NCBI GenBank assembly: GCA_019689775.1
Contig: JADGGV010000004.1
Coordinates: 1 to 35,210 of the forward strand
DNA: 35,210 bases
Origin: Gemmatimonadota bacterium
GTDB lineage: Bacteria > Gemmatimonadota > Gemmatimonadetes > Longimicrobiales > RSA9
Direction: 5' to 3'
In this document: piece after piece, positions 1 through 35,210 of the stretch
How the letters are laid out: every line of letters starts with the position of its first letter
How positions within the stretch are numbered: position 1 is the first letter of the stretch
The notes under the pieces: model-generated
Seen by the model: only the letters and a program-made list of their open reading frames with translations
The model's database searches: none
Told to the model about the DNA's origin: nothing
Translations under genes and position numbers: made by a program

Positions 1-110
1 CCCGCACGCCCGGGCACCTGGACCGCTGTCCCTGGCGTGCACCTGCAACCTCGCATCGCCACACCCGCCGCCGCAACTCCTTCGGCGCCACTTCGGGCCC
101 GGTGGCGCGC
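1..110. other. Left edge, no supported gene
   Basis: These 110 bases lie downstream of lipB on the minus strand. Short open frames run off the edge, including a minus-strand ATG at 54-56, but too little is visible to call a partial gene. No terminator hairpin with a U-tract is evident. Confidence 0.4.
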
Positions 111-788
111 TCAGGCCGCCACGACCGCCCGCTCGAAGACCTCCGCGACGCGCGCGGCCACGGCGGCCCGGACCTCCTCCATCGCGGGCGGCGGGTCGAG
201 GACGCGCGCCAGCGACGTCACGCCGTGATCGCGGATCCCGCACGGGATGATCGCGTCGAAGAACTGGAGGTCGGTGGCGACGTTGAGCGCGAAGCCGTGC
301 GACGTGATCCACCCGCTCGAGACGCGCACGCCGATCGCCGCGACCTTCTCGTCGCCGATCCAGACGCCGGTCAAGCCGGGCTTGCGATGCCCGGTGGCGC
401 CGAGGTCGCCGATGGCGCGGATGAGCGCTTCCTCGAGATCGCGGACGTACTGATGCAGGTCGCAGCGGTCGGGCTTCAGGTTGAGGATCGGATAGCCGAC
501 GAGCTGACCGGGCCCGTGATACGTGACGTCGCCGCCGCGGCCGGTCGCGAAGAGCTCGATGCCGAGGAGCGCGCGATCGGCCTCGTCGACGAGCACGTGC
601 TCCGGGCGCGCGGAGGTGCCGAGGGTGATGACGTGGGGGTGCTCGAGGAGAAGGAGCTGGTCCGGGATTTCGCCGGCCCGCCGGCGCCGGACCAGCTCCT
701 CCTGGAGGCGCAGCGCCTCGGCGTACGAGACGCGGCCGAGGTGTCGCACCTCCAGGAGCCTGTGGTCCTGCCTGACATCGACTTCCAT
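111..788 (-). CDS. lipB: Lipoyl(octanoyl) transferase LipB
   Basis: LipB moves an octanoyl group from octanoyl-ACP to the lipoyl-domain lysine of 2-oxoacid dehydrogenase E2 and GcvH proteins in the cytoplasm. LipA then inserts the sulfurs. The family signature RGGDVTYHGPGQLVGYP is at residues 84-100, the conserved Lys is K148 (GDEKVAAIG) and the acyl-thioester Cys is C183 (IIPCGI). The 225 aa match the family size. I chose the ATG at 788, preceded by GGAG, over the ORF-track GTG at 836, which would make a GTGA overlap with the E2 stop but adds 16 residues without family character. It lies just after the E2 gene, the probable substrate. The call is firm and only the start is open. Confidence 0.95.
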   Translation of the reverse strand: MEVDVRQDHRLLEVRHLGRVSYAEALRLQEELVRRRRAGEIPDQLLLLEHPHVITLGTSARPEHVLVDEADRALLGIELFATGRGGDVTYHGPGQLVGYPILNLKPDRCDLHQYVRDLEEALIRAIGDLGATGHRKPGLTGVWIGDEKVAAIGVRVSSGWITSHGFALNVATDLQFFDAIIPCGIRDHGVTSLARVLDPPPAMEEVRAAVAARVAEVFERAVVAA

Positions 789-832
789 CCGCCTACTCCA
801 GGGTCGCGCGAGGCCGCGCGACGCCCCCGGGG

Positions 833-2263
833 TCACCCGGCGTTCTCCGGGAAGCTCTCCAGGAGCTGCTTCAGCCGCGCCAGGAAGCGCGCCGCGTCGG
901 CGCCGTCCACGATCCGATGATCGTACCCCAGCGAGAAGAAGGAGCGCTTGCGGATGACGATGGCGTCGTTGCCGTCGACCTCGACGACGACCGGGCGCTT
1001 CTCGATGGCGCCCAGCCCGAGGATGGCCGCCGTGCCCTCCGGGATGATCGGCATCCCGACGATGGTGCCGAGCACGCCGGGGTTCGTGATCGAGAACGTC
1101 GCGGCCTGGATCTCCTCGGGCTTGAGCTTCCGATCCCGGGCACGTGCCGCCAGATCGTTGATGCGCTTGGCGATGCCGGTGAGGTTGAGCTCGTCGGCGT
1201 TCTTCACGACCGGAACGATCAGGCCGGGGTTCAGGTCGACCGCGATCCCCAGGTTGATGTCGCCGCGGTACAGGATGTTGTTACCCGAAACCGTGGCATT
1301 GACCTGGGGGAAGTCACGGAGCAGTTGCGCGACGGCCCAGGCGACGAAGGCCGTGTAGCTGACCCTGACGCCCTGCTGCTCCCAGCGCGCCTTGTTCGCC
1401 GCGCGCACGCGGTCGATCTGCGTGAAGTCGATCTCGATGAACGAGTGGACGTGCGGCGCGATGCGCTTGGCGCGGACCATGTGGTCGGCCGTGAGCCGGC
1501 GAATGCGGTCCATCGGCTCGAGCTCGTCGCCCTCGCGCACCGGGAACTCCGGGTGCTCGACGCTGCCGTAGAACGTACGCCAGAACTGCTCGACGCTCAT
1601 CGGCCCGCCGGTGCCGGCCGCGGGGGCGCCGGCTGCGGGCGCGCGAGGCGCGGCCGGGGCCGCGGGCGCGGCGGGCGCGGCGGCGCGCACCGCCGTGGGT
1701 GCCGGCGCGGCCTGGCGCTGCTCGAGGAACGACAGGATGTCCTGCTTGGTGACCCGGCCGCCCTGGCCCGTCCCTTCGACTTCCGCGATGTCGACGCCGT
1801 GCTCCGCGGCGATCCGCCGCACGAGCGGCGTCGAACGCCGGCGCAGGCGCTCCTCGGCGGTCTCCTCGCGGCCGTTCCCCTGCGGCTCCGGCTGCGCGAC
1901 CGCGGGCGCGGCCGCGCGGGCCGGCGCGGGACGGGACGGCGCGGCGGCGACCGGCGGAGGCGCCGGCGCCTCCGGAGCCGGCGCCGGCGCAGCCGCCTTC
2001 GGCGCGGCCGCCGCGGCGCCCGCCTCGGTCTCGATGTAGGCCAGCGTCGCACCGACCTCGACGGTCTGCCCCTCGCCGACGACGATTTCGGCCAGGACGC
2101 CCGCCGCCGGCGCGGGGATCTCCGCGTCGACCTTATCGGTGGAGATCTCGAGCAGAGGCTCGTCGCGGGCGACGGCGTCACCTGGCTGCTTCAACCACTT
2201 GGAGACGGTGCCTTCCGCGATGGATTCGCCCATCTGGGGCATCGGCACTTCGATTCGGGCCAT
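833..2263 (-). CDS. 2-oxoacid dehydrogenase E2 (dihydrolipoamide acyltransferase)
   Basis: This is the E2 core of a pyruvate or branched-chain type 2-oxoacid dehydrogenase complex; it transfers the acyl group from lipoamide to CoA. One N-terminal lipoyl domain (about residues 2-78) carries the lipoylation site K44 in EISTDKVDAE. An Ala/Pro-rich linker follows, then a peripheral-subunit-binding domain (about 143-180, STPLVRRIAAEHGVDI), a second Ala/Pro linker, and the catalytic acyltransferase domain (about 245-474) with H449 and D453 in DHRIVDG. The length of 476 aa is normal. It follows E1-beta by 21 bases and precedes lipB, so the three genes probably form one unit. Substrate specificity (pyruvate, branched-chain or 2-oxoglutarate) cannot be told from motifs alone. 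Confidence 0.95.
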   Translation of the reverse strand: MARIEVPMPQMGESIAEGTVSKWLKQPGDAVARDEPLLEISTDKVDAEIPAPAAGVLAEIVVGEGQTVEVGATLAYIETEAGAAAAAPKAAAPAPAPEAPAPPPVAAAPSRPAPARAAAPAVAQPEPQGNGREETAEERLRRRSTPLVRRIAAEHGVDIAEVEGTGQGGRVTKQDILSFLEQRQAAPAPTAVRAAAPAAPAAPAAPRAPAAGAPAAGTGGPMSVEQFWRTFYGSVEHPEFPVREGDELEPMDRIRRLTADHMVRAKRIAPHVHSFIEIDFTQIDRVRAANKARWEQQGVRVSYTAFVAWAVAQLLRDFPQVNATVSGNNILYRGDINLGIAVDLNPGLIVPVVKNADELNLTGIAKRINDLAARARDRKLKPEEIQAATFSITNPGVLGTIVGMPIIPEGTAAILGLGAIEKRPVVVEVDGNDAIVIRKRSFFSLGYDHRIVDGADAARFLARLKQLLESFPENAG

Positions 2264-2284
2264 GTCGGACTCCGGTTGTTTCGC

Positions 2285-3334
2285 TCAGTAGTGGGCCAGG
2301 TAGCGGCCGGCCGCGACCACGTCGTCCACCTGCGGGAGGAAGTAGTCCTCCAGCGGCGCCGCGAACGGCACGGGCGCGTCGATGGCGGTGACGCGCAGGA
2401 TCGGCGCGTCCAGCCACTCGAACGCCTTCTCGCTCACGCGCATGGCGATCTCGCCGGCGATGCCGCCGGTGCGCGTGTCCTCGTGCACGACGAGCAGCCG
2501 GTTCGTCTTCCGGACGCTCTCGATGATCGCGTCCTCGTCGAGGGGCGCGAGCGTGCGCAGGTCGAGGATCTCGGCTTCGATCCCCTCCTCCGCCAGCCGC
2601 TCGGCGGCCTTCTGGCTCTCGTGCACCATCATGCCGTACGTGACGATCGTCAGGTCACGCCCCGGCCGGTGCACCCGCGCCCGGCCGAGCGGCACGATGT
2701 AATCGTCCGGCGGGAGCACCTCCCGCAGCGCCGGCAGGCGATACAGCTTCTTGTGCTCGAAGAACAGCACGGGGTCGTCGTGCCGGATCGCCGCCTTCAG
2801 CAGGCCTTTCGCGTCCCGCGGCGTCGAGGGGTAGGCAATGCAGATCCCGGGGGTGTGGAAGAACGCCATCTCCGGGTTCTGGGAGTGGAACGGTCCACCC
2901 CGCACTCCACCACCGACCGGGCCGCGGACGACGAGCGGCAGCGGCCCCGCGCCGCGCCAGCGCGCCGTCGCGATGTAGTTCGTGAGCGGTTCGTAGGCGC
3001 ACGCCACGAAATCCATGAACTGCATCTCGACGACCGGGCGCAGCCCCATGTGCGCCGCGCCGGCGGCCGCGCCGGTGAACCCGCCCTCGCTGATCGGCGT
3101 GTCGACGACCCGGTCCGGGCCGAAGTGGGCCAGGAACCCGTCCGTCACCTTGAAGGCACCACCGTACGCCGCGATGTCCTCGCCGAGGAGCAGGACGCTG
3201 GGATCGCGCTCCATCTCCTCCCAGAGCGCCTCGCGGATCGCCTCCAGGAACGTGACCGGCTTGCCCTCCGCCGTGCGCCGGAGGTTCTCGGGCTTCGCCC
3301 CTCGCCCGACGACCGGCTCCGAGACGGTGGCCAT
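2285..3334 (-). CDS. 2-oxoacid dehydrogenase E1 component, beta subunit
   Basis: This is the beta half of the ThDP-dependent E1 that decarboxylates the 2-oxoacid and acylates the E2 lipoyl group. It has 349 aa. The ThDP-activating glutamate is E83 in ISEGGFTG. LLGEDIAAYGG (49-59), the RGPVGGGVRGGPFHSQ stretch (about 137-152) and a transketolase C-terminal domain (about 215-345, VVHEDTRTGG) are typical. The ORF track starts at 3670, but the ATG at 3334 is preceded by AAGGAG at good spacing and matches the family start. The partner E1-alpha gene is not upstream (the neighbour is divergent) and is absent from the window, as is E3. A sigma-70-like promoter lies about 45 bases upstream. Confidence 0.94.
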   Translation of the reverse strand: MATVSEPVVGRGAKPENLRRTAEGKPVTFLEAIREALWEEMERDPSVLLLGEDIAAYGGAFKVTDGFLAHFGPDRVVDTPISEGGFTGAAAGAAHMGLRPVVEMQFMDFVACAYEPLTNYIATARWRGAGPLPLVVRGPVGGGVRGGPFHSQNPEMAFFHTPGICIAYPSTPRDAKGLLKAAIRHDDPVLFFEHKKLYRLPALREVLPPDDYIVPLGRARVHRPGRDLTIVTYGMMVHESQKAAERLAEEGIEAEILDLRTLAPLDEDAIIESVRKTNRLLVVHEDTRTGGIAGEIAMRVSEKAFEWLDAPILRVTAIDAPVPFAAPLEDYFLPQVDDVVAAGRYLAHY

Positions 3335-3377
3335 TCGGACTCCTTGTGCCGGCTCGCCATGCACGATTTCGGCCGAC

Positions 3378-3406
3378 ATAATGGCCGGGCGCGCCCCCTC
3401 CGTCAA
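3378..3406 (-). promoter_or_regulatory. Putative promoter of the E1-beta/E2/lipB unit
   Basis: On the minus strand TTGACG (3401-3406) is separated by 17 bases from CATTAT (3378-3383). It would start transcription near 3371, leaving a leader of about 37 bases with AAGGAG before the E1-beta ATG. The spacer contains the palindrome GGGCGCGCCC, repeated just upstream. Seen by eye only. Confidence 0.55.
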
Positions 3407-3428
3407 GCGGCCACGGGCGCGCCCCGGC

Positions 3429-3457
3429 TTGTCCTGAAAGGGCTTAGCGGTTATGCT
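3429..3457 (+). promoter_or_regulatory. Putative promoter of the 75-aa orphan gene
   Basis: TTGTCC (3429-3434) and TATGCT (3452-3457) are 17 bases apart, a sigma-70-like layout. The inferred start near 3464 gives a leader of about 100 bases with two strong hairpins before the ATG at 3566. It is divergent from the E1-beta promoter. Confidence 0.5.
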
Positions 3458-3467
3458 CCGGGGAGCG

Positions 3468-3544
3468 CCTCGCCGATGCGCGGCGAGGTGGAACGCGCAG
3501 GCGCCGACTCCCGGGTAGCCCCCGGGGGTCGGCGCCGTTTGCTT
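3468..3544 (+). promoter_or_regulatory. Two-hairpin leader, attenuator-like
   Basis: Hairpin A pairs CCTCGCCG (3468-3475) with CGGCGAGG (3481-3488) across a 5-base loop. Hairpin B pairs GGCGCCGACTCCCGGG (3500-3515) with CCCGGGGGTCGGCGCC (3521-3536): 16 pairs, one of them G-U, with loop TAGCC. Hairpin B is followed by GTTTGCTT, a weak T-rich tail. It lies between a promoter and an SD-led small gene, so it could be a terminator or attenuator. Its function is inferred. Confidence 0.5.
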
Positions 3545-3565
3545 GCCCCCAACGGAGGTCCCGGA

Positions 3566-3793
3566 ATGTCCGACCCCTTCTCGCCCGTCGAACTGCGCTC
3601 CCGGCTCCGCCGCTGGCGTCACAATGCACGCGCGCCCCGCGCGCTGCCCGGGGCAGCCCGCGAGGCGCACGTCAACGCCGATGGACCGATCGTGATCGAA
3701 CGGAGCCCGGCGGAGCCGATCGCCGGGACCTCCGCGACCGCCTACGACCTCACCGACGGCTACACCACCGAGCGGATCATCCTCCGGCCGTAG
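3566..3793 (+). CDS. Hypothetical 75-aa protein
   Basis: I do not recognise this gene. The ATG at 3566 is preceded by AACGGAGG at good spacing, and a plausible promoter with a structured leader lies upstream, so I think it is real although it is short and alone on the plus strand. The N-terminal third is basic (LRSRLRRWRHNARAPRAL-like, residues 9-28) and the C-terminal half is mixed, ending TERIILRP. No signal peptide, membrane segment or cysteine is visible. It ends 15 bases from the convergent secG stop. It could be a small nucleic-acid-associated protein because of the Arg-rich segment, but that is a guess. The ORF track hides it inside a long antisense shadow (917-3793). Confidence 0.6.
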   Translation: MSDPFSPVELRSRLRRWRHNARAPRALPGAAREAHVNADGPIVIERSPAEPIAGTSATAYDLTDGYTTERIILRP

Positions 3794-3808
3794 GCTCCGC
3801 GCCCCCTC

Positions 3809-4228
3809 TCACTTCTTCGGCTGCGCCGGCGCCGACGGCGCGGGCTGCGCCGGCGTCGCCTGTCCGGCCGGCGCCGGTGCGGCGCCCTGCGGGGCGCTGG
3901 CCGGCGGATTGGCCGGCTGCACGCCCGGGATCGCGGGCTGCGACGCGGGCGCGGTCTGCTGGAACTGGTCACGCAGGATCGAGCGCGGCCGCTCCTGGCG
4001 GCTGGACAGGATCGAGAGCACGAAGGCGATGCCGAGGAAGAGCCCGCCGGTCACCCACGTGGACTTGGTCAGCAGCGTCGCGGCCTGACGTCCGCCGATG
4101 AAGGAATCGGTGCCGACGCTCGCGCCCCCCATGGCGGCGAGGCCGTCGCCCTTCGACGACTGAAGGAGCACGATGACCGTGAGGAGCAGGCCGTCGAGGA
4201 GCAGCAGCACGAGCAGGAAGGTGAACAC
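3809..4228 (-). CDS. secG: Preprotein translocase subunit SecG
   Basis: SecG is the small inner-membrane subunit of the SecYEG translocon. The 139-aa product has two hydrophobic segments: about residues 2-22, followed by the family signature LLQSSKGDGLAAMGG, and about residues 58-75 (GGLFLGIAFVLSIL). The C-terminal tail of about 55 residues is rich in Pro, Ala and Gln and ends in KK, longer than in Escherichia coli SecG. I chose the GTG at 4228, with GGAG nine bases upstream. The ORF-track start at 4297 would overlap tpiA and put a polar stretch before the first membrane segment. It follows tpiA, a common secG position. Confidence 0.92.
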   Translation of the reverse strand: MFTFLLVLLLLDGLLLTVIVLLQSSKGDGLAAMGGASVGTDSFIGGRQAATLLTKSTWVTGGLFLGIAFVLSILSSRQERPRSILRDQFQQTAPASQPAIPGVQPANPPASAPQGAAPAPAGQATPAQPAPSAPAQPKK

Positions 4229-4293
4229 CGTTGTCTTCTCCGCGCGAATCGAGCAACAGGAACCCTTAAAGGTCGCGGTGCGCCGGCGTGCTG

Positions 4294-5076
4294 TCAAGCG
4301 GCGGCGACGGGTGTGGCGGCGATGTCGGCGAAGCCGGACGGGTCGAGGCTCGCACCGCCGACGAGGAGGCCGTCGACCCCCTCGGCGCGGAGGAGGGCGG
4401 CGGCGTTGTCGACCTTGACGGAGCCGCCGTAGAGGATCGGGATCGCGGCGGCGGCGTCGCCGACGAGGTCGTGGAGCCGGTCGCGGAGCACGCCGTGCGC
4501 CTCGGAAGCATCCTCGGGGGTGGCGTTCACCCCGGTGCCGATCGCCCAGACGGGTTCGTAGGCGAGGAGGATGCGGGGGATGCGGTCGGGCGGGAGCACG
4601 CCGGCGACGGCGTCGAGCTGGCGGAGGATGACGTCGGCGACGCGGCCGGCACGGCGCTCGTGGAGCGTCTCACCGACGCAGAGCACCGGGGTGAGGCCGG
4701 CGTCGAGCGCGGCGCGGACCTTGAGCGCGCACTGCTCGTCCGTCTCCCCGAAGAGGTGGCGGCGCTCGGAGTGGCCGACGAGGGTGTAGCGGGCGCCGGC
4801 CTCCCAGGCCATCCTCGCGCTGATCTCGCCGGTGAAGGCGCCCTGGGGCTCCCAATGGATGTTCTGGACGCCGACGTCGATGTCGGCGCGGTCGCCAAGC
4901 CCCTCGATGCCGGCGGTGAGGGAGATGGCCGGGAGGAAGAAGACGATCGTGCGATCCTCGTGCGGGGGGTAGGCGTCGCGGAACGCGTGGAAGAACTCGC
5001 GGGTCGCGACGGGCCCCTTGTGCATCTTCCAGTTCCCGGCGATGACCGGGGTGTGGATGGTGGTCCACTCGCTCAC
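4294..5076 (-). CDS. tpiA: Triosephosphate isomerase
   Basis: TpiA interconverts dihydroxyacetone phosphate and glyceraldehyde 3-phosphate in glycolysis. The catalytic residues are visible: K17 (GNWKM), H102 (GHSERR) and E174 (YEPVWAIGTG). The phosphate-binding YGGSVK and GGASL segments are near the C-terminus. The 260 aa are a full-length (beta/alpha)8 enzyme. It begins 3 bases after the pgk stop, so pgk and tpiA are almost certainly cotranscribed, with secG next. Confidence 0.98.
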   Translation of the reverse strand: MSEWTTIHTPVIAGNWKMHKGPVATREFFHAFRDAYPPHEDRTIVFFLPAISLTAGIEGLGDRADIDVGVQNIHWEPQGAFTGEISARMAWEAGARYTLVGHSERRHLFGETDEQCALKVRAALDAGLTPVLCVGETLHERRAGRVADVILRQLDAVAGVLPPDRIPRILLAYEPVWAIGTGVNATPEDASEAHGVLRDRLHDLVGDAAAAIPILYGGSVKVDNAAALLRAEGVDGLLVGGASLDPSGFADIAATPVAAA

Positions 5077-5079
5077 CGG

Positions 5080-6294
5080 TCAGCCCTCCGTGCGATCGCT
5101 CAGGACGGCGACACCGGGAAGGATCCTGCCCTCCAGAAACTCGAGGGACGCGCCGCCGCCGGTGGAGATGTGGCTCATCCGGGCGGCCACGCCGGACTGC
5201 TCGACGGCGGCCACGGTGTCGCCACCGCCGATGATGGTGGTGGCGCCCCGCTCCGTGGCCTCCGCCATGGCGCGGGCGACGCCGTCGGTCCCGCGGCTGA
5301 AGGCGCCGATCTCGAAGAGGCCCATCGGCCCGTTCCAGAGGATCGTTCGCGCGCCGCGCAGCTCCTCGCGGAACGTGGCGACGCTCTTGGGGCCGATGTC
5401 GAGGATGAGGACGTCGGCGGGGACAGCGTCGCGGTCGACGACCCACGACCGGGCCTGCGCGCTGGCCTCCGTGGCGACGACGCAATCGACGGGGAGGACG
5501 AGCTTGTCGCCGGCGCGCTCGAGGAGCGCTCGGGCCATCTCGACGCGGTCCTCCTCGACGAGGGACTTCCCCGTCTCGAGCCCGAGCGCGCGGAAGAAGG
5601 TGTTGGCCATCGCGCCGCCGATGAGCAGCCGGTCCACGCGCGGGAGGAGGTTCTCGATGACGTCGATCTTGCCGGAGATCTTGGCACCGCCGAGGATCGC
5701 GACGAACGGCCGCTCAGGGTTCTCCAGCGCGTCACCGAGGACGCGCAGCTCGCGCTCCATCAGGAGGCCGGCGACCGCCGGGCGGCCGTCGCGGCGCATG
5801 ACCTCGGCGACGCCCACGGTGGAAGCGTGCGCCCGGTGGGCGGCGCCGAAGGCGTCGTCGACGTAGAGGTCGCCAAGCGTCGCCAGCTCCTCGCTCAACC
5901 GAGGGTCGTTCGTCTCCTCCCCGGGGAGGAAGCGCACGTTCTCGAGCAGGACGAACTCGCCGCGCTGCGCGGCGTCCACAGCGGCATGCGCCTCCGGGCC
6001 GACGACGTCGGCGACGAACCGCAGCGGCGCCTCGAGGAGCGTCTGGAGCCGCTCGGCCACCGGGCGGAGCGAGTACTTCTCGTTCCACTGCCCCTTCGGG
6101 CGCCCGAGGTGGGACATGAGGACCGTGCGCGCACCGCGCGCGGCGAGATAGCGCAACGTCGGCAGCGTCGCGCGGATGCGCGTGTCGTCCGTGATCTCGC
6201 CATCCTCGAGCGGAACGTTGTAATCGACGCGGACGAGGACCCGGCGGTTCGCGAAGGCGGCGTCGGGCAAGTCCTTCAGGGTCAGCTTGTTCAT
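5080..6294 (-). CDS. pgk: Phosphoglycerate kinase
   Basis: Pgk transfers the acyl phosphate of 1,3-bisphosphoglycerate to ADP. The 404-aa product carries the N-domain signature RVLVRVDYNVPL (about 18-29), MSHLGRPKG, DAFGAAHRAHAS, LGGAKISGKIDVI, WNGPMGLFE, the nucleotide-binding GGGDTVAA and the C-terminal HISTGGGASLEFLEG. Length and motif order are normal. It is followed by tpiA. The gap gene lies upstream in the same direction but is separated by the hydrolase and zinc-ribbon genes. Confidence 0.98.
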   Translation of the reverse strand: MNKLTLKDLPDAAFANRRVLVRVDYNVPLEDGEITDDTRIRATLPTLRYLAARGARTVLMSHLGRPKGQWNEKYSLRPVAERLQTLLEAPLRFVADVVGPEAHAAVDAAQRGEFVLLENVRFLPGEETNDPRLSEELATLGDLYVDDAFGAAHRAHASTVGVAEVMRRDGRPAVAGLLMERELRVLGDALENPERPFVAILGGAKISGKIDVIENLLPRVDRLLIGGAMANTFFRALGLETGKSLVEEDRVEMARALLERAGDKLVLPVDCVVATEASAQARSWVVDRDAVPADVLILDIGPKSVATFREELRGARTILWNGPMGLFEIGAFSRGTDGVARAMAEATERGATTIIGGGDTVAAVEQSGVAARMSHISTGGGASLEFLEGRILPGVAVLSDRTEG

Positions 6295-6339
6295 GGCTCT
6301 CTCGCTGAGCGTTCGGGCGGCGCTCCCGCCGCGGCGCGG

Positions 6340-7395
6340 CTAAGGTAGCGGCTCGGCCGACACGGCATCAAGGCGACCCGGCGCGCGGTCGGCCGGGCGG
6401 CGGCCCGAGGCGGGTTCACCGAGGAACGGCAGGACCAACCGCAAGAACCCGTCCGGATCCTCCCAATTCGGGGAATGGCCCGCGCGCGCGAGCACGGCGA
6501 GGAGGGCGCGGGGGATGAGCGCCGCGGCGCGCCGGCCGTGGGCGACGGGGAAGAAGCGATCCCGGGCGCCCCAGATCACGAGCGTCGGCGAGCGGATCCC
6601 GGCCAGCTCCGCGTCGGTGAGGACCTCGGCCTGGCCGTGCCGCCCGGTGAACGACCGCACGCCGCGGGCGAGGCGGCGGGCGCCTGCGGCGCGGCCGGAC
6701 GCGTACAGGTACTCGAGGAGGGCGCGGCACTGGTCCGGTGGAATCCGGCTCGCGTCCGACGTGGCGAGGTGACGGAACACCCAGCGGGTTCCGGTCCGGC
6801 CCGGCCGGACCAGCGCCGCGCCCGCGAGCGGCAGCCCCGCGAGCCGGACGACGAGCGGAAGCTCGCGCCCGAGTCCCGCCGCATCCAGCAGCACCAGCCG
6901 GCGCACGTGTGCCGGGCGGAGCTGCGCCAGCCGGAGGGCGACCAGGCCGCCGAAGGACGTCCCCACGACGTCGGCCTCCCGGAGGCCGAGCTCGTCGAGC
7001 ATGCGCGCAACGACGGCCGCCGCACGGCGCCCGATCGGGCGCTCGACGGGTCCGGGATCCGACAACCCGAAGCCGGGAAGGTCCGGCGCCAGAACGCGAG
7101 CGTGGCGCGCCAGCGGACCCAGGACGCGGAACCAGTTCGCGCCGCCGCCCCCGCCCCCGTGCAGGAGGAGGAGCGGGCGCCCGGAGCCCGCCTCGAGGAG
7201 ATGGACGCGCGCGCCGTCCACCCGGAGCATCCGGCTCCGGGCACGCACCCCGGCTGCCGCGAGGAGCCGCTCCAAAGCGGCACGAACGCGGGGCGCCGGA
7301 TCCGGCCCGCGCCCGAACGACGAGCGGCCACGGGGCCGATCCGCCCCGTGGCCGCCGCGCCGGCCTCCTCGCGAAGCCGGCCGTGGATCGCTCAT
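6340..7395 (-). CDS. Alpha/beta hydrolase
   Basis: This is a cytoplasmic alpha/beta-hydrolase-fold enzyme of the MhpC/BphD-like type. The oxyanion region LLLLHGGGGGGANW is at about 75-88. The nucleophile is S147 in GTSFGG, the acid is D279 in WGARDRFFPV and the base is H307 in AGHSPNWEDP, so the triad is complete. Residues 1-55 are Arg/Gly/Pro-rich and outside the fold, and a later start at M56 is possible. The ATG at 7395 is 4 bases after the stop of the zinc-ribbon gene. The substrate cannot be named; ester, lactone or C-C hydrolysis are all possible. Confidence 0.88.
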   Translation of the reverse strand: MSDPRPASRGGRRGGHGADRPRGRSSFGRGPDPAPRVRAALERLLAAAGVRARSRMLRVDGARVHLLEAGSGRPLLLLHGGGGGGANWFRVLGPLARHARVLAPDLPGFGLSDPGPVERPIGRRAAAVVARMLDELGLREADVVGTSFGGLVALRLAQLRPAHVRRLVLLDAAGLGRELPLVVRLAGLPLAGAALVRPGRTGTRWVFRHLATSDASRIPPDQCRALLEYLYASGRAAGARRLARGVRSFTGRHGQAEVLTDAELAGIRSPTLVIWGARDRFFPVAHGRRAAALIPRALLAVLARAGHSPNWEDPDGFLRLVLPFLGEPASGRRPADRAPGRLDAVSAEPLP

Positions 7396-7399
7396 CGCC

Positions 7400-7600
7400 T
7401 CAGCTGGCCGCCCTCGGCGCCGCGACCTGCACGGCGAAGCGCGCGGAGTCCGCTCCGCGGGACGTGATCTCGAGCTGGGTATCGCAGTAGCTGCACTCGA
7501 TGATCCGGCTCTCGTCGTCCGCCCGCAGTTCGACCGCGTCCCGGTGCCCGCAAACCGGGCACCGATAGGTGCCGTACAGCGTGTCCGTAGGCATCACCAT
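7400..7600 (-). CDS. Small zinc-ribbon protein (66 aa)
   Basis: This small protein has two CxxC pairs: C14/C17 in CPVCGH and C36/C39 in CSYC. They are about 18 residues apart and so fit a single zinc ribbon. The rest is polar, with a short C-terminal Val/Ala tail and no signal peptide. I chose the ATG at 7600, with GGAGG six bases upstream, over the ORF-track start at 7678. A promoter and a structured leader lie upstream. It ends 4 bases before the hydrolase gene, suggesting cotranscription. The function is unknown; similar ribbons bind nucleic acid or act as protein-interaction modules. Confidence 0.8.
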   Translation of the reverse strand: MVMPTDTLYGTYRCPVCGHRDAVELRADDESRIIECSYCDTQLEITSRGADSARFAVQVAAPRAAS

Positions 7601-7720
7601 GTCACACCTCCAGCGCCGCGGTGCAGGGAGACGAGACGGTCGACCGCGCGAGTTGCATGCCAATCGACAGAAAGACACGGGCCAGAGTGGGGGGAGCCGA
7701 GAGCGCCCCCCCGGCGCGCT

Positions 7721-7750
7721 ATGCTACTACGCCGTCCGGCGCAGCGTCAA
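7721..7750 (-). promoter_or_regulatory. Putative promoter of the zinc-ribbon/hydrolase unit
   Basis: On the minus strand TTGACG (7745-7750) and TAGCAT (7721-7726) are 18 bases apart. The inferred start near 7714 leaves a leader of about 115 bases. In the leader a hairpin pairs a run of seven G plus C with GCTCCCCCC around loop GCTCTCG (about 7688-7712). Seen by eye. Confidence 0.5.
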
Positions 7751-7812
7751 CGCCGCCAACCCGCCCGCCGCATCGGCAAGAACGTACCCCCGACCGACGA
7801 CGTGGTGCCGGG

Positions 7813-9613
<1,801 letters not shown>

Positions 9614-9715
9614 GTCGGGTCCGCGGAACGCGTTCCCCCAGGTTGGGGCCCGGACCGGGGCGGCGGAATGGCGGGAGCGGCCGGCGGCGTGGCGGCGGTC
9701 GCTCGCCGGCGCCGC

Positions 9716-10567
9716 TCAGCTCCCGAGCTGGACGCGCGCCTCGGCGAGCGCGGCCCGCATGGCCTCGGTGGGCGCCGGCCGGCCCCACCAGCGCTCGAAC
9801 GCGGCGGCGCCCTGGTGCAGGAGCATCTCGAGGCCGTCGGCGACGGTCAGCCCCAACTCCCGGGCGCGGCGCACCCAGGGGGTGCCACCGGGCGCGTAGA
9901 CGAGGTCGAGGACGGCGCCGACGCGAAGGATGCGGCGGAGATCGACGGGCGCGGGATCGGTCTCGTGGAGGCCCAGGCTCGTGGCGTTGACGACCAGATC
10001 GAAGCCCTCGCGCCGGAGGACGTCGGCGTCGGCGGCGACCTGGACGCGGCGGCCGGAGGGGTCGAAGGCGGCCCGCAACTCCTCGGCGCGCGCCACGGAG
10101 CGGTTCAGGACGAGGACCGAATCGGCCCGGGCGTCGAGGAGGGCGCAGAGCACCGCGCGCGCCGCGCCGCCGGCGCCGAGGAGGAGCACGCGCGCGCCGA
10201 CGAGCGGGCCGACGAGCGCGCGCGCGGCCGCGACGAAGCCGGCCACGTCCGTGTTGTCGCCATGGATGCGCCCGCCCTCGAGCCAGAACGTGTTGCAGGC
10301 GCCCGTGCGCTCGACGGCCGGGGTCGGCACCTCGATCGTCCGCGCGGCGAGCTGCTTGTGGGGGACGGTGACGTTTCCGGCGCCGCCGGCGCGCGCGATG
10401 GCGCGCAGCAGTGTGGGAGCCTCCTCGGCGTCGCAGCGGAGCGCGACGTAGACGCCGTCCACGCCAGCGGCGCGGAACGCGGCGTTCTGGAGGCGCGGCG
10501 AGAGCGAATGGGCGACCGGGTCGCCCAGAAGCGCCACGAGGCGGGTGGCGGCGGTGATCTCGGGCAC
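9716..10567 (-). CDS. aroE: Shikimate dehydrogenase
   Basis: AroE reduces 3-dehydroshikimate to shikimate with NADPH. Substrate-site residues visible are SLSP (21-24), catalytic K71 in NVTVPHK, and D107 in GDNTD. The NADP fold begins with LLLGAGGAARAV (about 128-139) and NRS follows beta2. The inferred GTG start at 10567 gives 283 aa, the usual family size. The 363-residue ORF in the track overlaps the phosphatase gene by more than 200 bases with non-family sequence. The GTG is 8 bases after the upstream stop with no clear SD, so translation may depend on coupling. Confidence 0.95.
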   Translation of the reverse strand: MPEITAATRLVALLGDPVAHSLSPRLQNAAFRAAGVDGVYVALRCDAEEAPTLLRAIARAGGAGNVTVPHKQLAARTIEVPTPAVERTGACNTFWLEGGRIHGDNTDVAGFVAAARALVGPLVGARVLLLGAGGAARAVLCALLDARADSVLVLNRSVARAEELRAAFDPSGRRVQVAADADVLRREGFDLVVNATSLGLHETDPAPVDLRRILRVGAVLDLVYAPGGTPWVRRARELGLTVADGLEMLLHQGAAAFERWWGRPAPTEAMRAALAEARVQLGS

Positions 10568-10575
10568 GGTGCGGG

Positions 10576-11082
10576 TCAGGGGGCGAGGATCGGCTCCAGC
10601 CGCCGGAGGACCCCCTCGATGGCCTGCTCGATCTGCTCGAGCGTGACGCGATAGACCTGCTGGTCGGCGCCGAACGGGTCGACGACGGGCTCGCCAAGGT
10701 GCTCGCCCTCCATGAAGTCCGTCAGCATCGCGGACTTCGCGCCGCCGCCGAGCTCGGCCACGCCGCGGAGGTGACCCGGGCTCATCGCGAGGATGAGGTC
10801 CGCCCACTCGACCAGCTCGGGCGTGAGGGGCTGGGAGCTGTGACCGGAGAGGTCGAGTCCCCGCTCCGCCACGACGCGCACGGCGTTCTCGGCCGCGGGC
10901 GCGCCGTACGTCGCGCCGAGCCCGGCGGACGCGACGGCGACGTGGCTCCAGCCACGCTCCGCGAGCGCGCGCCGCGCGAGGACGGCGGCCATCGGGCTGC
11001 GGCAGGTGTTGCCCGTACAGACGAACAGCAGGTTGTACGTCGTCGGCACGCCCGGCGCGCCGGGCTGCTCAGGCTCCATCAT
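10576..11082 (-). CDS. Low-molecular-weight phosphatase, YwlE (arginine phosphatase)-like
   Basis: This LMW-PTP-fold enzyme has the P-loop VCTGNTCRSPMA with nucleophile C22 and R28, and the general acid D135 in VVDPFGA. T26 sits where classical LMW tyrosine phosphatases usually have a hydrophobic residue. In Bacillus subtilis YwlE that Thr selects phosphoarginine, and DPFG is also the YwlE form. The gene overlaps the tsaC stop by 14 bases and ywlE also lies near the tsaC homologue ywlC in B. subtilis. The start is one of two tandem ATGs (11082 or 11079) after GGAG. The substrate, protein phosphoarginine rather than phosphotyrosine, is inferred. Confidence 0.88.
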   Translation of the reverse strand: MMEPEQPGAPGVPTTYNLLFVCTGNTCRSPMAAVLARRALAERGWSHVAVASAGLGATYGAPAAENAVRVVAERGLDLSGHSSQPLTPELVEWADLILAMSPGHLRGVAELGGGAKSAMLTDFMEGEHLGEPVVDPFGADQQVYRVTLEQIEQAIEGVLRRLEPILAP

Positions 11083-11731
11083 CGATCTCCGGCAGCACGG
11101 CGCGGAGCGATGCCACCGACAACGCTCCACGCCGCAGGATCCGTGGTGTGTGCGACGAAACGTCCACGAGCGTCGAGGGCGGCGATGCCGGAAGCGGGCC
11201 ACCGTCGAGGACCAGCATCTCGGCCCCCGCGCCCAGCGCCTCCGCCGCGCGGCGGGCGGCGTCGGCGTCCAGGGCGGCCGGCTCGCCGGGCCGGTTCGCA
11301 CTCGTCGACGTGATCGGCTCGCCGAGCGCGGCCAGCAGGTCCCGCACGGCCGGGTGCGGCGAGGCGCGCACCGCCACCGTGTCCCCCGGGCCGAGCACGA
11401 GCCGTGGATAGCGCCCGGGCCGCGCGGCGAGCGCGAGCGTCAGCGGCCCGGGCCAGAACGCGTCGGCGAGGCGTCGCGCGGCGTCGGTCCACGTCGCTCC
11501 CTTCACCTCCGCAGCCGACCGGACCAGGAGCAGAAACGGCCGGCGCTCGTCGCGCGCCTTGAGCGCAGCCAGGCGCTCCAGCGCGTCGGCGCGGAGCAGG
11601 CAGCCGAAGCCGTAGACGGTCTCGGTCGGATACGCGACCAGCCCGCCGGCACGCAAGTGCCCGGCCACGGCCTCGACGCTCGGGGCCCGCTCCTCGGCCG
11701 TGCGGAACGGGACGACCCGGAGCCCGCTCAT
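11069..11731 (-). CDS. tsaC: Threonylcarbamoyl-AMP synthase (Sua5/YrdC/YwlC)
   Basis: TsaC makes threonylcarbamoyl-AMP from threonine, bicarbonate and ATP for the t6A37 modification of ANN-decoding tRNAs. The 220-aa product has YPTETVYGFGC (about 34-44), KARDERRPFLLLV (58-70), WPGPLTLAL and ITSTSANRPGEPA, all typical of the YrdC fold. It is the short form without the Sua5 C-terminal domain. The ATG at 11731 overlaps the ispD stop (ATGA). The ORF-track extension to 12271 is shadow sequence within ispD. No other t6A genes (tsaB, D, E) are in the window. Confidence 0.95.
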   Translation of the reverse strand: MSGLRVVPFRTAEERAPSVEAVAGHLRAGGLVAYPTETVYGFGCLLRADALERLAALKARDERRPFLLLVRSAAEVKGATWTDAARRLADAFWPGPLTLALAARPGRYPRLVLGPGDTVAVRASPHPAVRDLLAALGEPITSTSANRPGEPAALDADAARRAAEALGAGAEMLVLDGGPLPASPPSTLVDVSSHTPRILRRGALSVASLRAVLPEIDDGA

Positions 11732-12411
11732 GGGCCGCGCCTCCGCAGGATCGCCTCCGCGACGAGGAGGTCGAGCGGGCCGGTGACCTTGAGGTTCTCC
11801 GGCGAGCCCTGGACGACGACGACGTCGCCGCCGTACCGCTCGACGAGCGCGGCATCGTCGGTCGCGGTCAGGCCCTCCTCGGCGGCGCGGCGATGCGCCT
11901 CGACCAGGAGCGCCCGCGGGAACGCCTGCGGCGTCTGCGCGCTGCGGAGGCTGGCGCGCTCCGGCGTGCCGCGCACGAGGCCGTCGCGGTCCACGACCTT
12001 GATCGTGTCGACGGGCGGGACCCCCGGGATCGCCGCAAGCCCGCGGCTGGCGGCCGCGAACGTGCGATCCACCACGTCGAGCGTCACGAGCGGGCGCGCG
12101 GCGTCGTGCACGAGGACCACGTCCGCCTCGGGCGGGACGGCATCCAGCGCGTTGCGCACCGAGTGGGTGCGCTCGACGCCGCCGGCGACGATGCGGATGC
12201 GGGGATCGAGCGCGGTCAGCCACGCCGGTGGATCCGCGGCGTCTTCCGCGGGGAGCGCGACCACGACCCACTCGACGGCCGGGTGGTCGAGGAACGGCCG
12301 CAGCGCCCGTGCGAGAACCGGTACGCCGGCCAGCTCGAGGTACTGCTTCCGCACGCCGCCCATGCGGCGGCCGGCGCCGCCGGCGGCGATGATGACGGCG
12401 GCGCGGCTCAC
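11728..12411 (-). CDS. ispD: 2-C-methyl-D-erythritol 4-phosphate cytidylyltransferase
   Basis: IspD converts MEP and CTP to CDP-ME in the non-mevalonate isoprenoid pathway. The nucleotide-binding start AAVIIAAGGAGRRMGG with the following KQY is typical, as are VLVHDAARPLV and the central PPVDTIKVV. The C-terminal TDDAALVE and GSPENLKVT match the family. The GTG start at 12411 overlaps the radA stop in a GTGA and gives 227 aa. The 672-residue ORF in the track comes from reading through radA in another frame. No ispF follows; tsaC does. Confidence 0.95.
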   Translation of the reverse strand: MSRAAVIIAAGGAGRRMGGVRKQYLELAGVPVLARALRPFLDHPAVEWVVVALPAEDAADPPAWLTALDPRIRIVAGGVERTHSVRNALDAVPPEADVVLVHDAARPLVTLDVVDRTFAAASRGLAAIPGVPPVDTIKVVDRDGLVRGTPERASLRSAQTPQAFPRALLVEAHRRAAEEGLTATDDAALVERYGGDVVVVQGSPENLKVTGPLDLLVAEAILRRRGP

Positions 12412-13781
12412 CGGAAGAGCGCCTCCACGAGGCCGCGGACGTCGTCGAGCGGCGCGAGGCGGATGCCCTGCGGCGGGCGCGCGGGAACGGCGCGGCGCGG
12501 CACGAACGCCTGCGCGAAGCCCATGCGGGCGGCCTCCGCGAGCCGACGCTCGATCTGGCCGATCGCGCGGAGCTCGCCGCCGAGTCCGATCTCTCCGAGG
12601 AACACCGCGTCGCCGGGGAGCTCGCGGTCGAAGACGCTGGACGCCAGCGCGGCGGCGACCGCCAGGTCCGCCGCCGTCTCGACGATGCGCACCCCGCCGA
12701 CGATGTTCAGGAAGACGTCGAGCTGGCCGAAGGCGAGGCCGGCGCGCTTCTCGAGGACCGCGAGCAGCAGCGCGAGCCGCTGGCGGTCGAAGCCGGTGGC
12801 GACGCGCTGCGGGGCGCCGTACGTCGTCTTCGTGCACAGCCCCTGGACCTCGACGAGCAGCGGACGCGTCCCCTCCATGGTCCCGACCACGGCGGTGCCG
12901 CTGACGCCGCGGGTGCGCTCGCCCAGGAACAGCTCCGAGGGGTTCGAGACCGGCTCGAGGCCGCGAGCCGTCATGCGGAAGACGCCGATCTCGTCGACGC
13001 CGCCGAAGCGGTTCTTCGTGGCGCGCAGCACGCGGTGATCCAGGTTCGCGCCGCCCTCGAAGTAGAGCACGGTGTCGACGATGTGCTCGAGCGTCTTCGG
13101 TCCGGCGACCATTCCGCCCTTCGTCACGTGGCCGACGAGGAAGACGGCCGTCCCCGCCTCCTTTGCGAAGCGCTGGAGGCGCGCGGCGCATTCGCGGACC
13201 TGGCTCACGTTCCCCGGCGCGCCCTCGATCGCGGCCGTGTAGACGGTCTGGATCGAGTCGACGAAGAGCACCGCCGGTCGGAGCTGCGCGGCGCGCTCGA
13301 GGATCGGCTCCAGCTCCGTCTCGCCGAGGAACACGACGTCGCCGGCGCCACCGCCGAGGCGGTCGGCGCGCAGGCGCACCTGCGCCGCCGATTCCTCGCC
13401 GGAGACGTAGAGCGTCCCCTCGCCGTGCGCGTGCAGGCGCGCGGCGACCTGGAGCAGGATGGTGCTCTTCCCGACACCGGGCTCGCCCCCGACCAGGACC
13501 AGCGAGCCGGGTACGATGCCGCCGCCCAGCACGTAATCGAACTCGTCGAGCCCGCTCGTCCAGCGGAGCGTCTCGGCGCCGGCGACATCGGCGAGCCGGA
13601 CCGGCTCGGCGGCCTGCTCGCGGCCGGGCGCGGTGCGCCGTGCGCCGCGGGCACCGGCGCGCCGGCCCTGCGGCTCCTCCACGAGGGTGTTCCACGCCCG
13701 GCACGCCGGGCACTGCCCGAGCCAGCGCGGAGCCTCGTGGCCGCACTCGGTGCAGAAGAAGACCGTCCTGAGCTTGGCCAT
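12408..13781 (-). CDS. radA: DNA repair protein RadA
   Basis: RadA is a RecA-like hexameric motor that drives branch migration of recombination intermediates. Visible parts are an N-terminal zinc finger with C10/C13 and C24/C27, Walker A GGEPGVGKST (98-107), Walker B-like VLFVDSIQTVY, the diagnostic KNRFG (256-260) and a C-terminal Lon-like domain (FLGEIGLGGELRAIGQIERR). The 457 aa are normal. It lies 55 bases after dnaB. A -10-like TATTCT sits 5 bases before the ATG with no SD, so a leaderless message is possible. Confidence 0.97.
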   Translation of the reverse strand: MAKLRTVFFCTECGHEAPRWLGQCPACRAWNTLVEEPQGRRAGARGARRTAPGREQAAEPVRLADVAGAETLRWTSGLDEFDYVLGGGIVPGSLVLVGGEPGVGKSTILLQVAARLHAHGEGTLYVSGEESAAQVRLRADRLGGGAGDVVFLGETELEPILERAAQLRPAVLFVDSIQTVYTAAIEGAPGNVSQVRECAARLQRFAKEAGTAVFLVGHVTKGGMVAGPKTLEHIVDTVLYFEGGANLDHRVLRATKNRFGGVDEIGVFRMTARGLEPVSNPSELFLGERTRGVSGTAVVGTMEGTRPLLVEVQGLCTKTTYGAPQRVATGFDRQRLALLLAVLEKRAGLAFGQLDVFLNIVGGVRIVETAADLAVAAALASSVFDRELPGDAVFLGEIGLGGELRAIGQIERRLAEAARMGFAQAFVPRRAVPARPPQGIRLAPLDDVRGLVEALFR

Positions 13782-13836
13782 GGCGTAGAATACCCCCGCC
13801 CGTCCGGCGGGTTACACCGCCCGCTCGCCGCGCTGC

Positions 13837-15231
13837 TCACCCCTCGCGCATCGACACCGACTCGAAGCGCGTGCTCGACTTGCGGAAGTAGAGGTTGACG
13901 GTTCCGGTGGGGCCGTTGCGCTGCTTGGCGACGATCAGCTCGGAGTGCCCGACCACCCCCTTCTCCTCGGCCTCCTGCTCCGTCATGTAGCGCTCGGGGC
14001 GGTACAGGAACATGACCAGATCGGCATCCTGCTCGATGGCGCCGGACTCGCGCAGGTCGGAGAGCTGGGGTCGATGGTCCGTGCGCTGCTCGGGCGCGCG
14101 AGAGAGCTGGGAGAGCGCGATGACCGGGACGTTCAGCTCCTTGGCCAGGCCTTTGAGCGCCCGACTGATCTCCGACACCTCCTGCTGGCGGTTCTCCGCC
14201 CTGCCGGTGCCGGTCATGAGCTGGATGTAGTCGATGATGACCAGGCCGAGGTTCGGCTGGTCGGCCTTGAGTCGGCGCGCCTTGGCGCGGGTCTCGAGCG
14301 CGCTGATGCCGCCGGTTTCGTCGATCCAGATCGGCGCCGTGTTCAGGTGGCCGGCCGCCTGCGCGAGACGGACGAAGTCGTCGTCCGAGAGGCGACCGCG
14401 CCGCAGGCTGCCGAGGTCGACGAGCGCCTCGTGGCAGAGCATGCGCTGGACGATCTGGTCCTTCGACATCTCGAGCGAGAAGATCGCGACCGGCACCTGG
14501 TGCGCGATGGCGGCGTGCAGCGCCATCCCGGTCACGAGCGAGGTCTTCCCCATCGACGGCCGCGCCGCGATGATGACCAGGTCCCCCTTCTGGAAGCCCC
14601 CGGTCATCTGGTCCAGATCCGGGAAGCCGGTGGGCACGCCGGTGATCCCGCCCTTCGCCGACTGCCACTGCTCGATCTGCTCGAACGCCGAGTAGAGGAT
14701 CTTCTTGATCCAGACGAAGCCCTCGCGGTCGTGCGCCTGCGCGACGTGGAAGATCCGCTGCTCCGCCTCGTCCAGGATCTGCTCGACGCTCTTCTCGCCG
14801 ATGTCGTACGCGTCGCGGATGATCTGCGACGCCGCCTCGATCAGCTTCCGCAGCAGCGCCCGCTCGCGGACGATGCGGGCGTGGTACTCGATGTTCGCGG
14901 CCGTCGGGACGGCATCGAGCAGCTCGGCGAGGTACGCCATCCCCCCGACGGCATCCAGCTCGTCGGTCTTCTTCAGCTCCTCGCTGACGGTCACCGGGTC
15001 GATGACCTCGCCGCGCTGGAAGAGGCGCGCCATCGCGCGGAAGATGCGCCGGTTCGCCTCGCGGTAGAACGACGATTCGTCGACGATCTCGATGGCCTTC
15101 GCCACCGCGTCGCCGTCGATGAGCATCCCGCCGAGGACGCTCAGCTCCGCCTCGGCGGCGTACGGCGGCTGCCGGTCCGGTGTCGGGAGCGTGACGGCTC
15201 CGGCGGACAAGCCGAAGCTAGGTCTGTTCAT
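13837..15231 (-). CDS. dnaB: Replicative DNA helicase DnaB
   Basis: DnaB is the 5'-3' hexameric helicase of the replication fork. The N-terminal domain (about 22-125, starting PPYAAEAELSVLGGML) is followed by a RecA-fold domain with Walker A ARPSMGKTS (223-231), FSLEMSKDQI, the Walker B region LVIIDYIQLM and ALSQLSR. The arginine-finger region DLRESGAIEQDAD and the C-terminal KQRNGPTG are normal. It is 464 aa with no intein. The ATG at 15231 overlaps the end of the uracil-DNA glycosylase gene by 14 bases, so the two are translationally linked. Confidence 0.98.
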   Translation of the reverse strand: MNRPSFGLSAGAVTLPTPDRQPPYAAEAELSVLGGMLIDGDAVAKAIEIVDESSFYREANRRIFRAMARLFQRGEVIDPVTVSEELKKTDELDAVGGMAYLAELLDAVPTAANIEYHARIVRERALLRKLIEAASQIIRDAYDIGEKSVEQILDEAEQRIFHVAQAHDREGFVWIKKILYSAFEQIEQWQSAKGGITGVPTGFPDLDQMTGGFQKGDLVIIAARPSMGKTSLVTGMALHAAIAHQVPVAIFSLEMSKDQIVQRMLCHEALVDLGSLRRGRLSDDDFVRLAQAAGHLNTAPIWIDETGGISALETRAKARRLKADQPNLGLVIIDYIQLMTGTGRAENRQQEVSEISRALKGLAKELNVPVIALSQLSRAPEQRTDHRPQLSDLRESGAIEQDADLVMFLYRPERYMTEQEAEEKGVVGHSELIVAKQRNGPTGTVNLYFRKSSTRFESVSMREG

Positions 15232-16117
15232 CGAGCACCTTGCGGGCGAGCTGGAAGTCCTGCCAGGCCGTCCGGGTCCATTGCGGGCTCCGCAGCAGGA
15301 ACGCCGGATGGTACGAGACGACGAGCGGGATCCCGTCGTAGTCGTGGATGCGACCGCGCAGCCGGCCGATGCTCTCCTCGCTGCGGGCGAGGAACTGCGC
15401 GGCGAACTTCCCGACCGCCAGGATCACCTTCGGCCGCAGCAGCTCGAGCTGCCGCGTCAGCCAGGGCGTGCACGCCTCGATCTCATCCGGCAGCGGATTC
15501 CGATTGTCCGGCGGCCGGCTCTTCAGCACGTTGCAGATGAAGACCGTCTCGCGCGGGAACCCGGCGCTGAGCAGCAACCGATCCAGGAGCTTGCCGGCCG
15601 GGCCGACGAAGGGGCGGCCGGTCCGGTCCTCCTCCTGCCCGGGCGCCTCGCCGACGACGACCAGCTCCGCCAGCGGATTCCCCTCGCCGAACACGGCATG
15701 CGTGCGCCCCTGCGCCAGCCGGCAGCGCGCGCAGACGGCGACTTCGGCCTGGAGGGCCGCGAGCGCGGCGGCGATCTCGGCCCGGCGCGCGTCGTCGCCG
15801 CCGTGCGCGGCCGCGGCCGGAGCGGGCGCCACGAGCGGCGCGGCCGGGCGTTCGGCGCCGGGAGAGGCGACCGGGGCCGGCGCCGGAGCAGCTGGCGTCG
15901 CCCGGGCCGGTCTCGGCGCATCACCGGCCAACAGCTCGCGCAGCGCGGCCCTCGCTTCCGCTACAGACACCGGGGCGGGGGCCGGCCCGGCCTCGCCGCG
16001 CCGGGCCACCAGACGGAGGACCTCCTCGGCCGTCATCCCGTCGAGGAACAGCTCCGGGCCGCCTAACTCCGCCCGCTGCCGGAGGTAGCGCACGAGCAGG
16101 GCGCGGTCGAGCGTCAT
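15218..16117 (-). CDS. Uracil-DNA glycosylase, family 4-type
   Basis: This enzyme removes uracil from DNA at the start of base-excision repair. Motif 1 is [20 protein letters not shown] (157-176), NRNP follows, and motif 2 is the YHP at 269-271. Fe-S cluster cysteines C129/C132 and C216 are present. The third usual ligand, in KCRPP, is Ser here (KSRPP, 199-203), although C195 lies five residues before it. An N-terminal extension of about 125 residues, Ala/Pro-rich from 65 to 105, precedes the domain. It overlaps the coaBC stop (ATGA) and the dnaB start. The fold is firm; whether the cluster is intact is uncertain. Confidence 0.92.
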
Positions 16118-17346
16118 CGGCGGGCGAGCAGCGGCGCGAGCCGATCGAGGATCGCCTCGGCGACGTCCTGCTTGGACATGAGCGGTAGATCCTCTTCGCG
16201 GCCGGTCCGGTCCAGGATCGTGACCTGGTTCGTTTCGACCTCGAAGCCCGCGCCCGGGACCGTCGCATCGTTCACGACGACGAGGTCGAGATCCTTCTCG
16301 TTTAGCTTGCGGCGCGCGTTCGCGCGGACATCCTCGGTCTCGAGCGCGAAGCCGACGACGACGAGCCCCGCGGGTCGCGCGTCTCGGGTCTCGCGGAGGA
16401 CGTCCGGGGCTCGCTCCAGCGCGAGCGCCGCCGGCGTCCGCTCCTTCTTGATCTTCTCCGGGGCCCGCTGGGCCGGGCGGAAGTCGGCCACGGCCGCGGC
16501 CATGACGAGCGCGTCGGCGTCGGGAAGCGCGGCGCGCACCGCGCTCTCCATGTCCGCGGCCGTCTCGACGCGGACCAGCGCCGGGCCGGTTGGCGCCGGG
16601 AGCGCCGTCGGCCCCGCGACCAGCGTCACCTCCGCGCCCCGGCGCCAGGCCGCGGCGGCGATCTCGAAGCCCATCCGGCCGGAGGAGCGGTTCGAGATGA
16701 AGCGAACCGGGTCGAGCGGCTCGCGCGTCGGCCCGGCGGTGACCACGACGCGGCGGCCCGACAAGGCGGTTTCGCCCTCGAGCGCCCGGCCGATGTGCGC
16801 GAGGATGACGCCCGTATCCTCCAGCCGCCCCGGCCCGTCCCCCTCACCGTAGGCGAGGGGTCCGACAGCCGGGCCGACGAGCCGGTAGCCGCGGCGCTCG
16901 CGCAGGCGCGCGAGGTTGGCCTGCGTGGCGGGATTGGCGTACATCCGGTCGTTCATGGCCGGACAGAGGAGGACGGGCGCCGTCGTCGCCAACAGGATCG
17001 CGGACAGCAGGTCGCTGGCCACGCCGGCGGCGGCGCGGGCGAGCAGGTCGGCCGTGGCCGGGGCGACGCAAACGACGTCGGCCTCGCGAGCGAGGCGAAT
17101 GTGGTCGAGCGCCCAACCGGGCGCGAGGATCTCGGAGCGAACGGGACGGCCGGTGAGCGCCTCGAACGTGACGGCGCCGACGAACGCCTGGGCGGCGCGC
17201 GTCAGGACGACGTCGACCTCCGCGCCCAGAAGCGTGAGGTCCCGGGCGAGCTGCACGACCTTGTAGGCCGCGATCCCACCCGAGACCCCGAGGAGCACCC
17301 GGCGCCCGCGCCAGGGGCGCCGCGGGGCCAGCGTCGCCCCGCCCAT
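16114..17346 (-). CDS. coaBC: Bifunctional CoaBC (phosphopantothenoylcysteine synthetase/decarboxylase)
   Basis: CoaBC joins cysteine to 4'-phosphopantothenate and decarboxylates the product, two steps of CoA synthesis. The CoaC half (about 15-185) has FMN-fold [10 protein letters not shown], the catalytic H82 (LDHIRL) and PAMN (129-132). The cysteine of the usual ACGD segment is Tyr here ([11 protein letters not shown]). The CoaB half (about 195-405) has [32 protein letters not shown] and EKIKK. The ATG at 17346 is 8 bases after the rpoZ stop and gives 410 aa. The order gmk-rpoZ-coaBC is widespread in bacteria. Confidence 0.96.
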
Positions 17347-17353
17347 GCCGTGC

Positions 17354-17569
17354 TCAGACGCCCTTACGGCGCCGCTTCGACGTCTGGAACTCGATCTCGC
17401 CGGCCGCGAGCGCCTCGAGCGCCCGCGTCGTGAGCTTCTTCTCGAGCCCGGCCGGGACGGCCTCGCGCGGCAACGCATTCAGCTCGCGCGCGTACTTGGC
17501 CGCCACGAGCACGCCCAGGTACTTGCTCCCGGTGTTCTGCGCCGTCTCGCTCGGTGTGAAGACCCGCAT
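17354..17569 (-). CDS. rpoZ: RNA polymerase omega subunit
   Basis: Omega binds the beta-prime subunit and aids RNA polymerase assembly. The 71-aa product contains the core helix KYLGVLVAAKYARELN and LEKKLTTRALEALAAGEIEF, which match the omega fold in several non-proteobacterial phyla. The tail ends in a basic cluster (KRRRKGV). The ATG at 17569 directly follows the gmk stop (TGAATG). Identity rests partly on the gmk-rpoZ-coaBC order, which is the usual one. Confidence 0.92.
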   Translation of the reverse strand: MRVFTPSETAQNTGSKYLGVLVAAKYARELNALPREAVPAGLEKKLTTRALEALAAGEIEFQTSKRRRKGV

Positions 17570-18220
17570 TCACTCCCTCCTGGTCAGGATCTCGTCGACC
17601 TCGCGCCGGAGCCGCTCGACCTCCGCCTCCGGGTCGACGTAGCGGCGCCAGCGGTGCCGCTCCGCCACGAGGATGGATTCCAGCGCGCACACCGCGCGCT
17701 CGAGGTCGTCGTTCTCGATAATGTAGTCGAATTCGGCCGCGGCCGGCAGCTCCCGACGCGCGTTCTCGAGGCGGCGGATCCGCTCCGGGCCGGCCTCGCT
17801 TCCCCGCCCCGCCAGCCGCCGACCGAGCTCGGCCCCCGAGGGCGGCAGGATGAACACGAGCACCGCGTCGGGAAAGGCGCGCCGGATCTGCCGCGCCCCC
17901 TGCACGTCGATGTCGAGGACGACCGTCTCACCCCGCTCGAGCGCCGCGGCGATCCCCGCGGCGGGCGTGCCGTAGCGGTGCCCGTGGACGACGGCCCACT
18001 CGACCAGCTCGCCCGCCTCGATCATGCGGTCGAACTCGCGGTCGTCGACGAAGTAGTAGTCGCGGCCGTGCACCTCGTAGGCGCGGGCCGGGCGCGTCGT
18101 GGCCGAGATCGAGAACACGACGTCGGGGTTCCGCTCCACCAGCGCGCGGGCGATGGACGTCTTGCCGGCGCCGCTGGGCGCGGCGATCACGACCGGGAAC
18201 GGTGTCGCACGCAGGCTCAC
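17570..18220 (-). CDS. gmk: Guanylate kinase
   Basis: Gmk phosphorylates GMP to GDP using ATP. The P-loop is APSGAGKTS (14-22). The GMP-binding signature reads FSISATTRPARAYEVHGRDY, followed by YFVD, GHRYGTP and the LDIDVQGARQI segment. The 216 aa are normal. The start is a GTG at 18220 in a GTGA overlap with the yicC stop. The ORF-track extension to 18454 lies inside yicC and has no family similarity. The gene pair yicC-gmk and the following rpoZ are typical neighbours. Confidence 0.97.
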   Translation of the reverse strand: MSLRATPFPVVIAAPSGAGKTSIARALVERNPDVVFSISATTRPARAYEVHGRDYYFVDDREFDRMIEAGELVEWAVVHGHRYGTPAAGIAAALERGETVVLDIDVQGARQIRRAFPDAVLVFILPPSGAELGRRLAGRGSEAGPERIRRLENARRELPAAAEFDYIIENDDLERAVCALESILVAERHRWRRYVDPEAEVERLRREVDEILTRRE

Positions 18221-19110
18221 TCGACGTTCTCTACCTGCTCGCGCAGCCGCTCGAGCTCGTCCTTGAGCGCGATGACCCGATGCTCGATCGTGGCGTCGTT
18301 CGCCTTGGAGCCGATCGTGTTGATCTCCCGGTGCATCTCCTGGACGAGGAAGCCGAGCCGCTTGCCGACCGGCTCGGGATCGTCGCTCGACAGCAGCTGC
18401 CGGAACAGCTCGATATGGGAGCGGAGCCGCACCAGCTCCTCGTTCACGTCCCACCGCTCCGCCAGGAAGGCTATCTCACGGGCGAGCCGCTCCTCGTCGA
18501 CGGCGACGTCGGCGGCGAGGGCCTGGATCGCGGCACGGAGGCGGTCGCGTTCGGCGACGAGGCGGGCCGGGGCGCGCTCGGCGACGACGGCCATGGACGC
18601 CTCCATCGCCTGGAGCCGCTCCTCGAGGTCGGCGCGCAGCTTGGCGCCCTCGATCTCGCGGAGTGCGAGCGCCGCGCGCGCGGCGTCCTCCGTGACCGCA
18701 CGGACATCGTCGACGGGGAGCTCGACCATCGCCGTCTCGGCGTTGACGACCAGCTCGCCCAGGCGGCCGGCGAGGTGGCCGATGTCGACCTCGCCGGCGA
18801 GGCCGAGGCGGTCCTTCATCTCGCGGAGGATGCGCACGTACTCGCGGGCGCGGGGCTCGTCGAGCTGAAGCGCCGGCGCCCCGGCCACACCGCCATCGCC
18901 CGCCTCGAGGCGGAGCGAATAGGTGACGTGCCCACGCGGCAGGTGCGCCCGAAGCCACTCCCGGATCAGCGGCTCGTACCTCTCGGCCGCGACCGGCAGG
19001 CGCAGTTGCACGCTGAAGAAGCGGTGGTTGACGGTCTTGACCTCGGCGCGCAGACGCCCGGCGGCCGTGGGCCGCTCGGCCTCGCCGAAACCGGTCATGC
19101 TACGGATCAT
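18217..19110 (-). CDS. YicC/YloC family endoribonuclease
   Basis: This YicC-type protein starts MIRSMTGFGEAE and has the substrate-domain KTVNHRFFSVQLRLP. It ends with the DUF1732 region (KRLGFLVQEMHREINTIGSKA, then a C-terminal coiled segment with Leu/Glu/Arg heptads). YicC proteins are endoribonucleases implicated in RNA turnover. The length of 297 aa and position next to gmk are normal. The ATG at 19110 is preceded by GGGAGGTG at ideal spacing, the strongest SD in this block, so this may be a fresh translation start after the outer-membrane gene. Confidence 0.95.
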   Translation of the reverse strand: MIRSMTGFGEAERPTAAGRLRAEVKTVNHRFFSVQLRLPVAAERYEPLIREWLRAHLPRGHVTYSLRLEAGDGGVAGAPALQLDEPRAREYVRILREMKDRLGLAGEVDIGHLAGRLGELVVNAETAMVELPVDDVRAVTEDAARAALALREIEGAKLRADLEERLQAMEASMAVVAERAPARLVAERDRLRAAIQALAADVAVDEERLAREIAFLAERWDVNEELVRLRSHIELFRQLLSSDDPEPVGKRLGFLVQEMHREINTIGSKANDATIEHRVIALKDELERLREQVENVE

Positions 19111-19180
19111 GGCACCTCCCGGGAGCCGGATAAGGTACCGTCGCCCCCCGGGGCGGTCAACGCGGCCGCAGCGCCCGCGC

Positions 19181-21100
19181 TCAGTCGAAGAACTGCCACT
19201 TGACGCCGTAGAAGAGGCGCGGCCCCGGGATGAACCGGTCGGGGATGTCGAACACCGGCCTGCGGTGCAGCATGTCCTCGTACCGCAGGAAGATGCGGAA
19301 GTCGAGGATGCGGATGCTGAGGAACAGGTCGTAGCCGGTGACGGCCTGCACGACGTCGATGCCGCCCGGGTCCGTCGTCGTCGGCGCGGGGACGAGCATG
19401 GCGCCGCGCGAGCGCGCCTCGGCGCGGGCGTAGATCCCGAGGTGCCCGCTGCGAAGCGGCGACCCGTCGTAGACGAGCGCGCCGCGCCAGTTGATCTGGG
19501 GCGTGTAGAGCGGGAGCGCCGCGGTGGTCCAGCGGTTTCCGGACCCCTCGATGGAGAACGGGCCCCAGAGGCGCAGGCGGCCGAAGCCCTCGACGCCGGT
19601 CAGCGTCGCGCCGGGGTAGAGGCGGTCGATCCGGTCGAACGGGAGGCCGAAGGGCGCGACCGAGTCGGCGCGGACGTGGACGAGCGCGCCCCCGGCGGAA
19701 AGGGGGCCCACGCTCAGCTCGGCGCCGCCCCGAACCCCGGTCCGGTCGGTGAAGAGCGGCGCGCCCGTGCTGTCGCGGAGGAACTGCGTGCCCTGCTCGC
19801 CCCCGCCGAACTCGGCGAAGAGCGAGACGCCGGGCAGCGGCGAGAGGCGCCCACGCAGCCGGGTCGAGGTGAGCTGCCGCGAGCTCCAGTCCTCGAGGCG
19901 GATGCCGCCGTCCAGCTCGAGGATCCGGCCGAGGCGCGCGCCGGCGGAGAGGTCGAGATCGCTCCGCGGCAGCGCATCGTCGCTGCGAACGCGGAAGGCG
20001 CCGAGCCCCCAGAGGCCGCCGTGCTCGTAGCCGAGCCGCACGCCGGCCTGGCGGCTCGCGAGCCGGAGCGTCGTGCTGTCGACGTCGGCGAGGAACGCGC
20101 TGGCGCCGGTGCCGACCGTGCCCGCCGCGATCGGCGACTCGGGCTCGGTGAGCAACGAATCGAGCACCGGCTGGTCCACGGACGAGCCGCCCACGTACGC
20201 CTCCCCGGTGAGCCCGGGCGCGAGGCGGCCGCGCGCGCGGATCGTCCAGTCGGTCCGATGGAAGTCCCCGGTCCACGGGACGTTCTCGCTGCGCTCCACC
20301 GTGTTCCGGCGAAGCTCTCCCTCGATGCCGAACCGGGAGCGGATCCACCCCCACTTCAGCCAACCGCCGGTCTCGTTGCCGGGGACGTTGCGCTGGTAGC
20401 CTTGCGTGTCGAGCCGCTCGACGGCGCCGGCGAATGGCCCGAACAGGAAGTGCGGCGCCAGGAACTGGCCGCGGAATAGGTTCCCGCGCGGCTCGGTGAC
20501 GCCCGCCTCGATGCGGGCGTAGGAACGGTAGTCGGTCGGGCTCACCGTGTAGAGGTCGACGCGAAGCACGTCGAGGCGGCGCTCGATGCGGACGCGCCGG
20601 ACGTCGGCCAGCGCGATGGAGGCCAGGTCGACGGCCGCCGAGGAGAGCGGGTCCAGCGCGTAGCCGTCGAGGTACACCTCGACGCGTCCGCCCGCGCCGG
20701 CCAGCGTGCTCACCTCCGAGGGCTGGACGTAGTACCCGGCCTGCACCGGGATAACGCCGGGGATCCGCTCCAGCAGCTCGCCGAGCGTGACCGCGGCGGA
20801 GCGCAGCAGCGCATCCCGGTCGTAGACCCAGACCTGGCCCCCGAACGACGCCGCGGCCCCGTCCGGTAGCTCCGGGAGCTGCGGGGGCGGCGTCGTATCG
20901 CGCGGCGCCGGGGCCGGCGCACCCGCCGTGTCCGGCGCGGCGGCGGTCGTGTCGCCCGGCGCGCGGGCGCTGTCCGGTCGCGCCTGCGCCGTCGCCGACG
21001 AGGCGATCGCCAGCGACGCGAGGCACCCAAGCAGGACGGCCGAAAAAAAGCCCCCGATCCTGCTCCGGGGGCCAACCGCGTTCACGGATGGCAGCATCAT
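19181..21100 (-). CDS. TonB-dependent receptor-like plug/barrel outer-membrane protein
   Basis: This is a predicted outer-membrane protein of 639 aa. A signal peptide (about 1-39, LLGCLASLAIASSATAQA) and a Pro/Ala/Asp-rich spacer precede a plug-like domain (about 80-175: VTLGELLERIPGVI, then VEVYLDGYALDP). The rest is a run of alternating strands ending GVKWQFFD, with an aromatic C-terminal strand. It is small for a TonB receptor and no TonB box is obvious, so TonB dependence is uncertain. The ATG at 21100 overlaps the pepA stop (ATGA) and no clear SD is present, so coupling to pepA is likely. The ligand is unknown. Confidence 0.82.
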   Translation of the reverse strand: MMLPSVNAVGPRSRIGGFFSAVLLGCLASLAIASSATAQARPDSARAPGDTTAAAPDTAGAPAPAPRDTTPPPQLPELPDGAAASFGGQVWVYDRDALLRSAAVTLGELLERIPGVIPVQAGYYVQPSEVSTLAGAGGRVEVYLDGYALDPLSSAAVDLASIALADVRRVRIERRLDVLRVDLYTVSPTDYRSYARIEAGVTEPRGNLFRGQFLAPHFLFGPFAGAVERLDTQGYQRNVPGNETGGWLKWGWIRSRFGIEGELRRNTVERSENVPWTGDFHRTDWTIRARGRLAPGLTGEAYVGGSSVDQPVLDSLLTEPESPIAAGTVGTGASAFLADVDSTTLRLASRQAGVRLGYEHGGLWGLGAFRVRSDDALPRSDLDLSAGARLGRILELDGGIRLEDWSSRQLTSTRLRGRLSPLPGVSLFAEFGGGEQGTQFLRDSTGAPLFTDRTGVRGGAELSVGPLSAGGALVHVRADSVAPFGLPFDRIDRLYPGATLTGVEGFGRLRLWGPFSIEGSGNRWTTAALPLYTPQINWRGALVYDGSPLRSGHLGIYARAEARSRGAMLVPAPTTTDPGGIDVVQAVTGYDLFLSIRILDFRIFLRYEDMLHRRPVFDIPDRFIPGPRLFYGVKWQFFD

Positions 21101-22620
21101 TCGACCCGCGAACGGACCCACTCGATGAAGAGGCGCGTCGGCACGCCCGTCGCTCCTTTGCGAAGGTACGGGGGCACATCCTCGCGCCAGGCCGTGCCGG
21201 CGATGTCGAGGTGCGCCCACGGGATGTCCCCGGCAAACTCCTTCAGGAACCAGCCGGCCGTAATCGTTCCGGCGGGCCGCCCGCCGGTGTTCTTGATGTC
21301 CGCCACCGCGCTGTCGATCTGCGGGCGGTACTCGTCCCAGAGCGGCAGTGGCCAGCACCGCTCGCCGACGCGCTGGCCGGCCTTCCGGACCTCGTCGATC
21401 AGGTCGCCGTCGTTCCCCATCAGGCCGATGGCGTGGTGCCCGAGCGCGATGACGCAGGCGCCCGTCAGCGTCGCCGCGTCGACCATCGCCCGCGGGTTGT
21501 AGCGGCGGGCATACGCGAGCGCATCGGCGAGCACGAGGCGCCCCTCGGCGTCGGTGTTCACGACCTCGATCGTCTTGCCGAGCAGCGAGCCGATCACGTC
21601 CCCCGGCTTGACCGCCGTGCCGGACGGCATGTTCTCGGTCGAGGGGACGAGGCCGACGACGTTGGCCGGGAGCCTCAGCTCCGCGATCGCCTTCAGCGCG
21701 GCGAGCACGGCGGCGGCGCCCGACATGTCGTACTTCATCTCCTCCATGCGCTCGGCCGGCTTGATCGAGATGCCGCCGGTGTCGAACGTGATCCCCTTCC
21801 CGATCAGGACGAGCGGCGGATCGCCGTCTGCGCCGCCGTTATACTCCAGGATGATGAACCGAGGTTCCTCCTGACTCCCCTGCGCAACCGCGAGCAGCGC
21901 CTTCATCCCCGCGCGCTCGATGCCGGCGCGGTCGAGGACCGTCACCCGCAGACCGTGCTCGGCGGCGATGCGCTCGGCGGTCGCGGCGAGGTGGGTCGGC
22001 GTGGCGATGTTGCCGGGGAGCGTCTGAAGCTCGCGCGCGAGGTTCTCGGCGCGCGCCGCGACCGCGCCGTAGGCGGCCGCCCGCCCGAACTCCGCACGCT
22101 CCTCGGTATCGCGGGCGAGGAGCGTGACCGCCTCGACATCGACGCGCTCGGTGGCGTCGGCGCCGGTCTTCAGCTCGCGGTAGTCCCACGCGGCCAGCGT
22201 CGCGGCCTCAACCGTGGCGAGCCCGGCGTGATACGCGCCCATGTGCTCGCTCAGCCGGTCCACGTGCGCCATGCTGAAGGCCAGCTCACGGACGCGCAGC
22301 TTCTCGGCCTGCCGCACGGCGACGCCGACCGCGCGGCGGAGCTGTTCGCTCGTGTACTCCTCGCGCTTGCCGACGCCGACGACGAGGACGCGCTCGGCGG
22401 CGATCTGCCCGTCCGCGGGGTAGAGCAGGAGCGTCTCGTCCTTCTTGCCCTGGAAGTCGCCCCGCTCCAGGACGCGCGAGATTGCGCCCCCCAGACGGCG
22501 GTCGACGTCGGCCGCGAGACCGCCGGGCTGCTGATCCCGCTGGAAGTGCTGGAGTACGAGGAGGGGCGTCCGGTAGTCGGACGGCGCCGCCGCCTCGATC
22601 GCGATTCGTAGCTCCGCCAT
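21097..22620 (-). CDS. pepA: Leucyl aminopeptidase (M17)
   Basis: PepA removes N-terminal residues from peptides using two metal ions. The metal ligands and catalytic residues are visible: K275 and D280 (GKGITFDTGG), K287 (ISIKPAE), D298 (KYDMSG), and D357, E359 and R361 in NTDAEGRL. The C-terminal half carries DAATLTGACVIALG and ends in a normal M17 fold. The length is 507 aa. The ORF-track start at 24144 is a read-through shadow; the ATG at 22620, 11 bases after the icd stop, matches the family. No signal peptide is visible, so the enzyme is cytoplasmic. Confidence 0.97.
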   Translation of the reverse strand: MAELRIAIEAAAPSDYRTPLLVLQHFQRDQQPGGLAADVDRRLGGAISRVLERGDFQGKKDETLLLYPADGQIAAERVLVVGVGKREEYTSEQLRRAVGVAVRQAEKLRVRELAFSMAHVDRLSEHMGAYHAGLATVEAATLAAWDYRELKTGADATERVDVEAVTLLARDTEERAEFGRAAAYGAVAARAENLARELQTLPGNIATPTHLAATAERIAAEHGLRVTVLDRAGIERAGMKALLAVAQGSQEEPRFIILEYNGGADGDPPLVLIGKGITFDTGGISIKPAERMEEMKYDMSGAAAVLAALKAIAELRLPANVVGLVPSTENMPSGTAVKPGDVIGSLLGKTIEVVNTDAEGRLVLADALAYARRYNPRAMVDAATLTGACVIALGHHAIGLMGNDGDLIDEVRKAGQRVGERCWPLPLWDEYRPQIDSAVADIKNTGGRPAGTITAGWFLKEFAGDIPWAHLDIAGTAWREDVPPYLRKGATGVPTRLFIEWVRSRVE

Positions 22621-22631
22621 ACCCCGTCCCC

Positions 22632-23861
22632 TCACATGTTGTCGACGATCCGCTCGGCGAAGCCCGAGGTGGAGACGAGCGTGGCCCCCTCCATCTGGCG
22701 CTCCAGATCGTACGTCACGGTCTTGCGCGCGATCGCCCCCTCCAGACCGCGCACCACGAGCCTCGCGGCCTCGTCCCAGCCCAGGTGCTCGAGCATCATC
22801 ACACCGGACAGGATGAGCGAGCCGGGGTTGACCTTGTCCTGATTCGCGTACTTCGGCGCGGTCCCGTGCGTGGCCTCGAAGACGGCCACCTGCTCGCCGA
22901 CGTTCGCGCCGGGCGCCATGCCGAGGCCGCCGACCTGGGCGGCCGCGGCATCCGAGAGGTAGTCGCCGTTCAGGTTGGGCGTGGCGATCACCGAGTACTC
23001 GTCCGGGCGGAGCAGCAACTGCTGGAACATCGCGTCCGCGATGCGGTCCTTCACCACGACCTTCCCCTCCGCGCCCGCGGCCTCCGACTCCGGTACGGTG
23101 CGGTCCCCGAAGAGCTGCCGGGCGACGTCGTACCCCCAGTCCCGGAACGCGCCCTCGGTGAACTTCATGATGTTGCCCTTGTGCACGAGCGTCACCGAGG
23201 GGCGCTTGCGCTGAATGGCGTAGCGGATCGCCGCGGCGACGAGCCGCTTGGAGCCGTACTCGCTCATCGGCTTGACGCCGATGGCGCTCTCGGGCCGGAT
23301 GTCCGAGCCCATCTCCTCGACGAGGAACCGACGCACCTTCTCCGCCGCCTCGCTCCCCGCGGACCACTCGATGCCGGCGTAGACATCCTCCGTGTTCTCG
23401 CGGAAGATGACGACGTCGACCTTCTCCGGCTCCTTGACCGGCGACGGCACGCCGGGGATGTAGCGGACCGGCCGAATGCAGGCGTAGAGATCGAGGACCT
23501 GCCGGAGCGTCACGTTCAGCGAGCGGATGCCGCCGCCGACCGGGGTGGTGAGCGGCCCCTTGATCCCGACCTTGAACTCCTGGAGGGCGGCCAGGGTCTC
23601 GTCGGGGAGCCACTCGCCCGTGACGTTGACGGCCTTCTCGCCGGCGAAGACCTCCATCCAGACGATGGCGCGGGCCCCTTCGTACGCCCGCTCGACGGCC
23701 GCGTCGAGGACGCGCTTCGTCGCCCGCCAGATGTCCGGTCCGGTGCCGTCGCCCTCGATGAACGGGATGATCGGCCGGTCGGGGACGCGCAGCTCGCCGT
23801 CGCGGACCTCGATGCGCTCCCCCTGCGAGGGGACCTCGATGAAGCGGTACGGTTCGGCCAT
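22632..23861 (-). CDS. icd: Isocitrate dehydrogenase, NADP-type
   Basis: Icd oxidatively decarboxylates isocitrate to 2-oxoglutarate. The 409-aa product has the substrate loop [13 protein letters not shown] with S114, the site phosphorylated by AceK in enterics. It also has [36 protein letters not shown] and the metal site [14 protein letters not shown]337 and Y338 in [10 protein letters not shown] are the residues that select NADP in Escherichia coli Icd. It begins 3 bases after... the gltA stop region, so the two TCA genes are cotranscribed. No aceK is in the window. Confidence 0.97.
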
Positions 23862-23864
23862 GGG

Positions 23865-24998
23865 CTACTCGCGCTCCTGGAGGGGCTGGACCTTGCGGTG
23901 CTTCGGCCCGATGTACTCCGATTGCGGGCGGATCAGGCGATTGTCCGAGTACTGCTCCATCACGTGGGCCGTCCACCCCGCCATGCGGGCGCAGGCGAAG
24001 ACGTTCGTGAACAGGTCCATCGGGATGCCGAGCGTGAAGTAGGCCGACGCGCTGAAGAAGTCGACGTTCGGGTAGACCTGCTTCCCCCGTCGCTCCATCT
24101 CCACCCGCATGGTCTCCTGGATGCGCTCCGAGATCTGGAGCCACTTCGCGCCGCCCATGCGCGCGGACAGCTCCTCGGCGAGGCGCTTCAGGATCGGCGC
24201 CCGCGGGTCCAGCGTGCGGTAGACGCGATGGCCGAAGCCCATGATCTTCCCGCCGGAGGCGAGCCTGGCCCGCACGTAGTCGGCGGCGCGATCCGGCTCG
24301 CCGATCTCGTGCAGCATCACCATCACCTGCTCGTTCGCCCCGCCGTGCAGCGGTCCCTTCAGCGTGCCGATCGCCGACGTGACCGCCGAGTGCATGTCGG
24401 AGAGCGTACCGGCCGTGACGCGGGCGGCGAACGTGGAGGCGTTCATGCCGTGCTCCGCATGGAGGATGAGCGCGGCGTCGATGATCCGGGCGCTCAGCTC
24501 GTCGGGGCGTTCGCCCCGCAGCATGTAAAGCAGATTGGCCGCGAGGCCGAGATCATTGTTAGGCGGGACGGGTTGCTTGCCGTGCCGGATGCGGTCGATG
24601 GCGGCCGTGAGCGTGATGGTCTGCCCGGTCAGGCGGATGGCCTTGCGCTGATTGCCCTCCGGCGACATGTCCTCCGTGTCGGGGTCCCACAGGGCGAGCG
24701 CGGACACGGCGGTACGGAGCGTGCTCATGGGGTGGGCATGCTTCGGCGCCGCCCGCACGACGTCCAGGACGCGCTCGTCGACGACGGCCCCGGCCACGAG
24801 CTGGCGCCGGATCTCCGAGAGCCGGGACGCGTTCGGGAGCTCGCCGAACCAGAGGAGGTGGCAGACCTCCTCGAACGTCGTGTTCTCCGCGAGGTCCTCG
24901 ATCTCGTAGCCGGCGTAGATGAGGCGGCCCTCATCGCCATAGACGTGACTGAGCGCCGTCTGCGCCGCGACGACCCCCTCCAACCCCTTGCTCGCCAT
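23865..24998 (-). CDS. gltA: Citrate synthase
   Basis: GltA condenses acetyl-CoA with oxaloacetate. The catalytic residues are H218 (GPLHGGANE), H257 (GFGHRVYRTLDPRA) and D313 (PNVDFFSA); the HAEHGMNAST segment at 180-189 binds oxaloacetate. At 377 aa it is the short type common in Gram-positives and several other phyla, without the enteric N-terminal NADH-regulatory domain. The ATG at 24998 has AGGAG seven bases upstream. The ORF-track extension to 25769 is antisense to the sigma factor gene. It heads the gltA-icd-pepA-barrel run and has a well-formed promoter. Confidence 0.97.
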   Translation of the reverse strand: MASKGLEGVVAAQTALSHVYGDEGRLIYAGYEIEDLAENTTFEEVCHLLWFGELPNASRLSEIRRQLVAGAVVDERVLDVVRAAPKHAHPMSTLRTAVSALALWDPDTEDMSPEGNQRKAIRLTGQTITLTAAIDRIRHGKQPVPPNNDLGLAANLLYMLRGERPDELSARIIDAALILHAEHGMNASTFAARVTAGTLSDMHSAVTSAIGTLKGPLHGGANEQVMVMLHEIGEPDRAADYVRARLASGGKIMGFGHRVYRTLDPRAPILKRLAEELSARMGGAKWLQISERIQETMRVEMERRGKQVYPNVDFFSASAYFTLGIPMDLFTNVFACARMAGWTAHVMEQYSDNRLIRPQSEYIGPKHRKVQPLQERE

Positions 24999-25135
24999 GA
25001 CCCGACTCCTGTGGGGCAGCTTCCTACGACGACCGGCCGGTGTCGCGGCGCCCGGAACGCGCCCGGCGGATACAGCGACGGGGCCGACATCCCCCACCGA
25101 CGACGCGAGGGCGTCTGCCCCGGCAAGAAGCGGGC

Positions 25136-25163
25136 GGAACACGCGGCCAGGGGGCGAGTATAG
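25136..25163 (+). promoter_or_regulatory. Possible ECF-type promoter for the sigma operon
   Basis: GGAAC (25136-25140), the commonest ECF -35 core, is followed after 17 bases by GTATAG (25158-25163). It points at the sigma factor gene and could serve autoregulation, as many ECF operons do. The -10 is not a typical ECF one, so this is weak. Confidence 0.25.
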
Positions 25164-25185
25164 CCGCAGGGTCCAGGGCGTGCAA
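25157..25185 (-). promoter_or_regulatory. Putative gltA promoter
   Basis: On the minus strand TTGCAC (25180-25185) and TATACT (25157-25162) are 17 bases apart. The inferred start near 25150 leaves a leader of about 150 bases before gltA. The -10 overlaps a possible ECF-type element on the other strand. Confidence 0.6.
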
Positions 25186-25238
25186 GGGCAGATGGCTCCC
25201 CCGGTTGGCGTTACCATTCCCGCGGTCCGTCGTCGGAT

Positions 25239-25814
25239 ATGAGCGTAGATCCCCCGGCGCAGAAGGGCACGGACGAGGAAGCGGACGGCGCGGTCGTCGC
25301 CCGAGTTCGCGCGGGAGACCGCGAGGCGTACCGCATCCTGGTGCGCCGCTACCAGGACCTGCTCTACCGCCACGCGCTGCGCGTCGTGGGCGACGGCGAC
25401 CTCGCGGCCGACCTCGTGCAGGGCGCGCTCGTGAAGGCGTACGCCGAGATCCGGCGTTGCCGCGACCCGGAGCGCTTCGGGGCGTGGGTCTTTCGCATCC
25501 TGGTGAACGGATGCAAGGATCACCTGAAGAGCCGCCGGCGCCGGGACGTGCCCCTCGAGGAGGCGCCGATCGCGGCGACGGCCGGACGCGCCGATCCGGC
25601 CCGCGACCTCGACCGGTCGGAGCTGGCGGCGGTGCTCGAGGATGCGCTCGCGCGGCTGCCGGAGAGTCTCCGCGAGGCGTTCCTGCTCAAGCACGTCGAG
25701 GGCCGATCGTACGACGAGATCGCCACGATGCTCGACGCCTCCGTGCCGGCGCTCAAGATGCGCGTGCACCGTGCCCGCGAGGCGCTGAAAGCGATGCTGG
25801 AGGAGGTGCTGTGA
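25239..25814 (+). CDS. ECF-type RNA polymerase sigma factor
   Basis: This 191-aa sigma-70 family factor has only regions 2 and 4. Region 2 spans about 25-95 (REAYRILVRRYQDLLYRHAL, DLVQGALVKAY, FGAWVFRILVNGCKDHLK). Region 4 spans about 130-183 (LARLPESLREAFLLKHVEG, SYDEIATMLDASVPALKMRVHRAR). The linker is short. The ATG at 25239 has no clear SD; no better start is in frame. The next gene starts in a TGATG overlap and encodes a single-TM protein in the usual anti-sigma position. I infer that it reads an envelope signal; the trigger and regulon are unknown. Confidence 0.94.
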   Translation: MSVDPPAQKGTDEEADGAVVARVRAGDREAYRILVRRYQDLLYRHALRVVGDGDLAADLVQGALVKAYAEIRRCRDPERFGAWVFRILVNGCKDHLKSRRRRDVPLEEAPIAATAGRADPARDLDRSELAAVLEDALARLPESLREAFLLKHVEGRSYDEIATMLDASVPALKMRVHRAREALKAMLEEVL

Positions 25815-26464
25815 TGCACCCGGATCTGCAGCGGTACCTGGATGGCGAGATCCCGCGCTCGGCGCTCACGCCCGAGCTGGCGCGCGAGGCGGAGGAGTGG
25901 CGGGAGCTGCTGACCGACCTCGCACGGCTCGGCGAGCCGAAGGCGCCGACCTGGCTGGAGTGCCGCGTCATGGCCGCGCTACCTGCGCGCCCCCGCGACG
26001 CCTGGTGGCGCCGCGCGCTGCGCTGGGCGATCGAGCCGCACACGATCCGGCTCCGTCCCGTGGCCCTCCTGCCCGTCGCGGCACTCGCAGCGCTCCTGGC
26101 CTGGCCGCGCTCGCGGCCGACGGCCACCGCCGCGCCCGACGACGCTGCGGCCGGCGCCGTCGGCGGGACCGATGGCGGCGCGATGGTCTACGTGCAGTTC
26201 GTGCTCAAGGCGCCGCAGGCGCGCTCGGTCGCGGTCGCGGGCGACTTCAACGCGTGGCAGCCCGCGGCCGCCGAGCTTCGCGACGCGAACGGCGACGGCG
26301 TCTGGACCGGGTTCATCCCGCTCCCGGCCGGCGTGCACAAGTATATGTTCGTCGTCGACGGCCAGCGCTGGATCAGCGATCCACAAGCGGAACGCTACGT
26401 GGACGACGGCTTCGGCATGCGCAACGCGCTGATCTCGGTCACACCGCCCGTGAGGTCTTCCTGA
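25814..26464 (+). CDS. Single-TM protein with extracytoplasmic E-set (glycogen-binding-like) domain, anti-sigma position
   Basis: The 216-aa product has a polar cytoplasmic N-terminal part (1-80) and one membrane helix at about 82-97 (VALLPVAALAALLAW). A linker is followed by a C-terminal E-set domain of the AMPK-beta/CBM48 type (about 124-210) with VAGDFNAWQP, VWTGFIPL and KYMFVVDGQRW. The N-terminal part starts MHPDLQRYLDGE as in many anti-sigma factors but lacks a clear HxxxCxxC zinc motif. AGGAGG precedes its ATG, which overlaps the sigma stop. I infer an anti-sigma whose sensor domain may bind glucan. The domain call is firm and the role is not proven. Confidence 0.85.
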   Translation: MHPDLQRYLDGEIPRSALTPELAREAEEWRELLTDLARLGEPKAPTWLECRVMAALPARPRDAWWRRALRWAIEPHTIRLRPVALLPVAALAALLAWPRSRPTATAAPDDAAAGAVGGTDGGAMVYVQFVLKAPQARSVAVAGDFNAWQPAAAELRDANGDGVWTGFIPLPAGVHKYMFVVDGQRWISDPQAERYVDDGFGMRNALISVTPPVRSS

Positions 26465-27615
26465 GGGGACGCGCCGCCCGCAGCGCGGCCGCGCTGGCGG
26501 GGATGCTCGCCCTGGCCCTCCCGGCGGAGGGTCAGGGCGTCTCCATCTGGCTGGACGCCACGGCGGCGCACACGCGGCCGCCCGCCGGGATCGACGGCGG
26601 CGAGGCGGGCCTGTACGGGATCGCCGCCGCGCGGCTCCAGCTCCAGTCGGCCGGCCCGGCCGCGCTCCAGCTCGACGTCGACGGCGGTCGTGGGTCCGCG
26701 GACGAGCCGGCCGGCTGGCTCGAGGCCGAGCTGGCGGGCGACGCCGCGCGCGCCTGGAGCCACGGCGCCTTCGCCCTCCGGGCGTCCGCCTTCGGCCTGG
26801 ACTACACCGAACCGTTCCGGTTCCGCGCCGCCGGCGCCACGCTCGAACCGCGCGTCGCGTTCGCGCTGGGCGATGTCGTCCTCACGGCGCAGGGCGACGT
26901 CCGCCGCGGCTCCTTCCGCATGGACGTCGACACGGGCGCTGCGGCCGTCCACCGTACCGGCGTCCTCTCGGTCACGGGCGGCTCGTTGGCCGTCGCGCGC
27001 ACCGTCGGGCCCGCCGTCATCGAGCTGGCCGGCGAGGGACGGCACGGCGCGCTCAACGGGTGGTTCCGCGGCGGGACGGCGACGCTGACGATCGGCGGCG
27101 AGCGCACGGACGTCAGCGTCAGCGTCCGCGCCTGGGATACCCCGCTGGGGGGCGAGGTCGGCTACGGCATCGATGTCCAGACCCGGCTCGCAGGCGCGCT
27201 TTGGGGCCACGCCCAGGTCGGGCGGGCCACCATGGATCCGCTCTACGGCACGCCCGGCAGCTTCGGCGCCAGCGTCGGCGTGAGCTGGCGGCTGAGCTCC
27301 GGCGCACCCGCGCCGGCGCGCCCACGACCGGTCGTCGAGATCGGCGAGACCGCCGGCGCCGGGCGCCGCGTCCGGTTCCGGTTGCATGCGCCCCACGCGC
27401 ATCGCGCCGCCGTGAGCGGCGATTTCACCGGGTGGCAGCCCCGACCCATGCGGCGCGTGGGCGCCGATTGGCAGCTCGAGCTCGTCGTCCCCGTCGGCTA
27501 TCACCACTTCGGGTTCCTCATCGACGGCCGGACGTGGCTGGTGCCTTCGGACGCGCCCGGGATCGAACGGGACGGCTGGGGGCGCGAAAACGCCAGCTTC
27601 ATCGTCGAAAAGTGA
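26461..27615 (+). CDS. Predicted outer-membrane barrel with C-terminal E-set domain
   Basis: The 384-aa product begins with a signal-like segment (about 2-25, basic then AALAGMLALALPAEGQG). About 250 residues of alternating strands follow, ending GVSWRLSS (about 272-280), then a Pro/Ala linker and an E-set domain (about 300-384: VRFRLHAPHAHRAAVSGDFTGWQP, YHHFGFLIDG). The E-set resembles that of the preceding gene. No ATG, GTG or TTG fits. A CTG at 26461 has GAGG six bases upstream and overlaps the preceding stop (CTGA), so I call a CTG start. The ATG at 26503 would remove half the signal. Barrel topology is inferred; no plug is seen. Confidence 0.75.
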   Translation: MRGRAARSAAALAGMLALALPAEGQGVSIWLDATAAHTRPPAGIDGGEAGLYGIAAARLQLQSAGPAALQLDVDGGRGSADEPAGWLEAELAGDAARAWSHGAFALRASAFGLDYTEPFRFRAAGATLEPRVAFALGDVVLTAQGDVRRGSFRMDVDTGAAAVHRTGVLSVTGGSLAVARTVGPAVIELAGEGRHGALNGWFRGGTATLTIGGERTDVSVSVRAWDTPLGGEVGYGIDVQTRLAGALWGHAQVGRATMDPLYGTPGSFGASVGVSWRLSSGAPAPARPRPVVEIGETAGAGRRVRFRLHAPHAHRAAVSGDFTGWQPRPMRRVGADWQLELVVPVGYHHFGFLIDGRTWLVPSDAPGIERDGWGRENASFIVEK

Positions 27616-27668
27616 CGAAATGAACCGTCGCGCGTCTTTGTAGCAGACCGCTTCGAAGAGCAAACGCC

Positions 27669-28430
27669 ATGGTTCGACCGAGGTTCTCCGTCACCCTCCT
27701 CGTGGGGTTATGCGGCGTGCTGGCGCACGCCGCGGCCGCGCAGCAGCCCGGCGCGCTCGCCCGCGCACGGGCGCAGCTCCCCGCCAGCGCCACCGCCCGC
27801 TTCGACGCGATCATGGCGCAGGCGCGCGCCCGTGGCCTCCCGCTCGACCCCCTGGTCGACAAGACGCTCGAGGGCGAGGCCAAGGGCGTGCCCGCCGACA
27901 TGATCCTAACCGTCGTGCAGCGCCTGGCCGGCCGACTGGAGCGAGCCCGTGGACTCCTCGACCGCACGGCGACGCCCGCCGACATCACCGCGGCCGCCGT
28001 CGCCCTCGACCGCGGCGTGCCGGAGCACGCCGTCCGCCGGCTCGCCGGCCGGAAGCGTGCACCCACCGCCCTCGCCCAGGCCGTCGTGACCCTCGGCGAC
28101 CTCGTCCAGGAGGGCGTCCCGGCCGACGCCGCCGCCGACGCCGTCAGCACCCTCGTCGACCGCGGCGCCTCCTCCGCCGACCTCAGGCAGCTCCCCGACG
28201 CGGTCCAGCGTCTCGTGCGCGAGGGCGTCCTGCCGGCACAGGCCGCCGCCGCCGTCGCCCAGGGATTCGGCAATGCCCACGGACCCCCCGGCGGCGGGAA
28301 GCCGGGAGATGCCACACGATCCCGAGGACGGGGGAGCCCGGGGCGACCGCCCGTCGCACCGGGCTCCGGCCCGCCACCCGGAAAAGGGAAGCCGCCCAAA
28401 GGGAAGCCGCCGGGTCACGATCCTCCGTGA
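27669..28430 (+). CDS. Secreted helical protein with Gly/Pro/Lys-rich tail
   Basis: I do not recognise a family. The 253-aa product has a signal peptide (about 1-25, LLVGLCGVLAHAAAAQQ). Residues 30-200 are Ala-rich helices with repeated elements of the form GVPADxxxxxVxxL (GVPADMILTVVQRL, GVPEHAVRRLAG, GVPADAAADAVSTL, GVLPAQAAAAVAQG). The tail of about 50 residues is disordered and Gly/Pro/Lys-rich (GKGKPPKGKPPGHDPP). The spacing of the repeated elements suggests an alpha-helical scaffold exposed in the periplasm or at the cell surface. It starts 53 bases after the E-set barrel gene and may belong to the same transcript. The SD is weak (GAAGAG). Confidence 0.75.
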   Translation: MVRPRFSVTLLVGLCGVLAHAAAAQQPGALARARAQLPASATARFDAIMAQARARGLPLDPLVDKTLEGEAKGVPADMILTVVQRLAGRLERARGLLDRTATPADITAAAVALDRGVPEHAVRRLAGRKRAPTALAQAVVTLGDLVQEGVPADAAADAVSTLVDRGASSADLRQLPDAVQRLVREGVLPAQAAAAVAQGFGNAHGPPGGGKPGDATRSRGRGSPGRPPVAPGSGPPPGKGKPPKGKPPGHDPP

Positions 28431-28437
28431 TCCCGGC

Positions 28438-28466
28438 TTGTGATCCATCGTCGGATCGGGTATACT
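28438..28466 (+). promoter_or_regulatory. Putative promoter of the FeoA-like gene
   Basis: TTGTGA (28438-28443) and TATACT (28461-28466) are exactly 17 bases apart. Transcription would start near 28473, followed by about 140 bases of structured leader. It is one of the best promoter matches in the window. Confidence 0.65.
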
Positions 28467-28486
28467 TCAGAAACAAATGGAGCGGA

Positions 28487-28556
28487 TCGGGTCCTCCGAC
28501 GGACCCGACCGAAGGGCCCCGAGGCTCAGCCGCCGGCTGCGCTCGGGGCCTTTCGC
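28487..28556 (+). terminator. Leader hairpin pair with intrinsic-terminator-like element
   Basis: Hairpin 1 pairs 28487-28494 (TCGGGTCC) with 28501-28508 (GGACCCGA). Hairpin 2 pairs GGCCCCGAG (28515-28523) with CTCGGGGCC (28542-28550), extended by AAG/TTT, and is followed by TTTCGCTTC. Hairpin 2 looks like a rho-independent terminator sited between promoter and gene, so it may be an attenuator or may end a short RNA of about 80 bases. Confidence 0.6.
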
Positions 28557-28615
28557 TTCAACCGGAACCCGAGGGCCTCGAGCGCCCACGATCACTCTCC
28601 CCGCAGGAGCATCGC

Positions 28616-28912
28616 ATGCCGACCGCCTATGCCTCGGAGCCCGTCCGCAGCCTCGCCGCCGCGGATACCGGCGAGGCGATCCAGATCCGCCGCATCCTGT
28701 TCGGTGCACTCCGTGCCCTCTGCGCCGACCTCGGCCTACGTGAGGGCGAGATCGTGCGTTGCCGCGCCGGAACCCCATCGCAGCTCATGCTGGAGACGCC
28801 CACCGGCCGGGTCGTCGCCCTCCAGCGCGACTGGGCTCGCTTCATCCAGGTCAGCAACGCCGCTGCACACCCGCAGGCCGCCGGGCTTCACGCCGAGGTC
28901 GCCCGCGCCTGA
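28616..28912 (+). CDS. FeoA-like small protein
   Basis: The 98-aa product has an SH3-like segment (about 38-80: LGLREGEIVRCRAG, QLMLETPTGRVVALQRDWARFIQV) that resembles FeoA domains. There, the LGL-x-G turn and an R-x-x-A-x-x-I/V end are typical. The first 25 residues and last 15 are polar and Ala-rich. The ATG at 28616 follows AGGAG. No feoB or metal transporter lies nearby, so classical ferrous iron transport is not indicated; stand-alone FeoA domains also occur as regulatory partners. The long terminator-containing leader suggests conditional expression. The family call is moderate. Confidence 0.7.
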   Translation: MPTAYASEPVRSLAAADTGEAIQIRRILFGALRALCADLGLREGEIVRCRAGTPSQLMLETPTGRVVALQRDWARFIQVSNAAAHPQAAGLHAEVARA

Positions 28913-28926
28913 GACCGGTCGCGACT

Positions 28927-29044
28927 GCTCGAGGCGCCGGCCCGGCCACACGGCCCGCGCCCCTCGAGCCGGCCCGGTCGACGCCCCGGCCGGCGCGGGC
29001 CCGCCGCAGCCACCTGTGGCTCGCTCGCGCCGGCCGGGGCGTCG
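28927..29044. repeat. Two large tandem inverted repeats
   Basis: The first pairs GCTCGAGG (28927-28934) with CCTCGAGC (28962-28969). The second is a perfect 19-bp repeat, CGACGCCCCGGCCGGCGCG (28979-28997) with CGCGCCGGCCGGGGCGTCG (29026-29044), whose 28-base loop holds a further stem (AGCCA/TGGCT). They follow the FeoA-like stop. They have no T-rich tail on either strand, so simple intrinsic termination is not clear. Confidence 0.75.
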
Positions 29045-29059
29045 GGTTGGCGGGCACTT

Positions 29060-29097
29060 CGCACAATAACGCCATTCTTTCCTTGACAAATTGTGCG
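29060..29097. promoter_or_regulatory. Candidate operator: split 8-bp inverted repeat
   Basis: CGCACAAT (29060-29067) and ATTGTGCG (29090-29097) form a perfect inverted repeat. Half-sites start 30 bases apart, about three helical turns, and bracket the -35. This suits a repressor that binds both half-sites, but no matching regulator is known from the window. Confidence 0.5.
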
Positions 29098-29111
29098 TGA
29101 GGCCGTATAGG
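29083..29111 (+). promoter_or_regulatory. Consensus-like promoter of the DUF4142/cupredoxin pair
   Basis: TTGACA (29083-29088) and TATAGG (29106-29111) are 17 bases apart. The local sequence is A/T-rich compared with its surroundings. Transcription would start near 29118, about 147 bases before the DUF4142 start. Confidence 0.7.
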
Positions 29112-29264
29112 CAGACGCGGCAAGCGATCCGCGAGACGTCGCGGCGCGGTTAATGCCGCGCGGAGCAGACGCTTGCAGGGCGCGGCGGCTGGTGCGCCGA
29201 CGGCGCCCCCGGGGGGCGGGAGGCTCCCGCCTCCCTCGCTCGCACGGTCGAGACGGAGGGAGAC

Positions 29265-29900
29265 ATGGAGAAGCGAGGGTTGCTCACCTGGTCGGTCACC
29301 GTGGTGCTGATGCTGGGCGTGGTCGCGGGCTGTCGGCGGCAGTCGGAGGAAGGGGCGGCGGCCATGGGCACGCCGGCCGCCGGGGACACGACCGGCGCGA
29401 TGGCGCCGACGGCGCCGCCGGCGGCGACGCCCGCGCCCATGGCGCCGGCGCTGACGGACGCGCAGATCGCGCAGATCGCGCTCGCCGCGAACAGCGCGGA
29501 TAGCGCGAGCGGCGTGCTGGCGGAGGGGAAGGCGGTGGCGGCGGATGTGAAGGCGTTCGCGCGCCGGATGGTGACGGACCACTCGTCGCTGAACAAGCAG
29601 GCGACCGACCTGGCGAAGCGGCTGAACCTGACGCCGGCGCCGTCGGACGCGAGCACGGACCTCCAGAACAAGGCGGCCGACGCGCTGAAGGACCTGCGGG
29701 GGAAGACCGGGAAGGACTTCGACAAGGCGTACATCGACCACGAGGTCGCCTTCCATCAGGAGGTCCTGAACGCGCTGGATCAGCAGCTCATCCCGAACGC
29801 GCAGAACGCGGAGCTGAAGCAGTTGCTCCAGACGGCGCGGATGGGCGTGCAGCAGCACCTGGACATGGCCAAGCAGCTCCAGTCGAAGCTCAGTGTCTAG
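29265..29900 (+). CDS. DUF4142 lipoprotein
   Basis: The 211-aa product has a lipoprotein signal with lipobox VVAGC and acylated C23. A Pro/Ala/Thr-rich spacer (to about 60) and a DUF4142 four-helix domain (about 62-205) follow. Typical parts are SGVLAEGKAVAADVKAFARRMVTDHSSLN and FDKAYIDHEVAFHQEVLNAL. DUF4142 has a ferritin-like helical fold of unknown function and is often seen in envelope-stress settings. GGAGGG precedes the ATG at 29265. Its stop overlaps the start of the cupredoxin gene by 8 bases, so the two are coupled. Promoter and candidate operator lie upstream. Confidence 0.9.
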   Translation: MEKRGLLTWSVTVVLMLGVVAGCRRQSEEGAAAMGTPAAGDTTGAMAPTAPPAATPAPMAPALTDAQIAQIALAANSADSASGVLAEGKAVAADVKAFARRMVTDHSSLNKQATDLAKRLNLTPAPSDASTDLQNKAADALKDLRGKTGKDFDKAYIDHEVAFHQEVLNALDQQLIPNAQNAELKQLLQTARMGVQQHLDMAKQLQSKLSV

Positions 29901-30249
29901 CTCGGTGCGGCGGTTCGGCGCGCGGCGGCGGATGTTGCCGCGCGCCGCAGCCATCGGGCTGCTCGTGGCGGCCGCTGCGTCGTGCGCCCGACTGCGCCCG
30001 CGCAGCCACCTGGTACGGCTGCACGACTTCGGGTTCGCGCCCGACTCGCTCGTGGTGGCCGTTGGGGATACCGTGGTCTTCCGGAACGACGACGTCGTAC
30101 CGCACACGGCGACGCGAGTCGGCGGCGGCTGGGACTCGGGGGAGCTGGGCCCGGGCGCGAGCTGGCGACTGGTCGTGCGGCGGCCCGGGGCGGAGCACTA
30201 CTACTGCCGCTACCACCCGGGGATGAGGGGAGTGCTGCGGGTTCGTTGA
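29893..30249 (+). CDS. Cupredoxin-like lipoprotein
   Basis: This 118-aa protein has a plastocyanin/amicyanin-like fold. The type 1 copper ligands are H71 (VVPHTAT), C105, H108 and M111 in YYCRYHPGM, all present. A basic N-terminus and hydrophobic segment end in a lipobox-like AAASC with C31, so it is probably membrane-anchored in the periplasm. The start is a GTG at 29893 that overlaps the DUF4142 stop; M14 at 29932 is an alternative that keeps the signal. Its role may be electron transfer or copper handling, coupled to the DUF4142 protein. The redox partner is not in the window. Confidence 0.88.
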   Translation: MSSSVRRFGARRRMLPRAAAIGLLVAAAASCARLRPRSHLVRLHDFGFAPDSLVVAVGDTVVFRNDDVVPHTATRVGGGWDSGELGPGASWRLVVRRPGAEHYYCRYHPGMRGVLRVR

Positions 30250-30253
30250 CGGA

Positions 30254-30361
30254 GCGATCCGCGGAGTGCCGGGAGTGGGACTCGAACCCACACGGGGGTG
30301 ACCCCCGGCGCATTTTGAGTGCGCTGCGTCTGCCGTTCCGCCATCCCGGCGCGCGGATCGC
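30254..30361. repeat. 10-bp inverted repeat bracketing the tRNA gene
   Basis: GCGATCCGCG (30254-30263) and CGCGGATCGC (30352-30361) are perfect inverses placed 3 bases and 1 base outside the tRNA ends. In the precursor RNA they would extend the acceptor stem. Confidence 0.75.
30267..30350 (-). tRNA. tRNA-Leu (CAA)
   Basis: On the minus strand the acceptor stem GCCGGGA/TCCCGGC closes an 84-base class II cloverleaf. The anticodon stem GCGCA/TGCGC holds loop CTCAAAA, giving anticodon CAA for UUG. A long variable arm (CGGGGGTCACCCCCG) and the T-arm GTGGGTTCGAGTCCCAC are present. The discriminator is A, as in leucine tRNAs. CCA is not encoded. It lies 44 bases after the single-TM gene of the floA operon in the same direction. 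Confidence 0.95.
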
Positions 30362-30394
30362 CTCGAGCACTCAAAGATAACAGCCGGCGCGTGG

Positions 30395-30946
30395 CTACTC
30401 CAGCCCCTTCGGCGGTCCGAGGACCTCCCGCAGGATGATGGCGCGGCGCAGGTCGCGGACGCGGGTCCTGGGCGCCGCCGTCGGTGGCGGCTCCACCGGC
30501 ACCGGCACGGTCGGGCGGACCGACGGGGCGACCGACCCGCCGCCGGCGATCGTGCGCAGCCCACCCCCCGCGGGCTCCTCCAACGACGAGGCTTCCTCGA
30601 GGAGTCGCCCCTCGGCGACCTCCGCCTCCTCGTCCGCCCCGGCCTCCTCGTCGAACCGAGCGGGCGCCGGCCTGGCCGCGGGCTCCGGCGCGGACACCGG
30701 GCTCGGAGAAGACCGCGCCTCGCCCATCAGGATCCGCCAGAAATCGTCGGGGATCGTCACGGCGGCGCTGGACGGGTCAGGGGCGCGAGCACCGGGGAGC
30801 CGGCGCGGGTCGCCGGGCGCATACCGGCGCAGCTCCGGGTGCCGCGGGCGGCCGGCGCGCTGCCCTACCCCACCGGTCTTGCCCACCAGCCGAAGGATGT
30901 TCGCCAGGACGATGAACGCGATGACGACGACGGCGACGCCGCTCAT
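30395..30946 (-). CDS. Single-TM hypothetical protein of the floA operon
   Basis: I do not recognise a named family. The 183-aa product has one N-terminal membrane helix (about 3-20, [18 protein letters not shown]), a basic Pro/Arg-rich stretch, and an acidic segment (about 97-125, rich in Glu). A Pro-rich linker leads to the C-terminal motif [21 protein letters not shown], which looks like a short docking motif. The ATG at 30946 overlaps the floA stop (ATGA), so its product is made with FloA. I infer an accessory of the flotillin-like complex, with the C-terminal motif in the cytoplasm. Confidence 0.8.
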
Positions 30947-31932
30947 GGCGACGGCTCGACCGGCAGCACGTCGTCGGCGCCGCCCGCGATGGCGCGCCGC
31001 ATGTCGGTGTCCGCGCTGACGTTGCGGTAGCGCACATAGTCCATCACGCCGAGGTTGCCGCGGCGGAACGCCTCGGCGATGGCGAGCGGGATCTCCGCCT
31101 CGGCGGCCACGACCTTCGCGCGCATCTCCTGGACCTTGGCCTTCATCTCCTGCTCGGCGGCGACGGCCATGGCGCGGCGCTCCTCGGCCTTGGCCTGCGC
31201 GATGCGCTTGTCGGCCTCGGCCTGATCGGTCTGGAGCTGGGCGCCGATGTTCTTCCCGACATCGACGTCGGCGATGTCGATGGAGAGGATCTCGAACGCG
31301 GTGCCGGCATCGAGCCCCTTGCCGAGGACGGTCTTGGAGATGGCGTCGGGGTTCTCGAGCACCGTCTTGTGCGAGTCGGCGGAGCCGATGGTGGAGACGA
31401 TCCCCTCGCCCACACGGGCGAGGATCGTCTCCTCGCCCGCGCCGCCGACCAGCCGGTTGATGTTCGCGCGCACGGTCACGCGCGCGACGGCGATGAGCTG
31501 GATGCCGTCCTTGGCCATGGCCGCGACGCGGGGCGTCTCGATGACCTTGGGGTTGACGGAAACCTTGACGGCCTCGAGGACGTCGCGGCCGGCCAGGTCG
31601 ATGGCGGCCGCCTGCTGGAACGGCAGCGCGAGCTCGGCCTTGTCGGCGCTGATGAGGGCGTTGACGACCTTGTCGACGCGCCCGCCCGCCAGGTAATGGC
31701 TCTCGAGCTGGGAGGGCGTGAGCTGGAGCCCGGCCTTCGTCGCCGCGATGAGCGGTCCGATGATCGCGGCCGGATTCACCTTACGCAGGCGCATCCCGAC
31801 CAGGTCGGTGAGCCCGACGCGCACGCCGGCGAAGACGGCCGTGATCCAGAGCCGGACGGGGATGAACGACGCGAAGAGGAAGACGAGGATCAGCGCGAAC
31901 GCAAGGAGGAGGACCGGGAAGATCATGTCCAT
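30943..31932 (-). CDS. floA: Flotillin-like protein FloA
   Basis: FloA forms membrane microdomain assemblies. The 329-aa product has an N-terminal hydrophobic hairpin or helix (about 4-26) and the YqfA-type SPFH region ([44 protein letters not shown]). It has a long Ala/Glu/Lys coiled coil (about 235-285) and a C-terminal [26 protein letters not shown]. It matches Bacillus YqfA in size. GAGG lies upstream of the ATG at 31932; M3 is an alternative. nfeD precedes by 30 bases, the usual FloA/NfeD pairing. Confidence 0.95.
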
Positions 31933-31962
31933 CGGGGCCTCAGGGTGAAAGGGTCGCGGGCG

Positions 31963-32685
31963 CTATTCCGCGGGCCGCACGAGGTGGCGGTAGCCGTCCG
32001 ACTGCGCGATGACGACCGGCGTGCCGGCCGGGATGTAGCCGCCCTCGGCGACGACGTCGAGCCGCTCACCGCGGAACTCCGCGCTCCCGGAGGGGCGGAG
32101 GTCGGTGATCGCGGTGCCGACCGTACCGACGAGCTCCGGCCGGCCGGCGCGGGCGACATAGCCGCTCTCCCGGGACATGACCTCGCCCAGCACGACGCCG
32201 GAGCGGCCGAGCCGGTTGCTCTTCGGCAGCACGCGGAAGAGCGCCCAGATCGAGACGAGCGCCGCGATCAGGGTGGCGCCGAGGATCCCCGCGGCCTGGC
32301 TGTAGGCCTCGGGGGTGGCCGGGTGGCCGACCAGGCTGAGGTAGATGCTAGCCAGGACGGCGAGGGCGCCGAGCACACCGAAGGCGCCGACGCCGGGGAG
32401 CGCGATGGCCTCCAGGAGGAGCATGAGCACGCCGGCACCGAGGAGCACGAGCTCCAGCCAGCCCGTCATGCCGACGAGGAAGTGGCTGCCGAAGAAGAGG
32501 GCCAGCGCGAGGACGCCGAGCGCGCCCGCGAGCCCGTGCGTGAACGCCTTGACCTCGATGAGGATGCCGAGGACGCCGACGAGCAGGAGGACCGGGGCGA
32601 GCCATGGGCTGGCCAGGGCGCCGAGGACGAGATCGATCAGGCCCGGGTCGACGGCGAGGAGGGCGACGGCCGGGTGCATGGACAT
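31963..32685 (-). CDS. NfeD family membrane protein, short form
   Basis: NfeD proteins partner with SPFH/flotillin proteins. This 240-aa form has about four membrane helices (about 25-125: PWLAPVLLLVGVLGILIEV, LGVLALALFFGSHFLV, LELVLLGAGVLMLLLE, VGAFGVLGALAVLASIYL), another near 135-150, and a C-terminal OB-fold domain (about 170-238, GTAITDLRPSGSAEFRGERLDVV and GTPVVIAQSDGYRHLV). The N-terminal ClpP-like protease of long NfeD is absent. The ATG at 32685 overlaps the lipoprotein stop (ATGA), and floA follows. The long ORF in the track is a read-through shadow. Confidence 0.93.
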   Translation of the reverse strand: MSMHPAVALLAVDPGLIDLVLGALASPWLAPVLLLVGVLGILIEVKAFTHGLAGALGVLALALFFGSHFLVGMTGWLELVLLGAGVLMLLLEAIALPGVGAFGVLGALAVLASIYLSLVGHPATPEAYSQAAGILGATLIAALVSIWALFRVLPKSNRLGRSGVVLGEVMSRESGYVARAGRPELVGTVGTAITDLRPSGSAEFRGERLDVVAEGGYIPAGTPVVIAQSDGYRHLVRPAE

Positions 32686-33458
32686 CACGGCCCCCCGGAA
32701 GCGCCGGCCTGGCCGAGGAGCTGGCGGGCGTAGTAGGCGCGGCGGATCGCGACGTCGTACTTCCCCGCGGCGATGGCCTCGCGGGCGCCCCGGACCAGCC
32801 GCTCGATCCGTTCGGCGCGGCGGACGGCGGCGTCGCCGTCGCGCGGGCCGACGGCGCGGCGGAGCGCCTCGAGCGCGCGCTCGTCGGCGGACGCGAGCCG
32901 GAGCGCGACCGCGCGTGGCGTGGTCTCCGCGAGGCGCTCGCTGGCGTCGAGCGTGGCGAGCACGGCGGCGGCGCGATCCCCCGCCCGCGCGGCCTCGCGG
33001 GCGCGCTGGAGCAGCGCGCCGCCGTCGGCCACGGCGTCGGCCAGCTCCGGCAGGTCGGCGCCCCGCAGCGCCGCGCCGGCCAGCTCGGACCACCGCTCCA
33101 GCTTCTGCTGCGCGGCGGCGAGCGCCACGCTGTCGAGGGAGGCGGCGAGGATCGGGGCCGCCAGGCGGTTGGCCTGCGTGCGGAGTGCGCGGGCGGACGG
33201 TGCGTCGGGCGCGCTGTCGGCACTGGCCCAGAGCCTCCGCGCCTGCGCGAGGCCGGCCGCATCCGGTGGCGCGAGCGCCGCGCTGTCCGCGGCCGCGGCC
33301 AGCTCCGGGAGGCCGGGGAGCGAGCTGCCGACCGCCAGCGCCGCGTGCGTCTCGGGCGTGACGAGCAGCGCCGTCGGCGCATCGGGCGCATCGGAGCACG
33401 CCGCGATCGCGGCGAGCAGGACGAGGAGCGGGCGGGCGCGTCGGCGCGAGCGAGGCAT
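32685..33458 (-). CDS. Hypothetical lipoprotein of the nfeD/floA operon
   Basis: The 257-aa product has a lipoprotein signal with a basic start (PRSRRRARPLLVLL) and lipobox AAIAAC. The rest is Ala-rich and predicted mostly helical, with no recognised domain; the C-terminal part has YDVAIRRAYYARQLLG, reminiscent of a short helical repeat. I chose the ATG at 33458: the ORF-track TTG at 33497 lies inside the likely promoter. It is the first gene before nfeD and floA, with a coupled stop/start, so its protein may act at the same membrane assembly. The function is not known. Confidence 0.75.
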   Translation of the reverse strand: MPRSRRRARPLLVLLAAIAACSDAPDAPTALLVTPETHAALAVGSSLPGLPELAAAADSAALAPPDAAGLAQARRLWASADSAPDAPSARALRTQANRLAAPILAASLDSVALAAAQQKLERWSELAGAALRGADLPELADAVADGGALLQRAREAARAGDRAAAVLATLDASERLAETTPRAVALRLASADERALEALRRAVGPRDGDAAVRRAERIERLVRGAREAIAAGKYDVAIRRAYYARQLLGQAGASGGP

Positions 33459-33497
33459 CGGTGGTGGCGAATGGAGGGGTCGTCCCGCGGACGCCAA

Positions 33498-33526
33498 AAG
33501 CTAGGCCTCACATGAGGAAACCGCAA
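33498..33526 (-). promoter_or_regulatory. Putative promoter of the lipoprotein/nfeD/floA operon
   Basis: On the minus strand TTGCGG (33521-33526) and TAGCTT (33498-33503) are 17 bases apart. The spacer holds CCTCA-CA-TGAGG (33506-33517), a small inverted repeat that a regulator could use. The hexamers match only in part. Confidence 0.4.
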
Positions 33527-33539
33527 GGTGCGCGGGCAC

Positions 33540-33569
33540 TTGACCCGGCCGCCCGGCGAGGTCTAGGTT
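33540..33569 (+). promoter_or_regulatory. Putative tetR promoter
   Basis: TTGACC (33540-33545) and TAGGTT (33564-33569) are 18 bases apart. The -35 lies 13 bases from that of the divergent operon. Downstream a direct repeat CGAACG-TC-CGAACG (33577-33590) near the start point could be an operator. Confidence 0.45.
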
Positions 33570-33602
33570 CACGGTCGAACGTCCGAACGAAAGGCCCGAG
33601 CC

Positions 33603-34250
33603 ATGGCGGACGAGCAGGCGCCGCACGACGAGAAGCTGACGCTCATCCTCCGCACCGCGGCGGCGATCTTCGCCGAGAAGGGCTACCACCGGGCGAGCAT
33701 CCGCGATATCAGCCGCGCGACCGGGATCAGCCTCTCGGGGCTGTACTACTACGTGCCGAGCAAGGAGGCGATCCTCTTCCGCATCCAGCAGCACGCCTTC
33801 GGGACGGTGGTCGAGAACCTGGAGCGGCGGCTGGACGGGGTCACCGACCCGGAGGAGCGCCTGCGGCTGTTCATCGAGAACCACCTTCGCTTCTTCGTGG
33901 CGAACATGAAGGAGATGAAGGTGCTCTCGCACGAGGCGACGGCGCTGTCGGGCGAGCTGCGCGAGCGCGTCGCGGCGCTGAAGCGGCGCTACACGGAGAT
34001 CTGCACCGGGATCCTGGCGGCGCTGCGCCCGGAGGCGGACGCGGCGTCGCTGCGGGTGGCGACGTTCTCGCTGTTCGGGATGATGAACTGGATCTACAAC
34101 TGGTACCACCCGGGGCGGGACGTGCCGGTGGATGCGCTGGCGGCGGAGATGATGCGCATCTTCCTGCGGGGCTATGTGGATGGGGTCGCGGACGGGGTCG
34201 CGCGACCGCTGAGCGGCGGGGCGGAGGCGGCGCCGACGTTCTGGCGGTGA
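33603..34250 (+). CDS. TetR/AcrR family transcriptional regulator
   Basis: The 215-aa product has a TetR-type N-terminal helix-turn-helix (about 13-58: ILRTAAAIFAEKGYHRASIRDISRATGISLSGLYYYVPSKEAIL). A helical ligand-binding domain follows, with FSLFGMMNWIYNWYHPG, typical of TetR proteins next to fatty acid or CoA-thioester metabolism genes. An enoyl-CoA hydratase gene lies 116 bases downstream in the same direction, which fits control of acyl-CoA breakdown with an acyl-CoA-like ligand. The divergent lipoprotein/nfeD/floA operon may also be a target. The ligand is inferred. Confidence 0.92.
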   Translation: MADEQAPHDEKLTLILRTAAAIFAEKGYHRASIRDISRATGISLSGLYYYVPSKEAILFRIQQHAFGTVVENLERRLDGVTDPEERLRLFIENHLRFFVANMKEMKVLSHEATALSGELRERVAALKRRYTEICTGILAALRPEADAASLRVATFSLFGMMNWIYNWYHPGRDVPVDALAAEMMRIFLRGYVDGVADGVARPLSGGAEAAPTFWR

Positions 34251-34283
34251 TCGCCGGCGCGCGCCGCAGGCGCGGGTGAACGA

Positions 34284-34299
34284 GCGACCGCGAGGTCGC
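34284..34299 (+). other. Small GNRA-loop hairpin between tetR and hydratase
   Basis: GCGACC (34284-34289) and GGTCGC (34294-34299) pair around a GCGA tetraloop, followed by a C-rich stretch. It has no T-tail. It may be an RNA stem between the two genes. Confidence 0.35.
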
Positions 34300-34366
34300 C
34301 CCCCAGATGCTGGGAACATGGACCGAGGCGGAGCCAGGCCGGCGCTGCCCACGAACGGAGGGTGTC

Positions 34367-35197
34367 ATGGCGAGTGTCATGGATCAGGCGACGACCGAGG
34401 AGGCGCGCACGCTGGTGCACTACGAGGCGCGGGACGGGGTGGCGATCCTGACGCTGGACGACCCACCGGCGAACACGTACACGTATGAGATGATGCGGCA
34501 GCTCGACGCCGCGATCCTGCGGGCGCGGATGGACGAGGCCGTGCACGTGATCGTGGTGACCGGCGCGGGGGAGAAGTTCTTCTGCGCAGGCGCCAACATC
34601 GCGATGCTGAACTCGGTGACGCCGCACTTCAAGTACTACTTCTGCCTGCACGCCAACGAGACGCTGAACCGGTTCGAGCAGACGCCGAAGCTGGTGATCG
34701 CGGCGTTGAACGGGCACACGGTGGGCGGGGGGCTCGAGATCGCGATGGCCGCGGACCTCCGCATCGCGCGCAAGGGTGCCGGGAAGATCGGCCTGCCGGA
34801 GATCAATCTGGGCGTGCTGCCGGGGACGGGCGGGACGCAGCGGCTGACGCGGCTCGTCGGCAAGAGCAAGGCGATCGAGCTGATGGTCACGGGCCGCACC
34901 TTCGACTTCGAGGAGGCGCAGGCGCTGGGGATCGTGGGCGACGTGGTGGAGGCGGCGAGCCGCGACGACTTCCTCGAGAAGGTCCTGGACTACGCGCGGC
35001 GCTTCACGCCGCCGAACGCGGCGGCGAAGGCGGTGGGCAACATCAAGCGCTCGGTGCAGACCGGGGGCGAGCTTCCGTTGCAGGACGCGCTGGCGGTCGA
35101 GCGCGAGCTACAGCAGTTGCTCTTCCAGAGCCAGGACGCGAAGGAGGGCCTGGCGGCGTACGTGGAGAAGCGGAAGCCGCAGTTCAGGGCGCAGTAG
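34367..35197 (+). CDS. Enoyl-CoA hydratase/isomerase family protein
   Basis: This crotonase-fold enzyme hydrates trans-2-enoyl-CoA in beta-oxidation or a related pathway. The oxyanion-hole segments are EKFFCAGANI (about 69-78) and NGHTVGGGLE (115-124). The two catalytic glutamates are E124 and E145 (GLPEINLGVLPGTGGTQRL), so hydratase activity is likely. The 276 aa are normal. The ATG at 34367 has GGAGG upstream; the ORF-track start at 34307 adds unlike sequence. It follows the TetR gene. The exact chain length or ring substrate cannot be told. Confidence 0.93.
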   Translation: MASVMDQATTEEARTLVHYEARDGVAILTLDDPPANTYTYEMMRQLDAAILRARMDEAVHVIVVTGAGEKFFCAGANIAMLNSVTPHFKYYFCLHANETLNRFEQTPKLVIAALNGHTVGGGLEIAMAADLRIARKGAGKIGLPEINLGVLPGTGGTQRLTRLVGKSKAIELMVTGRTFDFEEAQALGIVGDVVEAASRDDFLEKVLDYARRFTPPNAAAKAVGNIKRSVQTGGELPLQDALAVERELQQLLFQSQDAKEGLAAYVEKRKPQFRAQ

Positions 35198-35210
35198 CTC
35201 GGGTGGGCGG

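Follow-up and report, generated by a model that had tools for sequence, protein, structure and literature searches.

A conserved ECF sigma factor module of Gemmatimonadota that probably senses the cell envelope through an AMPK-type E-set

Cell-surface signaling systems, such as FecI-FecR-FecA and FoxI-FoxR-FoxA (PMC11637429), combine an ECF sigma factor, a bitopic anti-sigma factor with a periplasmic C terminus, and an outer membrane barrel with a periplasmic domain, all of which have counterparts at the locus described here. A further likeness is to the SigI/RsgI systems of Clostridium thermocellum (PMC12203970), where a sensor of carbohydrate-binding type sits on the anti-sigma factor, outside the membrane. 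Class I anti-sigma factors (ASDI), with which about 79% of Gemmatimonadetes ECFs are associated (PMC7406223), share with the membrane protein of this locus a short helical N-terminal domain and a position beside an ECF gene. At the domain level, the nearest comparisons are the AMPK-beta glycogen-binding domain (PF16561) or CBM48, in which W100 and W133, along with K126 and N150 (AMPK-beta1), have been reported to be critical for carbohydrate binding (PMC4032982), and OmpG, a 14-stranded barrel. No description of a module of the kind presented below was found in a search of open-access papers.

The module lies in a 35,210-nucleotide stretch of DNA (here, the window) from a 4.6-Mb draft genome of 834 contigs that belongs to the phylum Gemmatimonadota. 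Judged by sequence comparison, its conserved core comprises an ECF sigma factor, a transmembrane (TM) protein ending in an E-set, and a secreted alpha-solenoid (the helical protein), with an E-set-bearing barrel as a common extra. We think it probable that this is a self-contained envelope-sensing module, in which the anti-sigma-like E-set protein controls the sigma factor and the sigma factor transcribes its own operon and the solenoid gene. The features of the locus are as follows.

25207..25236, + strand: weak candidate autoregulatory operon promoter, GGCGTTAC-15-TCGTCGG, 2 bp before the sigma ATG (leaderless)
25239..25814, + strand: ECF sigma factor, 191 aa (Pfam Sigma70_r2/r4_2; TIGR02937)
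25814..26464, + strand: membrane anti-sigma-like protein, 216 aa, with a predicted periplasmic E-set
25814..25999, + strand: N-terminal part of the TM protein (aa 1-62), like a class I anti-sigma domain without zinc ligands (hhalign to zf-HC2 profile)
26045..26101, + strand: transmembrane helix (aa 78-96), N-terminal flank positively charged
26177..26446, + strand: TM-protein E-set (AMPK1_CBM/CBM48); W148, W186, and N204 are the equivalents of AMPK W100, W133, and N150
26461..27615, + strand: predicted outer membrane beta-barrel carrying an E-set at its C terminus, 384 aa; CTG start, overlapping TGA
26536..27300, + strand: 14-stranded barrel (aa 26-280; AlphaFold2 pLDDT 91.8; OmpG among the best PDB matches)
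27334..27606, + strand: barrel E-set (aa 292-382)
27609..27638, + strand: ECF-type promoter of the helical gene, AAAGTGAC-15-GCGTCTT, the best motif match in the 35-kb window
27669..28430, + strand: predicted secreted alpha-solenoid protein, 253 aa, with signal peptide and Pro-rich tail (AlphaFold2; co-occurrence with the TM protein)

The original prediction of three head-to-tail genes with overlapping junctions was confirmed: the ATG of the TM gene overlaps the sigma stop codon (ATGA), and the CTG start of the barrel gene overlaps the TM stop codon (CTGA), the latter junction being identical in two close relatives (L035 and L036). The position called for the barrel gene stood, but its start codon was corrected to the CTG at 26461, the best available, as no ATG, GTG, or TTG start gives a full signal peptide. 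A gap of 53 bases separates the barrel gene from the helical gene. Upstream and divergent, on the minus strand at 21097-25150, translations read as leucyl aminopeptidase, isocitrate dehydrogenase, and citrate synthase.

The sigma factor gave Pfam matches to Sigma70_r2 (E 1.6e-17) and Sigma70_r4_2 (E 8.4e-16) and scored above the cutoff of TIGR02937 (sigma70-ECF); it contains sigma70 regions 2 and 4 only, in about 190 aa, as is characteristic of the ECF type. The adjoining TM protein, whose closest named relative is from "Gemmatimonadetes bacterium isolate Chersky.3_43" (L173; 53% identical), has a single hydrophobic segment, and exactly one is present in 59 of 60 family members. Its N terminus is a zinc-less class I anti-sigma-like domain by profile comparison: a profile built from the 44 N termini that carry a YLDGE-like motif (excluding 17 that are divergent or placed differently) matched a profile of zf-HC2 anti-sigma proteins, drawn from the same and related genomes, with an hhalign probability of 94.7 (E 5.8e-8), against at most 0.3 for reversed and column-shuffled profiles and for a helical-protein profile. 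The Cys/His zinc ligands are absent. This match and the overlap with the sigma gene, which takes the ATGA form in the window and in most loci, bear out the placement of the TM protein in the anti-sigma slot, and we consider it likely that it acts as an anti-sigma factor. A juxtamembrane WLxxPRxxRxRP motif (aa 68-84, about 26015-26065) was also observed, with two prolines nearly invariant across the family.

Both C termini had been assigned as E-sets, and an HMM search upheld the assignment. AMPK1_CBM scored above the Pfam cutoff of 26.8 bits in the TM protein (40.6 bits, E 2.9e-10) and in the barrel (28.7 bits, E 1.6e-6); CBM_48 exceeded its cutoff in the TM protein (E 3.3e-9), not in the window barrel. 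Across the family, the domain was found in 60/60 TM proteins and 37/37 barrels. When the window was searched with a degenerate DNA pattern allowing one mismatch, the GDFNAW/GDFTGW motifs occurred in only these two places (0.02 expected). The W100 equivalent is present in every E-set of both sets (60 TM, 37 barrel) and the W133 equivalent in 58 and 36 of them, respectively; the N150 equivalent is retained in 56 TM E-sets and only 11 barrel E-sets, and that of K126 is conserved in neither. The two tryptophans and the asparagine are also kept in the TM E-sets of barrel-less genera. The contact residues that are kept lead us to favor a carbohydrate ligand; the lack of K126 and the scarcity of N150 in the barrels speak against it, and the conserved tryptophans may also be structural. 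By topology, both E-sets would face the periplasm. The sensory role of the E-set is, like its ligand, our inference.

The barrel was modeled with AlphaFold from a 37-sequence alignment, yielding, at a mean pLDDT of 91.8, a signal helix, 14 long strands, and a small beta domain corresponding to the E-set. OmpG structures were among the best PDB matches to this model (TM-score by target length, 0.59 to 0.72). The original prediction of an outer membrane barrel is supported. Since the strand number is even, ordinary outer membrane topology would place the barrel E-set in the periplasm. Pfam analysis of the 37 barrels returned AMPK1_CBM/CBM_48 only. The barrel was detected in 129 of 249 genomes, each of which also has the TM protein. 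No barrel is detectable in 23 of the 152 module genomes, among them every sampled member of the genera g58 and g74, yet nearly all of these genomes retain the sigma factor, the TM protein, and the helical protein. A matched pair of E-sets across the two membranes, originally read as a sign of the signaling system, is thus not required.

The helical protein at 27669 had been suggested to belong to the system, a suggestion strengthened by its co-occurrence with the TM protein and its standing as the best-supported sigma target. Its AlphaFold2 model comprises a signal peptide, about ten confident helices (core pLDDT mostly 90 to 98), and a disordered Pro-rich tail, from which we predict a secreted alpha-solenoid. 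No Pfam family fits it, and a PDB search with the model gave no solved relative, the matches being led by designed helical repeats at E 0.036 or worse.

Among 249 Gemmatimonadota genomes, the TM protein was detected in 165 at an E value of 1e-4 and in 152 at E values of about 1e-9 or below. Both the TM and the helical protein occur in 150 genomes, the TM protein alone in 2, the helical protein alone in 4, and neither in 93 (Fisher p about 1e-60, with shared ancestry ignored). In 60 neighborhoods, picked from the better TM-protein matches and hence not a random sample, the TM protein is kept together with the sigma factor in 56, the helical protein in 55, and the barrel in 41; several of the gaps are contig ends. 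Gene order varies (sigma-TM-barrel-helical, sigma-TM-helical-barrel, TM-barrel-sigma-helical, or a divergent barrel). The original prediction was to be refuted if homologues of the three genes did not stay together; it withstands this check, the neighborhood persisting across families at about 60 loci. Three genomes have two modules each; in these, the sigma factor, the TM protein, and, where available, the helical protein resemble the corresponding proteins of other genomes more than their own paralogues. Modules thus evolve as units. At the level of sequence, the module, its promoter, and the co-occurrence are well supported.

A promoter motif was learned by Gibbs sampling on 53 sigma-upstream regions (10.8 nats per sequence, versus 6.1 in a shuffled control). 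It consists of GTGAC or GTTAC followed, after 16 to 17 bases, by [TA]CGTCTT, AGGTCTT, or GACTCTT. The window was left out of training; its best match on either strand is at 27609, ending 30 bases before the helical gene, and the strict form occurs once in this genome, at this same position. The -35 GTGAC of this promoter shares bases with the barrel stop codon; overlap of this element with the TGA of the preceding gene is frequent, being seen in the window (27609-27638), L035, L037, L048, and L073. The window site before the sigma gene is weak by itself (rank 45 to 48 in the window), whereas the equivalents in relatives are strong, including that in L173, where both the sigma gene and the helical gene are preceded by a site. 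In many loci the -10 element lies 0 to 9 bases before the start codon, which suggests a leaderless mRNA.

Operons absent from training gave the same picture. In all six TM-first operons, the TM gene is preceded by a site of rank 1 to 3, and the internal sigma gene, where one was found, by none. Sites of rank 1 to 3 precede 11 of 19 separately placed helical genes and 0 of 37 abutting ones (p 5e-7), a result understated by some site-less helical genes whose starts appear to be miscalled. In five g58 genomes, the strict form occurs once per genome, at the module's own operon; looser patterns give 5 to 10 sites per genome, several recurring in apparent coding sequence. Given the best matches before the helical gene and the held-out operons, it is probable that the module regulates itself and that the solenoid is a main target. 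From the pairing of motif and module, we infer that the module's own sigma factor reads the motif; its reader could, however, be another ECF sigma factor of the cell, given a second module in the same genome (G000 contig C828, L004). That module runs barrel-sigma-helical; its TM gene falls outside the contig, and it has a GTGAC-N17-GCGTCC-like site upstream of its helical gene. Elsewhere, the promoters of paralogous modules are of different types, GTTACC..ACTCTT and GCGTGACGCC..AGGTC (L061, L068, L069, L076, and L084 versus L051, L057, L059, and L066), which suggests insulated sigma specificities. A lipoprotein gene in four g58 genomes (L153, L169, L156, and L170) carries a conserved promoter-like site with a changing spacer and may be a further sigma target.

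In the reading that we prefer, the sigma factor would be held at the inner membrane by the TM protein, whose E-set would bind a ligand in the periplasm, with a glucan-like carbohydrate the likeliest candidate. The state of that ligand, or the barrel E-set where present, would decide whether the anti-sigma factor is destroyed or relaxed. The freed sigma factor would transcribe its own operon and the solenoid gene, and the solenoid would work in the periplasm as an effector or feedback partner.

Several alternatives were weighed. The TM protein might be an unrelated membrane protein that is cotranscribed with the sigma factor, as no Pfam anti-sigma family scored above cutoff in the window protein, or widely in the family, and the NCBIfam antisigma model gave only 0.085. 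The match to the zf-HC2 profile with clean controls, the way its gene constantly overlaps that of the sigma factor, and the divergence of sigma and TM paralogues as pairs make this very unlikely. Most improbable, in our estimation, is that glycogen of the cell itself, or another stored alpha-glucan, is what the module senses. The nearest relatives of the E-sets are indeed domains of AMPK-beta, glycogen branching enzyme, and pullulanase, and the module is commoner in genomes with GlgB (76/87) than in those without (76/162), in a comparison that ignores phylogeny. However, 76 of the 152 module genomes have no GlgB over the cutoff, so that own glycogen is not required, and glycogen is cytoplasmic whereas the E-sets are periplasmic by topology.

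A possible, if not a likely, alternative has the solenoid bind the anti-sigma factor directly and exert negative feedback on it, on the model of RseB with RseA or CpxP with CpxA; the E-set would then bind protein and the system would report envelope stress. The near-perfect co-occurrence of solenoid and TM protein, which persists where the barrel has been lost, fits this proposal, as do the predicted secretion of the solenoid and its place as the clearest sigma target; it has, however, no relative in sequence or solved fold among such regulators. We are doubtful of a relay akin to cell-surface signaling, in which the outer membrane is the source of the signal and the E-sets serve to dock proteins rather than to bind sugar, the barrel E-set touching that of the anti-sigma factor and protecting it from or exposing it to proteolysis. 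Such a relay agrees with the periplasmic topology of both E-sets, with the barrel never occurring without the TM protein, and with the FoxA-FoxR precedent of a receptor domain that protects an anti-sigma factor (PMC11637429). Against it, 23 genomes run the module without a detectable barrel, and the sugar-contact residues are conserved in the TM E-sets of barrel-less lineages. We regard as unlikely a trans-envelope glycan-sensing relay lacking a TonB receptor, in which the barrel and anti-sigma E-sets would share or compete for one glucan-like ligand and so control a tiny regulon of the module and a new kind of periplasmic solenoid.

Compared with the described systems, the module would work most like cell-surface signaling and RsgI, yet it departs from what defines each. 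Its barrel is 14-stranded with a C-terminal E-set and is dispensable, whereas that of FecIRA is a TonB-dependent receptor with an N-terminal signaling domain, and the solenoid is an additional protein and the main target; neither Pfam analysis of the 37 barrels nor the 14-strand model revealed a TonB-dependent receptor with a plug and an N-terminal signaling domain. SigI/RsgI systems are Gram positive, their SigI is not of the ECF type, their CBM3, CBM42, PA14, or glycosidase sensors face outside, and they have no outer membrane partner; a Pfam scan of 60 TM-family members returned no RsgI domain, and the sigma factor here is ECF-type, not SigI. Unlike ASDI proteins, the TM protein has an E-set sensor domain and no zinc ligands, and its distant members lack the YLDGE motif. 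The E-sets match the AMPK-beta/CBM48 families by Pfam in all members but differ from AMPK-beta in being bacterial, periplasmic, and borne by an anti-sigma-like protein and a barrel. The barrel shares 11 to 14% identity with OmpG and adds a periplasmic domain to it.

Gemmatimonadota are an abundant, little-studied soil phylum. The promoter is defined well enough for a reporter, which makes the ligand and the roles of the solenoid and the barrel directly testable. With the module, found in about 60% of the sampled genomes, Gemmatimonadota would have a defined system for sensing the envelope, and the AMPK-type E-set would join the domains that anti-sigma factors use as sensors.
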